64,000 nucleotides of DNA from Ulvibacterium sp. (GTDB lineage: Bacteria; Bacteroidota; Bacteroidia; Flavobacteriales; Flavobacteriaceae), in assembly GCF_028285715.1 (NCBI RefSeq), contig NZ_JANQOO010000010.1:310001-374000 (forward strand). Direction: 5' to 3'. Positions 1 through 64,000 of the stretch are shown here, piece by piece. The notes under the pieces are model-generated. The model searched no databases. It saw only the letters and a list, made by a program, of their open reading frames with translations, and was not told the origin of the DNA. Position numbers and translations under genes: made by a program. Each line of letters starts with the position of its first letter. Position 1 is the first letter of the stretch.

Positions 1-57
1 TTATCATAAAAAAACAATAAAAAAACGATGTTGAAAAGCATGCTGGACTAAAATACT

Positions 58-73
58 ATGCAAAGGTTTGCAT
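58..73. promoter_or_regulatory. Putative LacI-family operator, copy 1
   Basis: Palindrome ATGCAAAGGTTTGCAT (arms ATGCAAA/TTTGCAT, two-base centre). The same 16 bases occur before SusC (8728-8743) and, as reverse complement, before the phosphodiesterase-phosphatase gene (9053-9068). The flanking 1-57 also resembles the SusC leader, with an AACAATAAAAAA tract followed by CGATG about 30 bases from the palindrome. This suggests that another minus-strand gene starts off the left edge under the same regulator. Assignment to the adjacent LacI-family protein is inference. Confidence 0.6.
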
Positions 74-77
74 TTTC

Positions 78-1133
78 CTACAACTCTATTTTGTCATTAA
101 TCCTGGAGGTACATTCCTTGGAAGACGCCCTAATAACAAGCTCTGGCTTAAAAACTTCCTGTCGAAATTCTTTCTGTGGAACTTCATCATTTAATCTATG
201 CAATATGATTCTTGCAGAGAGCATCCCCAAGCTGTAAACCGGTTGCCAGACCGTAGAGAGGGATGGTCTAAAATAAGAAGAATGGGGTTCATCATCAAAA
301 CCGACTATTGAAATATCCTCAGGTATCTTTAGGGCCATTTTCCGAGCGATGTGCATGGCAGAGATCGCAATATTATCGTTCATGGCAAAAATTGCGTCAG
401 GTGGATTTTCAAGTTTCAATAGCTTTTCGGATTGCTTTAGCCCATCGTCATGGGAAAACCCGGGAACATGCTCAATGTACTCCCTTCGAATTGGAATACC
501 ACCATTTTCCAAAGCATCCAAATAGCCTTGAAGCCTATGTTTTGTAGTGCTAAGATTTAAAGGTCCTCCTAGATGGGCGATTCTTGTGCACCCTGATTTA
601 ATGAGATAATCTACTGCCTGGAAAGCTCCCGCATAGTCATCTACCAAGACCTTATCCGCCTCCAACCCAGGGCAGTCCCTATCAAAGACCACTACCGGGA
701 TATCATTTTTTTGAAGCGCCCTGAAATGATCAAAATTCTTGGTTGCGGAGGTAGGTGACACCAAAACGCCATCCACTTGTATTTTCAATAATCTCTGGAT
801 AATGACCACTTCCTCCTCATAAGATTCGTTTGAAAGACATATCATAATGTTATATTCGGAACTGCCTATGACATCCTGAATACCGGTAATTATTGCAGAA
901 AAAAAGTGGCCTGTGATCTCCGGGACGATTACCCCAATGGTGTTGGATTTCTTTTGCAGGAGATTCAAGGCAAGTAAATTAGGTTGATAGTCCAATTTTT
1001 TGGCCAAGGCCCTGACTGCGTCCTTTGTTTCCTTCTTTAATGCCGGATGGTCCTTTAAGGCCCTGGAAACCGTGGAAGGCGCAATCCGTAACTCGCGGGC
1101 AATATCGATAATCGTAACCCTACCCTTTTTCAT
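78..1133 (-). CDS. LacI-family transcriptional regulator
   Basis: A 351-residue DNA-binding regulator. Residues about 5-50 form the LacI helix-turn-helix plus hinge helix, with the hallmark APSTVSRAL in the recognition helix. Residues about 62-340 are a periplasmic-binding-protein-like sugar-sensing domain, with IGVIVPEI, DGVLVSP, FAMNDNIA and VGFDDEP at the expected places. Length is normal for the family. It lies at the 3' end of the SusC-SusD-GH92 cluster on the same strand. It probably controls that cluster through the repeated ATGCAAAGGTTTGCAT palindrome, which could overlap the -33 element at SusC and so act in repression. The effector is unknown; a mono- or oligosaccharide released by the locus is likely. 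Confidence 0.93.
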   Translation of the reverse strand: MKKGRVTIIDIARELRIAPSTVSRALKDHPALKKETKDAVRALAKKLDYQPNLLALNLLQKKSNTIGVIVPEITGHFFSAIITGIQDVIGSSEYNIMICLSNESYEEEVVIIQRLLKIQVDGVLVSPTSATKNFDHFRALQKNDIPVVVFDRDCPGLEADKVLVDDYAGAFQAVDYLIKSGCTRIAHLGGPLNLSTTKHRLQGYLDALENGGIPIRREYIEHVPGFSHDDGLKQSEKLLKLENPPDAIFAMNDNIAISAMHIARKMALKIPEDISIVGFDDEPHSSYFRPSLSTVWQPVYSLGMLSARIILHRLNDEVPQKEFRQEVFKPELVIRASSKECTSRINDKIEL

Positions 1134-1312
1134 GATCGGCGATTTAGAATCTTTTTCAACATTTGTCTATCGACGTATTATGGCAGCATTATCAGCTGTA
1201 TACAATCCCAACCTACTTAGAAAAATACAAAAAAATATGTTGTCATGGTACTTGGAAAAATCCAACACTATAAAGGAACAACTAAAATTTATCGAACCGA
1301 AATAAACTATGT

Positions 1313-3628
1313 TTAGTTTTCTTTAAATTCTATGAGCAATTCGCCGCCCTTGACAATCTGTGAATGTGGGATGGCGTTTTCTTGAATCGGTTTCCCGTTT
1401 AGGAAAGTGTTTTTTATGGCCCAGTTGCCTTGGTCATTATTTTTAGTGCGAATTACAAAATGTGTTCCAGGATAATAATCAGGATGTAGGTCAATTTTAA
1501 CCGCATCGAAAATGGGGCTTCCCAATTGGTATGCCGGGTCTTCCTCGGTACCGCCGTTCATTTGAAACAATCCCATCTTCAGCAATACGGCCAAACTTCC
1601 CATAAGCCCTTGGTCCTCATCCCCGTTATATCCTGTTGACGGATCAAGACCACTAAAAACCGAGTCGACCACCTTACGGGACCAATATTGGGTTAAATCC
1701 GGTCTTCCGAGTTGGTTAAAAATAAAAGCGGTTTGAATGGAGGGTTGGTTACCATAATTGATCGGAACACGACTATATTCCGGGTGCACTTCAACATCAT
1801 GTGAAGTTCCTGAAGTAAAATCCAGTTTTTGGGCAGTCTTAAATTGGCCGTTCAATTTTTCAACTGCCCTGTCCAATCCGCCCATCAATTGGGCCAAGCC
1901 GGTTATATCATGAGGTACGAACCAAGTGGATTGCGCCCCGTTGCTCTCTATAAATCCGTTTTTATACAAATAGGGGTCATAGTTTTCCATCCAATTCCCA
2001 ATGGAATCCTTAGGCCTAATCCAGCCAGATTCCTTATCAAAAAGGAGTTTATAGTTGTTTGACCGATCCAAAAAATAGCCATAGTCTTCTTGCTCATTTA
2101 ATTTTTTTGCAAGTTGGGCCAAGGTCCAATCCTGATAGGCATATTCCAGGGTAAGGCTGGCCCCATCTTGATGACCACCAAATTTTCCCTCGGGAATTGG
2201 ATAGGGCACAAAGCCTTTTTCCAGATAGTGTTTAAACCCTCCACCCAAATTTGTGGTGTGTTCATAGCCTGCTTTTTCCATGATACCACCGGGCATATGG
2301 TTTTTCCTTAAGGCCTTGTAGATACTTTCCAAACTATCCCTTACAATTCCTTTTTGGATTGCGCTTACGATAAAAGGAGTACTGGAAGCACCTGTCATTA
2401 CATAGGTATAATTACCGCCCGAAGGTCCCCTTGGGACAAGTCCACCATCGTTGTAATACTGTAGCAGGGAGCGTACGAATTCTTCCTTGATATCGGGATA
2501 GACCAAACCCCAAAGCGTATTCAAGGTCCATTGTGCCCCCCAAAAGGAATCGGAATTGTAATGGTTGAACTCGGGTTTTCCGTCGACGCCCAAAGGCAAA
2601 TGCCCAACCCTAAGGTTATCTCCGGTATTGTCCGGGTAACTGCCGTTCACATCGTTGATGATCCTTCTTCCCTGCAGTGCATGCCAGAGATCTGTATAGA
2701 AACGGCGTCGTTGTGTTTCGGTACCTCCGCTAACCTTGATTCTTCCCAATACGTTGTTCCATTCTTCTTTGGATTCTTCGACCACTTTTTCAAAATTCCA
2801 GTGGTCCAGTTCAGTTTTTGAATTTTTTTGCGCATTTTCAATCGAAGTATATGAAATTCCCGCTTTAAGTTGTACGGTCTTTTTATTTTGCTCCATGAAA
2901 ACTAGGTAATTGCCCGTTCTATCGTCCTGGACAATCGAATCGATCTTTGAATCAAATTCCGTTTGAAAAAAAACCTGGAAGGGTTTGGGACGTCGGTGCG
3001 TTGGTGCCATTTCAAATTCTCCCGTGAGCACATTGTCGTCAATTTTTGTCAATGTACCGTTCCTATTTTCACAAGGACCCAATAATCCGTTTAAATTAAA
3101 CAATAGGGCAGGTTTCCCTTTCGTAGGGAAGGAATATTTATGGAAACCCACCCGCTTTGTGCTGGTTAGCTCAACTGTTATATCATAGCGCTGTAAGAAG
3201 ACCTTATGATATCCCGGATTGGTCTTTTCCTCGTTATGGGAAAACTTTGAATAAAAATCACTGAAAACAGTTTGTCCGTTCTCTTCAGAAATCGTTACCG
3301 GCATTACGGAAAGTCCGGAAATCTGCCAACCGTGAATATGACTAAATCCTTTGATAGTATCGGTCTTGTGACGATAACCGCTACCCCATGCACCGCCGAT
3401 TTGCGTATCCGGACTAAGGTTGACCATCCCAAAAGGACGACATGCGGATGAAAATAAAAACCAGCGAGAGTTTTCGGTATCCAATTGGGTATACACCTTA
3501 TCCACAGGAGAGGTATCAAATTCCGTTATCTTGGAAGAACTTGTCCGTTCCGTACCACATGCATGTATCAAAAAAAGCAATAGAAATGCTCCCAGACCTC
3601 TTAAAACGAAGGATTCATTTGGTTTCAT
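1313..3628 (-). CDS. GH92 family alpha-mannosidase-like lipoprotein
   Basis: Glycoside hydrolase family 92 enzymes are calcium-dependent exo-alpha-mannosidases. The N-terminal domain has CRPFGMVNLSPDT and GFSHIHGWQISG, matching the GH92 pattern PFGxVxLSPDT...GFSHxH. The C-terminal domain has YNGDEDQGLMG at about residues 675-686 of the longer reading, matching the catalytic-base motif GNEDQGxM. The usual length is 700-780 residues. I prefer the ATG at 3628 over the one at 3652: the sequence upstream is more AT-rich and the signal peptide is compact, ending in lipobox LIHAC with the lipidated Cys at residue 24. The protein is probably outer-membrane anchored. It lies downstream of SusD, separated by a terminator-like hairpin, so it may be expressed at a lower level. 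Exact linkage specificity cannot be read from sequence. Confidence 0.9.
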   Translation of the reverse strand: MKPNESFVLRGLGAFLLLFLIHACGTERTSSSKITEFDTSPVDKVYTQLDTENSRWFLFSSACRPFGMVNLSPDTQIGGAWGSGYRHKTDTIKGFSHIHGWQISGLSVMPVTISEENGQTVFSDFYSKFSHNEEKTNPGYHKVFLQRYDITVELTSTKRVGFHKYSFPTKGKPALLFNLNGLLGPCENRNGTLTKIDDNVLTGEFEMAPTHRRPKPFQVFFQTEFDSKIDSIVQDDRTGNYLVFMEQNKKTVQLKAGISYTSIENAQKNSKTELDHWNFEKVVEESKEEWNNVLGRIKVSGGTETQRRRFYTDLWHALQGRRIINDVNGSYPDNTGDNLRVGHLPLGVDGKPEFNHYNSDSFWGAQWTLNTLWGLVYPDIKEEFVRSLLQYYNDGGLVPRGPSGGNYTYVMTGASSTPFIVSAIQKGIVRDSLESIYKALRKNHMPGGIMEKAGYEHTTNLGGGFKHYLEKGFVPYPIPEGKFGGHQDGASLTLEYAYQDWTLAQLAKKLNEQEDYGYFLDRSNNYKLLFDKESGWIRPKDSIGNWMENYDPYLYKNGFIESNGAQSTWFVPHDITGLAQLMGGLDRAVEKLNGQFKTAQKLDFTSGTSHDVEVHPEYSRVPINYGNQPSIQTAFIFNQLGRPDLTQYWSRKVVDSVFSGLDPSTGYNGDEDQGLMGSLAVLLKMGLFQMNGGTEEDPAYQLGSPIFDAVKIDLHPDYYPGTHFVIRTKNNDQGNWAIKNTFLNGKPIQENAIPHSQIVKGGELLIEFKEN

Positions 3629-3767
3629 ATTTCCTAGAAAATCAATCTTCATCGGATCACCCTATCAATACCGATGTCCTTACCTCAATAAATATAAGGT
3701 TTATGAGAACATTTTAAGCCTAACCACTATTGACCAGGGCCATCAAAATGTGAATATGCCTTAAAAA

Positions 3768-3797
3768 TAAAGGCAAGCAACTATTTGCCTGCCTTTA
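3768..3797 (-). terminator. Terminator-like hairpin between SusD and GH92
   Basis: Read on the minus strand, a 13-base arm starting TAAAGGCAGG pairs with an arm ending TTGCCTTTA around a four-base loop, with one G-U-type mismatch, and TTTTTAA follows. It lies about 90 bases after the SusD stop and 140 bases before GH92. It probably ends or attenuates SusCD transcription. Confidence 0.65.
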
Positions 3798-3888
3798 CTA
3801 AACTAATTCAAACTTAAACAAACTAATTACGAAAAACCAACACGATTACTAGTGTGTTATTCTATTTTAAAACGAATTGTACAATTCG

Positions 3889-5646
3889 CTAATACCCTGG
3901 ATTCTGATTCAAGAAACCTTCTATTCCCGAAGCCGCGTCCACGGCGCTTTGGGGGATAGGAAACAATCTCTTATTGGGATCGGCATCTGTCTTATCCGTC
4001 CAAGCATCCTCATATTTGCCAAAACGTATTTGGTCGCTACGTCTAAAACCTTCCCAATACAACTCAAAACCACGCTCACGGAACAGGGCTTCCAAATCTA
4101 TTGAGGGCCATGCTTCCGGGGTTTGGTCCGGACGGGCCGTTCTGGACGTTCTTACCGTATTGACATCGGCCAGGGCACCTGCATCGTCGCCATTTCTCAG
4201 TTTCGCCTCCGCACGCATTAGGTATACTTCAGCCAAACGTATCAATACCAAATCTACGCTACTGAAGTTATTACCGTTGGGAGAGGTTCGGCTAAACTGG
4301 TACTTGGAACAGCGGTACCCGGTGTTGTGCAGGGAACCTTCATTGGTAAAGTTGACTTCGAAGGTATGGTTTACATAAGCTACATCACGATCTGGGCCAC
4401 TTCCCCGGGTCAATTGGATCGGGTAGATCCGTACTTCGCCACCATCACAGGAAAGAAACGCGCCATCTTCACCCTTTCGGGGTCCCCATTGAATTCCGCG
4501 TAGTATGCCCCTATCTATTTCAAAATCATCGGGCGCAATGCAGTAATAGCTGTTTTCGGTCTCAGTAGCGATCAGCTTTTCACGATTTTCAAAGTCATCC
4601 AATTGTGCCGGGGGTATTATCGTATTCTGCTGATAAAACCGTGCATCGGCCTCGGCCGGATCAACAGGGCCGTAGGCATCTATCCAAGTCTGGATAAAAT
4701 CGGAATTGATTGCGGGACCGTCGGTTCCATCCGCACTTGGAAATTCAGGTCTTGGGAACATATCCCCAGCAATGGACCAATAGGCCCACCGGCTGTGCTC
4801 CCTTCGTAACTGACCTCGCTGATCTAAGGCAAATATAAGTTCCGGATTGCTATTATTATCGTCATTAAAAAGGTCAAAATATTCCGGTGACAATGAGAAG
4901 TTACCAGAATTGATAACATTATCCGTATATTGGATGACCCGGCCCATATCCTCGGTACTAAAACTGGGTGTCCCATACGGATCGCGATATACCGCCGCAT
5001 TGAGATATAGTCTTGCCAAAAGGCTCCAGACCGCGGCCTGGGTTATTCTGCCCGGACCTCTATCCGTATTGATGACATCCACAACCGCCAAAAGTTCGCT
5101 TTCAATATAGTCTATGGCATCTTGGGTTCGCAGTACCTCGGAGAGTTCCGCGGAAGACTCTTTTCTCAATACCAATCCCCAGCTATCCAACATCAACATG
5201 TTTAGGTACGCTCGCAATGCCCGCATCTCATGGAGGGCACCAAGCGCCTCATTATCGCCGCCATCCGCAAGTGGCGTCAATACCTCAATAGCCGCCAAGG
5301 TTCTGGAAATATTGGTGGTTAGTTCGTTCCAACTATCCCCAACCAAATCATTGGTAGGGGTAATGGTATGGGCATGGGTAGCTAAAAATTTCCCCCCATC
5401 AAACCAGTCCGTTCCTCCCCGAAAGGGCAGGATACCCTCATCCGAAGCAATAAGTTGCAGGCCATAATAATTGGTATGTCGCCATACCCAGGAAACATAG
5501 CCGTAAGCTGGGGCAATGGCGCCACTAACCGCTTCGGCCTGGCCCCCAAATTCGGATTCATCCAGTCTTTCTTCTTCCAGATCGGTACAGCTCCAATTGA
5601 AAAGGGAGCAAAACACAAGAGTTGCAATTAAGATTCTATTTTTCAT
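3889..5646 (-). CDS. SusD/RagB-type glycan-binding lipoprotein
   Basis: A 585-residue outer-membrane lipoprotein that caps its SusC partner and captures glycan. The signal peptide ends in FNWSC, giving lipidated Cys20. The N-terminal half holds the TPR-like SusD fold (LNMLMLDSWG, LLARLYLNAAVY). The C-terminal region has the typical VYLMRAEAKLRNGD and FRERGFELYWEGFRRSDQIR followed by LFPIPQSAVD. It starts 19 bases after SusC ends and is surely co-transcribed with it. The pair defines a TonB-dependent uptake complex. The ligand is unknown; the neighbouring GH92 enzyme points to mannose-containing glycans. Confidence 0.95.
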   Translation of the reverse strand: MKNRILIATLVFCSLFNWSCTDLEEERLDESEFGGQAEAVSGAIAPAYGYVSWVWRHTNYYGLQLIASDEGILPFRGGTDWFDGGKFLATHAHTITPTNDLVGDSWNELTTNISRTLAAIEVLTPLADGGDNEALGALHEMRALRAYLNMLMLDSWGLVLRKESSAELSEVLRTQDAIDYIESELLAVVDVINTDRGPGRITQAAVWSLLARLYLNAAVYRDPYGTPSFSTEDMGRVIQYTDNVINSGNFSLSPEYFDLFNDDNNSNPELIFALDQRGQLRREHSRWAYWSIAGDMFPRPEFPSADGTDGPAINSDFIQTWIDAYGPVDPAEADARFYQQNTIIPPAQLDDFENREKLIATETENSYYCIAPDDFEIDRGILRGIQWGPRKGEDGAFLSCDGGEVRIYPIQLTRGSGPDRDVAYVNHTFEVNFTNEGSLHNTGYRCSKYQFSRTSPNGNNFSSVDLVLIRLAEVYLMRAEAKLRNGDDAGALADVNTVRTSRTARPDQTPEAWPSIDLEALFRERGFELYWEGFRRSDQIRFGKYEDAWTDKTDADPNKRLFPIPQSAVDAASGIEGFLNQNPGY

Positions 5647-5664
5647 TTTCTAACAATTTTTTTA

Positions 5665-8643
5665 TTAAAATGATACATTTAAACCAAACAAAACTGTTCT
5701 CGGAGAGGGATAGGTAAAACGATCGATTCCAAAGGTTTGGATTCCATCAATATCGTTCCCGGTATTGATTTCGGGGTCAAAGCCCGAATAATCGGTTATT
5801 ACAAACAGGTTTTGTCCCGTTAGCGTAATGCGAAAACTATTTATCCAGTCGCTTAGCCCAAGTACAGCGGGGTCCAGCGTATAGCCCAAAGTGGCATTGT
5901 TCAATCGCAAGAAACTACCGTCTTCCAGATAGCGGGTAGAGACCTCGTTGGAATTACTCAGATCCTCGTTGGGAAACTGGATAGCAAAATCAGTGGTATT
6001 TAAGCTTCTACTCAACTGGCTATTGGAAAATATGGTCATGGCCGTATGGTTATAAATTTCGTTACCGGATACCCCGTTGAAATTGATGCCCAAATCGAAC
6101 TTTTTATAATTGAAATTAAGATAGAAGGCATAGATAATGTCCGGTAGGGCGCTACCCGTGGCAAACCTATCGTTGTCCAAAGACTCGCCATCCCCATTAA
6201 TATCCCTGAATTCATTTAATCCATCGGCGCCAATGCCTATAAATTCCTTCATAAAGAAGGTTCCGGTAGGCTCTCCATTAATGTATCCATTAATCGTTGC
6301 CCCGGTTTGCCCGGCTCCTACGGCACCCCCGGTAGTCAACACGGCAAAGGGGGAGTTTTCTATTTTGTTATCGGTATAGGAAATGTTACCTCCAATATTG
6401 AAGGTGAAATCCTCACTAAAGCTTCCTCTATAGTCCAAAGATAATTCAAAGCCATTGTTGATGATTTCCAGATCGGGCACGTTGGTCCATATTCTTTCGG
6501 TAGGCTGAATGGGATCGGTACGGTTGGCAAAAAGTACTACATCCGTGACCACTTTGTTGAAATAGTCCAAAGTACCGGTAATCTTATTTCCGAAAAGTCC
6601 AAAGTCCAACCCAATATTGGTCTGTGTGGACACCTCCCATTTAAGGTCAGGAAAGGCCGTACGAACGGGAACGGTACCAAAGGGATAGTCGTCTAATGTA
6701 ACCTCGTTCCCATCAAGGGGGTAGGTGTCATTTTCCGTTCGGGAATCCACAAAACTTGCCAAACTAACGTTATTGGGAATACCATCCTGATTACCGGCCT
6801 GGCCCCAACTGGCCCGTAGTTTCAAGTTGCTGAAAATCGTGTTGTCCGCCATGAAATCTTCCCTGTTAATATTCCATCCCAAGGCTACGGATGGGAAATA
6901 CCCATACTTGTTGTTTTCCCCAAATTTGGAGGATCCATCCGCCCGCATAGTCGCTGTAAATAGATACTTATCGGCATACGAATAGTTGACCCTTCCAAAA
7001 AAGGATTGCAATTCATTTTCAAAAGCACGGGAATCCAAGGTGGTTGGCAGGATCTCAGTACTAATTTGATCCTGAAACCTCGGTTCAATGCCATTATTGG
7101 CAAACCCGTCCAGTTCAAAACGTTTTTGCTCAAACCGGGTTCTTTGGTAAGAATGTGCCGCCAATACAGTGACATTGTGTTTGTCCTTGTTAAGAGTATA
7201 GGTCAGTGTATTTTCAACCAAAGTATTGGTATTAATTGTAGCCGTGGTATTCAAAAAGCCATCTTCAAAACCTTCCAATTGCACAAAAGGTACTTGTTGT
7301 ACATCACGATTGGTGGATGAATAATCCACCCCTAGGTTCAATTTGTAGACCAATCCCTTAATAATTTCAATGGAAGGCGAGATATTGGCCAAAATACGAT
7401 TGGTATTGGCTTCGTCCGTAAAAATCCGGTTACGTTGTATAGGGTTTATACGTTCTTCCAACAAGGTAGGCTCTCCATCGGTAAAGACCGGTATGGTAGG
7501 GTTCAATTCCAACATTTCCCTTACGATGGCCCTATCGTCCGGTCTCTCATTTACCGTTCTTGAGGCCGTAAGGTTCAAATCCACGTTAAAGCGTCCTTGA
7601 AGTGCCTTTTGATTTAAATTTACGCGTCCGGAATATCGTGTTAAGGAACTATTGTTCAAGGTACCTTCCTGGTCATCCACACCGGCGGATACAAAATAGG
7701 ACGACTTATCCGCAACCCCTCCGCTCATGGAGAAATTGACATTGTTGGAAATACCAGTACGGGTCAACTCGTCCTGCCAATCGGTATTACCTCCAAAATC
7801 TTCGAGAATACCACCAACGGCGACTACCTGCTCCCGAAATTCATTGGCGCTAAACACATCCATGGGATTGGCAATGGTAGACATTGCAGTGGACACGGAT
7901 AGATTCATTTCCGCCTTGCCGGCCTTTCCTTTTTTGGTAGTGATGGCTACTACACCATTAGCTGCCCGAGCACCATAAATGGCCGTAGCAGAGGCATCCT
8001 TCAAAATATCTATGGATTCTATATCCTGGGGATTAATAAAATTCAAAGGGTTGGCACTGGCCGCAACACCAATACCGGAATTGTCAATAATAAAACCATC
8101 CACTACAAACAGGGGTGTGGTACCGGAGCGCAAACTTCCTACACCTCGAATGATAATGTTCTGTGCGGCTCCCGGTTCGCCACTTACACTGGTCACATTG
8201 ACCCCGGCCACTTTACCTTGTAAAAGCTGCCCTGGGTTGGCCACAACACCTTTGTTAAAATCTTCACTCTTTACAGAACCTATGGCACCTGTTATGTCGG
8301 ATTTTCTTTGAACACCGTACCCGACCACTACCACATCTTCCAACTGTGTGGCATCCTCGGACAACTGCACCGTTACGTTAGTTTGTCCGGCCAAGGGTAT
8401 ATCCATGGTTGTGTATCCGAGATAAGAAACTTCAAGAACAGCGTTGGAATCGCTTACTTCAATAGTGAAGTTGCCATCAAAATTGGTCGTAGTACCATTG
8501 GTGGTTCCCTTCTCTATAACACTCGCCCCGGGAAGAGGAGTATTTTGATCGTCCGTGACCGTCCCGGTAACTGTAGTCTGTGCCCAAGAAACCGAAACGA
8601 TTCCGAGCAGGAAAATCAGCATTAAAAATCGAATTTTCTTCAT
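5665..8643 (-). CDS. SusC/RagA-type TonB-dependent outer-membrane transporter
   Basis: A 992-residue SusC-family porin. Residues 1-22 are a signal peptide. About 23-105 form the carboxypeptidase-regulatory-like domain found on SusC proteins (VTGTVTDDQNTPLPGASV). The plug follows (EDVVVVGYGVQRKSDITGAI, then NIIIRGVGSL and ATAIYGARAANGVVAITTKKG), then a 22-strand barrel ending in an aromatic-terminated strand (VLFGLNVSF). It imports oligosaccharides with TonB-ExbBD energy. First gene of the SusCD unit, it is preceded by a LacI-type palindrome about 85 bases upstream. On the minus strand a TTTG inside that palindrome and TAATTTTA 20 bases further on fit a Bacteroidota promoter. Confidence 0.96.
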   Translation of the reverse strand: MKKIRFLMLIFLLGIVSVSWAQTTVTGTVTDDQNTPLPGASVIEKGTTNGTTTNFDGNFTIEVSDSNAVLEVSYLGYTTMDIPLAGQTNVTVQLSEDATQLEDVVVVGYGVQRKSDITGAIGSVKSEDFNKGVVANPGQLLQGKVAGVNVTSVSGEPGAAQNIIIRGVGSLRSGTTPLFVVDGFIIDNSGIGVAASANPLNFINPQDIESIDILKDASATAIYGARAANGVVAITTKKGKAGKAEMNLSVSTAMSTIANPMDVFSANEFREQVVAVGGILEDFGGNTDWQDELTRTGISNNVNFSMSGGVADKSSYFVSAGVDDQEGTLNNSSLTRYSGRVNLNQKALQGRFNVDLNLTASRTVNERPDDRAIVREMLELNPTIPVFTDGEPTLLEERINPIQRNRIFTDEANTNRILANISPSIEIIKGLVYKLNLGVDYSSTNRDVQQVPFVQLEGFEDGFLNTTATINTNTLVENTLTYTLNKDKHNVTVLAAHSYQRTRFEQKRFELDGFANNGIEPRFQDQISTEILPTTLDSRAFENELQSFFGRVNYSYADKYLFTATMRADGSSKFGENNKYGYFPSVALGWNINREDFMADNTIFSNLKLRASWGQAGNQDGIPNNVSLASFVDSRTENDTYPLDGNEVTLDDYPFGTVPVRTAFPDLKWEVSTQTNIGLDFGLFGNKITGTLDYFNKVVTDVVLFANRTDPIQPTERIWTNVPDLEIINNGFELSLDYRGSFSEDFTFNIGGNISYTDNKIENSPFAVLTTGGAVGAGQTGATINGYINGEPTGTFFMKEFIGIGADGLNEFRDINGDGESLDNDRFATGSALPDIIYAFYLNFNYKKFDLGINFNGVSGNEIYNHTAMTIFSNSQLSRSLNTTDFAIQFPNEDLSNSNEVSTRYLEDGSFLRLNNATLGYTLDPAVLGLSDWINSFRITLTGQNLFVITDYSGFDPEINTGNDIDGIQTFGIDRFTYPSPRTVLFGLNVSF

Positions 8644-8727
8644 ATCTGGCTGTTTTTGCGTTAGTTAATTCTCAAGCCAAATAACAATAAAAAAGCGATG
8701 CCTAAAATTATTCCGAGCCAAAAGTCA

Positions 8728-8743
8728 ATGCAAAGGTTTGCAT
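8728..8743. promoter_or_regulatory. Putative LacI-family operator, copy 2 (SusC promoter)
   Basis: ATGCAAAGGTTTGCAT, with symmetry extending to CAATGCAAAGGTTTGCATTG at 8726-8745. On the minus strand its TTTG can serve as the -33 element for a -7-like TAATTTTA 20 bases downstream. A bound repressor would therefore block SusC transcription. Factor assignment is inferred from proximity to the LacI-family gene. Confidence 0.7.
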
Positions 8744-9052
8744 TGATTTACATGGACTTAAGCCTTATTTAAACTTTAGGGAACATTATTCCCAAATAAC
8801 TATTTAGGGCTTTTCAAAACTGGTGAAAAAGTAATATGGAGGGAAGAATTTCTTAAAAAATTAGAGAAAATGATCTGGGCGTTAACCCCAAGTATAGAAG
8901 GGTGATTCGGCAAGACCAAACGCACCCTAAACACTGTTCGGAAAGCTTCTTTCGCAGAACGAATAATACGGCCCGTTTTTGGTCTCCTTTTGGTAGTGGC
9001 CACCCTTTATGGAAGGGCATTATTTCTTTCGTAGTATCTCTTGGTCTTCGTC

Positions 9053-9068
9053 ATGCAAACCTTTGCAT
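9053..9068. promoter_or_regulatory. Putative LacI-family operator, copy 3
   Basis: ATGCAAACCTTTGCAT, the exact reverse complement of the other two copies, 145 bases before the ATG of the phosphodiesterase-phosphatase gene. It ties that gene to the same regulon as SusCD. Confidence 0.68.
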
Positions 9069-9212
9069 AAGCTTCTCCTTATCGTTCAACGCCAAGAGTT
9101 CTATATTCGTACAAGGATAGTGGTTCCCATTCCACTTTTACCTATATCCGTGTAACACGATAATTATATCCTTTTTTTGAGCAACAATAGTTTAACAAGT
9201 CAAATACCGGTC

Positions 9213-11018
9213 ATGTCCAAACAAAAACTTCTCCTAATTCTTGTACTCTGCATTTCGATCGTTCCTCTTATTGCACAACCCATAAGCGGAGTAAAAATAC
9301 ACTCACACAACGATTACGCCCAAAAGGTTCCATTTTGGAGCGCCTATGCCAATGGTTTAAACTCAATTGAGGTAGATATTTTTCTTAAAAACGATAGGCT
9401 TTACGTTACCCATTCGGAATCCGAAATTATAGAGGACCGAGTCCTGGAAAATCTGTATTTGGAACCTATAAAAAAGGCAATGGACTTAAAATTCGGAGAG
9501 CCAGAAGAGCTACAGTTGCTCATCGACATAAAATCGGAGCCCCGTGCCTCCTTAGAAAAACTGATATCCATTCTGGAAATGTATCCCACCCTCATCAACA
9601 GCGAACAAATGTCTATTGTGATATCCGGAAATAGACCAGAGGTAAGTGCGTATACGGATTACCCCCCTTACATTCATTTCGATTATCAAAAGCTTGATGA
9701 TGTACCACAAGCGGAAGTTTGGAACAAAATAGCTTTGATCAGCCTAAATTTCAAAAGGTTCTCACCATGGAACGGAAAGGGAAGATTGACCGCCGACGAC
9801 TACAAAAAGATAAAGGCCGTAATCGATAAGGCCCATGCCTACGGCAAACCTTTCCGATTTTGGGGGGCACCGGATTCCAAAACCGCCTGGAAAACTTTTA
9901 GCGATATGGGTGTGGACTTTGTTAATACCGATTTGCCCTATGCATCGGCTTCCTATTTACATACCTTGGAGCAACGGATTTATCATAATACTATCCGGTC
10001 TGAGGTGTATACGCCGACCTTTGACACGGATCAAAAGGACAAGCCCGTTAAAAATGTCATTCTATTAATTGGCGATGGTAACGGGCTGGCCCAAATCTCA
10101 TCCTCAGTTTTCGGCAATGGTGGGGATTTAACATTGACCCAATTAAAAAGTATCGGACTTATAAAAACACAATCCGCGGACGATTTTACGACCGATTCCG
10201 CTGCTGCAGGTACTGCCTTGGCCACAGGTACAAAAACGAACAATCGTGCTATAGGGGTAGATTCCGAAGGCAAATCCGTAAAAAACCTCCCCGAGCTTCT
10301 CCATGAGAACGGTTTTAACTCCGGCTGCATTACAACGGATATGATTACAGGCGCTACCCCGGCCGCCTTTTACGCACATCGAAAAGATCGATCGGATACG
10401 GACGGTATTATCTCAGACCTATCCAAAAGTGAACTTTCACTACTGATCGGCGGAGGTGCCAATTCGTTTGAAAGGCAAATTGCCCAAATGGGTTTTTCTA
10501 TTCTGGAAAATACGGGTGGAATGGCCCAAAGAACAGAAAAACAAATTGCACATTTTATTTCAAAGGATGATGTGCCTGGCGTTCTTGAGGGCCGCGGAAC
10601 CGTATTGGCCGACGTGACCAAAAATGGACTGGCCTTTTTAAATGCCAAGAACACTCCTTTTTTTTTAGTCGTAGAAAGTTCTAAAATAGATAGTTATGGT
10701 CATGAAAACGATGTCCCTGGTATTGCCTCTGAAGGCATAGACTTTGATCGGTCCATTACCGAAGCCTTGAAATTTGCAGATGTAACGGGTAATACACTTG
10801 TTATTGTCACCGCAGATCACGAGACATCCGGATTTAGTTTGCCGCAAGGAAATATTGACAACAAGATGGTGGAAGGGGATTTTACCACCCACGATCACAC
10901 AGGCATTATGGTGCCGATATTTGCCTATGGTCCCCATTCCCAGGAATTTCAAGGGGTATATGAAAATACAGAGGTGTATGATAAAATCATAAAAGTGCTT
11001 GGGATAAAGGCAGATTAA
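9213..11018 (+). CDS. Exported GDPD-like phosphodiesterase fused to alkaline phosphatase
   Basis: A 601-residue two-domain hydrolase. The reading frame is open from a TTG at 9177, but the ATG at 9213 begins a clean signal peptide (cleavage near residue 22). About 28-250 resemble the glycerophosphodiester phosphodiesterase/PLC-like TIM barrel: HSHNDY at 30-35, GLNSIEVDIF, and LIDIKSEP. About 278-601 are alkaline phosphatase: LIGDGNG with metal-binding Asp288, TDSAAAGTA with nucleophile Ser329, TADHETSGF and DHTG carrying metal ligands. A periplasmic phosphodiester could be cleaved and the monoester dephosphorylated by one chain. It shares the LacI-type operator with SusCD, so it likely serves the same nutrient. 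The barrel's substrate is unproven. Confidence 0.88.
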   Translation: MSKQKLLLILVLCISIVPLIAQPISGVKIHSHNDYAQKVPFWSAYANGLNSIEVDIFLKNDRLYVTHSESEIIEDRVLENLYLEPIKKAMDLKFGEPEELQLLIDIKSEPRASLEKLISILEMYPTLINSEQMSIVISGNRPEVSAYTDYPPYIHFDYQKLDDVPQAEVWNKIALISLNFKRFSPWNGKGRLTADDYKKIKAVIDKAHAYGKPFRFWGAPDSKTAWKTFSDMGVDFVNTDLPYASASYLHTLEQRIYHNTIRSEVYTPTFDTDQKDKPVKNVILLIGDGNGLAQISSSVFGNGGDLTLTQLKSIGLIKTQSADDFTTDSAAAGTALATGTKTNNRAIGVDSEGKSVKNLPELLHENGFNSGCITTDMITGATPAAFYAHRKDRSDTDGIISDLSKSELSLLIGGGANSFERQIAQMGFSILENTGGMAQRTEKQIAHFISKDDVPGVLEGRGTVLADVTKNGLAFLNAKNTPFFLVVESSKIDSYGHENDVPGIASEGIDFDRSITEALKFADVTGNTLVIVTADHETSGFSLPQGNIDNKMVEGDFTTHDHTGIMVPIFAYGPHSQEFQGVYENTEVYDKIIKVLGIKAD

Positions 11019-11097
11019 ACCTGATACCTTTTCTTTATATCCAAGCTTATTGTACATTCATGCCCGTGATTGCTCTTTGCCACAAAAAGAGACCTAA

Positions 11098-11739
11098 ATG
11101 AAATACAAGTGTATTATTTTCGATTGCGATGGCGTCCTGGTAGACAGCGAGTTGATTACCGCAAAGGTGTTGGTGGCAATGGGAAAAGATTTGGGATTGC
11201 ATATTGATTTGGACTTTGTGACAAATGAGTTCCTGGGTAAGTCCTTAAATGATATTATGCAATATCTCGACGTACTTGTTGAAGGGCACTTACCCGCTAA
11301 TTTTGAATTGGAATACCGTAAAAAAACGTACAAGGCCTTCAAGAATGAAATCCAGCCCATAGAAGGAATCCATTCGGTAATTGAAAATCTTGAAGTCCCG
11401 TTTTGTGTCGCCTCGAGCGGCCCTTTGGAAAAAATACGTGCCAATTTAACGACCACCGGGCTAATCGATAAATTTGAGGGAAGAATATTCAGCTGCTACG
11501 AAATACAGAGTTGGAAACCCAATCCGGATATTTTTCTTCACGCCGCCAAAAATATGGGCTTTAGACCGGAGGAATGCGCGGTTGTGGAGGACAGTGAAGT
11601 TGGTGTTCAGGCGGCCTTGGCAGGGGGCTTCGATGTCTTCCTATATTCCAAAAATGGCCATGAATATCCCAATGATTTGGAGGTAGCCTCTGTTTTTCAG
11701 GAGATGAGCGATTTGGAAATGCTACTTTCCCAATCTTGA
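11098..11739 (+). CDS. HAD-superfamily phosphatase, beta-phosphoglucomutase-like
   Basis: A 213-residue cytoplasmic HAD subfamily IA protein. Motif I is FDCDGVLVDSE with nucleophile Asp9 and acid/base Asp11, followed by an alpha-helical cap. Motif II is ASSGP, the motif III Lys lies in SWKPNPDIF, and motif IV is VVEDSEVGV. Length and motif order match the beta-phosphoglucomutase/YniC group, which act on small sugar phosphates. It starts 79 bases after the phosphodiesterase-phosphatase gene on the same strand and may be co-transcribed. It may dephosphorylate or isomerise a sugar phosphate derived from the locus. Mutase and phosphatase activity cannot be told apart by these motifs alone. Confidence 0.9.
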   Translation: MKYKCIIFDCDGVLVDSELITAKVLVAMGKDLGLHIDLDFVTNEFLGKSLNDIMQYLDVLVEGHLPANFELEYRKKTYKAFKNEIQPIEGIHSVIENLEVPFCVASSGPLEKIRANLTTTGLIDKFEGRIFSCYEIQSWKPNPDIFLHAAKNMGFRPEECAVVEDSEVGVQAALAGGFDVFLYSKNGHEYPNDLEVASVFQEMSDLEMLLSQS

Positions 11740-12156
11740 GGAGGTTATTCCTCACCAGTTCCGAAACTTTTAACTGAAAGCGCTATTGGGCTTCATATAC
11801 ATTGAAAAATTTTTATTTAACCTATTGAAAGTTTAAGACCCTACCTACAATTGACTTTTAGAATTTCTAGGAGACTTGCGCCATTCCCAAATGAGACGTC
11901 CCAAGAAAAAAAAACTTTGCCATCTTGCTCCATTTCCCCTGTTTTTACGCAATTAATTTTGCTAATTTTAAATCCGTGAAATAATCATATAGCTCGTGTC
12001 GTAATCATCAACTACGGCATTGGTATATGCATTCTGATTTACTGGCCAATTATTACTACGATTCCACATTGTATTTAATGTGGTGGTAATCAATTTGTTC
12101 CAATGATTCTTTAGTAAGGTTTTCAACGCTATTTCCCCCGTAGGTTTGTTTAGTCA
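11740..12156. other. 417-base gap before the LytS-type kinase
   Basis: No gene recognised. At 12064-12083 there is a perfect seven-base inverted repeat (CCACATT/AATGTGG, six-base loop). At 12141-12148 TAGGTTTG matches the Bacteroidota -7 consensus only eight bases before the ATG at 12157, which would give a leaderless or nearly leaderless mRNA. No good -33 TTG lies 17-23 bases further upstream. Confidence 0.45.
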
Positions 12157-15100
12157 ATGCGCAAAATATTTACATATTCCATCATTTTGTACATATTTTT
12201 TTTCAATGTCTCGCATGCCCAGGACTATACCATACGGGATGTTGAAATAAATCCCAACGGGAAATCCCACAAGTTTAGGAATTTCATGCAAGTGGATGAC
12301 GATGGATTCCTCTGGTATTCCACAAATGATGGAATTGTAAAGGATTTTGAGACCCATAACGTCCTTTCTTACTTTCTGGTCGAAAATGTTAATGACCTGG
12401 TACAGGATATCTACGGGATTTTTTTTGATAGCCAAAAGAGAATGTGGGTGTCCGCGGATACGGGACTTTTCGTATCCGATAAAAGTTTGAATGAAAGTTT
12501 CACCCGCGTTGCGTTAAAACCTTTCTTAACGGGAAGGGAACTGCAACCCAACTCCTTTATGGAAGACTGCAATGGAAACTTATGGATGGTGGCTTCCACC
12601 GCTGAGGACAATATCATTTTGAAGGTAGATTCGTCCCTTCAAGTCACGAAATATCAAATAGACGGCATCAATCCCAGATATACGAACGACAGATATTTTT
12701 TAAGGAATTTCCTCTATTTTGAACGAAGGTTAGGCTGCGATACATTTCTGGTTCGCCAAGGGCGCAAGCTCTATATCTTTGATTCCGGAACTACCACGCC
12801 CGTTGCGGACTATACGCGCTCGATCAAATACAGTTGGGCGGATTACATCTATCCCGAATGGCCCCTGAACGGAGGTGATGGCCTGGTACTCACCGATAAT
12901 GGCGACCTCCTCCCAAAATCCATGGAAACACCATATACCTACGAGGGAGAGGTTTTTGAGACCTTCTTTATTGAGGAATTGGATCTACAGCTTATCAACG
13001 TACCCTTTCAAGAAATGATTCCCATTACGGAGGACAGCAATCCGATACTAAAAAATCATGCCGACCTTATCGCTATCGATGGCCCCGGAAAGACCTTGAT
13101 GTTATTTAAACTGGTGGAAACAAACGGGAGCCTTCATCTTAAAAAGACCTATGACATTCCGTTCGCTTTCCCGATTGAAGATTTGATTGTTGATAAAAAC
13201 GACATCATCTACGTCAGCAGTTATGATCAAATCAGTAAAATAAAGTTCAGTCAGAATCGCTTTGATCGAATTTTATATGCCAATGGCGAACAAAACATCG
13301 ATGCAAGGGGGTTTTTGGAACTTCCCAACAAGGAAATCCTTGCCACCACCGATCAGGGAATCTTTAAGCTTTCACCATCAGACGATGCGAATTATGATGA
13401 AGGCCCTTATAAAACAAAAAATATTTTTCCAACATTGAATCTCCTTAGGTCTTTTCTAAAGGCAAGCGATTCCACGGTCTGGTGTATTGGGGAGCACAAA
13501 ACGCTCTGGGAAGTCAATTTTTTAAGGAATACGATTGTTGATACCAATATCTTTCGCTCCCATCGAAGGTTGGCCAATTTACATTACTTTGATATAGCAA
13601 AGTATTCGGACTCCACCCTTTTGCTGGCCAGCAATTATGATATTCAGGAATTCAATGTCAATCAGAAAAAGTTCCGCGAGGTACCTATCCCTCCTCTCGA
13701 GAAAGCAATAGACCCTATTATAAGAGTTCTTCTAAAAACCAAAAACAAACTCTATATAGGAACGGACGTAAATGGATTGATCATACAGGATCTCCACTCC
13801 AATACCTTTTTACACTTTACCGATGATCCCGCAAACAACGATTTAACCCTGCCTACCAATAAGATCTATTCAATTTTCTTAGACCGGCAAGAGAACATAT
13901 GGCTGGGTACTGATAAAGGGGCAATCCAAATTGACAAGTCTCTCAACAAGACCACAGTGCTAAACGCAGCGGACGGCCTTACTGATTTAAACGTCGTGGG
14001 AATCTTGGAAGACGCCGCGGAAAATGTGTGGTTCAGCACCCATGACGGACTATACCGGTTTGAAAAAAACTCGAAAAAAGTGACCGCGTTCTATGTGGAG
14101 GATGGCCTGCCCTTCAATGACTTCAATGAGTATTCCTATTATAGGACCTCCTCCAATTCCTTGTTGTTCGGGGGGGTTAGGGGGTTGATTGCCTTTGACA
14201 GTATACATAGTACGGTCCAATCCCGGGACATCAGGATATTCCCTACAAAATTCGAATACTACGATACCGACCAAGAAAAGGACGTGGAACTTGACGCCCT
14301 AAACGCCGGACAGTTCGATTTTGACCTGCCGTACTCCAAAAATTCCTTCTCCATAACCTACAGCATCAACGACTGTTATAACACCGAGACCAACAAATAC
14401 GCCTATAGGCTAGACGGGTTTACCGAGGACTGGGTAAACCTGGGGAGCCAGACCACTCTGAAGCTGCTGTCCATTCCCCCCGGGGACTACGTACTCCGGA
14501 TCAAGGGATCCGATCCCGCTGGGGTAGAATCCTCGAATGAACTACAATATGATATCCATGTAGCCCAGGTCTTCTACAAGAGGCCCTGGGTACAGTTCCT
14601 CGCCCTGCTCCTTCTGCTGGGCATCATGGCTCTGGTTTTCGCCCAACGTTCCAGAACTGAACGTAAAAAACATCAGCTTCGTCTTACATTGATCGAACTG
14701 GAACGGAAGACCCTACGGGCACAGATGAACCCGCACTTCATCTTCAATGCCCTGAACAATGTACGCCATACCGTAAAACAGGGCAAACTCGCCAATTTGG
14801 ATACCTATATCACCAACTTCGCCACCTTGATGCGACAGACGCTGGACCTGACCCGTAACGAAAACATATCACTTGCCAGGGAAATTGGCTATATCGAAAA
14901 CTACATAGCCCTGAACAACACCAAGAACAAGAACAAAATAGACCTAAAGGTCCAATATGGGCCGGACATCGATGTGGAGGATACCTTCATCCCCTCAATG
15001 ATGCTGCAGCCCATTGTGGAGAATTCCATCGTACACGGCTTTACGGAAGGCCAGAAGGAAAAGGCCATAACCATTGCGATCGAAAGGTCCACGGCCACAA

Positions 15101-15327
15101 AACAACTGGTCCTTACCGTTGAGGACAACGGTATAGGCATCTCGGGGGCGAAGAACGAAGCCGCGCCGGACCAGGGACACCAATCCTATGCCACACAGAT
15201 ATTGCACGAGCGGTTGAGACTCCTGAACCAGATCCGCAAAAAGGACCATGGTTATGAAATTGCTATTGAGGACATAGCTAATGGAACAAGGACAGGGGCC
15301 CTGGTAACCATCAAGATTCCGTATTAG
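12157..15327 (+). CDS. Beta-propeller/Y_Y_Y sensor histidine kinase, LytS type
   Basis: A 1056-residue membrane sensor. Residues 1-22 are a signal peptide. About 25-690 carry two-component-regulator beta-propeller repeats (FLWYSTNDGIV, NIWLGTDKGAIQID, NVWFSTHDGLYRF), followed by a Y_Y_Y immunoglobulin-like domain (YAYRLDGFTEDWVNLG). A membrane helix lies at about 810-833. The kinase is of LytS/YehU type: QMNPHFIFNALN with phospho-acceptor His860, then an HATPase_c domain with PIVENSIVHGF and VEDNGIGI. The family partner is a LytTR response regulator, but none lies next to it here. The propeller likely sits in the periplasm and senses a glycan or breakdown product. Confidence 0.9.
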   Translation: MRKIFTYSIILYIFFFNVSHAQDYTIRDVEINPNGKSHKFRNFMQVDDDGFLWYSTNDGIVKDFETHNVLSYFLVENVNDLVQDIYGIFFDSQKRMWVSADTGLFVSDKSLNESFTRVALKPFLTGRELQPNSFMEDCNGNLWMVASTAEDNIILKVDSSLQVTKYQIDGINPRYTNDRYFLRNFLYFERRLGCDTFLVRQGRKLYIFDSGTTTPVADYTRSIKYSWADYIYPEWPLNGGDGLVLTDNGDLLPKSMETPYTYEGEVFETFFIEELDLQLINVPFQEMIPITEDSNPILKNHADLIAIDGPGKTLMLFKLVETNGSLHLKKTYDIPFAFPIEDLIVDKNDIIYVSSYDQISKIKFSQNRFDRILYANGEQNIDARGFLELPNKEILATTDQGIFKLSPSDDANYDEGPYKTKNIFPTLNLLRSFLKASDSTVWCIGEHKTLWEVNFLRNTIVDTNIFRSHRRLANLHYFDIAKYSDSTLLLASNYDIQEFNVNQKKFREVPIPPLEKAIDPIIRVLLKTKNKLYIGTDVNGLIIQDLHSNTFLHFTDDPANNDLTLPTNKIYSIFLDRQENIWLGTDKGAIQIDKSLNKTTVLNAADGLTDLNVVGILEDAAENVWFSTHDGLYRFEKNSKKVTAFYVEDGLPFNDFNEYSYYRTSSNSLLFGGVRGLIAFDSIHSTVQSRDIRIFPTKFEYYDTDQEKDVELDALNAGQFDFDLPYSKNSFSITYSINDCYNTETNKYAYRLDGFTEDWVNLGSQTTLKLLSIPPGDYVLRIKGSDPAGVESSNELQYDIHVAQVFYKRPWVQFLALLLLLGIMALVFAQRSRTERKKHQLRLTLIELERKTLRAQMNPHFIFNALNNVRHTVKQGKLANLDTYITNFATLMRQTLDLTRNENISLAREIGYIENYIALNNTKNKNKIDLKVQYGPDIDVEDTFIPSMMLQPIVENSIVHGFTEGQKEKAITIAIERSTATKQLVLTVEDNGIGISGAKNEAAPDQGHQSYATQILHERLRLLNQIRKKDHGYEIAIEDIANGTRTGALVTIKIPY

Positions 15328-15397
15328 AGCACATTATCGTCCTTACAATTTCCCATTAATATACTTAAAAGAATTCTTTAGGGTCATACATTTCAAA

Positions 15398-17506
15398 TCA
15401 ATTGGAAGCTACATTACCCAGTGCATTATTTGAAAAAGTGTTGCTACTCTGTGACAGGCTATTACCGCCTTGTACAAAATCAACACCCCAGCCTCCACTG
15501 TCACTAATTGTGCTGTTCTCCAAGGTTAGGCTTCCACTGCAATGGATCACGATATTGCCCTGCCCTCCGGCATTGTACATCTGTTCCGCTCCCCCTCCGG
15601 ATATTTCACAATAGGTGAAAAGGTTGGCACTGGTACTGGAATTGATCCCAATGCCCAGCCAAGTTCCCTGGCCCTCCGAAGCGCCACGGAAAATGATCGG
15701 TTCTGAAGGGGTGCCTTCGGCATTCAAGGAGCCCGAGGTCGGCAGACAATCCACCCCTGGGCTTCCCAGGACTAGCCCCGCTCCGGTCTCAAACTCCAAG
15801 ATGGTACCGGGCTCTATCGTGATGGCCGTTTCCACATAGGTCTCCCTTCCTGAACGCTCTGTCTCAATACGGTAAGGCACGTCCAACTTTTTAATGGTAA
15901 GGTCGGCATCCGTAACGGCATCACCCACCACTTGGATATAGGCCATTCCATTGCCATCGGCATAGGTGGTAGCCGCATCCAATTCATTAACCTGTGGCAG
16001 GTGCATCCAAATCGGGGCCAATTCATTGTTTACGATCGAGTTCGCTTCAAAATCCTCCAGTTGGGCATCATCATCCAACATATAGAGCCCGTATCCGCCA
16101 CTATCGGTAAGCGTAGTATTCTGTATAGTTAATCTGCTATTACATTGTAGGGTAACATTGGCCGCAAAATCGGACGCGTTATAAAAGTCTGCGCTTCCGC
16201 CCCCGGAAATAGTACAATAGATCAAGTTGTTGTTGGGACTTGCGGAATTGAAGCCGATGCCCAGCCAAGTGCCCTTACCAGGCGTTACTCCCCTGAACGT
16301 TATCGAATTTTCCGATGTACCTGTAGCGTTAAGGGATCCCGAGGTATCCGCACAATCCGAACCCTGTACTCCCAGGCGCAAACCTGAACCATTGGTAAAT
16401 TCCAAGGTGTTTCCTGGATCGATGGTCAATTCATTTTGGATATTATATCTACCACTATCCACAAAGCGGTAGGGGACGTTCAAAAAGGCCATGTTAACGG
16501 GGTCGTCCTCAAGGTCATTTTCCCGGACCTCGATATAGTTCTTGGCATTGCCCTGATAGTCCGACGCGGCATCCAACGCGCTCAACTGGTTGAAATATAG
16601 GCCCACAGGGGCTTCCTCGTTATTGGATATGACATTATTGGAAAACTCCTCCAAATCGCTTTCGTCCGTAATGAACACGCCGAATCCATCATTATCGGTA
16701 ATGGTACAATTGACAATGGCACCCGAGGAATCTTCGTCCCTGGATAGTTGAACGGCACCCTTTTCGTCGGATTGAGTGGAAGCGGAGCGGCCCGCATGAC
16801 GTACAATTACATGTTCTAGACGATTTTCCGGATGATTGGAGCCAAAATAGACTCCTTTCCAAACCCCCTTATTCTCCGAGGTTCCCAAAAACTGTATGGT
16901 GTTTTCCGCCGTGCCCACGGCCTTTAATCCACCACCTTCCCCGGTAAAGATACCGCTGTTCTCGCCTTCAAAGGCGATGATGACCCCGGGTTCAATGGTC
17001 AGTAATGCATTTCCTCTTACATTAATTTCACATTGTATCACATAGTCCACGGCATCTCCCGGTTCCACATCTTCCCAGGTCGTATTTTCCAAAATCTCAT
17101 TTTGATTACATAACGAAACATCCGCCGTGAGCACGGTGAAGGAGGCGCCAACCGCTGTTCTTCCGTTAACGGTTACGGACACTTGTCCGGTAGTGGCATC
17201 TGCCGGGACATCTACGACCAGCTGTGTGGCCGATGCAGATTTTACCGCTGCCGTTATTCCATTGAACTCCACCTCATTTTGGCTACCGGTACTGCTAAAA
17301 TTGGTTCCCGAAATGGTGACTTCGGTTCCTACCACCCCACTGCTGGGGGATATCCCGGAAATTGTCGGGGACTGGATTTCAGGTTCCTCGTTCACGGTAG
17401 GGCCATCGTCCCCATCACTACTACAACTTATTACTAAACCTAAGGCAATAACGGCCAATACGCCTTTACCTACATTTTTGTGCACCTTTGTGAATACCTT
17501 TTTCAT
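15398..17506 (-). CDS. Surface lipoprotein, IPT/TIG domain plus three beta-helix repeats
   Basis: A 702-residue exported lipoprotein with lipobox VISC (Cys28). An IPT/TIG domain covers about 46-125 (ISPSSGVVGTEVTISGTNF). After it come three large repeats of about 180-190 residues. Each starts with a line such as LTIEPGVIIAFE, LTIDPGNTLEFT or ITIEPGTILEFE, followed by LNATGT/LNAEGT, GTWLGIGFNS and YCTISGGG. This is the pattern of right-handed parallel beta-helices. The protein ends in such a repeat without a sorting domain. Glycan binding is plausible but no catalytic motif is visible. It lies 135 bases downstream of the hybrid sensor gene on the same strand. Confidence 0.82.
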   Translation of the reverse strand: MKKVFTKVHKNVGKGVLAVIALGLVISCSSDGDDGPTVNEEPEIQSPTISGISPSSGVVGTEVTISGTNFSSTGSQNEVEFNGITAAVKSASATQLVVDVPADATTGQVSVTVNGRTAVGASFTVLTADVSLCNQNEILENTTWEDVEPGDAVDYVIQCEINVRGNALLTIEPGVIIAFEGENSGIFTGEGGGLKAVGTAENTIQFLGTSENKGVWKGVYFGSNHPENRLEHVIVRHAGRSASTQSDEKGAVQLSRDEDSSGAIVNCTITDNDGFGVFITDESDLEEFSNNVISNNEEAPVGLYFNQLSALDAASDYQGNAKNYIEVRENDLEDDPVNMAFLNVPYRFVDSGRYNIQNELTIDPGNTLEFTNGSGLRLGVQGSDCADTSGSLNATGTSENSITFRGVTPGKGTWLGIGFNSASPNNNLIYCTISGGGSADFYNASDFAANVTLQCNSRLTIQNTTLTDSGGYGLYMLDDDAQLEDFEANSIVNNELAPIWMHLPQVNELDAATTYADGNGMAYIQVVGDAVTDADLTIKKLDVPYRIETERSGRETYVETAITIEPGTILEFETGAGLVLGSPGVDCLPTSGSLNAEGTPSEPIIFRGASEGQGTWLGIGINSSTSANLFTYCEISGGGAEQMYNAGGQGNIVIHCSGSLTLENSTISDSGGWGVDFVQGGNSLSQSSNTFSNNALGNVASN

Positions 17507-17641
17507 AATCGCATGTGTTTATTTTGAAGAGTGGGAAACCTTTGGAATTGAACCAAAGCTAGGTTTTACGCCTATCGGAGACTGACACAATAGTCCCAAA
17601 TAGTGACACGGGAATACCAAATAATGTACTTCCCCTAAAAA

Positions 17642-20578
17642 TCAGTACGAAGAAGGAGGAACACCGTAGAGGGCCTTAAAGCATTTAGCGAAATAGGAAA
17701 GATTATTAAAGCCCACCTGATAGGCCACCTGGGTTACGGTATCCGCCTTTTGGGACAACAATTGGGCCGCTCGTTTTAATCGAAAGTTTCGTAGCAGTTC
17801 CCCAGGGGATTCATTGGTCAATGCCTTTATTTTCCGGTGTAGTTGGGTTTTGCTCATGGCCAGCGTCCTTTGCATTTGGGGTACCCCGAAATTTGCATCG
17901 GTGTATTCCTTTTCCAAGAGATCCAGAACCTGCTCCAGAAATTTTCTATCCAATGAGGTGGTCGTAATTTTTTCAGGATGTACGGTATAGGCATTATCCC
18001 TATAGTGTGCCCTTAGTCGTTTCCTTTGATCGATGAGGTTTTTCACCCGTACCGCAAGTTCCTGGGCATCAAAGGGTTTCGTTAGGTAATCGTCCGCCCC
18101 GGTCTCCAACCCTTCGATCTTGTTCTGGACACCTGCTCTGGCCGTGAGCATAATAACGGGAATATGACTGGTTTCCAAATTGGTCTTCAGTTTTTTGCAA
18201 AGCTCCATCCCATCCATTTTTGGCATCATTAAATCCGTAATGAGCAGGTCGGGTAGATGTGTCATGGCCATTTTAAAACCCTCTTCACCATTTCTGGCCT
18301 CGGTTATCCTGTACTTTTCCACGAGCCGGGTCTTGATGAACTGGAGCATGTCCTCGTTGTCCTCCACAAGCAGAATTTCAGGGAGGTCGCGTACATCGGC
18401 CCTAGGCAGGTCAAAGGATTCCGTTTCAAGAGTTTCCTTTGTTTCCTCCGGTATTGCAGCTTGCAGGGAGGCCTTGGGGGTTTTAATTTTTTCAATCGGA
18501 ATCTGTACCGTAAAATAGGTGCCCTTCCCTTCTTCACTGGAAACGGTAATGGTGCCATCCATCAATTCCACCAAGTCCTTGGACAAGGACAGACCAATGC
18601 CGGAACCTTCCCTATCCTTGGTGATACTACCATCTACCTGATAGAAACGATCAAAGATAAAGGGCAGTTTGTCCTCGGAAATCCCCCTACCCGAATCGGA
18701 AACCTGAATGACCAAATCTGAATGGGTATGGGATGCCTCCATAGCCACCAATTCCCCATCCTCACTAAATTTAAAGGCGTTGCTCAACAAGTTGTAGACC
18801 ACTTTTTCCAGCTTGTCCCGGTCAAAGGCCGCCCATAAGGTTTCGCTGGGGATTTCTAGCCGATAGTCCATATTGCGCTGTGCCGCATAGGAATTGAAGG
18901 ATGCCGCCGCAGTCCTAAGGCATTTAAAAACATCCCCTTCGGTCGATTTTAGCTGTAATTTGCCCTCATCGATCCTGGAAAGATCCAACAGCTGGTTCAC
19001 CAATCCCAGGACCTTGTTCGTATTTCTCCGGATCATCTTCACTTCATTACGGCCCAATTGCTCTTCCGGGTTCTGCTCCAAATGTTCAATAGGACCCTTG
19101 ATCAAGGTTAGGGGCGTCCGAAACTCATGGGAAATGTTTGCAAAAAAGTTGGATTTTAATCGGCCCAATTCCTGGAGCTCCCTGTTGGCCTTTTGTTTAA
19201 CGCGGTATTGATTGTAGAGCAATACGGCCAACACCAGAATAAAAACCGCAAAGGCTATGGTACCGTTGCGTTCGTTCTTTCGCTTGCTCAACTGTAATGC
19301 CTGCAGTTCCTTTTCGGAGGCCAACAAAGCGATTTCCTTGGTCTTCTCCTCATTTTGATATTGAGCCTCTATTTCCTCGGCAAGATCACGCTTTTCCAAG
19401 GTGTACAGACTGTCCCGCATGGTTTGGTATTCCATAAGTGCGGCATAGGCTTTCTCGTGCTCGGATTGGGCCTGGTACACCTGGGCCAAGATCTTGTATC
19501 CATCCATTGTGGTGAGATCTGCGCCTACTTCCTTTGCCATTTCGAGCGCCCGCCTGGAATAGTAGCCCGCACTGTCCCATTTTTTGGCCCTAAAAAACTC
19601 CTGCCCCAAGGATTGGCTAAAAATGGCCATATTGATGGAATCCGCGGTCTCGGTGGCTATGGCTAAGGACCGATGATAATTGTAGATCGCCTCGCCGGAT
19701 TGCGATCTGTCCGAATAAATATTGCCGATATTCTCATAAACCTGGCTCATTTCACGTTTCAGGTCCATTTGTTGGTAGCTTTCCAGGGCTTGACGGTATT
19801 TTTCCAGCGCGGCATCGGGCTTTTTCTGATTTCGGTATACAACACCCATATTTTTTAGCACAAAGGCCCGGCCGGGCAAAAAATCGAACTTTTTAAAGAG
19901 GCTATCGCTTTTGGCATAGTAATCCAGTGCCCTATCGTAGTTGGTCAGTTTTTGGTTGATGAGACCGATGTTGGCGAAGTTGATGCCGGCATTTTTCTCA
20001 TTGCCGATCTCGGTGTTCGTTTTTGCCGCAAAGGTATAGGCCTCCATGGCTTTTTTGTATTCCCCGGTTTCATTGTAGATATTGCCCAAATTGTTGTGGG
20101 AGCTCGCCAAGCCCTCAAAATCGTCCACTTCTTGGGCGAAGGCAATATTGCGTTTGTGGTAGGCTTCGGCCTGTATAAGGTCGCCCTTGCTCAAATAGGT
20201 ATTGCCCAGTCCGATCAACGCGATACCTTTTCCTGAATCATAGGTTATATCCTCAGCTAAGGCCAAAGACCTTTGAAATACAGAAATCGCGGAATCGTTC
20301 TGGGCCCTGCCGTTCAAAAGATCGGCAAAAGCGTTAAGGGCCTTTACCTCATAGCGTTTGTCACGGATTCCCTGGGCAATGTCCAGAGCTTTTTTGATAT
20401 TGGTTTCGGCCTTAGCCGGGTCTTCATAATGATATTCGTCAAAGAGGTTCAACAGGAGGTTTACTTTAAGAGAGTCTACCGTTTCCCGGTCCAGCCTTTT
20501 CTCCAGGCTATCGATTTTGGATTGCGCCTGGCCTAACACCGAAATGAGCAGTATGATGCTAAGGAAGAATCTGGTCAT
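17642..20578 (-). CDS. TPR hybrid histidine kinase with response regulator and AraC domain
   Basis: A 978-residue hybrid two-component protein from the preferred ATG at 20578; an in-frame ATG at 20605 adds nine residues before the signal peptide. Order of parts: signal peptide; about ten TPR repeats to residue 400, presumably periplasmic; membrane helix about 440-457; HisKA with SHEFRTPLTLI (His484); HATPase_c with SDSGRGIS and GSGIGLSL; receiver domain with LVEDNEDML and phospho-acceptor Asp782 in TDLMMPKMDG; and an AraC-type helix-turn-helix at about 880-978. One chain therefore senses a signal and regulates transcription. Its likely target is the adjacent beta-helix lipoprotein, but no operator was found. 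Confidence 0.93.
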   Translation of the reverse strand: MTRFFLSIILLISVLGQAQSKIDSLEKRLDRETVDSLKVNLLLNLFDEYHYEDPAKAETNIKKALDIAQGIRDKRYEVKALNAFADLLNGRAQNDSAISVFQRSLALAEDITYDSGKGIALIGLGNTYLSKGDLIQAEAYHKRNIAFAQEVDDFEGLASSHNNLGNIYNETGEYKKAMEAYTFAAKTNTEIGNEKNAGINFANIGLINQKLTNYDRALDYYAKSDSLFKKFDFLPGRAFVLKNMGVVYRNQKKPDAALEKYRQALESYQQMDLKREMSQVYENIGNIYSDRSQSGEAIYNYHRSLAIATETADSINMAIFSQSLGQEFFRAKKWDSAGYYSRRALEMAKEVGADLTTMDGYKILAQVYQAQSEHEKAYAALMEYQTMRDSLYTLEKRDLAEEIEAQYQNEEKTKEIALLASEKELQALQLSKRKNERNGTIAFAVFILVLAVLLYNQYRVKQKANRELQELGRLKSNFFANISHEFRTPLTLIKGPIEHLEQNPEEQLGRNEVKMIRRNTNKVLGLVNQLLDLSRIDEGKLQLKSTEGDVFKCLRTAAASFNSYAAQRNMDYRLEIPSETLWAAFDRDKLEKVVYNLLSNAFKFSEDGELVAMEASHTHSDLVIQVSDSGRGISEDKLPFIFDRFYQVDGSITKDREGSGIGLSLSKDLVELMDGTITVSSEEGKGTYFTVQIPIEKIKTPKASLQAAIPEETKETLETESFDLPRADVRDLPEILLVEDNEDMLQFIKTRLVEKYRITEARNGEEGFKMAMTHLPDLLITDLMMPKMDGMELCKKLKTNLETSHIPVIMLTARAGVQNKIEGLETGADDYLTKPFDAQELAVRVKNLIDQRKRLRAHYRDNAYTVHPEKITTTSLDRKFLEQVLDLLEKEYTDANFGVPQMQRTLAMSKTQLHRKIKALTNESPGELLRNFRLKRAAQLLSQKADTVTQVAYQVGFNNLSYFAKCFKALYGVPPSSY

Positions 20579-20712
20579 GTATAAATTTAAAATAAATAAT
20601 TTCAAATTTTAAAACGGTCCTGTTTCTGGGAGGCTTATAGGCTGGGAATACGCTGCCAGGATAACGGAACTATACACCCATGTAGCGGAAACCACCTTCA
20701 ACGGCATAAAAG

Positions 20713-20742
20713 ATCTCTTATCTTAGTTCCACACATAAAAGA
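20713..20742. repeat. Dispersed repeat R1, copy 1
   Basis: A 30-base stretch containing CTTATCTTAGTTC that matches 26 of 30 positions at 36872-36901. Both copies lie shortly before the first plus-strand gene after a minus-strand gene. TATCTTAG inside it is one base from the -7 consensus, so the repeat may carry a promoter. Confidence 0.55.
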
Positions 20743-20790
20743 TATATAGATCATGATCTATATTCCTACGTTGTACATAATGCGACAAAA

Positions 20791-21402
20791 ATGACGCCTG
20801 AAGAGAAAATTAAATTTTTAAAAGATAATATCGAACCTCTATCTGATCTAATTTATGGAAATGGATATCGAGCTTCTGCATACTTAACAGATGGAACTTA
20901 TATTCCTTGCGTTAGATTTCGAAATCCTGAATTAAAAACTAAAATGGCGATTAAACGGTTTAACGAAGAAAAAAAAGGGAAAAGCATATCTAAGAGTAAT
21001 TCTGGAAATGGATATTACGAAATCATAGAATTATTCGTGACTGGAGGAAATTCATTGAATGAATATGATATTGACCGAATTGAAATAAGTCCATTTGCTT
21101 TTCCAAAAAATATTCTCGAACAAATTCAAGGAGAAACGACCATGTCGTGGACTGGATTTTGTGCAAAAATGAAAGATGGAAAAATATTTGGATTTGGAAG
21201 TAAATTTTTATTTGACTTTTTCCAAATGCCATATGGATATGAATCGACTGATATTAAAGAAATAATAAATCACAGTTATATTTCAAAAACTGGCGAATTG
21301 AAAGAGCATAAAGTTCCGTTTTTTGATTGGCCTACTGATTATGACGAAAAAGCAGTTTATAGAGAAAGACCATTTTTTGACTGCTATATTAAAGGATTGT
21401 AA
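20791..21402 (+). CDS. Hypothetical protein
   Basis: A 203-residue soluble protein I do not recognise. It has no signal peptide or membrane helix. Features are an N-terminal helix (PEEKIKFLKDNIEPL), a lysine-rich stretch at about 50-66, and a likely beta-rich core (ISPFAFPKNI, MSWTGFCAKMKDGKIFGFGS). DNA is markedly more AT-rich than the genes to its left. ACGTTGTAC stands 20 bases before the start and an attC-like site follows the stop, so it is the first unit of the cassette-like array. Confidence 0.7.
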   Translation: MTPEEKIKFLKDNIEPLSDLIYGNGYRASAYLTDGTYIPCVRFRNPELKTKMAIKRFNEEKKGKSISKSNSGNGYYEIIELFVTGGNSLNEYDIDRIEISPFAFPKNILEQIQGETTMSWTGFCAKMKDGKIFGFGSKFLFDFFQMPYGYESTDIKEIINHSYISKTGELKEHKVPFFDWPTDYDEKAVYRERPFFDCYIKGL

Positions 21403-21418
21403 AACTAAAAAGCACTAT

Positions 21419-21550
21419 GTACAACAATGGCTATAAACAATTGCTATTACGGGTTTATCCTGAAAATTCCTGTGGAATTTTCAGCTTGTTGTGTACTTAT
21501 AAAAGTCCGTGTTAACCCACGCAACTGTTAATAGCCCAGACCGTTGGCGG
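21419..21550. repeat. attC-like inverted-repeat site A
   Basis: Left arm CAAC-aat-GGCTAT (from 21422) pairs with right arm ATAGCC-cagacc-GTTG (ending 21545). The interior holds a perfect ten-base hairpin, TGAAAATTCC/GGAATTTTCA, at 21461-21483. Topology follows integron attC sites (outer box, unpaired spacer, inner box), but GTTGGCG does not fit GTTRRRY. Confidence 0.6.
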
Positions 21551-21574
21551 TAATTAAAACTTACGAAACGACAG

Positions 21575-22219
21575 ATGACCGACACTTGGCTAAAAAGATG
21601 GAACAATAGATATAAAGAAAAAGAATTTGCCTATGGGACAGAACCAAACGAATTTTTAAAAGAACAAATTCTAAAATTAAAAGTCGGAACAATTCTTTTT
21701 GGAGCGGAAGGAGAAGGAAGAAACGCTGTTTACACTGCAAAAAATGGTTGGAATGTTAGTGCTTTTGACATTAGTGAAGAAGGGAAAAATAAAGCATTGA
21801 GACTTGCTGAAGAAAACAAGGTTTCAATTGATTACCAAATTGGACAGTTGCCCGATTTGGATTTTAAAAATGAACAATTTGATGCAATTGCCTTGATTTA
21901 CGCCCATTTTCCGCCAAACGTAAAATCTGAATACCACAAAATTCTTGACAAGAAATTAAAAAAAGGTGGAACCGTAATTTTTGAAGCATTTGGGAAAAAC
22001 CACCTTAAATATCGCAAAGAAAATCCAAAAATTGGAGGACCACCTGACTTGAATTCGTTGTTTTCAACGGACGAATTGAAATCAGACTTTGCTAATTATG
22101 AAATCCTGATGCTCAAAGAACAAGAAGTTGAATTAAGTGAAGGAATTTACCACAATGGAAAAGGCTCGGTAACAAGGTTTGTAGGGCGAAAAAGTAATAA
22201 CCATAGCCGAGACCGTTAG
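21575..22219 (+). CDS. Class I SAM-dependent methyltransferase, TehB-like
   Basis: A 214-residue cytoplasmic methyltransferase. The N-terminus W-N-x-RY-x5[10 protein letters not shown] is typical of the TehB/thiopurine-like group. SAM-binding motif I is [13 protein letters not shown], motif II an acidic end in [10 protein letters not shown], and post-[24 protein letters not shown] and [11 protein letters not shown] follow. Relatives act on small molecules such as tellurite, but the substrate is unknown. The last seven codons (NNHSRDR then TAG) are written by the right arm of an inverted-repeat site, so the native C-terminus seems to have been replaced at a recombination point. Confidence 0.85.
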
Positions 22220-22222
22220 CTT
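22197..22222. repeat. attC-like site B, right arm only
   Basis: CATAGCCGAGACCGTTAG is the right arm seen in sites A, C and E. It overlaps the end of the methyltransferase gene and ends eight bases before the next start. No left arm was found. Confidence 0.55.
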
Positions 22223-22227
22223 ACATT

Positions 22228-22896
22228 ATGAATAAGTTATTCACCTTGATTTTTCTTGTTTCCTTTCTTGCTAATGGGCAAAGCTTAAAGGAAATCTATA
22301 TCGAAAATTCAAGAGGGGAATGGGAAAAATATGAAAACAAAGAGTTTTTAAATCAAGTTATAGACACTTCGATGACCTATAATCTCAAAAATGGAAAAAG
22401 CCCCCAACAAAACCTAATTGATAACGCCAAAGCTAATGTGTATAAAAGAGCGGAAAAGCTTGCTCAAATCCTGTCGGCATTAGAAATTAATTTCACCGCG
22501 TTAGATTCTTTAACAATTATTGAACAGCGATTCCTGAATCATGAATTACCGTTTGACTTTACAAAATATGGAACTATTTTGACAAAGAGCGAAATTCACG
22601 GATTTTCTTACGACACAGCCAAGGAAAGTGACGGAATTAAAAAAATTGACTATTTCGCGACTTCAAAAAATGAGACTTTAAGTCAAGCAAAACAGATTAT
22701 CGGAAATCTAATCCTTTCTGGAAAAACAAAATATTTGGATACGATTGCTAAAGTGGAAACCGAAATGTTAGCTGGACCACTAAAAGATTTAATACCCGAA
22801 ACTGAATTTGAAATATTGATTTTCAATAAAAGTAGCGAACAGCAATTGAGGAGGATTTATCTGCACGAAATCTTTGTCCAGATCATGAATCAATGA
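22228..22896 (+). CDS. Exported hypothetical protein
   Basis: A 222-residue protein with a signal peptide ending near LANGQS (residues 18-20). The mature part looks alpha-helical and charged. No known motif or cysteine pair was recognised; it may be periplasmic. It begins eight bases after the preceding gene but the site-B arm lies between them, so proximity need not mean an operon. The DNA is AT-rich. Confidence 0.7.
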   Translation: MNKLFTLIFLVSFLANGQSLKEIYIENSRGEWEKYENKEFLNQVIDTSMTYNLKNGKSPQQNLIDNAKANVYKRAEKLAQILSALEINFTALDSLTIIEQRFLNHELPFDFTKYGTILTKSEIHGFSYDTAKESDGIKKIDYFATSKNETLSQAKQIIGNLILSGKTKYLDTIAKVETEMLAGPLKDLIPETEFEILIFNKSSEQQLRRIYLHEIFVQIMNQ

Positions 22897-22910
22897 ATAG
22901 CGTATGCTAA

Positions 22911-23037
22911 CAAGGGCTATAATTCAGGTTTACCTATGCACCAAAAACAAAATTCCTAACTTTAAAAAACGCTCGATTTCTCACTTGAAAAATCCTAACG
23001 GATTTCCCAAGCCGAAATCATAGCCGGACCGTTGTAC
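22911..23037. repeat. attC-like inverted-repeat site C
   Basis: Left arm CTAAC-aag-GGCTATAATTC pairs with right arm GAAATCATAGCC-ggacc-GTTGTAC. Two coding units flank it. Confidence 0.55.
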
Positions 23038-23057
23038 CGCATTTTGATTATGTTAAG

Positions 23058-23600
23058 ATGGATAAAGTAAACCATTGCGAAATTTGTGACCTCCATTCTT
23101 TCAATTTCAAGGATGGAATAATATGTAGTTTAACTACTAAAAAACCCCATTTCCTAAAAAAATGTCCTGACATAAAGCTGGATCAAAATTTAAAAGACAA
23201 AATAATAGAAGTAAATACTGAATTTGAAGATTCGAAATACGTAAACAAATTAGCGATAGGAAACGCTGTTCTTTACAGTTTAACTGGAATTGGGGTACTT
23301 GGGATATGTTATTTCTTAATTATTTCACTTTTTAGGTTAGCAAGAATACACACATTCACAATTGTTGTTTTTTGTATTGGAATGGGGTTTTTTGGAATCG
23401 CAATCGGAGTCCTAAACTATTCTAGAAGAAAAAAGCAACTAATCTCACCGAAAAAACAGACATTGGACAAATTAGCCGAATTGTACAATATCCGATATCA
23501 ATTTGATTCTAAAATATCGACTGACCTAATGGGAATTAAGGAAACGAAAATCAATTTGAGATTGAACGGGGAAAAAATTGAAAAAACTTACCGATACTAA
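23058..23600 (+). CDS. Membrane protein with N-terminal cysteine cluster
   Basis: A 180-residue protein of unknown function. Four cysteines near the N-terminus (Cys7, Cys10, Cys23, Cys36) could form a zinc-ribbon-like or redox site. Two membrane helices lie at about 68-93 and 99-121, with a positively charged soluble tail after them. The cysteine part is probably cytoplasmic. Each side has a repeat site. I do not recognise the family. Confidence 0.7.
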   Translation: MDKVNHCEICDLHSFNFKDGIICSLTTKKPHFLKKCPDIKLDQNLKDKIIEVNTEFEDSKYVNKLAIGNAVLYSLTGIGVLGICYFLIISLFRLARIHTFTIVVFCIGMGFFGIAIGVLNYSRRKKQLISPKKQTLDKLAELYNIRYQFDSKISTDLMGIKETKINLRLNGEKIEKTYRY

Positions 23601-23601
23601 A

Positions 23602-23680
23602 ACGCAATACAACAATAGCTATAGTTCATTGCGCGCCTCCACCCCCAATATTTTAACTAAATTTAAAATCAAACGAACGA
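23602..23680. repeat. Repeat R2 copy 1 with attC-like left arm
   Basis: CAACAATAGCTATAG is a left arm with no matching right arm. It runs into a roughly 56-base repeat (23625-23680) that recurs at 27537-27594, sharing TTCATTG, ACTAAATTTAA and ATCAAACG in order. The repeat ends at the next start codon. Confidence 0.6.
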
Positions 23681-24682
23681 ATGGATAAAACACTAAACCT
23701 TCAGAAGCATCTAATAATATTTGGACTACCGATATTGATTATTGGAACGATGATAATCCTTGCAAAATCATCAATTTTTTATGAGTATCCAAAAGACCTA
23801 TCAACTGGAATTACATTTGACTTATTATTGACTGTACCACTTTTGTATTTTTTGTTAATTAGAAAAACCAACATTCCTAAGACAACGGTAATACCACTCC
23901 TAATTGTTGGCCTTATTATTTGTTCATCAATACTTCCAATTGAAAACCAATATTATCTAAATCTTTTTAAGACTTGGGCACTTCCAGTTATTGAATTAAC
24001 CGTCTTTACTTACTTTATATATAACATTAGAAAAGGAATAAAACATTATAAACAGAACAAGAAAGTTACCAATGACTTTTTCACTTCCCTAAAACAAATG
24101 TGCAGTGCAATACTACCCAAGGGGCTTGCTGTTTTTTTTGCTTTTGAAATAGCAACCATCTATTATGGATTCATCTATTGGAGGAAAAGAAATATCAAAA
24201 ACGGGGAATTCTCATATCATAAAAACAGTGCAACCATTTCAACCTTAGTAGCATTTATTTTAGTGATATGTATTGAGACAGTCGTGTTTCATTTACTTCT
24301 TGCAAATTGGAGTTCCATTGTTGCTTGGACTTTCACATTTTTAAGCATTTATACCGCAATCCAGCTTTTCGGATTTTTAAAATCCTTAATGAAAAGACCC
24401 ATATCAATTACTGATGGAAAGTTACATCTGTATTATGGAATAATGAATGAGACGGTAATTGATATAAAACAAATAGAGACCATTGAAATAACGTCAAAGG
24501 AAATTGATTATAATAAAGGAACTAAAAAATTCTCTTTTCTAGACTCACCGAATATTATGATTAAATTAAAAAAAGAAGGCACATTGAATGGACTTTATGG
24601 AATGAAAAGAAAATTCTCGGCAATTGGGGTGTATGTTGACAAACCGACCGAATTCAATAACGCCTTACAACAATGGCTATGA
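23681..24682 (+). CDS. Polytopic membrane protein of unknown function
   Basis: A 333-residue protein with about seven membrane helices. These lie near residues 11-30, 42-62, 66-84, 100-120, and in a cluster between about 145 and 245. The C-terminal 90 residues look like a soluble beta-rich domain reminiscent of PH-like domains (ITDGKLHLYYGIMNETVIDI). The final codons (LQQWL, TGA) are written by the left arm of repeat site E, CAACAATGGCTATGA. No family is recognised. Confidence 0.72.
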   Translation: MDKTLNLQKHLIIFGLPILIIGTMIILAKSSIFYEYPKDLSTGITFDLLLTVPLLYFLLIRKTNIPKTTVIPLLIVGLIICSSILPIENQYYLNLFKTWALPVIELTVFTYFIYNIRKGIKHYKQNKKVTNDFFTSLKQMCSAILPKGLAVFFAFEIATIYYGFIYWRKRNIKNGEFSYHKNSATISTLVAFILVICIETVVFHLLLANWSSIVAWTFTFLSIYTAIQLFGFLKSLMKRPISITDGKLHLYYGIMNETVIDIKQIETIEITSKEIDYNKGTKKFSFLDSPNIMIKLKKEGTLNGLYGMKRKFSAIGVYVDKPTEFNNALQQWL

Positions 24683-24748
24683 TTTCGTCCCTCCCAAGTA
24701 CTCGGGAGGGGTCGTCGTAGGCAAGGATCATAGCCGAGACCGTTGGCA
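24668..24748. repeat. attC-like inverted-repeat site E
   Basis: Left CAAC-aat-GGCTATGAT pairs with right ATCATAGCC-gagacc-GTTG: nine paired inner bases and four outer ones. Inside lies a CCCTCCC/GGGAGGG hairpin. Its 22-base core at 24686-24707 recurs inverted at 39050-39071 with one mismatch. Confidence 0.7.
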
Positions 24749-24765
24749 GTCATTAAAGAAACCCA

Positions 24766-25350
24766 ATGAATGATTTTGAAAATATATCGTTATTTCTTAG
24801 AAATAAAGTCAACCTCACAGAAAAGGAAGTCGATATTTTTGTCGATGCTATAGAAGTACGAAAAGTTTCAAAAAAAGAAAACTTTATCACGCAAGGAAAA
24901 CGCGCTGCTTACAAAGGGTTTCTTAATAAAGGTTGTACTCGTACTTATTTTACCGATAACAACGGAAAGGACAACGTGATTTACTTCTCATTTGAGAATA
25001 GTTGGTTAGGAGATATTGAGAGTTATCATTTGAACAAACCAAGCAGAATATCAATTCAGGCGATAGAAGTTTGTCAATTTTTTGTCATTACCAAGGACAA
25101 ATTTGAGCACTTAGAAACCTTAATTCCCAATCTTAGTAAATGGTACAATTATACTGCCGTAAAGATGTATTCAAATTTGTTCGACAAACTCATTGAAAAC
25201 AAGATTAGAAACAAGGAAGACAAATACAATTACCTACTCACTGAGCATCCTTATATTTTCCAAAGAGTACCATTGCAACACATTGCTGACTATCTAGAAA
25301 TAGAACCTCAATCATTGAGTCGTTTAAGAAGACGACTTCTGGAAAAATGA
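24766..25350 (+). CDS. Crp/Fnr-like transcriptional regulator
   Basis: A 194-residue regulator. Residues about 10-125 form a cyclic-nucleotide-binding-type beta barrel (KKENFITQGKRAAYKGFLNKG, FENSWLGDIESY). The C-terminal helix-turn-helix is reduced (QHIADYLEIEPQSLSRLRRRL), as in many small flavobacterial members. The cAMP-binding residues are not evident, so the ligand is unknown. A perfect palindrome, CTTAAC-tatg-GTTAAG, follows three bases after its stop and precedes the DoxX-DUF3179 gene. That gene is the likely target, and both lie between the same pair of repeat sites. Confidence 0.87.
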   Translation: MNDFENISLFLRNKVNLTEKEVDIFVDAIEVRKVSKKENFITQGKRAAYKGFLNKGCTRTYFTDNNGKDNVIYFSFENSWLGDIESYHLNKPSRISIQAIEVCQFFVITKDKFEHLETLIPNLSKWYNYTAVKMYSNLFDKLIENKIRNKEDKYNYLLTEHPYIFQRVPLQHIADYLEIEPQSLSRLRRRLLEK

Positions 25351-25353
25351 CTT

Positions 25354-25369
25354 CTTAACTATGGTTAAG
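25354..25369. promoter_or_regulatory. Palindromic operator candidate before DoxX-DUF3179 gene
   Basis: CTTAAC-tatg-GTTAAG, perfect six-base arms, 53 bases before the next start. Size and symmetry fit a dimeric Crp/Fnr-type regulator, and such a gene ends just upstream. Binding is inference. Confidence 0.5.
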
Positions 25370-25422
25370 TAGATTATTCATTGACCTCCTCAAATTTGTA
25401 TCATCAACAAAAATGAAAAAAG

Positions 25423-26697
25423 ATGGTACAAAAGAAAACTAAGTCTGGTCGAATGCTATTTTTAATCACCAAAACAATACTAGTACTTTGGATGATTTCA
25501 GGTGGAGTTTCAGCACTTCTAGGTGCGGAATTTATGGTGGAACAAATTGAGAAATTAGGCTATCCAAATTATTTTCCAAAAGTTTTGGGAATTGCCAAAT
25601 TAATTGGTGCGTTAATTTTCATCTTTCCAGTAAAGAAAATTTTAAAAGTCATTACGTATTGTGGTGTATTTTTTGAGGTCTCAATTGCTTTCGTAAGCTA
25701 TATATTTGCTGGTCTTTGGCAAGATAGTTTTCCACCAATTGTTTTTCTAACAATAGCAACCGTTTCATTTTTTCTTTGGTTTAAGAGCAAGGATTTAAGT
25801 CTTGGACTAAAACCTAAATTGCCAAAAATCAAAAGTTTTAGACCAGAACTGATAACAAACAAAGAGTTTGTAAAGATTTACCAAACATTTCAAATTACAG
25901 AGAAGCATCTTTTAAGTCTCAAGCAAATGATTGCTGAAAATCGAATTAAGCCAAATCAAGAAGTTTTCAATATCAAAATTGGAAAAGAGCAGATAATCAT
26001 AACTCTTTGGAATTTGGCATATCATCACTTAGCCGAGGGTAATTTGAATAAAGTTCCTTTCTTAATCACATTTTGTCCAGTTTGCAATTCTGGAATGCTT
26101 TTTAACAGAACTGTTGAAGATGAAATACTTGAGTTTTATGTTTCGGGGGTTTATCGTGGAACGATGATAATGTGTGATCAACAAACTAATTCCTACTGGG
26201 ACCATATTACTGGAGTTTGTTTAGGAGGTTATTATACTGGTAGACAGTTAGAAATCATTGATTCGCATACTATTACCAGTGCCAAAGAGAGTTTATCATA
26301 TTCGGACACAATTAAAGTAGCCATTCCCCAACTCTCATTGTTAAAAAGATTCTTTACCAAATTTCAAAATGGACACGTTTGGCGAAAAGTTCCTGAAGGA
26401 AAATTTTATCCGGGCTTTAAAGATTCATTCGAGTTTGAAGATACACGAAGACCAGAAAAAGAATTAGGGTTGGGTATCCTTCATAAGAATAAAGCAAAAT
26501 TTTATCCTTTTGAAACAATTAAAAAAGAGAAGGAAATCAAGGACGAGTTTCTGGGACAGACTATTATCATTAAGATAGATGAACAATTAGGAATACCAAA
26601 AGCTGAATTTCAATCGAAATCCAAAGAAATGCCAAAACAATTGTTTTTAAGGTGGTACGGATTTGTCCAAACTTTTAGAAATTGTGAAATCTACTAA
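25423..26697 (+). CDS. DoxX-like membrane domain fused to DUF3179
   Basis: A 424-residue fusion. Residues about 10-125 hold four membrane helices of the DoxX-like family (SGGVSALLGAEFMVEQIEKLGYP). After a linker, about 160-424 match DUF3179, with the signature FCPVCNSGMLFNR, VSGVYRGTMIMCDQQTNSYWDH and GVCLGGYYTGRQLE. The two cysteines of CPVC suggest a redox or metal role, but the function of DUF3179 is unknown to me. It probably answers to the upstream Crp-like regulator. Confidence 0.82.
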   Translation: MVQKKTKSGRMLFLITKTILVLWMISGGVSALLGAEFMVEQIEKLGYPNYFPKVLGIAKLIGALIFIFPVKKILKVITYCGVFFEVSIAFVSYIFAGLWQDSFPPIVFLTIATVSFFLWFKSKDLSLGLKPKLPKIKSFRPELITNKEFVKIYQTFQITEKHLLSLKQMIAENRIKPNQEVFNIKIGKEQIIITLWNLAYHHLAEGNLNKVPFLITFCPVCNSGMLFNRTVEDEILEFYVSGVYRGTMIMCDQQTNSYWDHITGVCLGGYYTGRQLEIIDSHTITSAKESLSYSDTIKVAIPQLSLLKRFFTKFQNGHVWRKVPEGKFYPGFKDSFEFEDTRRPEKELGLGILHKNKAKFYPFETIKKEKEIKDEFLGQTIIIKIDEQLGIPKAEFQSKSKEMPKQLFLRWYGFVQTFRNCEIY

Positions 26698-26714
26698 ATG
26701 AAGAAAAACGACTT

Positions 26715-26847
26715 CCAACAAGGTATAAAAGCAATAGATGTTTGAGCGCAAACCCGAACCGTTTTTTCGTTTAAATAAAGTATATTACGAACTGAAAGGC
26801 AGCTGCATAAAATCCACTGCTGCTCATACTGGACCATTGGCAAACAT
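26715..26847. repeat. Repeat R3 copy 1 with degenerate attC-like arms
   Basis: Left arm CAAC-aag-GTAT and right arm ATAC-tggacc-ATTGG. Between them, 26769-26829 match 34485-34546 in blocks: GTTTAAAT, AGTATATT, TAAAATCCA, CTG and TCATAC. AGTATATT is promoter-like. Confidence 0.55.
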
Positions 26848-26862
26848 ACTAGTCCGAATGGA

Positions 26863-27510
26863 ATGAAAATAGTGAAGAAAACATTACAATGGATTTTGTA
26901 TTTCCTATTAATTCCTATCGCCTACATAACCGTTTCATTGATTTTGTCTTCAATTACCATTGACCGAAAAAATGGAAACCAGATTGCTGAAAAATCAATT
27001 TACCTGAACACAAACGGGATACATCTAGACATTATAATCCCGATAAACAACCTGGACAGTTTATTGATCTCCGGATTAAAAAAAGTACAGTCAGATAAGT
27101 ACCTGTCCTTTGGTTGGGGAGATGAGAATTTTTATATCAATACCCCGACTTGGGGGGATTTGACATTTAAGAATGCTTTCAAGGCGATGTTCTTAAAAAG
27201 TCCAACCTTAATGCACGTTACCCATTACAAATCCAAACATCAGGATTGGATTGAGATAAAAATTAGTGAAGACGAACTAGACAAACTGAATCTTTTTATT
27301 CAAAGCACCTTCAAAACGGATGCATACGGAATGAAGGTGATCTTGGAAAATAAGGGGTATACTTCAACAGACTACTTTTACAGAGCCCAAGGAAACTATT
27401 CCTGTTTTAAAACATGTAACAGTTGGGTAAATACAGGATTTAAAAAAAGTGGTTTAAAATCTTGTTTATGGACACCTTTTGATTTTGGACTAATGAACAA
27501 GTACGAATAA
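26863..27510 (+). CDS. DUF2459/TIGR02117-family protein
   Basis: A 215-residue protein anchored by one N-terminal membrane helix (about 8-30). The rest matches the TIGR02117 pattern: NGIHLDIIIP (family GxHxDLxxP), FGWGDENFYINTPTWGDL, SPTLMHVTHY and GNYSCFKTCNSWVNTGFK. The His, Asp and Cys of these motifs suggest an NlpC/P60-like or related catalytic site, but the activity is not established. Length is slightly under the family norm. Confidence 0.8.
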   Translation: MKIVKKTLQWILYFLLIPIAYITVSLILSSITIDRKNGNQIAEKSIYLNTNGIHLDIIIPINNLDSLLISGLKKVQSDKYLSFGWGDENFYINTPTWGDLTFKNAFKAMFLKSPTLMHVTHYKSKHQDWIEIKISEDELDKLNLFIQSTFKTDAYGMKVILENKGYTSTDYFYRAQGNYSCFKTCNSWVNTGFKKSGLKSCLWTPFDFGLMNKYE

Positions 27511-27517
27511 AATACGT

Positions 27518-27700
27518 TTGCCAACAAAGACCATAATTCATTGTTGCCTTCCTACCCCTAATAATTTTGACTAAATTTAATATCAAACGCACAAGCCCGG
27601 GCAATACATTCAATGGTGCCCTCCTCTCGCCGCTCCCGATAGTTATCGAGAGGAGTCGTCGGAGGCAAGAACAAATCAGAGCTGAACCGTTAAGTGTGCG
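27518..27700. repeat. Composite repeat site G (R2 copy 2 and R4-like hairpin)
   Basis: Left arm region GCCAACAAAGACCATAATTC, R2 copy 2 (27537-27594), then a perfect nine-base hairpin CTCCTCTCG/CGAGAGGAG (27621-27655). The right end, GAGCTGAACCGTTAAGT, resembles that of site E; here GTTAAGT does fit GTTRRRY. Confidence 0.55.
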
Positions 27701-27714
27701 TAAAAAATAATAAA

Positions 27715-28587
27715 GTGACCGAAAATCGTCAAAATATCATCGAAAAAATATTTGATGCCCAAAATGAAAATGGGTTATGGAAAGTAATCCCTACAAACCA
27801 TAAGAATTACCCTGATTACTTGCACTATGTACCAAATTACAAAGCTTCACTTTGGGCATTATTATTATTGGCCGAACTAAAATGCAATAAGAATGACGAA
27901 CGAATAAAGAAGCCTTTAAAAACAGTAAAGAATCATTTATTCGATAAAGAATATGGTATTTATTCTTTAAAAGAAGACCATTTTCCAATACCCTGTTTGA
28001 ATGGGAATATGCTGTATTTAGATTGCTACTTTAACAATGGGCCAGATGAAAAAAGCAAGCGATTATTAAGGTTCTTTTTCAAATACCAGCGTTTTGACGA
28101 CGGTAAGTATGAAGAACCGAAAAATCAATTCTGTGTGAACACGAGTTGTTATGGAAAACATACCTGTTATTGGGGAATTGTTAAACTATTGAAAGGAATT
28201 TCATTTATTCCAAAAAACAAGCGAGACAGTGAAATAGAACTTCTAAAAGAAAGATGTATAAACTTTGTCTTAAAGCACAAAGTATGTTATAGTTCTCGTA
28301 ATCCATCAAAAATAATGATTCAAAAAATGGACTTGTTAACATTTCCCAATTTTTACAAAGGGGATTTTTTAGAACTACTTTGGATACTAAAAAGGGAAGG
28401 GGTTACCTCAAATAATTTGAAACCTGCCTTAGCATTGTTAAGATCCAAACAAAATGCTAATGGAGAATGGGAATTAGAAAGGACAATGCATAACATTGTG
28501 ACTTCGATCGGACCAGTTAATAAATCAAGTGAATTTATAACTGAAAGAGCAAATGAAGTAATCGAATACTATAAAAACCACACCTAA
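27715..28587 (+). CDS. Prenyltransferase-like alpha-toroid protein
   Basis: A 290-residue protein from the GTG at 27715; a GTG at 27694 also opens the frame but lies inside a repeat site. It has repeats of the squalene-cyclase/prenyltransferase toroid type: IFDAQNENGLWKV at the start, YVPNYKASLWALLLLAEL, FKYQRFDDGKYEEP, TSCYGKHTCYWGIVKLLKGI, and LLRSKQNANGEWELER near the end. The catalytic DxDD motif of squalene cyclases is absent. Relatives are often misnamed nitrogen-fixation proteins. It may bind rather than convert a ligand. Confidence 0.72.
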   Translation: MTENRQNIIEKIFDAQNENGLWKVIPTNHKNYPDYLHYVPNYKASLWALLLLAELKCNKNDERIKKPLKTVKNHLFDKEYGIYSLKEDHFPIPCLNGNMLYLDCYFNNGPDEKSKRLLRFFFKYQRFDDGKYEEPKNQFCVNTSCYGKHTCYWGIVKLLKGISFIPKNKRDSEIELLKERCINFVLKHKVCYSSRNPSKIMIQKMDLLTFPNFYKGDFLELLWILKREGVTSNNLKPALALLRSKQNANGEWELERTMHNIVTSIGPVNKSSEFITERANEVIEYYKNHT

Positions 28588-28647
28588 CTATATGTATATG
28601 TCCATTGCAAGCAAAAGCTCGCTACGGCACATATACAAGACCGTTAG
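28584..28647. repeat. attC-like inverted-repeat site H
   Basis: CTAAC-tatat-GTATATGT pairs with ACATATAC-aagacc-GTTAG: five outer and eight inner base pairs with unpaired spacers of five and six bases. The stop codon of the upstream gene is the TAA inside the left outer box. Confidence 0.7.
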
Positions 28648-28663
28648 TGGTCATTCAAACAAA

Positions 28664-30010
28664 ATGAGAAACACAATCATTCTTATACTTATTTTCTGTC
28701 TATTTGGCTGCTCATCGGATAGACCAGAAAAGTACGACTTGGCCATTTCAAATGTCAACCTTATTGACGGCACCGGGAAATCAATGAAAACCAATGTTTC
28801 TATTGGTATACGAGGTGGGAAAATCGTTACCATTGATTCATCTACTATTGAACGTGCCAAAAGCGTAATTGATGGAACCGGGAAGTTCCTTATACCCGGT
28901 TTGTTTGATTGTCATGTCCATACCAATGATTTTGAAAGTGACTTTCCCAAATATGTCCATTATGGAGTAACATCCATCTTCATTACCGGAGGAAGTTTAT
29001 GTACAAATGAATACTATGCTTCCATGCGGGCCCATGGCAATCAGGATACGATTCCTGCTCCAATAGTTTTTCATACCAGTCAGCACTTCACTATGGCCGG
29101 CAGACATCCTATGAAGACTTATGTAGGAAAGTGGTTTGACGGAAAATCAGTTTTTCTACTTAAGGATACCCTCCAAATTGAAGCATTGGCAAAAGAGGTA
29201 ACCCAATATCCCATCGTAGGAATTAAGCTCACCATTGAAGATGGACCTCACCCACCCTGGGTGGAGCGCATGCCACAAAGATTTGTCAATAAAGTCCAGA
29301 AAGAGGCGATTAAAAACGACACTGAAGTATTTGCTCATGTAAGTGATAATATCGAACTGGAAATGGCAATGGATGCGGGTATCAAAAACATCGTCCATTG
29401 GACAGGTATAGACCTTGACTTTCAGAGAGACACCGTTCTTATAGACAAAATTTATCGGGTAAGACCATCATTTATCACAACGCTCATGATCGATAAAGGC
29501 TTTTTATATCCATTGTTTCCGGAGTGGATTGAAGCTCTTCGTCGGGAAAAAGTATTTGATGAAGAGTATTGGGCAAGAGCTGATAATCCTAATTTCATAG
29601 CTCGTGCCGAAGATAATATCAGGTTTTGGAAAGATTATTTTCAAAAGGAGGAAATAAAGCTTGAGGATATTGCTTCCTTTCAGGTCGATGATATCAAAGT
29701 TTTGTATGAGGATGGCATACTCTTCGCCTTAGGGACCGATACAGGCTTTTTTGTACTTCCCGGTTACAGCTTACACGAAGAAATGCAGTTATTTGAATTG
29801 GGCGGAATGGATCAATTGAATATCATTAAAATGGCCACTTTGAATGCAGCAAAGATGATGCATGCACAAGATAGTTTAGGTTCAATTGAAGATGGCAAAA
29901 TTGCCAATATGATACTGCTCGATCGAAATCCTCTAAAGAAAATAAGCAATACATTGGCGATTAATACCGTGATTAAAAGGGGAAAAATTCAAAAAAGAAT
30001 TGAAAAATGA
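28664..30010 (+). CDS. Amidohydrolase-family lipoprotein
   Basis: A 448-residue metal-dependent hydrolase. The frame is open from an ATG at 28592, but that would translate the repeat site; the ATG at 28664 starts a lipoprotein signal with lipobox LFGC (Cys16). Motifs of the imidazolonepropionase-like amidohydrolases follow: IPGLFDCHVHTN with metal-binding His84 and His86, VFAHVSD, NIVHWTG, and LGTDTGF with the catalytic Asp. The C-terminal GSIEDGKIANMILLDRNPL strand closes the composite sheet domain. It probably cleaves an amide or lactone bond in the periplasm; the substrate is unknown. Confidence 0.88.
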   Translation: MRNTIILILIFCLFGCSSDRPEKYDLAISNVNLIDGTGKSMKTNVSIGIRGGKIVTIDSSTIERAKSVIDGTGKFLIPGLFDCHVHTNDFESDFPKYVHYGVTSIFITGGSLCTNEYYASMRAHGNQDTIPAPIVFHTSQHFTMAGRHPMKTYVGKWFDGKSVFLLKDTLQIEALAKEVTQYPIVGIKLTIEDGPHPPWVERMPQRFVNKVQKEAIKNDTEVFAHVSDNIELEMAMDAGIKNIVHWTGIDLDFQRDTVLIDKIYRVRPSFITTLMIDKGFLYPLFPEWIEALRREKVFDEEYWARADNPNFIARAEDNIRFWKDYFQKEEIKLEDIASFQVDDIKVLYEDGILFALGTDTGFFVLPGYSLHEEMQLFELGGMDQLNIIKMATLNAAKMMHAQDSLGSIEDGKIANMILLDRNPLKKISNTLAINTVIKRGKIQKRIEK

Positions 30011-30018
30011 ACAGCCCC

Positions 30019-30065
30019 CAACACTGTATAAACAGAGTTAAAACGACCATTTATACTACCCGTTG
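30019..30065. repeat. Minimal attC-like inverted-repeat site K
   Basis: Forty-seven bases: CAAC-act-GTATAAA, a 17-base loop, TTTATAC-taccc-GTTG. Seven inner and four outer pairs; the cleanest short example in the array. Confidence 0.7.
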
Positions 30066-30081
30066 TAGCCCATTATAAAGA

Positions 30082-30753
30082 ATGAGAAACATACGACATA
30101 TACCTATTCTTTTTCTATTGATAGGTTTATTATATGGTTTTAATAGCTGTACTGACAAAAATCCACAATCAAAACTATCCCCGGTTTCTCATGATTCTAT
30201 TTTATCACCAAAATTACTTAATAGCGAAAGGATCAAACTGAAATTTGGAAGCTATAATATCCAAGTCCTTACTAAAAATTCTAAATTAAGAGTATCGGAT
30301 TTATACAGCTTGCATGGTGACCAGAAAATAACCAGAACCTTTGCTGTCGTTAGCTATCCGGGGATTATAGACAGCATGTTCTTAAAAGAACATACAAAAA
30401 TTTTGGAGGGCCATTCCATAGGGAGGGTTTTCAAACAAGGGCAATGGAAAATTGAAAAGAAAAGTCTTTTCCTCGGTGAAATTATGCCTTCACCCGATTA
30501 TATGGGCATATATAAACGAATGGGAAACATTGACCCTTCCAAATTAGCAATTTATGCGTATGGGTTTACTATAAAAAAAGATAATAGAAACTATCAATAT
30601 GCAACAATTTCAGAGGTGTATCACCCCGACTATCTTACTCTAAATGACCTGAAGAAGATGATTGAGGATTCGGATGCATATTTGGATAAAACCGCTTTTA
30701 GTCCAATAGTAAAACAGGTAGAAAGGGAGATGAAAACTAAGTATAACAAATAA
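30082..30753 (+). CDS. Hypothetical lipoprotein
   Basis: A 223-residue lipoprotein, lipobox FNSC with Cys23. The mature part looks alpha/beta (YNIQVLTKNSKLRVSDLY, TFAVVSYPG, EVYHPDYLTLNDLKKM). No family recognised. It forms a single-gene unit between repeat sites. Confidence 0.7.
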   Translation: MRNIRHIPILFLLIGLLYGFNSCTDKNPQSKLSPVSHDSILSPKLLNSERIKLKFGSYNIQVLTKNSKLRVSDLYSLHGDQKITRTFAVVSYPGIIDSMFLKEHTKILEGHSIGRVFKQGQWKIEKKSLFLGEIMPSPDYMGIYKRMGNIDPSKLAIYAYGFTIKKDNRNYQYATISEVYHPDYLTLNDLKKMIEDSDAYLDKTAFSPIVKQVEREMKTKYNK

Positions 30754-30863
30754 AGAACTGGCTACCACAACATGTAAAAACAAAACGCTTTATCGATTAG
30801 GCCACTGTAAGCTTGGTAATTTTAGTACGCATTACCGTTAGATAACTTTAGCCATCTTGAATC

Positions 30864-31880
30864 ATGAAAAACATTTTAATCCTTGGCGGCACTCGATTTG
30901 TGGGAAGAAACATCGTGGAAAAGTTAATGGAGTTGGGTAAGTACAATATAACCCTATTCAATAGAGGAGAATCTAGCCCGGATTTATTTCCTAATATTAG
31001 AATTATACATGGAGACCGTAAGAAAATCAATGACATTAAACGGATTAGCTCAATGGATTGGGATATCGTTATCGATGTTTCCGGATACTGGGCCGGGGCT
31101 TTTGAACAACAGATCGCGTTACAACGCGGTACAATAGGAAGATATATTTACATCTCAACTTCCAGCCACTATAAATTCGACAAACTGAATCCCCACTTAA
31201 TAAAGGAATATGAGGATTTGGTTCCTTGTACCCAAGAACAAAAAAATAGCGGAAACCCCGCATTTTACAATCAAAACAAAGCGGAGTGCGAAAGAATTTT
31301 ACAAAAACAAAAGGGTTTAGACTATATAATACTAAGACCGGGTCTGATCATTGGAAAATATGACTATACGGATAGACTATATTACTGGTTTCATAAATTA
31401 AAAAATCAAAATGATATATTAATCTGTAATAATGGAGAGAACGTTTTATCCTATACAAATGTATTGGATTTAGCAGATTTGGTCATCCAGTCTATTGAAA
31501 TTGAACATAGTTGCGAAGTATACAATGCCTCTTCTTTTATTACCAGCCTAAAAAATATAATGGACATCGCTTCAAAAAAGTTAGGCATTGAAGTAGCTCT
31601 AATATCCGCATCTTCTAAATTTCTAGACAAGAATAACGTAAAGCAATGGACCGATTTGCCTTTATGGTTGGACGGGGATTTTTTGACCACGGACAACTCA
31701 AAAATAATAGCTGATTACAATTTTACTTTTCGCAATGTTGATGAAACGATCGAGCAATTACTACGCTATTATTCCAAAATACGAAAGTGGGAAGAACCAA
31801 AAACAGAACCTTCCCCTATCGATACGCTAAAAGAACTTGAATTGATACAAAAGGTAAAAGCTACCTACAACAAGGTATAA
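30864..31880 (+). CDS. NAD-dependent epimerase/dehydratase-like protein
   Basis: A 338-residue extended short-chain dehydrogenase/reductase. The dinucleotide-binding motif GGTRFVG is at 8-14. The active-site serine region is YISTSSHY and the YxxxK pair is Tyr135/Lys139 in FYNQNKAECE. LRPGLIIGKYDYTDRL matches the substrate-binding part of the family. Closest in style to the isoflavone-reductase/CSP41-like atypical members. Substrate unknown. DNA is AT-rich and the gene stands alone between repeat-like spacers. Confidence 0.85.
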   Translation: MKNILILGGTRFVGRNIVEKLMELGKYNITLFNRGESSPDLFPNIRIIHGDRKKINDIKRISSMDWDIVIDVSGYWAGAFEQQIALQRGTIGRYIYISTSSHYKFDKLNPHLIKEYEDLVPCTQEQKNSGNPAFYNQNKAECERILQKQKGLDYIILRPGLIIGKYDYTDRLYYWFHKLKNQNDILICNNGENVLSYTNVLDLADLVIQSIEIEHSCEVYNASSFITSLKNIMDIASKKLGIEVALISASSKFLDKNNVKQWTDLPLWLDGDFLTTDNSKIIADYNFTFRNVDETIEQLLRYYSKIRKWEEPKTEPSPIDTLKELELIQKVKATYNKV

Positions 31881-32002
31881 TCGCATTGTACTGACCGATG
31901 TTACGTTTTAAGTAGGAGTTCGTCCGACGCTTTGCTATAGTCGGCGCTTAGCCGAAAAATAGTAACTTAAGACCTGCAACCCACGGTTATACGAGACCGT
32001 TG
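31868..32002. repeat. attC-like inverted-repeat site M
   Basis: CAAC-aag-GTATAATCG pairs with CGGTTATAC-gagacc-GTTG, with one bulge. The left arm overlaps the end of the epimerase gene (codons for YNKV). Confidence 0.65.
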
Positions 32003-32018
32003 GCATACATTTGATCGA

Positions 32019-32921
32019 ATGAGGACATTTCAATCAATAAACGACTTTCTAAATGAGATTGGAATTACATCAAGCCGAGAGTATAGCGACTTCTTTATTT
32101 TTCAGATTGAAGACCATTTTGGGGAAATTGGTTTTGAAATGTCACCATACAAGCACAGTTTTTTTGAACTGACAATGGCAATAGGGCATGATGTTGATAT
32201 CAACATAGGCACCTCAAAATTCAATACAATAAACAATGTCTTATCGTTTACGGCGCCCTATCAAATAACATCGTGGAAAGTAAATTCCTTCAAAGAGAAT
32301 TCCGTTGGTTATATGATACTATTTAATCCTTCCTTTATTCAATCCGAGTTTGGCAAAATAGACCTATATAACTCATTTAGGTTCTTGAATTTGCATGCTT
32401 CCCCAATGTACGCACTATCAGAGCATCAAAAACATACCATTTTAGAACTGATGCGGACAATGGATTTAGAGTTCAATCGAAGTTCTGCCGAAAGGAAGTC
32501 TATAATTTTAAGTGCTTACCTGACTATTCTACTGGAAAAAATCAATGCTATTTCCGACTCGGACGCCACGAAAAGGTTATTTAGAAATCGTGCCGATGAA
32601 ATCACGTATCAATTTGAAAATTTGCTAAAAAAAGAAATCAATTACAAAAACAGATTAGAACACTACGCGAGCCAACTTTTTATAAGCAAAGCCTATTTAT
32701 CAGAATGCGTTAAAAAATCTACTCAAAAATCGGCCAAAGCATTCATACAGGAATTCATTGTTTTCAAAGCCAAAGTACTGCTCAACCAATCCAATAGTAC
32801 GATTCAAAATATAGCCATTGAATTAGGCTTCGATGAAACCTCGAATTTCATTACTTATTTTAAAAAGCAAGTAGGCTCTACACCGAATCGCTATAGAAAA
32901 AACCGTGATATTTATAACTAA
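32019..32921 (+). CDS. AraC-family transcriptional regulator
   Basis: A 300-residue regulator. The N-terminal half is a cupin-like ligand domain (FGEIGFEMSPYKHSFFELTMAIG, FTAPYQITSW). The C-terminal 100 residues form two helix-turn-helices with the signature IQNIAIELGFDETSNFITYFKKQVGSTPNRYR. It directly precedes an exported protein, a DoxX protein and an SMR exporter, which are its likely targets. Confidence 0.9.
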   Translation: MRTFQSINDFLNEIGITSSREYSDFFIFQIEDHFGEIGFEMSPYKHSFFELTMAIGHDVDINIGTSKFNTINNVLSFTAPYQITSWKVNSFKENSVGYMILFNPSFIQSEFGKIDLYNSFRFLNLHASPMYALSEHQKHTILELMRTMDLEFNRSSAERKSIILSAYLTILLEKINAISDSDATKRLFRNRADEITYQFENLLKKEINYKNRLEHYASQLFISKAYLSECVKKSTQKSAKAFIQEFIVFKAKVLLNQSNSTIQNIAIELGFDETSNFITYFKKQVGSTPNRYRKNRDIYN

Positions 32922-32960
32922 CACCTAAAATATTATAAATAAAACTGATTATTGGCGAAC

Positions 32961-32968
32961 TAATTTTG
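32961..32968 (+). promoter_or_regulatory. Bacteroidota -7 promoter element
   Basis: TAATTTTG fits TAnnTTTG and lies 22 bases before the start of the next gene. No clear -33 TTG is placed upstream, so strength is uncertain. Confidence 0.4.
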
Positions 32969-32989
32969 TAGCATCAAACAATCGATACT

Positions 32990-33607
32990 ATGAAATTAAA
33001 AGTAGTTCTAGGATTTTTTGCGGTTTTTGCATGTAGGCAACAAAGCTTTTCCCAGACAACAATCGAATCCTTTTTTGCAACGGAAGAAATGGTTGTGGAA
33101 TCGTGGTTTTTTAAGCCGTTGACAGAAGGTTACGAGCTTAGTATTTTTAGTCTGAATGACGCCATTATTGACTACAAGACGGAAGATGTCGCTTTAGTGT
33201 CCTACAGCGTGTTGGGTTATGACATCTGGAAAGGCATTGGGCCAGTTCTTGGCGGACGTTTTTTTGACGGCAGGGCGAGCGCTTTGGCCGGAGTTCAATG
33301 GGCCAAGGCAGAAGAAAAATTCTTGATAACCACAAACTTTACCACAGAGTTAAGAAATGAGCCATTTTACGAGTTTTTTCTTCTTACCCAATACCGCTTT
33401 CCTTTAAATGAAAATTTAGGCTTTTTCAGTCAATTGCAAAATTCGATAAACTTTAATAGCGAAGTACACGAATTCAGTTTTCAAAGACTTAGAATAGGAT
33501 TGAGTTGGAAGAAGTATCAGTTCGGTTTGGGAACGAACACCTATCAATATGGAGAAAATTGGGATTTTGAAATTGACCCAGGAATATTTCTAAGACTAGA
33601 ATTTTAA
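32990..33607 (+). CDS. Exported, probably outer-membrane beta-barrel protein
   Basis: A 205-residue protein with a signal peptide ending near QSFSQ (residue 22). The mature sequence alternates polar and hydrophobic residues and ends in a strand with terminal Phe (LRLEF), as in outer-membrane barrels. GLSWKKYQFGLGTN and RFPLNENLGFFSQLQ fit barrel strands. It lies 13 bases before the DoxX gene, so they share an operon. Function unknown. Confidence 0.7.
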   Translation: MKLKVVLGFFAVFACRQQSFSQTTIESFFATEEMVVESWFFKPLTEGYELSIFSLNDAIIDYKTEDVALVSYSVLGYDIWKGIGPVLGGRFFDGRASALAGVQWAKAEEKFLITTNFTTELRNEPFYEFFLLTQYRFPLNENLGFFSQLQNSINFNSEVHEFSFQRLRIGLSWKKYQFGLGTNTYQYGENWDFEIDPGIFLRLEF

Positions 33608-33619
33608 AAGAAAACAATA

Positions 33620-34090
33620 ATGAAAGACAAATTATTTAACACAAACGACAATTTAGCCTCTACCATTCTTAGAATAGCATTAGGTAGTATTGTTCTTATT
33701 CATGGAAGTACAAAATTAGGGGATGGTTTTGCACCTTTTGAACAATTTATCACGGGCTATTTAGAATTACCGGCTCTAGCAGCCTATGCTACCGTATTTA
33801 TAGAAACAGCAAGTTCATTAATGCTCATTTTGGGTGTGGCGGCCCGAGTAAATGCCATAGCAATGTTTGTATTGTTTATCGGTATGATAGTTTCCGTACA
33901 CGGTCAAATAGGCTTTATGATGAACTGGAGCGGTCAGTATGATGCTGGTATGGAGGGTTATGAATATCATTTATTGGTTTTAGCCATTTGTGGAGGACTA
34001 ATTGTATTAGGTGGTGGTAGATTTTCAGCAGACCATTATATCCAAAAATACAGGGAAGATAAAATGACCAAAGCAAATAACTGGCCATGA
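33620..34090 (+). CDS. DoxX-family membrane protein
   Basis: A 156-residue protein with four membrane helices of the DoxX family (LRIALGSIVLIHGSTKLGDGF, VFIETASSLMLILGVAARVNA, FVLFIGMIVSVHG). DoxX proteins are linked to redox and thiol stress, but their activity is poorly defined. It overlaps the SMR gene by four bases (ATGA), so the two are translationally coupled. Confidence 0.86.
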   Translation: MKDKLFNTNDNLASTILRIALGSIVLIHGSTKLGDGFAPFEQFITGYLELPALAAYATVFIETASSLMLILGVAARVNAIAMFVLFIGMIVSVHGQIGFMMNWSGQYDAGMEGYEYHLLVLAICGGLIVLGGGRFSADHYIQKYREDKMTKANNWP

Positions 34091-34410
34091 AGTGGTTCTA
34101 TTTGATCATTGCGATTATCGGAGAATTGATAGCCACCTCCGCACTCAAAGAAAGTAAGGGGTATTCAGTTCTAAAACCTTCCATTGTTTCGGTAGTTGGT
34201 TATGGCGTTACATTTTACTTTTTTTCGCTCGCTATCAAACAAATTCCACTTGGTATAGCTTATGCCGTTTGGGCAGGTCTGGGCATAATACTGATTACGG
34301 TTATAGGTTATTTAAGATTTAAGCAGACTTTAGATTTACCCGCAATTATAGGCCTTTCGTTCATTGTGATTGGAGTAACACTTGTAAATGGATTTTCAAA
34401 AACCCTCTAA
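34087..34410 (+). CDS. Small multidrug resistance (SMR) family exporter
   Basis: A 107-residue protein with four membrane helices. IIAIIGELIATSALKES carries Glu13, equivalent to the essential proton- and drug-binding Glu14 of EmrE. The helix-3 signature GIAYAVWAGLGIILIT is intact. The family exports quaternary cations or guanidinium by proton antiport. It is coupled to DoxX and probably under the AraC-type regulator upstream. Confidence 0.92.
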   Translation: MKWFYLIIAIIGELIATSALKESKGYSVLKPSIVSVVGYGVTFYFFSLAIKQIPLGIAYAVWAGLGIILITVIGYLRFKQTLDLPAIIGLSFIVIGVTLVNGFSKTL

Positions 34411-34484
34411 AAAAGGGGATAAAAGCTACCACCAACGTGGCGCATAAGCCAGGGGCAGTTTGGGTGCTGACTCAACCCAATTTT

Positions 34485-34546
34485 GTTTAAATTGAAGTAT
34501 ATTGTAGTTGGAAATGTAGTAGCTTAAAATCCATTACTGATCATAC
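34485..34546. repeat. Dispersed repeat R3, copy 2
   Basis: Matches 26769-26829 in blocks GTTTAAAT, AGTATATT, TAAAATCCA, CTG, TCATAC. It ends 35 bases before the next gene. Confidence 0.55.
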
Positions 34547-34580
34547 ACAAAAGCGTTTGCCGTTATTAAAACGACCCAAT

Positions 34581-35693
34581 ATGAAAAGCCGAATACTTGT
34601 ACTTCTAATTTTTGTAGTTTCCTGTAAGTCGCCATCTGACAAAAAAACTGAAAATAGGGGTATTGCATTGGAACAATTACAAACCAGTATTGATTCAATT
34701 TTCAATGCTCATATTGGGAAAAATGAACCGGGCGCAGCCCTACTTGTCGCCTATGATGGGCAGATGATTATTGGAAAAGGTTTTGGTTTAAGAGACTTGG
34801 AAGGGGGAAAACCAATTACAAAAAGTACGAATTTAAGGATGGGTTCGGTCAGCAAACAATTTACCGCCCTAACTGTTCTTAAACTTGTTGACGAAGATAA
34901 ACTATCTTTAAATGATTCGGTTTACACACTATTTCCATTTGAAACATTTAAGGATGGTACGACCATTGAACAATTAATAAATCATACTTCTGGCGAAGCT
35001 GATGCCGAGGAAGCATTTTTTACAGAATGGGATTCAACGAAAATTGCAGAGAACAAGGATGTTTTGCATTGGTATTCCACTAAGAACAGGACAATGACCA
35101 AGCCTGGTGAAAAATATCAATACAATAATGGTATTTATGAATTCATTCCAAGCATTGTAGAAAAGATAAGTGGTAAAGATTTTGCGGAATTTGCCAAGGA
35201 GAATGTGTTTACAAAAGCTGGGATGGAAAAAACGAATTTTTTCAACTTGGCAAAACCAATCCATATTGAAGAAAGAGCATTTTGTTATCAAAAAGACAGT
35301 TTGGGCAATTGGAGCAAAGTGGACGGCCATTTCTTAAATGGGCTTTTAGGGGCAGGTGGTGTTTACACCAGCGTCAATGATTATTTCGACTATGACCTTG
35401 CTCTACGGAGTAATTCCATCTTTTCCAAAGAAACCCATGAAGTTATCTTTAAGCCAAGTTCCAAAACGAATACGACTCAATCTGATGGCGCATACTATGC
35501 GATGGGCTGGGGTGTAACGGACAGTTCTGCTTCTCATACCGGAGGCTGGTTTGGAACCAATACTTGGACAAAAAGATATTTGGACAAGCCACTCACTATT
35601 GCAATTTTTATGAATCGAAATACCCTTTTTGATAGTGGTTTGATTAAAAAAACCGATTCATTAGTGGTAAACTATATAGAGAACTACCGCTGA
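34581..35693 (+). CDS. Serine hydrolase, beta-lactamase/esterase class C-like lipoprotein
   Basis: A 370-residue exported enzyme. The frame opens at a TTG (34557), but the ATG at 34581 begins the lipoprotein signal with lipobox VVSC (Cys15). The three active-site motifs of the class C/DD-peptidase fold are present: SVSK (Ser89, Lys92), YNN (Tyr181) and HTGG near residue 315 in place of KTG. The family includes esterases and D-aminopeptidases as well as beta-lactamases, so resistance should not be assumed. Confidence 0.9.
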   Translation: MKSRILVLLIFVVSCKSPSDKKTENRGIALEQLQTSIDSIFNAHIGKNEPGAALLVAYDGQMIIGKGFGLRDLEGGKPITKSTNLRMGSVSKQFTALTVLKLVDEDKLSLNDSVYTLFPFETFKDGTTIEQLINHTSGEADAEEAFFTEWDSTKIAENKDVLHWYSTKNRTMTKPGEKYQYNNGIYEFIPSIVEKISGKDFAEFAKENVFTKAGMEKTNFFNLAKPIHIEERAFCYQKDSLGNWSKVDGHFLNGLLGAGGVYTSVNDYFDYDLALRSNSIFSKETHEVIFKPSSKTNTTQSDGAYYAMGWGVTDSSASHTGGWFGTNTWTKRYLDKPLTIAIFMNRNTLFDSGLIKKTDSLVVNYIENYR

Positions 35694-35764
35694 CCTAGGC
35701 TGTAATTTATCTACCTAAAAAGCCTTTTAAATAAAGGTATCTACGCAAGACCGGGGTACATCGT

Positions 35765-36709
35765 TTATCTGTCCCTTTTAATTACCCTTGCCTTGTACAT
35801 TTTAATATCCGGCACCTCAATTTTCTTATCCGGGTTTTTAAAATACACGCGGTGGGTCCACCAATTGATCTCGCCCTTGGTATAGAGTAGCTCGCCTGTT
35901 ACATCATCATAGTAGACGGATTTTACCTTTTCCTCATTGGCTATGGGATCAAAAGGTGAAAAACTGCCGGGCGAAATGGTGAACTTCCAGACCTTTTTGG
36001 AACTGGAGACCAGTAGTTGGTCCCAGTTGGGCGCAAAGAGGTCGTGGCCCCCTGTTTCGGGCAATTTCCAGCATCTTTCCATCCGGAGTTTGGGCAAATC
36101 GCTGGTCCAATCCTGCAGGGAGTAGGCACGGATCTCATCATAACCCAGGGCGTACAAGCGTTCCCGTTTTGGGTTCCAGACCAGTCCATGCCCAGAGTAG
36201 AGGGAATCCCAAAAGATAGGAATCCCCGATCGGGAAATATCATAGATTTCCACGCTGTTTCCACCTTTGGCGGTGGAAAGTGCCACAGCAACCCGGTTAT
36301 TGGGGAGCAACTCCACAGAATGGGCATTGGGAGCGGTGGTGTGGAACAGGGCCCGCTTAGTCTCCCTATCCAACAACACAACCCCTGAGCCTGAACTGCT
36401 GATCAATAATTGGGTATGGTCGTTCACGGATTTGTGATCGTCTATAGGCATCAACTGGGAGTACACCGAATCCGGAAGTCCTATGATTTCGCCGGTCCGC
36501 AATTCCCAATTGACGACTTGCCTACCGTTTTGCAGACTGTCAAAATCAAAGATTCTAATCTTATCATCGCCTCCCACTATTATCTCCCTAATGGACGACA
36601 TCTTCGCATTGGCCTGCCGCTCCTTTTTATGGGCACAGCCCATAATTAGCAGTATAATACCTAAGAGGGCTAAGGACCGAAGGCTGATTAAGGATGACGT
36701 ATAGCACAT
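35765..36709 (-). CDS. Lipoprotein with beta-propeller-like repeats (DUF6528-like)
   Basis: A 314-residue lipoprotein. The frame is open to 36793, but the ATG at 36709 starts a compact signal with lipobox IMGC. The mature part has WD/PQQ-like blades: REIIVGGDDKIRIFDFD, LISSSGSGVVLLDRE, SVELLPNNRVAVALS, LVWNPKRERLYALG, DVTGELLYTKGEINWWTHRVYF. It resembles DUF6528 proteins. It is the only minus-strand gene in the accessory region and its base composition is closer to region 1, so it may mark resident chromosome. Confidence 0.75.
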   Translation of the reverse strand: MCYTSSLISLRSLALLGIILLIMGCAHKKERQANAKMSSIREIIVGGDDKIRIFDFDSLQNGRQVVNWELRTGEIIGLPDSVYSQLMPIDDHKSVNDHTQLLISSSGSGVVLLDRETKRALFHTTAPNAHSVELLPNNRVAVALSTAKGGNSVEIYDISRSGIPIFWDSLYSGHGLVWNPKRERLYALGYDEIRAYSLQDWTSDLPKLRMERCWKLPETGGHDLFAPNWDQLLVSSSKKVWKFTISPGSFSPFDPIANEEKVKSVYYDDVTGELLYTKGEINWWTHRVYFKNPDKKIEVPDIKMYKARVIKRDR

Positions 36710-37022
36710 GGAGCAGGATTTAACGTTTTCCGTTTGCGGATTTAAAAGTAGGCAATTCCCTTTGGTCTGGGGAGGATAAAATGAATGTCGCATACAATAC
36801 TAGGAAGCCCCTCGATCCAACCGCACAAATTGATCTGCATTTCACAGAAACTTCCTGCAAGGGGAAACAAAATCGCTTATCTTAGTTCTACACCCAAAAG
36901 AAATACAGAATATGCTTAATAGTCTTGTGTTGCAAACAATTCGGTTGGCACCCTAGGAAGTACCAAGAATTATCGCAAATAGTTTTTAGAGACCTTTCTC
37001 ACGAGTACTAAAATAAAACCAC
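36710..37022. other. Divergent intergenic region with repeat R1 copy 2
   Basis: No gene recognised. It holds R1 copy 2 at 36872-36901 and no perfect TAnnTTTG box; TAGTTTTT at about 36979-36986 comes closest for the plus-strand gene. Confidence 0.5.
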
Positions 37023-38405
37023 ATGGAAAAGATATCCAATCCTACTCCGCCCTGGAAGGGTCCCCAAAAAATTGCATTCCGTTTCGTTTTTATTTTTTTT
37101 CTACTGTTTATCGCATTTCTTGATTGGTCGGTTAATCCTATTTTATCCTATCTCTATTATTATGGACCCCTCTCCGCTGTATTGGACAGTGTTATTTCCT
37201 GGATAGGGCAAGACCTGTTTCAAATTCCCTATACCCTAATATCTCCTTATGATGGGGAACACAACGATAGAACTTACGTCTATTTACTGTATTTCACCAT
37301 GGTGGTTGCGGCCGTTATAGGAGCTGTCATTTGGAGTTTCCTGGATAGAAAACGTCAGAGTTATAATGTGGCGTATTATTGGCTCAGTACCATTATTCGA
37401 TACTACTTGGCCTTTACGATGTTTCTCTTCGCATTGGAGAAATTTTTTAAAATGCAATTCCCTGATCTTGGATACTACACCTTGACCGAGCGGGTGGGAG
37501 ATATGTCGCCCATGCATTTGGCTTGGGCTTTTTTTGGTTATTCGTATGGATACAACATTTTTATGGGCATGGCCGAATGTGCCGCATTGCTCTTATTATT
37601 TCGAAGAACAACAACCATCGGGGCAATCCTGACCATGGGCGCTCTTGCCAATGTGATAGCCGTAAACTACAGTTATGATGTTCATGCCAAAATGTATCCC
37701 ACGGCCTTGTTTATCATGGCACTTTTTCTGTTCCTTAGGGATGCTCTTAGGATAGCCCAATTTTTTCTTAGCGGTAAGGCTGTAGCGCTTCCGGCCATCA
37801 AAGCTCCAGCATTTCAAAAAAAATGGATGAAAACCTCAAAAACGGTTTTGAAATGTCTGGTAATTGCCTGTTTCCTAATCTTTCAAGTGAGCGACTATAT
37901 GGGTTATAAGCAAAGTACCGAAGAAAGAATACAGGCTAAATCCGAGTATTCCGGGCTATATGATATTGAATCGTTTGTTGTTAATGAAGATACTTTATCC
38001 CATGAGCATCCTCTCCGGTGGCGCCAACTAATTATCGGCGATAGATTACTCGAGGCGGTGCGCTTTAAAGGAGATAGTGTGGCATTCATACGGGTTCCTG
38101 TAGCTAAAAAAGAAGTCATAGTATATGGCAATCCAACCGATCTATCGGAAAAAATGCAAAGGGTTTACAATGAAAAAGGTATGACGGATGACACATGGAT
38201 GAAGATGGATTCCATATTGAAAGCTCGGCAAAAAATAAGTAGCTTTAACTTCGAAATCCCAGATTCGGTGACACTGAAATTAAAGGGAAAAATCAAAAAC
38301 GATTCTGTTCACATAACCGCCAAAAAAAGACGCATCGATTTAAATGACTTTAGATTGCTGAAAAGACGTTTTCATTGGATAAACGAAGCAAGTTATTTTT
38401 ATTGA
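37023..38405 (+). CDS. DoxX-like polytopic membrane protein
   Basis: A 460-residue protein with about eight membrane helices in the first 300 residues. TMFLFALEKFFKMQFPDLGYYTLTERVGDMSPMHLAW resembles the larger DoxX-like family of Bacteroidota. The C-terminal 150 residues form a soluble beta-rich domain (DIESFVVNEDTLSHEHPLRWRQLIIGDRLLEAVRF). Function unknown. Codon use is intermediate between region 1 and the AT-rich units. Confidence 0.75.
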   Translation: MEKISNPTPPWKGPQKIAFRFVFIFFLLFIAFLDWSVNPILSYLYYYGPLSAVLDSVISWIGQDLFQIPYTLISPYDGEHNDRTYVYLLYFTMVVAAVIGAVIWSFLDRKRQSYNVAYYWLSTIIRYYLAFTMFLFALEKFFKMQFPDLGYYTLTERVGDMSPMHLAWAFFGYSYGYNIFMGMAECAALLLLFRRTTTIGAILTMGALANVIAVNYSYDVHAKMYPTALFIMALFLFLRDALRIAQFFLSGKAVALPAIKAPAFQKKWMKTSKTVLKCLVIACFLIFQVSDYMGYKQSTEERIQAKSEYSGLYDIESFVVNEDTLSHEHPLRWRQLIIGDRLLEAVRFKGDSVAFIRVPVAKKEVIVYGNPTDLSEKMQRVYNEKGMTDDTWMKMDSILKARQKISSFNFEIPDSVTLKLKGKIKNDSVHITAKKRRIDLNDFRLLKRRFHWINEASYFY

Positions 38406-38495
38406 TTATTGCTCGCTGAACAAGATTTGAAATTAAACATCACAAACGATCAAGGCGAAACCGGACTGCTGACACATTGGCGCTAACGTAAAGAA

Positions 38496-39011
38496 ATGAA
38501 AATCAAACATCGATTATCAGTGTTACTATTGATTTCCTGCTGCTTGATAAGCTGCAAGGAAAAAAAAGAAACCCAGCACAAGGCAATGGGGCAGGAATTA
38601 AATCCCGAAATGGAAAAACAAGCCATTTTGGAAAGATTGAACAATGAAACAAAGGACGCGTTTCAGAGGGATTATAAGGCTTGGGCAAAAAACTGGGTGC
38701 ACGACCCTGATATTTCGAAAGTTTATGTGGACTTTGCGGATAGTACTTTTTCCGAATCGGTCGGATGGGAAAAAATAAGTCAGTTCGTCAAAACATTTAT
38801 TGAGGAACATCCCGAACCCGAACCAGTTCCTGAACTGTTGAACGATATCAGCGTACGCCTATATGGAGATGGGGCTTGGGTTACCTATGAACAAAAGGAT
38901 TCGCTTCGAGGGCTAAAACGTGAAACCCGACTCATGGAGAAAGTAAATGGGGAATGGAAAATTGCAGGGATGCAAACGACCATTTACGGATTTGACCCTA
39001 ACGAAAACTAA
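38496..39011 (+). CDS. Lipoprotein with NTF2/SnoaL-like domain
   Basis: A 171-residue lipoprotein, lipobox LISC with Cys20. From about residue 45 the pattern helix-rich start then curved sheet fits the nuclear-transport-factor-2-like fold (FQRDYKAWAKNWVHDPDI, ISVRLYGDGAWVTYEQ, RLMEKVNGEWKIAGMQTTIYGF). Such domains bind small ligands. No catalytic residues can be assigned. Confidence 0.78.
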   Translation: MKIKHRLSVLLLISCCLISCKEKKETQHKAMGQELNPEMEKQAILERLNNETKDAFQRDYKAWAKNWVHDPDISKVYVDFADSTFSESVGWEKISQFVKTFIEEHPEPEPVPELLNDISVRLYGDGAWVTYEQKDSLRGLKRETRLMEKVNGEWKIAGMQTTIYGFDPNEN

Positions 39012-39014
39012 TAA

Positions 39015-39094
39015 AAACAGTAGCTTATAACGGCCATAATTCATCCTAATCCCGAGTACTGGGGAGGGACGAATCCAGAGGAAGCCGTTGAGTA
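39015..39094. repeat. attC-like site P with inverted R4 core
   Basis: TAACGGC near 39028 pairs with GCCGTTG near 39085, with shorter ATTC/GAAT pairing inside. The 22-base core 39050-39071 is the reverse complement of 24686-24707 with one mismatch. The right end, GTTGAGT, fits GTTRRRY. Confidence 0.6.
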
Positions 39095-39106
39095 AGAACA
39101 CTAAAA

Positions 39107-39559
39107 ATGGAATTGACAAGAGAAATAAAGGAATATATTGACAAAAGCGTTTTGTGCTGGCTAGCAACGGTATCCAGTGAAAACGTACCCAATGTATCGC
39201 CAAAAGAAATTTTCAAATATTACGGCGCAAACCGAATAATTGTTGCAAATATCGCTTCACCCCAAACCGTCAGGAATATAAAGCAGAACGAAAACGTTTG
39301 TATAAGTTTTATTGATGTTTTGGTGCAAAAAGGATTTCAAGTGAAGGGAAAAGCAAGAATCGTAGAGAAATCCAATCCTGAATTTCCAGAAATGGAAAAG
39401 GTATTGACCGAAATGACGGGTGGAAATTTTCCTTTTGCAACTATAACGGAAATTACCTTGGCACAAGTTAAACCGATTATAGCGCCTAAATACATCCTTT
39501 ATCCAAAAACAACCGAAACGGAACAAATTGAAAGTGCAAAAAAAGCCTATGGACTATAA
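39107..39559 (+). CDS. Pyridoxamine 5'-phosphate oxidase-like flavin-binding protein
   Basis: A 150-residue FMN-binding split-barrel protein. Typical elements are VLCWLATVSSENVPNVSPKEIFKYY (substrate/flavin strand), NIKQNENVCISFIDVL and GFQVKGKARIVE. Length matches the general stress protein 26/PPOX-like small members. The true reaction is unknown; it need not be pyridoxal synthesis. Confidence 0.85.
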   Translation: MELTREIKEYIDKSVLCWLATVSSENVPNVSPKEIFKYYGANRIIVANIASPQTVRNIKQNENVCISFIDVLVQKGFQVKGKARIVEKSNPEFPEMEKVLTEMTGGNFPFATITEITLAQVKPIIAPKYILYPKTTETEQIESAKKAYGL

Positions 39560-39688
39560 AATCGATTGTAAAGACTACGCACACAAGGGGCATCATATAA
39601 TTTTCGCAATAGGGCAAGCGAGACACAACCAAATGCTGATCCCACCATCTATAATGCACAATGTCTAACACTATTTAAAAAAAATCGG

Positions 39689-40060
39689 ATGAAAAGGAAA
39701 GTTACGTATTTGGCCCTAAGTCTAATGGCAATCTTCATTTTGAGCGGTTGTTCGGATAATGGGGATGATTTAAACCCTATTGAATTGGGCGTATGGATAT
39801 CATTGGACAAGAGCGACACCCTGGACTTTAGGACACGGAATGATTTTTACAAATCGAACCGATATATGCAAAACGATCACTATGATTACGAATTACTGTC
39901 CAATGACTCGATTCAAATTGGTTATAGGGGAAAGCTTTTTATTGCCGTAGAACCAACAAACCACAAATATTCCATCACCCAAGACGAACTGACCATAGAT
40001 TTTGAGAGCCGATCGAGCTATGGATTTGACGACAAAATAATGACCTATACCAAAGAATAA
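39689..40060 (+). CDS. Small hypothetical lipoprotein
   Basis: A 123-residue lipoprotein, lipobox LSGC with Cys21. The mature 100 residues look like a small beta-barrel or lipocalin-like fold (GVWISLDKSDTLDFR, YELLSNDSIQIGYRGKLF). No family recognised. Confidence 0.7.
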   Translation: MKRKVTYLALSLMAIFILSGCSDNGDDLNPIELGVWISLDKSDTLDFRTRNDFYKSNRYMQNDHYDYELLSNDSIQIGYRGKLFIAVEPTNHKYSITQDELTIDFESRSSYGFDDKIMTYTKE

Positions 40061-40111
40061 TTTGGGTGTGAACGAGGGCGACGATTCATACAAAATTGAA
40101 ATCCACTAAAA

Positions 40112-40492
40112 ATGAAAGTTACCGCTGAAAAAAATGAAAAAATTGCAAAAATGACCTTTGCTTCCGTTTACCCGCACTATGTGACTAAAGTGGAGAAGAA
40201 AGGTAGAACCATTGATGAACTCCACAAAGTGATAGAATAGTTGACCGGATTTAATGAAGCTCGATTGCAAGAACTTATTAAGGAGAAGGTAACCTTTGAC
40301 ACATTTTTTCAAAAAGCGGAATTACATCCAAATGCACCCCTTATCAAAGGGGTAATTTGTGGGTATCGTATTGAAGAAATAGACTTTGAACCCACAAGAC
40401 AAATACGGTATTTGGATAAGTTGGTAGATGAATTGGCAAGAGGTCGTAAAATGGAGAAAATTCTACGTAAGGATGAATCAAGCGTAAAATAA
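40112..40492 (+). pseudogene. DUF2200 gene interrupted by one in-frame TAG
   Basis: From the ATG at 40112 the frame encodes 42 residues (start [16 protein letters not shown], ending IDELHKVIE), then TAG at 40238-40240. The same frame continues without a shift as LTGFNEARLQELI, HPNAPLIKGVICGYRIEEID and IRYLDKLVDELARGRKMEKILR to the TAA at 40492. In DUF2200 proteins the residue after VIE or VIS is normally Trp in WLTGF, so TGG to TAG is the simple explanation. The full frame would give a protein of normal length. Alternatives are a sequencing error or readthrough. Confidence 0.85.
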
Positions 40493-40583
40493 AGAGGGAA
40501 ATAAAAATGTATGCCAATCCTCTATACTTTTCAGGCCTACTTCAAAGGGCTTCACCGCATATCAAACTTTTTAGCCTAACGGG

Positions 40584-41411
40584 ATGAACCCTATGAATTT
40601 AGAAATACGCAATAGAAAGGGAGCGAGAAAGCCACAGGATATTCCAAAAGAAGTTCTGGAGCTGCTCAACCGCGGGCAAATCGAAACCGTAAACCTCACC
40701 GAGTGGTTGGCCATTGACCATGCTGTATTGATAAAGGCAGTATTTCCTAAGCTGGGGATTGACCAGGACAAAACCAATATAATATCCAAGGAAATAAGGG
40801 CGCAAAAAAAGCCCTCTGCGATGAATACGACCAAATTAGTCGGTTCACGATTATATCAATTGTATGCCAAAACAGAAAATCTCGGCAAAATACTGGATAA
40901 ACTAAGTGCTCATCCATCCGATTCCATTCGTTGTTACGCCCCTTTTCTAATCGGGTTGAACGAAAAACTGACCCTTAAGGAAAAACTGGAGCAATCGCAA
41001 AAATTGGTTGCAGATAAGCATTTTGGTGTCAGGGAAGTGGTTTGGATGGCATTGCGCCCCGAAATTGACAAAAACTTGGAGGAATCGATCGCAATTTTAA
41101 GTACATGGACAAATAGCGACGATGAAAACATAAGACGATTTACAACAGAATCAACCCGGCCAAGGGGTGTTTGGTGCAAGCATATCGAGAGACTTAAAGA
41201 AAACCCGGAAATGGCACTGCCGATTTTGGAAAACTTAAAATCCGACAATTCAAAATATGTCCAGGATAGTGTCGGGAATTGGTTAAACGATGCCAGCAAA
41301 TCCAAGCCTGGATTCGTTAGTGCGCTTTGCGAGAAGTGGCAAAAGGAATCGGCCACAAAGGAAACAGAGAAAATTATCAAACGGGCAAGACGAACAATCG
41401 ATAAAAAATAA
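40584..41411 (+). CDS. DNA alkylation repair-like HEAT-repeat protein
   Basis: A 275-residue alpha-helical protein of the AlkC/AlkD-like superfamily. HEAT-type helices run throughout (DSIRCYAPFLIGL, HFGVREVVWMALRPEID, NIRRFTTESTRPRGVWCKHI, YVQDSVGNWLNDASKSKPGF). RPRGVWC and QDSVGNWLND recur in bacterial DNA alkylation repair proteins. AlkD-type enzymes excise alkylpurines from DNA, but the catalytic residues cannot be confirmed here. Confidence 0.83.
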   Translation: MNPMNLEIRNRKGARKPQDIPKEVLELLNRGQIETVNLTEWLAIDHAVLIKAVFPKLGIDQDKTNIISKEIRAQKKPSAMNTTKLVGSRLYQLYAKTENLGKILDKLSAHPSDSIRCYAPFLIGLNEKLTLKEKLEQSQKLVADKHFGVREVVWMALRPEIDKNLEESIAILSTWTNSDDENIRRFTTESTRPRGVWCKHIERLKENPEMALPILENLKSDNSKYVQDSVGNWLNDASKSKPGFVSALCEKWQKESATKETEKIIKRARRTIDKK

Positions 41412-41464
41412 GGTTATATGAGACCGATGGCTATCATCCAATCAATCGTAAAACAAATACGGAA

Positions 41465-42175
41465 ATGAAAAACATAGCTTTTATAATCCTAGTCGTCCTA
41501 TGTCTTGGATGTAACGATAAGCACCGTGGTCCCGGAAAGGATCAAGTAAAAGGAAATGGTCATGGGCATCATAAGGATGGGCAACCCAAACACGGCTCGG
41601 CCAATGCGTATATGCATCAGTCCTCATTCGAGGATTTAATCGAGCGATTCGAATCACCGGAACGAGATTCATATCAACACCCTCAAAAAGTATTGGAGTA
41701 TTTAGGCGATATACAGGGGCAAACTATTGTGGATATCGGAGCAGGTTCCGGTTATTTTTCCGTAAAACTAGCGGAAAAAGGGGCAATAGTCATTGCAGCC
41801 GATGTAGATGATAAGTTTCAGGAATTCTTAAAAAATCGAATCGAAAAAAATAGTTTAAGGAATATTGAAACCCGTAAAATACCGTACGATTCCCCGAACT
41901 TGAAAGAAAAAGAGGCAGACATGGTACTCATTGTCAATACGTACCATCATATTGAAAACCGCTCCGATTATTTTGCCAAGGTAAAAAAGGGTACAAAACC
42001 TAACGGTGAGTTGGTCATTATCGATTTTTTCAAATCTGAAACTCCCGTTGGCCCTCCTTTGGACCATAAGTTACCCATTGACATCGTGGTCAATGAATTA
42101 AAAAAAGCGGGCTATACGTCCTTTACCGTAAACGTAGATTTACTTCCCTATCAATATATCATTAAAGCGAAATAA
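41465..42175 (+). CDS. Exported lipoprotein class I methyltransferase
   Basis: A 236-residue protein that combines a lipoprotein signal (CLGC, Cys16) and a His-rich linker (HGHHKDGQPKHG) with a complete SAM-methyltransferase core. Motif I is IVDIGAGSGYFSVKLA, motif II IAADVDD, and VNTYHHIENR with LVIIDFFKSE follow. The FERFESPERDSYQ-like lead-in (ERFESPERDSYQHPQKVLEYL) is typical of this family. A SAM enzyme outside the cytoplasm is unusual, because SAM is cytoplasmic. The His-rich segment may bind metal. Confidence 0.82.
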   Translation: MKNIAFIILVVLCLGCNDKHRGPGKDQVKGNGHGHHKDGQPKHGSANAYMHQSSFEDLIERFESPERDSYQHPQKVLEYLGDIQGQTIVDIGAGSGYFSVKLAEKGAIVIAADVDDKFQEFLKNRIEKNSLRNIETRKIPYDSPNLKEKEADMVLIVNTYHHIENRSDYFAKVKKGTKPNGELVIIDFFKSETPVGPPLDHKLPIDIVVNELKKAGYTSFTVNVDLLPYQYIIKAK

Positions 42176-42299
42176 TGTCATAACACGCAAAGGCGATCAC
42201 AGACAATCCAGAAAAACCGCTAAAACGGCTCTTATACAAAGCCTAGTGGCAACACCTTTTTCTTTGCTTAAGTCATTATTTGTAATCTCCATACCATAA

Positions 42300-42341
42300 A
42301 TGCAACTCGGTTGCATCTAGGGTTATTTAGCCCTACTTTTG
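42300..42341 (+). promoter_or_regulatory. Promoter overlapped by metal-regulator-like palindrome
   Basis: ATGCAAC-tcg-GTTGCAT at 42300-42316 is a perfect seven-base palindrome. The TTG inside its right arm (42311-42313) is spaced exactly 20 bases from a perfect -7 box, TACTTTTG (42334-42341). A bound dimer would block the -33 element. Shape and sequence resemble Fur/Zur-family sites; the identity of the factor is inference. Confidence 0.65.
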
Positions 42342-42374
42342 TCTAGTATTCGATTTACAAAAGGTTAGCAAAAA

Positions 42375-43493
42375 ATGACAATTACCAACGTTATAGTAGT
42401 TGGATCCGGTCCTGCAGGGCTAGGGGTCGCAGCTCTTCTGGATCAGTCGGACATCGACTATCTTGTTTTGGAAAAAAAAGAAATTGGGAGTTCTTTTCTG
42501 AAATGGCCTAAAAACATGGAAATGATAACCCCTTCATTTCCGAGCAATGCTTTTGGACAAATGGATTTGAATTCGATATGTGAAGCAACTTCACCTGCCT
42601 TTACCTTTAGGAAAGAGCATGTAACGGGGCGCGAATATGCCCAATACCTCAACGCGGTTGCGTATTATTTTCAGATAAACACACATCTGGACACTGAGGT
42701 GATACAAGTGCATCGGCAGAACGAAAGCTGGATGCTACATACCAGTCAAGGCCCATATTTTTGCAAGTATTTGATTTGGGCTGCAGGAGAGTTTCAAAAT
42801 CCCCAAATAAAAAACATTTTAGGGTCGCAGCACTGCGTGCATAGTTCTTTTATCAAAGACCCTGAGAAATTGGAAGGAACCAGCTTCGTTGTTGTGGGCG
42901 GATATGAAAGTGGCGTTCAAATTGCTTTTGATTTAATTAATACGGACAAAAAGGTGACCCTGATAAATCCGTACCAAATAGATGATGCGAATACGAGCGA
43001 TCCCTCCAGGGTATTGTCACCTTATACCTATCCTAAATACGATAAACTAAAGAATTCACCGCTGTATTCCGAAGTTGTGGACCGTGTAATCAGCGTAACT
43101 AAAAAAGAAGATGCCTATAACCTTCAGTTAGAAGACGAAACCGTTATTACAACCGAAGAAAGGCCAATATGTGCCACGGGGTTTTCCTTGGTAACCCAAC
43201 CCATTGAAGAATTTATAACCTATACAGAGGACGGAAGTCCAAAACTGCATGAGGAAACCGATGAGTTCTTTGGTCATAAAAACCTGTACCTTTCCGGTCC
43301 TTCCGTGAGACATGGCGATCATATCTTCTGTTTTATTTATAAGTTCAGACAGCGATTTGGGGTAATTGTCGAGGACATTTTGAGAAAAGAAAAATACGAG
43401 GAAGAAGTGATTTCTGTATTACTGGAAAAATGGAAGGCAAACGGAATGTATCTATCCGACTTGAGTTGTTGTGGTGACGAATGCGTTTGTTAG
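42375..43493 (+). CDS. FAD/NAD(P)-dependent oxidoreductase with Cys-rich tail
   Basis: A 372-residue flavoprotein of the CzcO/FMO-like group. The FAD motif GSGPAGLG is at 10-17 and a second Rossmann motif (VVVGGYESGVQIAFDL) is near 175. ATGFSLVTQPIEEF and LYLSGPSVRHGDHIFCFIYKF fit the family's C-terminal FAD contacts. The protein ends LSCCGDECVC, four cysteines in eight residues, a likely metal site. A palindromic operator covers its promoter, which fits metal-dependent control. The electron acceptor or substrate is unknown. Confidence 0.85.
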   Translation: MTITNVIVVGSGPAGLGVAALLDQSDIDYLVLEKKEIGSSFLKWPKNMEMITPSFPSNAFGQMDLNSICEATSPAFTFRKEHVTGREYAQYLNAVAYYFQINTHLDTEVIQVHRQNESWMLHTSQGPYFCKYLIWAAGEFQNPQIKNILGSQHCVHSSFIKDPEKLEGTSFVVVGGYESGVQIAFDLINTDKKVTLINPYQIDDANTSDPSRVLSPYTYPKYDKLKNSPLYSEVVDRVISVTKKEDAYNLQLEDETVITTEERPICATGFSLVTQPIEEFITYTEDGSPKLHEETDEFFGHKNLYLSGPSVRHGDHIFCFIYKFRQRFGVIVEDILRKEKYEEEVISVLLEKWKANGMYLSDLSCCGDECVC

Positions 43494-43510
43494 TATTTTA
43501 GCAGTCAATA

Positions 43511-43795
43511 ATGAAAAAAAGGCATATCATCCCCATAGAGAAACTACATCTTATAGCCGGATTTTCCCTGATATTGTCCGGGTTTTTGGCCTACTTTACG
43601 GACGGTTTTGAAATGACCATGTCTTGGGTCATATTTGGTGCAATGTATATCTCAATGTCCGATATTGGTGAGGGAGACATGAGTGAAGAGAAACTAAATC
43701 ACACAAGCCATACCATAAGGCGTTTATTTGGCTATGTGGGAGCCACTTTTAGTTTAGTCTTGGTTTTTTTCTACCTTAATAAATTCTTTCTGTAA
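43511..43795 (+). CDS. Small membrane protein
   Basis: A 94-residue protein with two or three membrane helices (LHLIAGFSLILSGFLAYF, MSWVIFGAMYISMS, YVGATFSLVLVFFYLN). It starts 17 bases after the flavoprotein gene and probably shares its transcript and operator. Family unknown. Confidence 0.72.
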   Translation: MKKRHIIPIEKLHLIAGFSLILSGFLAYFTDGFEMTMSWVIFGAMYISMSDIGEGDMSEEKLNHTSHTIRRLFGYVGATFSLVLVFFYLNKFFL

Positions 43796-43883
43796 AAGAA
43801 CATCTATATCCTAACAGGATTCATCCTGTACCGAACGGATAAATGACTGTCTCCATGGTGGGGAAGGATTTAAAAACCAAAAA

Positions 43884-44672
43884 ATGAAATTAGAACTCTA
43901 TCAAGTAGATGCGTTTACAGAGAATACCTTCGGAGGAAACCCTGCCTGTGTAGTTCCTTTACACCAGTGGTTACCGGATGATACTTTATTAAGCATAGCG
44001 AAGGAAAATGCGGTCGCCGAAACGGCATTTTTTGTGGATAGGGGTAACAAAATACATTTACGTTGGTTTACTCCCGAAATTGAAATGGATCTATGTGGAC
44101 ATGCAACCCTGGCCACCGCCCATTGTTTAAAATCCATTTTAAAGTATCCCAAAGACGAAATCATTTTTGAAACCCAAAGTGGGGATTTAATCGTTTCTTT
44201 AAGAAATGATCTATACAGTTTAGACTTTCCATCCCGAATGCCAATTTCTTCGGACTTGCCCAATATAATTGGAAAATCGCTAAACATTGAACCGAGAGAG
44301 GTTTACAAATCAAGGGATTATCTGCTAGTCTACGATACGGAGCAGGAAATTCGTAATATTAGAGTGGATCGGAACGTATTTGACCAAATAAACCTTGACC
44401 CAGGCGGCGTAATCGTTACGGCAAAAGGAGATAGTTGTGATTTTGTATCGCGATTTTTTACGCCACAAGCGTCGATTCTGGAGGATCCGGTGACCGGATC
44501 GGCACATTGTTCATTAATCCCATTCTGGTCATCAAGACTTGGAAAGAACCGATTAGACGCCATGCAAATTTCCGATAGGGTCGGGAAACTCTATTGCCAA
44601 AACAAAAAGGACAGGGTAATCATTAGCGGAAAGGCAAAAACTTATTCGATTGGAAACTTATGGACGGAATAA
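43884..44672 (+). CDS. PhzF-family isomerase
   Basis: A 262-residue PhzF-like protein with two diaminopimelate-epimerase folds. FTENTFGGNPACVV opens the protein, Glu46 in AVAETAFF is the family's catalytic glutamate, and DLCGHATLATAHCL and EDPVTGSAHCSLIPFW are intact. Most members outside phenazine clusters have no known substrate, and no phenazine genes are near. Confidence 0.92.
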   Translation: MKLELYQVDAFTENTFGGNPACVVPLHQWLPDDTLLSIAKENAVAETAFFVDRGNKIHLRWFTPEIEMDLCGHATLATAHCLKSILKYPKDEIIFETQSGDLIVSLRNDLYSLDFPSRMPISSDLPNIIGKSLNIEPREVYKSRDYLLVYDTEQEIRNIRVDRNVFDQINLDPGGVIVTAKGDSCDFVSRFFTPQASILEDPVTGSAHCSLIPFWSSRLGKNRLDAMQISDRVGKLYCQNKKDRVIISGKAKTYSIGNLWTE

Positions 44673-44700
44673 AGGCGCCCATTGCTAGTAATTGAAATCT

Positions 44701-45525
44701 ATGAGATTTGAAAATATAAAGGAATTTAATACGTATACCAACCTACGATTACCCAAGCATAATCTCATCGACATAGGCGAGTATCCCAGTGATTTCCTGT
44801 TGTCGTCTCCTCCGGTGTATCCCAGTTTCTATCGTATTTCCATAAAATATGGATTGGAAAATGATAGGGAAAAGGGCTTTATGTATTTTTCAAGTCCCAA
44901 CCAACCTATTGAATGGAAAACGGACACACCTTGGAAAGGCTTTTTCATCAATATTACGGAAGACCTAATTTCAAATAATCAGCATTTGGAATACTCTTTC
45001 CTGAACTATGGTCTGCATGAACCGCTTTTTCTAAAAAGCGAAGAAGAGATTGTTATTACCCATCATTTTAAGGCGGCATTGGAAGAGTACAATAAGGCGG
45101 CTTTTTCCATGGACTTGGTCCTTGCCTATTGTAACATAATTTTTGCCCACGTGGCCCAATTTTACAAAAGACAGTTCGGCGAACGAAAAGAACACTATAG
45201 TCAATTGGTCAACGATTTCTTCTCTCTTCTGGATAACTATTATGGGAAAGATGGTAGCGCTGCTCAACCTTCGGTAAACTTTTTTGCCGACCAATTGAAC
45301 GTAACACCAAACTACTTGAGTGATGTGATCAAATTTTATTCGGGAAAGCCGGCTTTGGAACACATTCATCAGCATATAGTGAAGGTGGCCAAATCCCTTT
45401 TGGCCCAGAAGAAATCCACTATTTCCGAAATTGCCTATCAACTTGGCTTTGAATATCCCAACTATTTTTCCCGACTGTTTCGTAAAATAACCGGAGTCTC
45501 GCCCTCTAGCTTTTCCAACCTGTAA
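44701..45525 (+). CDS. AraC-family transcriptional regulator
   Basis: A 274-residue regulator from the ATG at 44701; a TTG at 44692 is less likely. The N-terminal cupin-like domain includes FSSPNQPIEWKTDTPWKGFFI. The C-terminal AraC domain has NQLNVTPNYLSDVIKF-like helices and the signature ISEIAYQLGFEYPNYFSRLFRKITGVSPSSF. It starts 28 bases after PhzF and precedes an alpha/beta hydrolase; either could be its target. Confidence 0.9.
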   Translation: MRFENIKEFNTYTNLRLPKHNLIDIGEYPSDFLLSSPPVYPSFYRISIKYGLENDREKGFMYFSSPNQPIEWKTDTPWKGFFINITEDLISNNQHLEYSFLNYGLHEPLFLKSEEEIVITHHFKAALEEYNKAAFSMDLVLAYCNIIFAHVAQFYKRQFGERKEHYSQLVNDFFSLLDNYYGKDGSAAQPSVNFFADQLNVTPNYLSDVIKFYSGKPALEHIHQHIVKVAKSLLAQKKSTISEIAYQLGFEYPNYFSRLFRKITGVSPSSFSNL

Positions 45526-45615
45526 TTTGTATCCTATTTACCTGAATTTGTTTTCATAGTTTTCAAGTGAACCGAAAGACCTTTGTTGCGCTATATTCAC
45601 TAAAAAACAAATGTC

Positions 45616-46632
45616 ATGTTCGAAAAAACACTGGAGTATGCAATTGATGGTACTTTAAAAGGTAGAATGGGCGAAGAGGCCTACAACAAAGCAATAGCGC
45701 AGCAAAAAACAATTTCGGAAGAAGCCTATGGGACAATTAAGTATTTGGCAGAGTTTGCGGTTCGTCCCATGTTTAGGACCCCGGTTCACAAAACACCAGC
45801 AGACCATGGTATGGCAACTTGGGAGGATGTTTACTTTCCATCTAGTGATGGCACTCCCCTTGAGGGCTGGTACATCCCTTCCGTCCGGGGATCGTCGGAC
45901 AAATTGATTATCATAAACCACCCAATGCCCATGAGTCGTTCAGGTTTTACAGGACATTTTGGGGAACCTTTTTCAGGGGTCGATACACTTGAAATCGATT
46001 TTGTAGCACACATGTCACATCTATCAAAGGCGGGTTATAATATTTTGGCCTATGATCTAAGAAACCACGGTACTAGTGGAGCCGCCAATGGAGGGATTTG
46101 TGGTATCGGTCGCTATGAGTGGCGCGATGTAGTAGGCGCACAGCAATATGTAAAAAATCATCCGAAATTGGGCAGGATGAAATGCGGGTTGTACAACAGA
46201 TGCACCGGTGGTAATGCGGCCTATGAAGCCATGTACAGGCATCCTGAACTATTTGCAGATATCAAATGCTTTTTCGGGCCATTAACGGTTTCCATGACTG
46301 CATTAATGACCTCCTTTGCCGGTTTGATGGGATTGGATCAATACATGGAACTAATGGACTTGGAACAACTAAAATTAGGTGGTTTTACCAATGGGGAAAT
46401 GCGTCCCCAAGATTATTCCCATGCGGTAAAAGTGCCTTACTTCATGGCCCAGGTTCTAGATGATGTTTGGACGGACAATCCCAAGGATGCCCAAGAAATC
46501 TTTGACGGCATAAGTTCGGAAGACAAAGAGTTGTTGTGGATCGAGGGGACCAATCGCAGGTTTGATGGATATAACTACTTTGGCGTCAACCCTGAGAAAA
46601 TGATCGCTTTCTTCAATAAGCATATGAGGTAA
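45616..46632 (+). CDS. Alpha/beta hydrolase with Cys at the nucleophile position
   Basis: A 338-residue alpha/beta hydrolase. The oxyanion region is IIINHPMPMSRSG, the strand before the second motif is NILAYDLRNHGTSG, and the nucleophile elbow reads GLYNRCTGGNAAYEA. The usual GxSxG serine is therefore Cys196. DDVWTDNPKDAQEIF carries the likely acid. No signal peptide. A Cys nucleophile occurs in dienelactone-hydrolase-type enzymes, but overall similarity is to uncharacterised hydrolases. Probably controlled by the AraC-type gene upstream. Confidence 0.82.
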   Translation: MFEKTLEYAIDGTLKGRMGEEAYNKAIAQQKTISEEAYGTIKYLAEFAVRPMFRTPVHKTPADHGMATWEDVYFPSSDGTPLEGWYIPSVRGSSDKLIIINHPMPMSRSGFTGHFGEPFSGVDTLEIDFVAHMSHLSKAGYNILAYDLRNHGTSGAANGGICGIGRYEWRDVVGAQQYVKNHPKLGRMKCGLYNRCTGGNAAYEAMYRHPELFADIKCFFGPLTVSMTALMTSFAGLMGLDQYMELMDLEQLKLGGFTNGEMRPQDYSHAVKVPYFMAQVLDDVWTDNPKDAQEIFDGISSEDKELLWIEGTNRRFDGYNYFGVNPEKMIAFFNKHMR

Positions 46633-46794
46633 TAACTACAGCTAACAACATAAAAATAGTAGCGGTTTGGGTAGAAGCTCAAATCGCTTTTTGCAATTAA
46701 TTGAGTATCTTGTTAGCTCAAGCAACCGCAGTTTACCTCCTTACTGGGCTTGCATGAAATCCCCGATAGTAACCAAAAGTAAGGGAACCCGAAA

Positions 46795-47241
46795 ATGGAA
46801 AATGACTATCCGAAAATGTATTTGTACAAAAGAATAGTTCAGGCGAAGCTATTTATTGACAAAAATTTTTGTGATAAAATTGACCTCGACAATATTTCAG
46901 ATGAATCCCATTTTTCTAAATTTCATTTCATCAGACTTTTTAAGGACATTTATGGAAAAACACCGTATAAGTATTTGACTTCCGTTAGGATAGAAGAAGC
47001 CAAACGGCATTTAAAAAAAGGAATTCCAATTATGGAGTCTTGTTTTGCGGTTGGGTTCGATAGTCCGAGTTCGTTTACGGGACTTTTCAAAAAGGAAGTA
47101 GGTTTGACTCCCAAGAAATATCAATCTCGAGAATTACAAAGAAAAGTGGAGATATCGGACAAGCCTTTAAAATTTATTCCAAATTGTTTTGCTGAGACCA
47201 AAGGTTGGACAAAGAATAGCAATTTTCAAGAAGTTGTTTAG
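46795..47241 (+). CDS. Short AraC-type regulator
   Basis: A 148-residue protein that is little more than the AraC DNA-binding domain (AKLFIDKNFCDKIDLDNIS, SHFSKFHFIRLFKDIYGKTPYKYL, IMESCFAVGFDSPSSFTGLFKKEVGLTPKKY) plus a short tail. It lacks a ligand domain. Its stop abuts the frame of the VOC gene, so the two form an operon, a frequent pairing in Bacteroidota. Confidence 0.88.
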   Translation: MENDYPKMYLYKRIVQAKLFIDKNFCDKIDLDNISDESHFSKFHFIRLFKDIYGKTPYKYLTSVRIEEAKRHLKKGIPIMESCFAVGFDSPSSFTGLFKKEVGLTPKKYQSRELQRKVEISDKPLKFIPNCFAETKGWTKNSNFQEVV

Positions 47242-47286
47242 ATGTCGGTTGATGAGCTTTGGGACTCACAATTAAAATTTGGAAAA

Positions 47287-47703
47287 ATGATAACAAAATT
47301 GAACCATGTTAGTGTATTTGTACTAAATCAGGATAGTGCATTGGATTTTTATGTAAACAAACTTGGATTTAAAATTCATACCGATGCCCCCATGGGTCCT
47401 GATATGCGTTGGCTTACCGTTTGCCCACCGGAACAACCCGAACTTGAAATCTCCTTGATGCCCATTCAGGAAGGAATGATGTTTAAGGACGGAGCGGCGG
47501 AACAAATGAAAGAATTGGTCAAAAAGGGCACATTTGGCTTCGGCGTTTTCGAATGCAACGATTTGCTTGCAACGTATGAGGAGTTAAGGACTAAAGGTGT
47601 GGTTTTCAAGAAGGAGCCGACCAAGGAATTTTATGCCTACGAAGCTTTGTTTGTTGATGACTCGGGGAACTGGTTCTCCCTATGTGAGAAGAAGAAGGAA
47701 TAA
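47287..47703 (+). CDS. VOC/glyoxalase-superfamily protein
   Basis: A 138-residue two-module VOC protein. The frame is open from an ATG at 47242 right after the regulator's stop, but the domain starts at the ATG at 47287 (MITKLNHVSVFVLNQD). It has the paired beta-alpha-beta-beta-beta pattern (DFYVNKLGFKI, FVDDSGNWFSLCE). The metal ligands His/Glu appear in part. Members include glyoxalase I, dioxygenases and antibiotic-binding proteins; the role is unknown. Confidence 0.87.
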   Translation: MITKLNHVSVFVLNQDSALDFYVNKLGFKIHTDAPMGPDMRWLTVCPPEQPELEISLMPIQEGMMFKDGAAEQMKELVKKGTFGFGVFECNDLLATYEELRTKGVVFKKEPTKEFYAYEALFVDDSGNWFSLCEKKKE

Positions 47704-48015
47704 AGGCGACACATCAATGTATAACCCTGGTCCGTCATACCATGGGTTCTGCCCACGATTACAGGTTGGACAACCTAAGAAGCAAACGGGCTTTCTATCT
47801 GGAGGTATAAAAAGAAAAAGGCCACCCGTTAGTACGGGTGGCCTTGGTCTTGCTTAGGCTTACCCTAATTTGCAGAATAGTAGCTAAAAAAGATATCCTC
47901 TCGGTTTATCCTCCCAACAACCGTTCAGATTAAGCATTGGTAAGGAGAGGAGAAATTGTTTGTCGATTCCAACATAACAATGAACTGGATTTCTTTTCCA
48001 TTAAACAACTTACCG
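47704..48015. other. Convergent intergenic region
   Basis: No convincing gene. It holds the minus-strand terminator at 47818-47845 and a small palindrome AGGTTG-ga-CAACCT (47763-47776) of unknown meaning. Confidence 0.6.
47818..47845 (-). terminator. Intrinsic terminator of the BtuB-like gene
   Basis: AAGGCCACCCG and CGGGTGGCCTT form a perfect 11-base stem around a six-base loop. On the minus strand it is followed by a T-rich run (TTTTTCTTTTT), about 170 bases after the receptor's stop. Confidence 0.85.
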
Positions 48016-49893
48016 CTAGAATGTATATCTCAATCCAATATTGTAATTTCTTTCTGCGGTGGCCCACCCAAAACGATCTACATATTCGGCATCAAAAATG
48101 TTGTTAATACCTCCTGAGACGGTCAGCTTTTTAAAACTATAGGATACAAAGCCATCAAAAAGATCATAGGCGTCCAAGGTGATTTCATTATTTTCGGGAA
48201 CCTCCCCAACATGTAAGTGTGTCAATTTCACGAGTAACTTCTCGACTGGAATAGCGGACAATGTAAAACCAAACTTAGTATTGGGCACCCTTCTTAAAAT
48301 CACATCATCGGTAAGTGATTTGGTGTACGTATAGTGTCCTGCCAGGGTGAGTTGCGGCAGGAAGGCATAACTCGCATTAAGCTCTACACCACCTACCTCG
48401 GTTTCATCTTCAAGATTCACGTAAGTGCCTTCCGTAAAATCATCATTAAATACGAAATCAATAAAGTCCTTGTCCTTCCTATAAAAATAGACCCCACCAA
48501 ATCTAAATTTTTCATTGGAAAACCATTCGAACCCACCTTCAACCGTTTCCGATTCCTGTGGTTCAAGATCCGGGTTTCCCGCGTCTGCGATAAGAAAGCC
48601 AAAATCACCCGCGTATAATTGACTCAATGAAGGTGAAAGGAATGCAGTGGCATAGGAACCCAGAATTTTGAGCTTACTTTGGCCTAAATTGAAAACATAA
48701 TTTGGATTTACGTTCCAAACAAAATTGGTCCCATACAAACTATGGTTGTTCAAACGACCTCCAAGTTGTACGTTGAAGTTGGCATGGTCATAGATCAATG
48801 ATGCATAGGGATCGATCATTGTAAAGCTTTCGCTATCGGCATCTTCCGGATCCCACACCGGACGTTGAAAGTTGATTCCCCCGATAAGTCGTATCTCATT
48901 GCTGAGCACTTGATCTAGGATGACATCTGCTTGCAGGGTATTGCCATTAAACTCGCTAATGTCCCTTTCATCGGGATTGCTACGATTGGGGGAATTGAAG
49001 ATTCGCTCATTGGTATGGTATGAGATGTTTCCTTTTAGACTACCACTGTTCCATTGGTATCTGGGAGATAGGGCAAATTTCAGAAGTTTTTGGTCTAATT
49101 CCGAGTCATCATCCCTAAAGGCTCCTCCATCAAAATCACTGGCAACATCGTCATATGCCGCCAAAAACCCTAAAGAGAATCTCTCGTTGAATTGATAGCC
49201 CAATCTTGTTAAAAAATTTAAGCTTTTGATACCGTCATCATCAAAGTCTTGGGTCCCTAATGTATCAAGTGCTGCGGAAAACCCATCTGAAGATCGGTAA
49301 GAGCCACTGACCATGTAATTGAATTTATCAGCCTTCCCCGACACATTCACATTGGACGTAAAGGTATTAAAGCTACCATACTCCATATTTAGGATGGTTT
49401 TAAAGGTCTCTTTGGCCGATTCCTTGAGCTTAATATTGATTACTCCCGCTGCCGCACCTGTACCATATAAAGAACTTAAGCCTCCTTTAAGCACTTCAAT
49501 GGATGCGATCTGGTTTAAATCCAGCATACGGAGGTCAAAGGTCTGGGCGAGACCGGATGGGTCGTTAAACGGTATTCCGTCAATCAGTATCAAGGTCTGT
49601 TCACTTTGTGCCCCTCTTACTCGATAGCTTATGTTGGTACCCGGAGTGGCGAAATTTCCATCTATTTGAACACCGGGAATCTCATTGAGTAAATCCATGA
49701 CATCTTTACCTCGATTTGCCTCAATTGCCTTTTGATTCAGTTTAAATATTGTTTTTCCCGATTTCTCTATCGGAGTCTCAATTTTGTTTCCGGTGACGAC
49801 CACGTCATCCAACTGGACTACTTTTAGCGAATCCTGTGATTTTGCAACAGTAACAAAGCAGGTCACCGCCACAACAAAAAAATACGTTTTCAT
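48016..49893 (-). CDS. btuB: BtuB-like TonB-dependent cobalamin receptor
   Basis: A 625-residue outer-membrane receptor from the ATG at 49893; the frame stays open to 49968 but only the shorter form begins with a signal peptide (ending near VAKSQ). A TonB-box-like LDDVVVTG precedes the plug (KDVMDLLNEIPGVQIDG, TLILIDGIPFND, IEVLKGGLSSLYGTGAAAGVINIKLK). The barrel ends in NIGLRYTF. It is short like BtuB and lacks the SusC N-terminal extension. A cobalamin riboswitch directly upstream strongly supports corrinoid uptake. A terminator follows. Confidence 0.9.
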   Translation of the reverse strand: MKTYFFVVAVTCFVTVAKSQDSLKVVQLDDVVVTGNKIETPIEKSGKTIFKLNQKAIEANRGKDVMDLLNEIPGVQIDGNFATPGTNISYRVRGAQSEQTLILIDGIPFNDPSGLAQTFDLRMLDLNQIASIEVLKGGLSSLYGTGAAAGVINIKLKESAKETFKTILNMEYGSFNTFTSNVNVSGKADKFNYMVSGSYRSSDGFSAALDTLGTQDFDDDGIKSLNFLTRLGYQFNERFSLGFLAAYDDVASDFDGGAFRDDDSELDQKLLKFALSPRYQWNSGSLKGNISYHTNERIFNSPNRSNPDERDISEFNGNTLQADVILDQVLSNEIRLIGGINFQRPVWDPEDADSESFTMIDPYASLIYDHANFNVQLGGRLNNHSLYGTNFVWNVNPNYVFNLGQSKLKILGSYATAFLSPSLSQLYAGDFGFLIADAGNPDLEPQESETVEGGFEWFSNEKFRFGGVYFYRKDKDFIDFVFNDDFTEGTYVNLEDETEVGGVELNASYAFLPQLTLAGHYTYTKSLTDDVILRRVPNTKFGFTLSAIPVEKLLVKLTHLHVGEVPENNEITLDAYDLFDGFVSYSFKKLTVSGGINNIFDAEYVDRFGWATAERNYNIGLRYTF

Positions 49894-49984
49894 ACTTATG
49901 GTTACAGTCGTTTTAAACAAATGCCACTTCCATTGGGAAGTAAGCCAATAATGCATGAAAGCTTTCACCCGAAGCTTGCAATTG

Positions 49985-50180
49985 TCGGTTTTAATCCGGC
50001 AGGTCTCCTGACTTGTTCAACTTTGGCTTCCTTCCCATCCGCCATTTGACGAACAGTGGAATTTGAAGTGGCCAAAGCTTACTGAACTTACAGTTGCGGG
50101 GACAGCTCTTGATTTTCACAAGATTCCCTATTAAGTCCATGCCTTAAAGGTTCAAAACATGAACACCGAATAGACCGCAA
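49985..50180 (-). ncRNA. Cobalamin riboswitch before btuB
   Basis: Read on the minus strand the conserved core elements appear in order: GGGAA, GCTGTCCCCGCAACTGTAAG, ATGGGAAGG and the B12 box CAGGAGACCTGCC (plus coordinates 49998-50013). It ends about 90 bases before the receptor's ATG. TATATTTG (50178-50185 complement) is a matching -7 box at its 5' end. Adenosylcobalamin or another corrinoid would be expected to shut off the receptor gene. Confidence 0.95.
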
Positions 50181-50294
50181 ATATATATTTTTTGGAAAGC
50201 AAATCGCAGAAGAAGTACGTTTATCTTGTAAAGAGTTGAATTAGAATTATTTAGCTTTTATCACTCCTTTCAAATTATCCCATCTTTCAACAAA

Positions 50295-50322
50295 TTGGCA
50301 GAAAATTCTATTTTTACATTTG
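50295..50322 (+). promoter_or_regulatory. Promoter of the btuFCD riboswitch transcript
   Basis: TTG at 50295-50297, a 17-base spacer and TACATTTG at 50315-50322 match the Bacteroidota -33/-7 pattern. Transcription would begin at the first bases of the riboswitch. Confidence 0.6.
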
Positions 50323-50500
50323 AATACGGTGCGCAAGCATAAAAGGGAATCCGGTGAACCGCCAATTGGCGGCAATTCCGGAGCTGCCCCCGCAGCTGTA
50401 GGCCAAACTCAAATGTTCCGAGGGGTTTTATATACAGAGCCACTATCAGCCAGCCGGCGGATGGGAAGGCGTAAAACCTGGCAAGCCAGAAGACCTACCT
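50323..50500 (+). ncRNA. Cobalamin riboswitch before btuFCD
   Basis: Core elements in order: GGGAATCCGGTGAA, AATTCCGGAGCTGCCCCCGC, AGCTGTAGGCC, ATGGGAAGGCG and GCAAGCCAGAAGACCTACC (50481-50499). About 130 bases of leader follow before the first start codon and would hold the expression platform. Confidence 0.95.
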
Positions 50501-50629
50501 ATTTCAACAGCAACAATTCGACGCTTAGGGGATGGAGCTATCGAATGCGGACTACTTACAGGTTGGGATACCTATGTTCCATTCATTAGCACCATTCTCG
50601 AATATTGGTTTTGGATTAATACTCAAAAA

Positions 50630-51784
50630 ATGCGAAGGAACATATTGGCAATTGTTAGTGTAGTTTTTCTGGTCTGTTGCCAGTCAAATCAGAATCGATC
50701 ACAAAGAAATGGATCTACTCCCCAAGAGACCACAGGCTCTTCATTTAAGCCTGACGTAAAATACGCCCAACATTTTATGGTGAACGAGGAGAAAAACTTT
50801 AAAACCGTTGTCGTCAAAAATCCTTGGGTAGCAGGCGATACATTGGTATCTTATGTGCTATACCCCAAAGGAAGAAAAGCACCTGCCGTTGAATGGGCAG
50901 AATTTAAGATTCCAGTACCCATAGATAAAGTAGTAGCTACCTCCAGCCCGCATATCGGTTTTATTGGGTTGTTGGATGAGTTGGACAAAATAATAGGAAT
51001 TGCCAATGACCGATATGTTTTTAACACTTATGTTTACGAAGGCGTAAACCAAGGCAAAATAGCCGAAGTAGGTTCTCTAAAAGATAGCAACCTTGAGGTT
51101 CTGATGGATCTGTCTCCAGAGCTGGTCATGAGAACGGGCATGGACAATGTTAGAAATGAAGATGCGCGTTTGACGGAGATCGGGATACCCATTTCCTACA
51201 ATGTAGAATGGATGGAAACCGGTATGCTGGCCCGGGCAGAATGGATAAAGTATATCGGAGCGTTTTTCAATAAGGATGCAGAGGCAGATTCCATCTTTAG
51301 GAGTGTGGAAAAGGAGTATTTAAAAGCGTTATCACTTACCTCCAATATTGATGAAAGACCGTCTATCATGACCGGTAATAATTTTAAGGGAACCTGGTAC
51401 ATGCCCGGTTCGGAGAGTTATTTGGCCAAGCTGATACTAGACGCGGGTGGAGACTATCATTATAAGAACAAAAAGTCAACGGGAAGTCTCCCGCTTAGTT
51501 TTGAAGTGGTGCTTGACGACTTGGTGGACGCCGATTATTGGATCGGTCCCCGGGCCCAGTCTTTGAAGGAATTGGAGATGATGGACGAACGATACTCGCT
51601 TTTCAAGGCTTTTAAGGACGGAAATGTATATACTTTCAACAAAAGAATGAGCGAAAATGGCGGTAACGATTATTGGGAAAGCGGTATGACCCGGCCCGAT
51701 CTTATTTTGAAAGACGTTATTAGAATTTTCCACCCTAATCTACTTCCCGATCATAAGCTATACTATTACAAACAATTACAATAA
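50630..51784 (+). CDS. btuF: BtuF-like corrinoid-binding ABC lipoprotein
   Basis: A 384-residue substrate-binding protein with a lipoprotein-like signal (FLVCCQS, Cys16/17). It has the class III periplasmic-binding fold: VVATSSPHIGFIGLLDELDKIIGIA, NLEVLMDLSPELVMRTG, LARAEWIKYIGAFF and LAKLILDAGGDYHY. Longer than E. coli BtuF, as usual in Bacteroidota. It heads a B12-riboswitch operon with permease and ATPase, so corrinoid binding is more likely than haem or siderophore binding. Confidence 0.9.
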   Translation: MRRNILAIVSVVFLVCCQSNQNRSQRNGSTPQETTGSSFKPDVKYAQHFMVNEEKNFKTVVVKNPWVAGDTLVSYVLYPKGRKAPAVEWAEFKIPVPIDKVVATSSPHIGFIGLLDELDKIIGIANDRYVFNTYVYEGVNQGKIAEVGSLKDSNLEVLMDLSPELVMRTGMDNVRNEDARLTEIGIPISYNVEWMETGMLARAEWIKYIGAFFNKDAEADSIFRSVEKEYLKALSLTSNIDERPSIMTGNNFKGTWYMPGSESYLAKLILDAGGDYHYKNKKSTGSLPLSFEVVLDDLVDADYWIGPRAQSLKELEMMDERYSLFKAFKDGNVYTFNKRMSENGGNDYWESGMTRPDLILKDVIRIFHPNLLPDHKLYYYKQLQ

Positions 51785-51796
51785 CCGGTTTGTCAA

Positions 51797-52849
51797 TTGA
51801 CTAAAGACAATAATAACATATTGAAATCATGGGGAATTGTGCTTGTTGGACTTGTGTCAATTCTATGCCTTTTCCTGTTGGATTTGAGCTTAGGGAGCGT
51901 AAAAATATCGGTAGAGGAGTTGCTTAAAATTATCTCTGGGAATGCTTCCAAAAAATCATGGGAATACATCTTCTTTAACTTTAGGCTTCCCAAGGCAATT
52001 ACCGCCATTTTAACGGGAGCAGGCATTTCGGTAGCCGGCTTACAGATGCAAACACTTTTCAAAAACCCCTTGGCAGGCCCATCCGTATTGGGAATTAGCC
52101 ATGGGGCAAGTTTGGGAGTGGCCGTCTTTGTGCTTTCTTCAACGGCAATTTTTGGAGTAACCGCCAATTTTCAAGAAACATTGGGCAGTTGGGGCCTTGT
52201 TCTTTTTGCCATAGTCGGATCGTTTTTAGTACTCTTAGGTGTGCTATTGGCGTCATCCAAGGTGTCGGATACGGTGACGGTACTTATCGTAGGATTAATG
52301 TTTGGTTTTATCACTGGGGCAGTGGTGAATATCTTGCAGTACTTTAGCGATCCCGAGCTGATCCAAAACTTTCTGGTCTGGACATTTGGTAGCCTTTCCG
52401 GGGTAGCCTGGTCCCAACTGCGGGTAATGGGGCCTATTATAATGCTTATGCTCGTAATGTCACTATTCTATTCCAAGCAAATGAATGCCCTGCTTTTAGG
52501 TGAGAACTATGCGACCGGGGTTGGTGTCAATGTTTCCCGAACCAGGTTGAAATTGATTCTGACCACCAGCATTATAGCGGGTACGATTACTGCCTTTACC
52601 GGCCCTATCGCTTTCATAGGTGTAGCCGTACCACACTTGGCGCGTTTACTTTTCCGCACTTCCAACCATAAGGTGTTGATTCCGGCAACCATGATGTGTG
52701 GCATGGTAATCATGCTCGTTTGCGATATCGTATCACAAGTACCCGGCGCCCAAACGACACTGCCGCTAAATTCCGTTACTGCGCTTTTTGGTGCACCTGT
52801 TATTCTGGCGATCATTATCAAAAGCAAGAAAATGAAAGGGGCATTCTAA
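51797..52849 (+). CDS. btuC: BtuC-like FecCD-family ABC permease
   Basis: A 350-residue permease with about ten membrane helices. FecCD hallmarks are FRLPKAITAILTGAGISVAGLQMQTLFKNPLAGPSVLGISHGA (given here by its key pieces RLPKAI, GAGISVAGLQMQ, NPLAGPSVLGI) and TAFTGPIAFIGVAVPHLARLL. The only reasonable start is a TTG at 51797, 12 bases after btuF. The stop overlaps the next ATG by one base (TAATG), showing tight coupling to the ATPase. Confidence 0.93.
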   Translation: MTKDNNNILKSWGIVLVGLVSILCLFLLDLSLGSVKISVEELLKIISGNASKKSWEYIFFNFRLPKAITAILTGAGISVAGLQMQTLFKNPLAGPSVLGISHGASLGVAVFVLSSTAIFGVTANFQETLGSWGLVLFAIVGSFLVLLGVLLASSKVSDTVTVLIVGLMFGFITGAVVNILQYFSDPELIQNFLVWTFGSLSGVAWSQLRVMGPIIMLMLVMSLFYSKQMNALLLGENYATGVGVNVSRTRLKLILTTSIIAGTITAFTGPIAFIGVAVPHLARLLFRTSNHKVLIPATMMCGMVIMLVCDIVSQVPGAQTTLPLNSVTALFGAPVILAIIIKSKKMKGAF

Positions 52850-53892
52850 TGGACCATCAATCGAAGATAAATAACGGCAATGCCCATTTCACCATACCTA
52901 TACTCTATACCCGTGGGTTGACTATCGGCTACCGAACGAAACACGATGTACTGGAACTTGAAAAGGATTTAAATATAAAAATTCATAACGGCGAGCTAGT
53001 ATGTCTCATCGGTCCAAATGGCTGTGGCAAGTCTACCTTGATGCGCACCATTGCCGGGCTGCAAAAACCGTTGGAAGGAGATACGGTGATTTCTGAGGTT
53101 GATGTAAAAAAAATAAAACCACATCAATATGCACGGTTATTAAGCCTGGTCTTAACGGATAAAATAAATGTGGGAGGTATGAAGGTAATGGACATTGTTT
53201 CCATAGGCCGTTATCCGTATACCAACTATTTTGCAAAGCTGGGACCAAAAGATTATGAAATCATTGAACGTTCGTTGGATAATGTGCATTTAAATGAGTA
53301 TAAAGATCGGTTCTTTCATGAATTGAGCGATGGCGAAAAGCAGCGGGTGCTCATCGCTAAAGCACTGGCTCAAGACACGCCCCTCATTATGTTGGACGAA
53401 CCAACCGCTCACCTGGATTTGCCGAATCGTGTAGAAATCATGAACATCCTGAAGCGTTTGGCCAAAGAAACCAACAAGGCCATATTTTTATCTACCCATG
53501 AGCTGGACCTTGCGCTCCAGACAGCGGATACGATCTGGTTAATGAATCGGGAGGAAAATATGAAAAGTGGTACGCCAGAAGACCTGGTTTTATCGGGCAT
53601 GTTCGAGCAGGTTTTCAAAAGCAATGCCTTTCGGTTTGATAAGCACTCGGGCGCTTTTAAGGTGGTACATCCCATCAAGGGAAAGGTGTCGTTATTGGGA
53701 AATGGCGTTCATAGTATTTGGGTCCGTCGGGCCTTGGAAAGGGAGGGCTACCAAGTGGTAAAGAATCCCGATGTACAACCTAAAGTGCAGTATATCAACA
53801 ACCTTTGGCAGCTTAATAGCAATGGTAATACACTTTATTGTCAAGATATTGCCGGGCTTTTGCGTGCTTTGCGCAAAGAAACGCCGAGTTAA
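52849..53892 (+). CDS. btuD: BtuD-like ABC transporter ATPase with C-terminal extension
   Basis: A 347-residue ATPase. Walker A is GPNGCGKST (55-63), the ABC signature LSDGEKQRV, Walker B LIMLDEPTAHLD, and the switch His lies in STHELD. The frame is open upstream to 52696 but that overlaps btuC; the ATG at 52849 overlaps the btuC stop. About 80 residues after the normal end (from VVHPIKGKVSLLG) form an extra alpha/beta domain not found in E. coli BtuD. Confidence 0.92.
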   Translation: MDHQSKINNGNAHFTIPILYTRGLTIGYRTKHDVLELEKDLNIKIHNGELVCLIGPNGCGKSTLMRTIAGLQKPLEGDTVISEVDVKKIKPHQYARLLSLVLTDKINVGGMKVMDIVSIGRYPYTNYFAKLGPKDYEIIERSLDNVHLNEYKDRFFHELSDGEKQRVLIAKALAQDTPLIMLDEPTAHLDLPNRVEIMNILKRLAKETNKAIFLSTHELDLALQTADTIWLMNREENMKSGTPEDLVLSGMFEQVFKSNAFRFDKHSGAFKVVHPIKGKVSLLGNGVHSIWVRRALEREGYQVVKNPDVQPKVQYINNLWQLNSNGNTLYCQDIAGLLRALRKETPS

Positions 53893-53925
53893 CAACACAT
53901 TTATGAAATCTACCTAGATAGTCAT

Positions 53926-54513
53926 TTAACCTTTGGCTTTCCTTTTGCGCTTATACAGGAAAAGGTTCCATTTTTCCTCTGCTACGCCATGTTTGTCCAT
54001 CTCGGCTCTTGCCAGGGTAAAGAAGAGGTCCGATAAGCGATTGATATAGGCTGGTACATAATCTTCCACACATTCAGGATCACTGTCCACAAGACCGAAT
54101 AATGCCCGTTCCCCCCGGCGGATTTGTGTCCTGCACACATGACATAATGCAGAAACTTCATTTCCTCCCGGGAGCAGGAAGTAATCCGAAGGACTGCTCA
54201 ATGCCTCTTCCAGTTTATCGATCCACTGTTCGCAGAAATCCGCTCCATCTAGGGGTCTGGGATTCGGGTTTTCCTTTTTGGAATTGGAAGGGCGGGCTAA
54301 ATGTGACATCATATCCATGAGGTCTTTTTGAATCCTATGCAAGTTTCCCTGCCAAGCATGATCTGGTTCCAACTTGGCACGAAGTAGGCCGATAGTGCTG
54401 TTTACTTCATCCAACGTGCCAATGCACTCGATTCGCGGTCCATTTTTAGGTTCTCTTTTTCCACCGAATACGCCGGTTGTTCCGTTATCCCCTTTACGTG
54501 TATATATCTTCAT
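53926..54513 (-). CDS. PduO-type ATP:cob(I)alamin adenosyltransferase
   Basis: A 195-residue enzyme that adds the adenosyl group to cob(I)alamin or cob(I)yrinate diamide. KIYTRKGDNGTTGVFGG is the N-terminal ATP-binding signature, then ECIGTLDEVNSTIGLLRA, and CHVCRTQIRRGERAL gives the conserved RxxxRRxER-like helix. Length is usual for the PduO family. It is convergent with btuD and follows CobB by 93 bases on the minus strand, probably as the last gene of that operon. Confidence 0.94.
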   Translation of the reverse strand: MKIYTRKGDNGTTGVFGGKREPKNGPRIECIGTLDEVNSTIGLLRAKLEPDHAWQGNLHRIQKDLMDMMSHLARPSNSKKENPNPRPLDGADFCEQWIDKLEEALSSPSDYFLLPGGNEVSALCHVCRTQIRRGERALFGLVDSDPECVEDYVPAYINRLSDLFFTLARAEMDKHGVAEEKWNLFLYKRKRKAKG

Positions 54514-54606
54514 AGGTATGGTTTGTTTTAGAATATATCCGGAAACTCCCGATAAAAATCAAGAATCGGATGGTGTAAAATACAAGTCAGGATTTTGACA
54601 TTCATT

Positions 54607-55935
54607 TCATTGCTTTTCTAACATGGCAATCAGGTTTAATAGCATGTTTTCTTCACCAAAATGATAGTGGATGTAGGATGCCATTGTTTTCTGCTTAACA
54701 AAAATATTGGTTTTAACTTCCATTCCCTTGGCATTTAACACCGTGGCCTTATAAGGTGTTTCATGCTGTTCTTTCATCGTGGTGTAATGAAATTCATGCC
54801 CCTTTAATCGCAAGTGATCCAATATCACCTCCCGGTAACCTAAACGCATCTTCGCTCCCTCCATGCTAGACGTAAAATCGAAGAAACCGACCATTTTAAA
54901 TACATTGCCTTCATGATCAGTGATACGCTTTCCTAAATACATCATACCTCCGCACTCCGCGAATATTTTTCCACTGTTTTCCGCAAATAATCGTACACTT
55001 TGAAGCATGGAAGTGTTGCCGGATAACGCTTCTAGGTGACATTCTGGATATCCCCCAGGGAAATACACAAAATCGGACTCAGGTACCTTTTGGTCTCGAA
55101 TCGGGCTGAAGAAAGTAACACTCCCTATAGCTTCCATAACCTTGATATGATGGGGGTAAATGAAATTAAAGGCTTCATCCATAGCAATCGCAAACCGAAA
55201 TTTTTTGCTGGTGTGGTAATCGGGTGAGGGGGTTAATGATGATTGATAGGTCGTTTCCTTTAACAACGATGGCCAATCCAGCGTTTGTTCCATCTCTGTG
55301 GCAAGGGTCTGGATGGTCTCCTCGTATTGTTCAAGACGAGTGATATCCAAACCGAGGTGGCGCGAAGGAATTTGAACATTTTCCAATCTTCGGACATACC
55401 CAAATGACTGTATACCGATATCATCGCACGCCTCTTTTAAAAAGGAATAATGATTTTCAGAACCCACACGATTGAATATCACACCTATTAAATTCAAGTT
55501 TTTGTCAAAGTTCCTGAATCCCTGAATCAGAGGGGCGACCGAATAGGCCACTGCCTTCGCATCCACTACGAGGATTACCGGAAGATTCATTTTGATGGCC
55601 AGTTCGGCCGTGCTACCTTCTGCCTTTCTAGCGCCATCGAACAGCCCCATGACCCCTTCTATGCAACTCACCCGCTGATTCCTTCCAAAACTACTGAGTT
55701 GCTCATGGAGATAGGGTTCACTCATCATGAACAGGTCTAAATTAATACCCGTTTTTCCACAGGCCTGATAATGAAATTTTGGGTCGATGTAGTCCGGCCC
55801 TACCTTGAAGGGCTGAACTGAAATGCCTTTTTCCCGGAATAATCGGAGCAACCCCAGGGTAACGGTGGTCTTTCCGGCATTGCTATTGGGTGCGGCAATG
55901 ATAAATCGGCTTTGGGGGTCAGTTTTCCGGTTCAT
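54607..55935 (-). CDS. cobB: Cobyrinate a,c-diamide synthase (CobB/CbiA)
   Basis: A 442-residue glutamine-dependent amidase that makes the a- and c-amides of cobyrinic acid. The P-loop is APNSNAGKTTVTLGL, followed by GPDYIDPKFHYQACG, the family signature. IEGVMGLFDGA fits, and the C-terminal glutamine amidotransferase has the nucleophile Cys in FAECGGMMYLG. It overlaps the AAA gene upstream by four bases. Confidence 0.94.
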   Translation of the reverse strand: MNRKTDPQSRFIIAAPNSNAGKTTVTLGLLRLFREKGISVQPFKVGPDYIDPKFHYQACGKTGINLDLFMMSEPYLHEQLSSFGRNQRVSCIEGVMGLFDGARKAEGSTAELAIKMNLPVILVVDAKAVAYSVAPLIQGFRNFDKNLNLIGVIFNRVGSENHYSFLKEACDDIGIQSFGYVRRLENVQIPSRHLGLDITRLEQYEETIQTLATEMEQTLDWPSLLKETTYQSSLTPSPDYHTSKKFRFAIAMDEAFNFIYPHHIKVMEAIGSVTFFSPIRDQKVPESDFVYFPGGYPECHLEALSGNTSMLQSVRLFAENSGKIFAECGGMMYLGKRITDHEGNVFKMVGFFDFTSSMEGAKMRLGYREVILDHLRLKGHEFHYTTMKEQHETPYKATVLNAKGMEVKTNIFVKQKTMASYIHYHFGEENMLLNLIAMLEKQ

Positions 55936-56468
55936 ACTTGATTTAAGTTTTCATAGATGAAGCGTATCCTCTTACCGACCGTGTCTTCCGGGAGCCTTAC
56001 AACCTCGAATCCCTTTTCTCGATAAATATTGACAAGTGCCTTTTCCAGCGCCACACAATGATCAAAGTCTTGTAATCGCTGTGAGTCCTTTTGGTAAATT
56101 GCCTCCCATACGGGAGCGAAAAAGACTTTCCGATGAAATTTATCCAGATAGGGAAAGGTATCCAGTTGTTGGGGAATCGTTTTACCGTCCAACCTAAGAT
56201 AGGCGATCAAATCAAGGATAGACCGATCGGTAAAGAGGGCCTTGGGGTTTAAATCAAGTTTGATGATAAACGCATCATAGACCAATGCTACAAACTTTTC
56301 CAAATCTTGCCATGGCATAGCGTCCCCGCCATTTTCCTGTTCTTTTAGGATTACTTTTCGGGACACTTCATGCATACAAGGAAATTCCTTTTCCAAATCC
56401 TTGATCAAAGTAGTCTTTCCGGTTCCCGGTGCTCCTGTTATGATGTATTTTTTACTATACTCTGCCAT
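55932..56468 (-). CDS. AAA_28/NadR-like P-loop NTPase in the cobalamin operon
   Basis: A 178-residue ATPase or kinase. The P-loop is ITGAPGTGKTTLIKDLE and a DRSILDLIAYL segment resembles the nucleoside-kinase DRS motif. Others in this family are annotated only as AAA ATPases or NadR-like kinases. It overlaps CbiB by 14 bases and CobB by four, so it belongs to the operon. CobU-type kinase motifs are absent. A role as small-molecule kinase in corrinoid assembly is inference. Confidence 0.8.
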   Translation of the reverse strand: MAEYSKKYIITGAPGTGKTTLIKDLEKEFPCMHEVSRKVILKEQENGGDAMPWQDLEKFVALVYDAFIIKLDLNPKALFTDRSILDLIAYLRLDGKTIPQQLDTFPYLDKFHRKVFFAPVWEAIYQKDSQRLQDFDHCVALEKALVNIYREKGFEVVRLPEDTVGKRIRFIYENLNQV

Positions 56469-57396
56469 TTGTCAAGTAGAAAACGAAGCAACCCAAAATG
56501 ATGCTAAGTACGCTTACCGCCCAGTTCACATAAATGGCGATTCCTAAATCCTTATCCGTGAGCACTTTTTTAGTATGCCCAATGTATGGTTTTTCTACCA
56601 GTTTACCGTGGTACTCATTGGGACCACCAAACTGGCAATCCAGAATGTAAGCTAATGCCGCTTCCGGATATCCTGCGTTAGGGCTAGCGTGTTTTTTGCC
56701 CTCTCGCACAACAAACCTCAACCCCTTCCATTTACCGGTCACCACTAACATTAGAAAGGCCGTGATCCGAGCAGGAATGAAATTTGCAACATCATCGAGT
56801 TTGGCGGCAAACTTTCCAAAGTTGACATACCTATCGGACTTGTACCCTATCATGGAGTCAAGTGTATTGATCATTTTGTAGGTCACTGCACCGGGAACCC
56901 CCAGGATGAAATAGTAAAACAAGGGGGCAATTACTCCATCACTCAAATTTTCTGAAAGGGTTTCCAAGGTGGCCGAATGTATTTGCTGTTCATTGAGCTT
57001 GGTGGTATCCCTTCCCACGATCCATGAGAGCCGTTTTCTTCCTGCCTCCAGCCCTTCTTTTTTCAAGGTGTCAAATACGGCTCTACCCTCCTTGATAAGT
57101 GTTCGGTTGGCCAGGCAATAGAACAAAAGAACAACCGCTACAATATCAGCAAGAATGGGATGCACTGCTTGCAACCAGGCCAACAAGAAATAGGTTAGGG
57201 CATAAGCCGATGTTGTCAATAAAATGACCAAAACCAAGCCCTTCATGAATGGGTTTCTACCGGTATTGAGAACGCGCTCACCAAAGGAAATGATATTCCC
57301 AAAAAGTACGATCAAGTGGGGCAACCAGCGCGGGTCACCCAACAGGGTGTCCAGTGCAAAGGCCGTCAGTACAATATAAATCGGGGCTAGTTCCAA
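56455..57396 (-). CDS. cbiB: Adenosylcobinamide-phosphate synthase CbiB
   Basis: A 313-residue membrane protein that joins aminopropanol (phosphate) to adenosylcobyric acid. It begins ALDTLLGDPRWLPHLIVLFGNII, the CbiB signature, and has SENLSDGVIAPLFYYFILG and MINTLDSMIGYKSDRYVNFGKFAAKLDDVANFIPARITA in pieces typical of the family. GYPEAALAYIL follows. About five membrane helices. It overlaps its neighbours on both sides. Confidence 0.95.
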   Translation of the reverse strand: MELAPIYIVLTAFALDTLLGDPRWLPHLIVLFGNIISFGERVLNTGRNPFMKGLVLVILLTTSAYALTYFLLAWLQAVHPILADIVAVVLLFYCLANRTLIKEGRAVFDTLKKEGLEAGRKRLSWIVGRDTTKLNEQQIHSATLETLSENLSDGVIAPLFYYFILGVPGAVTYKMINTLDSMIGYKSDRYVNFGKFAAKLDDVANFIPARITAFLMLVVTGKWKGLRFVVREGKKHASPNAGYPEAALAYILDCQFGGPNEYHGKLVEKPYIGHTKKVLTDKDLGIAIYVNWAVSVLSIILGCFVFYLTNGRV

Positions 57397-58394
57397 AGTC
57401 TGAGAGCTTTTATAAGGGCTGCATTTGCTCCCGGGCTTTGTGTAGAAAGGCGTATATGTTCCCCATGAAGCCGTTGGAAATTTGTAGCATCCCTAATCAG
57501 GATACCGTGCTGTGTGGCCAAAAATTCCTTAAGCGCAGAAGCGGTACCTTTCTTTAATTCAACTAGGAAATAGGTGGTATAGGTGGGTTTTACTTGCAAC
57601 CAAGGGATCGCCGAAAGTTCTCGGATAAATTCTCGGGTTGCTTGGAGTAGTTCTTCAATATTGAAGAGCCATCGATCATAATGCTCAAAAACTTGTAATC
57701 CGGTTTGAATGGCCAAGGCATTTACACTCCATGGCATTTTTTTGCTGAGAAGTTGCTCAATAATTCTCGAGCAGGAGATGATATAGCCCAATCGTATGCC
57801 GGGAACGGCGAAGGTCTTGGTCAAAGATCGAACTACGATCAGATTATTCAAACCTTTGACCAAAGGCCCGAGAGATTCAATTTGATCGGTAAATTCAATA
57901 TAGGCTTCATCTATCACAAAAGTCGTGTCCGGCGCTTCTTCGATAAGTTGGGTCAGTACTTCGGCTGAGAAAAAGGTCCCGTCCGGATTGTTCGGATTAC
58001 AAATGAAAACCACCTGGTAGTCGTTGGGGTTGAACCTTGTTTTATCAACCAAATGGTAATCCAGCCCATGAATTTTACAGGCATTCTCGTATTCCGAGAA
58101 GGTGGGTGCCACAATAGCCGCAGATGCCCCTGAAAACAGATGTGCGATCAGGTAAAATGCCTCAGTGGCTCCATTGGTAAATAAAAATTGGTCCTTGTGC
58201 AACCGAAATTTCCTTGCTGCCATTTCATTGAGCTCCGCTGCAGTTGGGGAAGGATAGTTTTCCAATATAGACAAAGCGGATGAAATCTTGGTCAAGAGTT
58301 CGAGGGGGCATCCCTTATAGTATACATTAGAACTAAAGTTGTGCTTTATTTTACCGTTGTACCGATACAGGTCATCTCCATGTCCGTAAATCAT
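57387..58394 (-). CDS. Threonine-phosphate decarboxylase-like PLP enzyme (CobD/CobC)
   Basis: A 335-residue fold-type I PLP enzyme. It starts YGHGDDLYRYNGKIKHNFSSNVY, the CobD/CobC opening, and has FTNGATEAFYLIA, FICNPNNPDGT, FVIDEAYIEF and SLTKTFAVPGIRLGY with the PLP lysine. In cobalamin synthesis the product is (R)-1-amino-2-propanol phosphate. Histidinol-phosphate aminotransferase is the close alternative, but position between CobQ and CbiB, with overlaps, favours CobD. Confidence 0.9.
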   Translation of the reverse strand: MIYGHGDDLYRYNGKIKHNFSSNVYYKGCPLELLTKISSALSILENYPSPTAAELNEMAARKFRLHKDQFLFTNGATEAFYLIAHLFSGASAAIVAPTFSEYENACKIHGLDYHLVDKTRFNPNDYQVVFICNPNNPDGTFFSAEVLTQLIEEAPDTTFVIDEAYIEFTDQIESLGPLVKGLNNLIVVRSLTKTFAVPGIRLGYIISCSRIIEQLLSKKMPWSVNALAIQTGLQVFEHYDRWLFNIEELLQATREFIRELSAIPWLQVKPTYTTYFLVELKKGTASALKEFLATQHGILIRDATNFQRLHGEHIRLSTQSPGANAALIKALRLWN

Positions 58395-59848
58395 CCTCCT
58401 TCACTGTTTTTGATAATAGTATCCATATCCAAATGCCGGTCAATCCAGGCTGCAAGGGTATCGTATTGCGCTTCCTTAAATTGTAAATAGTTTTTCGCTT
58501 GGGTATCCTTATGCTTCACACGAAGCAATTCGTTTATCACGACCTGGTTGTCCAAAATACCGTGAAGATATGTTCCCCAGCTCTTGTCCCCGTCAAAGTA
58601 GCCTTCGGGTGATCCATCAATCAAGTTTAGATGCTTGTCCTCGGGGACTTTAGTTTCCCCCATGTGAATCTCATAACCCATACACGTTTCCCGATAATCC
58701 TTGAACCTAAAGTTTTGTTGTATTACGGTTTTTTCCTTGGTTAGGGTGGTGGTACTATCAAATAGGCCCATACCCATCTCCCTGCCTCGATCGCTTTCCA
58801 CTTGAAAAGGATCTTCTATCCATTTTCCCATCATTTGATATCCGCCACAAATCCCGATAACCGGAAGGCTACCATATAAGCTTTTGATGATTTCGGTGAT
58901 TCCATCCTCCTTTAGGGCCACTAAATCCTCAATGGTATTTTTGGTTCCCGGTATAATGAGAACATCCGCTTTCTTCAACTCTTCTGCATCCCTGGTGAAA
59001 TATAGGTTGATGAGCGGCTCTTGCTCCATGGCCTGAAAGTCTGTGTAATTAGACATATAATGCAGGCGTATAACCGCCACGTTCAACTTTCCATTTTGAG
59101 CGGTTGTTTTCCGCTGTGTAAGTGCCACCGAATCTTCCTCTTCCAACACAATATCCGAGGCATAGGGAAGCACCCCAAGTACAGGCGTTTTCGTCAAATC
59201 TTCCAGCATCTTCTTCCCTTCTTCAAATAGGGTTTGATCCCCACGGAATTTGTTGATGATGATTCCCTTTACCAAATTGCGTTCCCATTCTTCCAGCAAA
59301 GCGATAGTGCCATAGACACTCCCGAATATTCCACCTTTATCAATATCCGCAACAAGATATACACACGCATTAGCCGCCTGTGCCATGCGCATATTCACGA
59401 TATCCCGATGTTTCAGATTTAATTCACTGATACTGCCTGCCCCTTCCATCACTACAGGGCTAAAGGTGCCGTCAAGAATGCGGAAAGCCCTTTGTGCTTC
59501 CTCAAACAAATGATTTTTATCATTTGTAAAATATTGTTTCGCTGTTTGTACGCCCAGCGGTTTACCGTATAACACCACTTGGGATTTGTTTTCTGCCGAA
59601 GGCTTCAATAAAATGGGATTCATCTCAACCATCGGCGCCAATTTGCAGGCTTCGGCCTGTACGGCCTGTGCCCTACCGATTTCCAATCCATCCGCCGTTG
59701 AAAAGCTGTTGAGCGACATGTTTTGGGCCTTAAATGGGGCCGGATCAAAACCGTGATTTTTTAGCCATCTGCAGATTCCGGCAGTTATCCAACTCTTGCC
59801 GACATCGGATCCAGTTCCCACAATCATGATCGGTCTTATTTTCTTCAT
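58391..59848 (-). CDS. cobQ: Cobyric acid synthase CobQ/CbiP
   Basis: A 485-residue amidase adding the b, d, e and g amides. MIVGTGSDVGKSWITAGIC is the dethiobiotin-synthetase-like P-loop, FKAQNMSLNS the family signature, VYLVADIDKGGIFGSVYGT follows, and the amidotransferase nucleophile Cys lies in GICGGYQMMG. LIDGSPEGYFDG and TYLHGILDN end it. First gene of the minus-strand operon. Confidence 0.95.
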   Translation of the reverse strand: MKKIRPIMIVGTGSDVGKSWITAGICRWLKNHGFDPAPFKAQNMSLNSFSTADGLEIGRAQAVQAEACKLAPMVEMNPILLKPSAENKSQVVLYGKPLGVQTAKQYFTNDKNHLFEEAQRAFRILDGTFSPVVMEGAGSISELNLKHRDIVNMRMAQAANACVYLVADIDKGGIFGSVYGTIALLEEWERNLVKGIIINKFRGDQTLFEEGKKMLEDLTKTPVLGVLPYASDIVLEEEDSVALTQRKTTAQNGKLNVAVIRLHYMSNYTDFQAMEQEPLINLYFTRDAEELKKADVLIIPGTKNTIEDLVALKEDGITEIIKSLYGSLPVIGICGGYQMMGKWIEDPFQVESDRGREMGMGLFDSTTTLTKEKTVIQQNFRFKDYRETCMGYEIHMGETKVPEDKHLNLIDGSPEGYFDGDKSWGTYLHGILDNQVVINELLRVKHKDTQAKNYLQFKEAQYDTLAAWIDRHLDMDTIIKNSEGG

Positions 59849-59903
59849 TGGATACTGCTAATGGTCTTTTTACTTGATAAAATGAATCCTAAAAAGATGT
59901 AGC

Positions 59904-59911
59904 CAAAACTA
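59904..59911 (-). promoter_or_regulatory. Candidate -7 element for the CobQ operon
   Basis: TAGTTTTG on the minus strand matches TAnnTTTG about 55 bases before the CobQ start. No clear -33 TTG is spaced 17-23 bases upstream. A transcript from here would have a leader too short for a cobalamin riboswitch. Confidence 0.4.
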
Positions 59912-59942
59912 TTCAAAGTCATGAATAAATACTAATTTGCAT

Positions 59943-60145
59943 CACGGTGTTTTTGGTGGATTTTCTCCCTTATTTGGAGAAGACCTTAATATGGGAATCC
60001 GGTGAGCTGCCGATAAGCGGCAAATCCGGAGCTGTACCCGCAACTGTGAGTTCAATAAGCTTTGGCCAAATTATTTTCCACTATTTGCCATTATGCAGAT
60101 GGGAAGGAAGACCAAGTTGAACGAGCCAGGAGACCTGCCAAGACA
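59943..60145 (+). ncRNA. Cobalamin riboswitch before the CobN-type operon
   Basis: Core elements in order: GGGAATCCGGTGAG, AAATCCGGAGCTGTACCCGC, AACTGTGAG, ATGGGAAGGAAG and GAGCCAGGAGACCTGCC (60123-60139). The operon starts 150 bases later. This places the membrane-protein, ExbB-like, DUF2149 and CobN-like genes under corrinoid control. Confidence 0.95.
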
Positions 60146-60179
60146 TATCCATATCAGAGCTTTCGGGATTAAAGGCTAA

Positions 60180-60269
60180 ATGATACATTCCATACTGACC
60201 AAAAAAATCATAGCTCTTCAATGTTGGTTTGTATTGATTAGTGCCATAGGCCAGGATCCTGTCATCTAA
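60180..60269 (+). CDS. Small open frame, signal-peptide-like; possible gene remnant
   Basis: Twenty-nine residues starting MIHSILTKKIIALQCW and ending SAIGQDPVI. It has a charged start, hydrophobic core and an A-x-GQ end, like a Bacteroidota signal peptide with nothing after it. It lies between the riboswitch and the first full gene. It may be a truncated exported protein, a leader peptide or chance. Confidence 0.35.
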   Translation: MIHSILTKKIIALQCWFVLISAIGQDPVI

Positions 60270-60297
60270 GTTGGTGTTCGGAAAAATGGCATAAAGA

Positions 60298-60906
60298 ATG
60301 GCTATCGATTTAGTTCTTGTTGGTCTGCAAACGGTTTTTCTCAGTCTTTATGGGACAAATGGAGTTGTTGAATCCATACGACACAAAAAAATATCTTGTG
60401 TCTCAGTTCTGATTACTTTTTTGGGGATTGCCCTTTTGTGCATTTTCCTTGAAAGCTATATACGATATAATCTGCAACTCCTCGTTTTTTTGCTCTTGAT
60501 ACTGGATTACATGCTACACTTATACGCTCCTGATTCTGGACGACTGGGAAAAACAGTGGTCTTTGCCGGAATAACTTTTATGGCATATGCTCACCTATAC
60601 TTTTGGTTAGAACTACCGATTATAGGGTTGGCAGCTCCGTTTTTTTATGTAGCCCTTCTTGGAATGATGAACAAATGGCCCAAATTTCTAGTGGACTTGA
60701 AGGAGTATTTTCTCAAAGCTGGAGCACTGCTTACTTTGCTCTTTATGGTAGAACCCGTTGCCCTAAGTAGTATACAGCAAAATCTGAAACCCATAGCTAC
60801 CATTCCCATAGCTCAAATTATAAATCGACAAAACTTTTGGCTTCTTGGCGCGCTAGTCGTACTGATGCTTGGAGGCTTCTTTTGGAAAGAGAAATCAAGA
60901 CTTTAG
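60298..60906 (+). CDS. Six-helix membrane protein of the CobN-type operon
   Basis: A 202-residue protein with about six membrane helices (LVLVGLQTVFLSLYGTNGV, VLITFLGIALLCIFLES, LLVFLLLILDYMLHLY, and three more). No enzymatic motif. It is first after the riboswitch and starts a run of closely spaced genes: the next ATG is four bases after its stop. By position it may correspond to the small membrane protein of hmu-type haem operons, but I cannot prove homology by eye. Confidence 0.8.
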   Translation: MAIDLVLVGLQTVFLSLYGTNGVVESIRHKKISCVSVLITFLGIALLCIFLESYIRYNLQLLVFLLLILDYMLHLYAPDSGRLGKTVVFAGITFMAYAHLYFWLELPIIGLAAPFFYVALLGMMNKWPKFLVDLKEYFLKAGALLTLLFMVEPVALSSIQQNLKPIATIPIAQIINRQNFWLLGALVVLMLGGFFWKEKSRL

Positions 60907-60910
60907 GCCT

Positions 60911-61489
60911 ATGAATATTTTAGAATCCATTTTATTAGCCATTGCGAATTTGCTTTACTACCCTGTGCTTTTGGGAGTACTCTTGGTATTGCTGCATCAA
61001 GTGGTGGCCGTCGGGAAGTTTATGAGCGAACTAAAGCAAAGGCGCAACAAAAACTTTAAAAGAATCCAAGCGTTTAAAGCGCAACATGCGGATTATTTTA
61101 AAGCTCCTGCTGCAACCTACAAGGTCATTGAATATGACCTTGTCTCCAAGCTTCGCAAATGGCATCAAAGCTACAACAAATCACTCAGTGCCAATCGACT
61201 GGTGGTTAAAGCAGGGCCTTCACTGGGTCTCCTGGGAACATTAATTCCAATGGGTACCGCGCTCGCCTCCCTGTCCCAAGGGGATCTTATGATCATGTCG
61301 GCCAATATGGTGACTGCATTTACCACCACAGTGGTGGGTATGGCTTCCGGACTGACTGCATTTTTGATGCATTATAAGCAAACGGAATGGATGAAAAGGG
61401 ATCTGCTGGAATGTGAGTCCCTATGTGAAAGGAGTTTGATGGAGTGGGAGAATGAACTGGAACATACCGAAAATTTAATCAACAGCTAA
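60911..61489 (+). CDS. MotA/TolQ/ExbB-family proton-channel protein
   Basis: A 192-residue protein. It has an N-terminal helix (NLLYYPVLLGVLLVLLHQVV), a cytoplasmic stretch, and the paired helices of the family: AGPSLGLLGTLIPMGTALAS and MVTAFTTTVVGMASGLTAFL. GTLIPMG with TTVVG are hallmarks. The frame opens at 60869 but the ATG at 60911 follows the previous stop by four bases. ExbB-type proteins pass protons to drive a partner; here the next gene and CobN are the likely partners. Confidence 0.9.
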   Translation: MNILESILLAIANLLYYPVLLGVLLVLLHQVVAVGKFMSELKQRRNKNFKRIQAFKAQHADYFKAPAATYKVIEYDLVSKLRKWHQSYNKSLSANRLVVKAGPSLGLLGTLIPMGTALASLSQGDLMIMSANMVTAFTTTVVGMASGLTAFLMHYKQTEWMKRDLLECESLCERSLMEWENELEHTENLINS

Positions 61490-61498
61490 GTAATTGGA

Positions 61499-61843
61499 AT
61501 GATGAGTTTACTCAGAAAGTATTCGTCGATCGATGAGGAATTTAATTCGGAAGCCGATCCTATTGGGAGCATGGCCAACTTGTTCGATGTAAGCATCGTG
61601 TTTATCGTGGCACTGTTTTTTGCACTTTTTATGGCCTATAGTACGCTCGATCTCTTCAACCCCGATTCAGAATTGGTCATTACCAAGACCATGGCCAATG
61701 GTGAAATCCAAATCATTACCAAGAAAGGGAAAGATATCAAAATTGAAAAAGTCACCGAAACCAGTGAATCCGGAAGAGGGGTAAAACTGGGTACGGCCTA
61801 TAAGCTCGAAGATGGACGAGTTATTTACATACCAGAAGACTAA
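61499..61843 (+). CDS. DUF2149-family membrane protein
   Basis: A 114-residue protein; a second ATG at 61502 is equally possible. One membrane helix (VSIVFIVALFFALFMAYS), then a soluble part ending GVKLGTAYKLEDGRVIYIPE, the DUF2149 signature. Topology is like ExbD/TolR: one helix and an outside domain. DUF2149 genes often neighbour MotA/TolQ/ExbB and CobN-like genes. It could be the ExbD-like half of the motor. Confidence 0.88.
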   Translation: MMSLLRKYSSIDEEFNSEADPIGSMANLFDVSIVFIVALFFALFMAYSTLDLFNPDSELVITKTMANGEIQIITKKGKDIKIEKVTETSESGRGVKLGTAYKLEDGRVIYIPED

Positions 61844-61981
61844 ACGCGCTAAACGGGATTTTTTAGGGCGATTCGTATACCGAATACAAACTTGTGCCGA
61901 GCGACTTGCCTTGAGCTATGCCGAGGGATATCGAAGCATGTAAATATTTAAAAATCAATCCATTGACCTAGATCAAAATAT
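61844..61981. other. Spacer before the CobN-like gene
   Basis: No gene, terminator or promoter box recognised in 138 bases, so read-through from the riboswitch transcript is likely. Confidence 0.5.
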
Positions 61982-64000
61982 ATGAAATATATAATCCGTT
62001 CAATTTGTCTTGTCTTTCTCTTTTTGACCAGTGGTGTAAAGGGTCAAAGCACAGACCAAAAAATAGATATTGCCCTTATCCTTACGGACTCCTACCGTTT
62101 TTTGGGAGAGGATACAGCCAAGGATGCACAGAAAGCTTTGGCAGCGTACGGTGTGGAAGCCCGCATAAATAGTTACTATCATTCCGACCTTGATTTACTC
62201 ACCTACGAAGAATTAAGTAGCAATCAGTTGCTATTCATCGATATCATCAATGCCGCAAAGGTCGGGCACGTACTACCACTTTTGAATGACATGGCGAAAA
62301 GCGGAAGGAAGGTATTTGCAGTAGGCTCCAATGAAACTACGGGTCTTGGAGCATATACGGCTATCCAAATGGATGCAAAAACCATTGAGTTTTACGAGCA
62401 GTCGGGGCGCGACAACCTGGTGGGTATGGTATTGGATCAATGCCAACGCGCATTTCGTTTCGACATTCCCCAACAGCGTCCGATTCCCATGCCTGAATTT
62501 GCCCTCTGCAATATTCAAAACAAAAAAATCCATGAGGATTTTGAATCGTATCAACAGGACTATGCCGCTTATATGAAAGGTAATCCTTGGATTGCCATAA
62601 ACATGTGGCGAAGTGATTTTTTGTCCGAGCAGTTGACACATTTCAAGGAGTACGCTTCACAGTTTGAAGAGAATGGCTTCAATGTGCTTTTCTATTATGG
62701 TTATCCTGGGAAAAAAGAGGCCGAAAAGCTGTTTTATGACCGAAATAAACGGCTCGTTCCAGAAGTAATCCTGGCACAAGCCGCCTGGCTCGGAGCAAAT
62801 CCACGTACCAACCGGGAACTATTTGAAATGCTCGGCATCCCCGTCATCAATATGATTCAGGTAAATCAGACCGCCGATGAGTGGATGCAGAGTACGAAAG
62901 GCATAGCCATTTACAAGCGTACCAGTTCCTTGAATATTCCCGAACAGATGGGAATGGTACAACCTATCGTGACCAGTAGCAAGGAGGAGGTGAATCCTTC
63001 AACGCAGTGGACTGAAAAGCGTTCCATCCTATTTCAGGTACAGCGATTGCTAAAGCGGGTACAGAAAATGCACGTTTTGCAAAATAAACCGAATGACGAG
63101 AAGCAAATTGCACTGATTTATTACAGCCACCCCCCGGGTAAGGAACTTTTAGGGGCAAGCTACCTTAATGTGGTGCCCAATAGTCTTTATTCCATCCTCT
63201 CCAGATTGAAAAAAGAAGGATATGGCGTTGGTAGTGAAGTGCTTACTGAAGATGATGTATTCGAAAAGGTTTCCAACTATGGCCTGAATATCGGACAATG
63301 GGCACCGAAAGAAATCGATAAACTGGTAGAGAAGGGTAAAGCCACGCTGGTTCCCATGGAGTTGTATTTGAAATGGTATGCCAAACTTTCCAGTCCCTTA
63401 AAAAAAGAAATCGAGCAAGAATGGGGAAAGCCCGAAGAGAGTTCCATTATGATCTGGAAGGATAAAAATGGAAAGAAGTATTTCGTAATTCCATCCATAC
63501 GATATGGCAATGTGTTGCTTACGCCCCAGCCTGTCCGTGGGTGGTCGCAAGATTCAAACATAATGCATCACGATATCTCTGTGCCGCCCCATCACCAATA
63601 CGTAGCATTTTATCTCTATTTACAATTTGGCTACGATGCCGATGCGGTTGTACACCTCGGCACGCATAGTACCCTGGAATGGTTACCCGGAAAGGAAACC
63701 GGGCTAAATCATCATGATGCCTCGGAAGCATTGATCGGGGATATGGTAAATGTGTATCCATACATCGTTGATGATGTGGGCGAAGGGCTTCAGGCAAAGC
63801 GCCGATCAGGGGCCATTATCATTGATCATATGACCCCTCCTTTTGACAAAATCGCTATCAATCCAGTGCTGGCTAAATTGGAACAGCTTATTTCCGAGCA
63901 TAGAATCGCCAAATCCAAAAGTACAGCACTTGCGAAGGCCAAATTCAATGAAATAGGCAAATACGCAAAACAATCAGGAATTATAGCTGATTTAGCCTTT
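61982..64000 (+). CDS. Exported CobN-like metal chelatase, cut by window end
   Basis: At least 673 residues, open to the last base. A signal peptide (start MKYIIRSICLVFLFL, cleavage near VKGQ, residue 22) precedes a CobN/BchH-type large chelatase subunit. Family motifs: PWIAINMWRSDFLS, FYYGYPGKKEAE, IALIYYSHPPGKELLGASYLN, WGKPEESSIM, YGNVLLTPQPVRGW and the core HLGTHSTLEWLPGK at about 558-571. Ordinary CobN is cytoplasmic and works with CobS/CobT ATPases; this one appears exported and no AAA+ partner is present in view. The riboswitch suggests a corrinoid substrate; insertion and removal of metal are both possible. Confidence 0.92.
   Translation, partial: MKYIIRSICLVFLFLTSGVKGQSTDQKIDIALILTDSYRFLGEDTAKDAQKALAAYGVEARINSYYHSDLDLLTYEELSSNQLLFIDIINAAKVGHVLPLLNDMAKSGRKVFAVGSNETTGLGAYTAIQMDAKTIEFYEQSGRDNLVGMVLDQCQRAFRFDIPQQRPIPMPEFALCNIQNKKIHEDFESYQQDYAAYMKGNPWIAINMWRSDFLSEQLTHFKEYASQFEENGFNVLFYYGYPGKKEAEKLFYDRNKRLVPEVILAQAAWLGANPRTNRELFEMLGIPVINMIQVNQTADEWMQSTKGIAIYKRTSSLNIPEQMGMVQPIVTSSKEEVNPSTQWTEKRSILFQVQRLLKRVQKMHVLQNKPNDEKQIALIYYSHPPGKELLGASYLNVVPNSLYSILSRLKKEGYGVGSEVLTEDDVFEKVSNYGLNIGQWAPKEIDKLVEKGKATLVPMELYLKWYAKLSSPLKKEIEQEWGKPEESSIMIWKDKNGKKYFVIPSIRYGNVLLTPQPVRGWSQDSNIMHHDISVPPHHQYVAFYLYLQFGYDADAVVHLGTHSTLEWLPGKETGLNHHDASEALIGDMVNVYPYIVDDVGEGLQAKRRSGAIIIDHMTPPFDKIAINPVLAKLEQLISEHRIAKSKSTALAKAKFNEIGKYAKQSGIIADLAF

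Follow-up and report, generated by a model that had tools for sequence, protein, structure and literature searches.

Behind a cobalamin riboswitch, the stretch of Ulvibacterium sp. DNA analysed here (64,000 nucleotides, the window) carries genes for a six-helix membrane protein, a MotA/TolQ/ExbB-type proton channel subunit, a DUF2149 protein and a CobN-like protein, and we take this operon, at what we judge to be an even chance, for a B12-repressible extracytoplasmic machine that handles the metal of corrinoids. What was computed is the riboswitch, an export signal and tail on the CobN-like protein, its genetic coupling to the ExbB-type and DUF2149 genes, and, for most of the examined genomes that hold the module, a negative search for ChlI/D-type partners; that proton motive force stands in for AAA+ ATPases we infer from gene content only. 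So far, an extracytoplasmic task on a ring metal has been demonstrated for the haem relative of this system, where HmuS is a published haem de-chelatase (PMC12583661; PDB 9d26).

The operon and its surroundings

The gene order given in a preliminary description of this DNA is confirmed by Rfam, the open reading frames and Pfam (Table 1), as is the presence of the riboswitch, although its start is placed at 59937 by Rfam and not at 59943. The riboswitch lies 141 nt ahead of the first gene, and the CobN-like frame extends in the genome to a full length of 1308 aa, ending at L003:15908 (G000:C4:375908). The divergent CobQ-type neighbour, the name of which agrees with what Pfam gives for a relative (L040:5619-7076), is corrinoid context and lies outside the operon. 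A candidate repeat between the DUF2149 and CobN-like genes is present as a single copy only in the window. Compared with the closest locus (L038), dN/dS is 0.07 for the ExbB-type protein, 0.04 for DUF2149, 0.08 for the CobN-like protein and 0.46 for the six-helix protein, at dS values of 1.3-2.3 that are near saturation.

Table 1. Features of the operon and of the neighbouring corrinoid genes in the window
Feature	Position	Strand	Basis or remark
Cobalamin riboswitch RF00174	59937-60156	+	Rfam, 87.3 bits (gathering score 31.5), E 3.6e-20
Six-helix membrane protein, 202 aa	60298-60906	+	ORF
MotA/TolQ/ExbB-type proton channel subunit, 192 aa from ATG	60911-61489	+	PF01618
DUF2149 protein, 114 aa	61499-61843	+	PF09919
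CobN-like protein, 5' part	61982-64000	+	PF02514, 911 bits; frame open at window end
Divergent cobyric acid synthase (CobQ-type)	58391-59848	-	ORF; name read from sequence
PduO-type adenosyltransferase, CbiA-type a,c-diamide synthase, AAA_28 protein	53926-56468	-	Pfam, NCBIfam
BtuB-type TonB-dependent receptor (-); binding-protein, permease and ATPase genes (+)	48016-53892	mixed	Receptor and binding protein from family matches; permease and ATPase read from ORFs
Further cobalamin riboswitch	49981-50185	-	One per side of the 48016-53892 cluster
Further cobalamin riboswitch	50309-50516	+	One per side of the 48016-53892 cluster

The four proteins

Export of the CobN-like protein is predicted from a hydrophobic, signal-peptide-like N terminus, which the preliminary description had also recognized, and from a hydrophobic C-terminal tail that leads into RKRKKKD; signal and tail together occur in none of 33 cytosolic-type CobN control rows (31 distinct). 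The exported type is a class assigned by clade, with a hydrophobicity threshold of our own choice, and it has nine exceptions, of which seven are truncated or of uncertain start (L039, L062, L105, L109, L112, L113, L170), one falls just below the threshold (L068) and one has no tail (L043). The window protein, matched in two pieces, is the sole CobN-family protein detected in the genome, and at 523 bits it misses the TIGR02257 cut-off of 822 bits (1530 bits for the control L131).

The best match in a PDB search is HmuS (9d26, 474 bits, against 358 bits for CobN), and the catalytic His538 of HmuS is kept (HLGTHSTLEWLPGK). Judged by its residues, however, the window protein is not HmuS. At the haem site-1 ligands it has Ile for Met79 and no His at His254 (in HmuS-type loci, His254 is found in five of five and Met79 in only two of five), HmuS residues 702-890, the methionine-rich insertion, have no aligned counterpart, and SLDNDDFFQYLGG stands at the place of the LSLDHxxEFMGG motif. 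Furthermore, it carries the Asp/Gln motif of cytosolic CobN (L131, L132, 7c6o) where HmuS and BchH have His/Glu, a comparison made with these two as the His of ChlH (4zhj) is one position off in the alignment. Trees, the first built from 88 of 117 proteins and the second further thinned with Pseudomonadota proteins added, place the window protein outside the HmuS clade. As a marker of corrin alone, Asp/Gln is weakened both ways by Pseudomonadota loci, being present in five in which no riboswitch was found (L160-L163, L165) and replaced by Asp/Asp in four that bear one (L171, L172, L174, L175); the motif pattern gave nothing in L164 and L166.

The six-helix protein is matched by neither Pfam nor NCBIfam at E 0.001 and is family-specific, with relatives in six of the 80 loci that were fetched; in the alignment of seven, invariant residues gather in a SxQxNxKPxxTIP region. 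Comparison with the HmuT profile, proposed in the preliminary description, gave no detectable homology, and DUF2162 fared no better as a candidate (hhalign local E 0.05-0.4 at a probability of about 1% or less, best global E 0.003 at 4%; DUF2162 unmatched in Pfam). The ExbB-type protein matches PF01618 at 44 bits (cut-off 22.9), and all 56 aligned proteins share its P103, G106, G109, T110, P113, A136, F137 and G143; the DUF2149 protein matches PF09919 at 94.5 bits (cut-off 27.1), with Asp30 invariant in 30 of 30. The ExbD-like topology previously ascribed to DUF2149 holds, in that one transmembrane helix is followed by a small domain, but homology to ExbD is undetectable (hhalign E 0.35 against four ExbD proteins of the genome, no PF02472 match). 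Its structure model has one confident helix within residues 21-50 and low confidence elsewhere (mean pLDDT 63.5, pTM 0.32).

Coupling, regulation and related systems

The coupling is strong: in a DUF2149 sampling that was independent of CobN, ExbB and exported-type CobN adjoin the DUF2149 gene in 22 of 22 cases from two phyla, a count that leaves out the window genome and the search centre G611, neither being independent. Four archaeal loci keep ExbB-DUF2149-CobN; in the other 18 of 22, several of them short contigs, CobN stands without the pair, and it may act alone there or the pair may sit elsewhere. The search for AAA+ partners covered ChlI/D-type proteins and CobT, CobS having no model of its own. 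The best TIGR02442 match in the window genome is 53 bits, and no ChlI/D-type motor above 57 bits was found in 27 of 32 holder genomes (our choice among 80 loci; many are MAGs, completeness not established), compared with 400-412 bits for the partners beside cytosolic CobN that served as controls. A strong ChlI/D-type protein is present in the remaining 5 of 32, two of which (G603, G620) have no second CobN found, and CobT was detected in 1 of 33 genomes and not in that of the window. Lack of export, CobS/CobT neighbours and absence of ExbB-CobN coupling, all of which the preliminary description had set against its own proposal, were looked for within this scope and none was found. The pSZ77 cluster holds a separate, complete ExbB-ExbD-TonB set in its operon, which together with the archaeal loci suggests that the ExbB-DUF2149 pair powers CobN and not TonB; canonical ExbD is also encoded close to the module in L090 and L103.

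Rfam was run on selected loci, and a riboswitch lies directly ahead of the operon, in the same position as in the window, in six of six close relatives. It is also found in 5 of 6 Burkholderiales loci, ahead of a gene run ending in the module in 7 of 11 Nitrospirota/Desulfobacterota-type loci, and in three of three loci of one further group; L043, L068 and the majority of the Burkholderiales loci were covered by a pattern search only, and L090 was outside the Rfam set. Among 17 Pseudomonadota loci the pattern search flagged eight, one of them weakly (L166), and seven of these went to Rfam, the state of L166 and the lack of a riboswitch in the nine others being pattern results only. Nine short-contig loci without a riboswitch have little upstream sequence. 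None was found in five HmuS-type loci or in the four of a Sphingobacteria-type sister group, the latter counting against a corrinoid reading. CbiZ, a corrinoid-cutting enzyme, is encoded in eight loci, in seven with an in-frame signal sequence (by eye) and in six with a riboswitch, and this combination points to corrinoids. In agreement with the corrinoid role proposed earlier, CbiM/CbiQ-type genes adjoin the module in some relatives (L047, L049, L059, L069, L086), although L059 and L086, with the full order of CbiM-CbiQ-CbiO, CbiZ and module, have no Rfam riboswitch. CbiZ was not found in the fetched part of the window genome.

The parallel with hmuSTUV of Bacteroides and Porphyromonas, drawn previously, agrees in gene content and sequence, both operons combining an anchored CobN-family protein, a small membrane protein, an ExbB-type protein and DUF2149. 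In contrast, hmuSTUV is under iron control and HmuS is encoded ahead of T, U and V, whereas the CobN gene comes last in the window. In the cobN cluster of pSZ77 from Trichlorobacter (Geobacter) lovleyi SZ (L176), ExbB, DUF2149 and CobN likewise follow a riboswitch-like element (pattern match only) and a receptor gene is also present, but DUF2162 occupies the place of the six-helix protein. CobS/T homologues are not present there and a distinct, cobalamin-related role was suggested; the host is credited with de novo cobalamin synthesis, and the cluster was read as outer-membrane transport (PMC3403914). The BtuS family (Rodionov et al. 2003), taken here as described in PMC6460266, whose experiments deal with haem iron in B. 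fragilis, is a possible affiliation: it would call for an exported CobN-like protein that serves salvage, and the window protein has a predicted export signal. Cytosolic cobaltochelatase CobN, which works with CobS/T or ChlI/D, belongs to the same protein family, but lacks the signal and tail, and no ChlI/D-type or CobT partner for it was found in the window genome. In Pseudomonas aeruginosa, the operon PA1922-PA1925 contains a receptor gene, a CobN-like gene, a DUF2149 gene and a fourth that is labelled ExbD (PMC4542158, PMC9431628); control there is by zinc (Zur), and the comparison was made with published descriptions, not sequences.

Alternative readings and proposed mechanism

The module could instead harvest metal, with imported chelates stripped in the periplasm and the ion taken by a partner permease, the B12 branch that includes the window being the cobalt version. 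HmuS and haem iron provide the precedent (PMC12583661), the five loci with CbiM/CbiQ-type genes fit, and a Runella nickel-hydrogenase locus that holds the module with a NiCoT-like protein suggests, together with zinc-controlled PA1922-1925 (PMC4542158), one module for several metals. We nevertheless consider this unlikely, since the ring-synthesis marker CbiC (one marker) was not found in the window genome or in six other riboswitch-bearing holders (mostly MAGs or of completeness not established), leaving no evident use of cobalt for ring synthesis, and the genes found alongside, both in the window and in Reichenbachiella, serve the uptake of corrinoids and not of cobalt. Less probable again is a role in transport only, close to proposals for pSZ77 (PMC3403914) and HmuU/HmuV (PMC10100974), whereby ExbB-DUF2149 would be devoted to energising a corrinoid receptor of the TonB-dependent type, with the CobN-like protein as a periplasmic corrinoid carrier without chelatase chemistry. 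Many Gram-negative loci do have TonB-dependent receptors close to the module (15 of the 17 from Pseudomonadota, for example) and some have TonB genes, but the window operon has no receptor gene, DUF2149 is not detectably ExbD, and both the archaeal loci that keep the pair with CobN and the complete set of pSZ77 disfavour a TonB energiser. Finally, that the protein is one more HmuS with haem iron as its target, B12 control being coincidental or a matter of cross-regulation, is highly improbable despite the PDB match, as the haem-site residues, the missing insertion and motif, the trees and the riboswitch-free HmuS-type loci all disfavour haem as substrate.

If the operon is indeed a corrinoid metal-handling machine, the CobN-like protein would bind a corrinoid at the periplasmic face of the inner membrane, in a cleft of CobN type, and ExbB-DUF2149 would turn proton flow into conformational work, taking the part that AAA+ subunits play with cytosolic CobN and ChlH, such that the ring metal is inserted, exchanged or removed. 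Removal is the likely direction in relatives that also encode exported CbiZ and transporters of CbiMNQO type: a cobamide would enter, CbiZ would cut the nucleotide loop, CobN would take the cobalt and CbiMNQO would import it. In the window genome, given that CbiC was not found but CbiA-, CobQ-, CbiB-, CobU/S/T/C- and BtuFCD-type genes are kept, it would be more useful to give cobalt to salvaged corrinoids, or to exchange it in them, before uptake, and we lean slightly toward insertion or exchange over removal. Against the main reading we count, besides the Sphingobacteria-type loci, the limits of Asp/Gln as a marker, the absence of an Rfam riboswitch in L059 and L086, the 18 archaeal loci with CobN but not the pair, the five holder genomes with a strong ChlI/D-type protein and the negative result for CbiZ in the fetched part of the window genome, that cobalt removal is of no obvious benefit to an organism unable to make the ring, that insertion requires a supply of metal-free corrinoids, and that the module also occurs in a nickel-hydrogenase locus and, from the papers, in a Zur regulon.

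More tentatively, and with rather less than even confidence, we propose that bacteria and some archaea have an extracytoplasmic corrinoid chelatase driven by proton motive force, which would serve insertion or exchange in salvage-only organisms and, in part of the family, a dismantling line of receptor, exported CbiZ, exported CobN with ExbB-DUF2149, and CbiMNQO that takes cobalt out of cobamides. We know of no enzyme that does the latter. If true, the chelatase superfamily would be powered in two ways, by ATP within the cytosol and by proton motive force beyond it, and the presence of hmuU and hmuV alongside HmuS would be explained. This would speak against HmuV (DUF2149) as diagnostic of haem transport and against HmuU/V energising an outer-membrane receptor, both suggested in PMC10100974. 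Proteins currently annotated as cobaltochelatase CobN would gain a testable role, with the prediction that cobamides can be metal-edited ahead of uptake.

The window operon and its CobN-like protein

The layout of the operon is given in the table below. The first three genes are separated by 4 nt and 9 nt, and 138 nt precede the CobN-like gene. The complete CobN-like protein is 1308 aa long, has a signal-like N terminus and, at the C terminus, a hydrophobic tail that finishes in basic residues, and is the sole CobN-family protein found in this genome (5.0 Mb, completeness 99.98%).

Features of the riboswitch operon and a neighboring gene (window positions)
Feature	Position	Remarks
Small AAA_28-type P-loop protein	55932-56468	Adjoins cbiB
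Cobalamin riboswitch	59937-60156	Ahead of operon at window end; 87.3 bits
Six-helix protein	60298-60906	First gene after riboswitch
ExbB-type protein	60911-61489	Second gene
DUF2149 protein	61499-61843	Third gene
CobN-like protein	from 61982	Fourth gene; runs past window end, whole in genome

Among proteins of solved structure, HmuS, a haem de-chelatase, is the closest to this one (474 bits), followed by CobN (358 bits). PMC12583661 defines HmuS by Met79, His254, an insertion rich in methionine and motifs including LSLDHxxEFMGG. All of these are missing from the window protein, whereas the catalytic His538 of HmuS is kept. The second motif reads His/Glu in HmuS and BchH but Asp/Gln in the window type, as in cytosolic CobN (L131, L132 and 7c6o); another cytosolic group has Asp/Asn. 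In trees, the exported-type proteins fall into an HmuS clade, a clade of archaeal proteins, a large bacterial one that includes the window protein and further Pseudomonadota clades, with cytosolic CobN and BchH separate from them. Hydrophobic segments at both termini are found in 92 of 101 exported-type proteins, compared with 0 of 33 cytosolic-type rows (31 distinct).

CobN-like proteins at L167:9495-13352 and L168:9575-13462 carry an HmuS-like Asp-His...Glu motif, the other readable members of their clade being Asp/Gln; they are possibly a convergent haem type. Two members of the same family as this genome (L131 and L132) have a cytosolic CobN, near which lies a ChlI/D-type partner, and lack DUF2149, L132 also having CobW; unlike them, this genome has CobN of the exported type only. 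A small P-loop protein resembling the one in the table was read from the sequence at L131:14849-15370.

Coupling to ExbB and DUF2149, and the proposed source of energy

Eighty loci were fetched by CobN similarity, and ExbB and DUF2149 are both present in 52 of the 58 bacterial and 4 of the 22 archaeal loci. Six bacterial loci do not show both. Five of them (L055, L058, L061, L062 and L088) are fragments or cut by contig ends, L055 retaining DUF2149; in the sixth, L043, the pair is missing. Sampling was also performed in reverse, by DUF2149, a rare family found in 3 of 296 and 4 of 345 genomes in two overlapping Bacteroidota samples (five genomes besides this one) and in 17 of 398 Pseudomonadota genomes (16 genomes and 17 places when the search center G611 is not counted). 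Each of the 22 places groups ExbB and DUF2149 with a CobN of the exported type, all in the same orientation. Archaeal loci L093, L102, L111, L113 and L114 contain two or three consecutive CobN-like genes, and ExbB-DUF2149 is nearby in L114 only.

No ChlI/ChlD-type protein above 57 bits was found in 27 of 32 genomes with exported CobN, and the best score in this genome is 53 bits; by comparison, in two members of the same family the proteins next to cytosolic CobN score 400 and 412 bits. Five genomes (G603, G607, G618, G620 and G621) reach at least 300 bits; a second CobN is present in three of these and was not found in G603 and G620. CobT occurs in 1 of 33 genomes.

PMC10100974 gives the HmuS partners HmuU (ExbB-type) and HmuV (DUF2149) the role of energising TonB and treats HmuV as an apparent marker of haem transport. 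For the present module, three findings argue against this reading. Archaeal loci L097, L114, L116 and L117 keep a DUF2162-type protein, ExbB, DUF2149 and CobN together (Pfam assignments being from L116), and archaea have no outer membrane. The pSZ77 operon of Trichlorobacter lovleyi contains DUF2162-ExbB-DUF2149-CobN and, after these, a separate ExbB-ExbD-TonB set. As the third finding, a canonical ExbD also lies near the module in L090 and L103. The Asp at the start of the DUF2149 helix is invariant (30/30 aligned), as is G109-T110 of ExbB (56/56); by analogy with ExbB/ExbD, we infer that these residues could carry protons. A single protein at L059:8310-9494 and at L086:8276-9442 consists of a DUF2162-like region fused to ExbB, suggesting that DUF2162 may be part of the ExbB complex.

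Evidence for a probable corrinoid substrate

An Rfam riboswitch accompanies the module in 7/7 of the window group (window included), 5/6 Burkholderiales, 7/11 Nitrospirota/Desulfobacterota-type loci with long upstream sequence and 3/3 of L089, L091 and L092, compared with 0/4 Sphingobacteria-type, 0/5 HmuS-type and 0/2 archaeal loci and 0/9 short contigs. Pseudomonadota loci found by DUF2149 have one in 7/7 of those run through Rfam. The riboswitch and module are on opposite strands in L174, and the copy immediately before CobN is weak in L172 (33.5 bits).

The strongest new clue to the substrate is CbiZ, the adenosylcobinamide amidohydrolase, which is encoded in the same gene run as the module in L049, L052, L059, L086 and L089 and, in L091, L092 and L159, forms one protein with a BtuF-like domain. 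Judged by eye, seven of the eight have an in-frame signal sequence, the signal-like stretch of L052 being in a different frame. Six of these loci have a riboswitch; none was found in L059 and L086, whose genes run CbiM-type, a small protein where CbiN would be, CbiQ-type, ATPase, receptor, CbiZ, DUF2162-ExbB fusion, DUF2149 and CobN. A CobN-type cleft could accept a corrinoid shorn of its nucleotide loop outside the cytoplasm. At the signal-bearing loci, and possibly at L052, cobamides are apparently remodelled outside the cytoplasm.

Corrinoid genes surround the window operon. Two more riboswitches precede a BtuB-type receptor and a transporter of the binding-protein kind; PduO and CbiA types also lie nearby, followed by CbiB, CobD and CobQ types, with CobC, CobS, CobT and CobU types on the far side; from CbiB onwards these names, and those of the permease and ATPase, come from sequence reading with no family search behind them. 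Because the ring-synthesis marker CbiC was not found, this genome looks like a corrinoid salvager as judged by that one marker.

Other metals and a probable wider role of the module

Published work already covers the hmu system and the chemistry of HmuS, the pSZ77 cluster, and BtuS as a class of CobN-like proteins. In the open-access literature searched, we met no report of B12-riboswitch control of the module across phyla, of an exported CbiZ next to the module or of a CobN motor made of ExbB-DUF2149.

On Runella slithyformis plasmid pRUNSL01 (L177:1-16294), a receptor, a NiCoT-like protein (match under the cut-off), ExbB, DUF2149 and CobN lie within a [NiFe]-hydrogenase hyp cluster, suggesting that this may be a nickel version. 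In Pseudomonas aeruginosa, PA1922-1925 are Zur-controlled, according to PMC4542158, PMC8531726 and PMC9431628. A reading of the module as a general metal-chelate machine, drawn from these two cases, lends weight to an alternative in which the chelatase strips metal from imported chelates in the periplasm and the freed ion is then taken up. However, freed cobalt would be of little use to a salvager that makes no ring; CbiC was not found in this genome or in six other riboswitch-bearing holders (G595, G596, G597, G611, G612 and G616), and is present in 18 of 32 examined holder genomes. Given the Runella hyp-cluster locus and Zur-controlled PA1922-1925, the module probably serves as a general machine for metal chelates outside the cytoplasm, with the window operon as its corrinoid branch.
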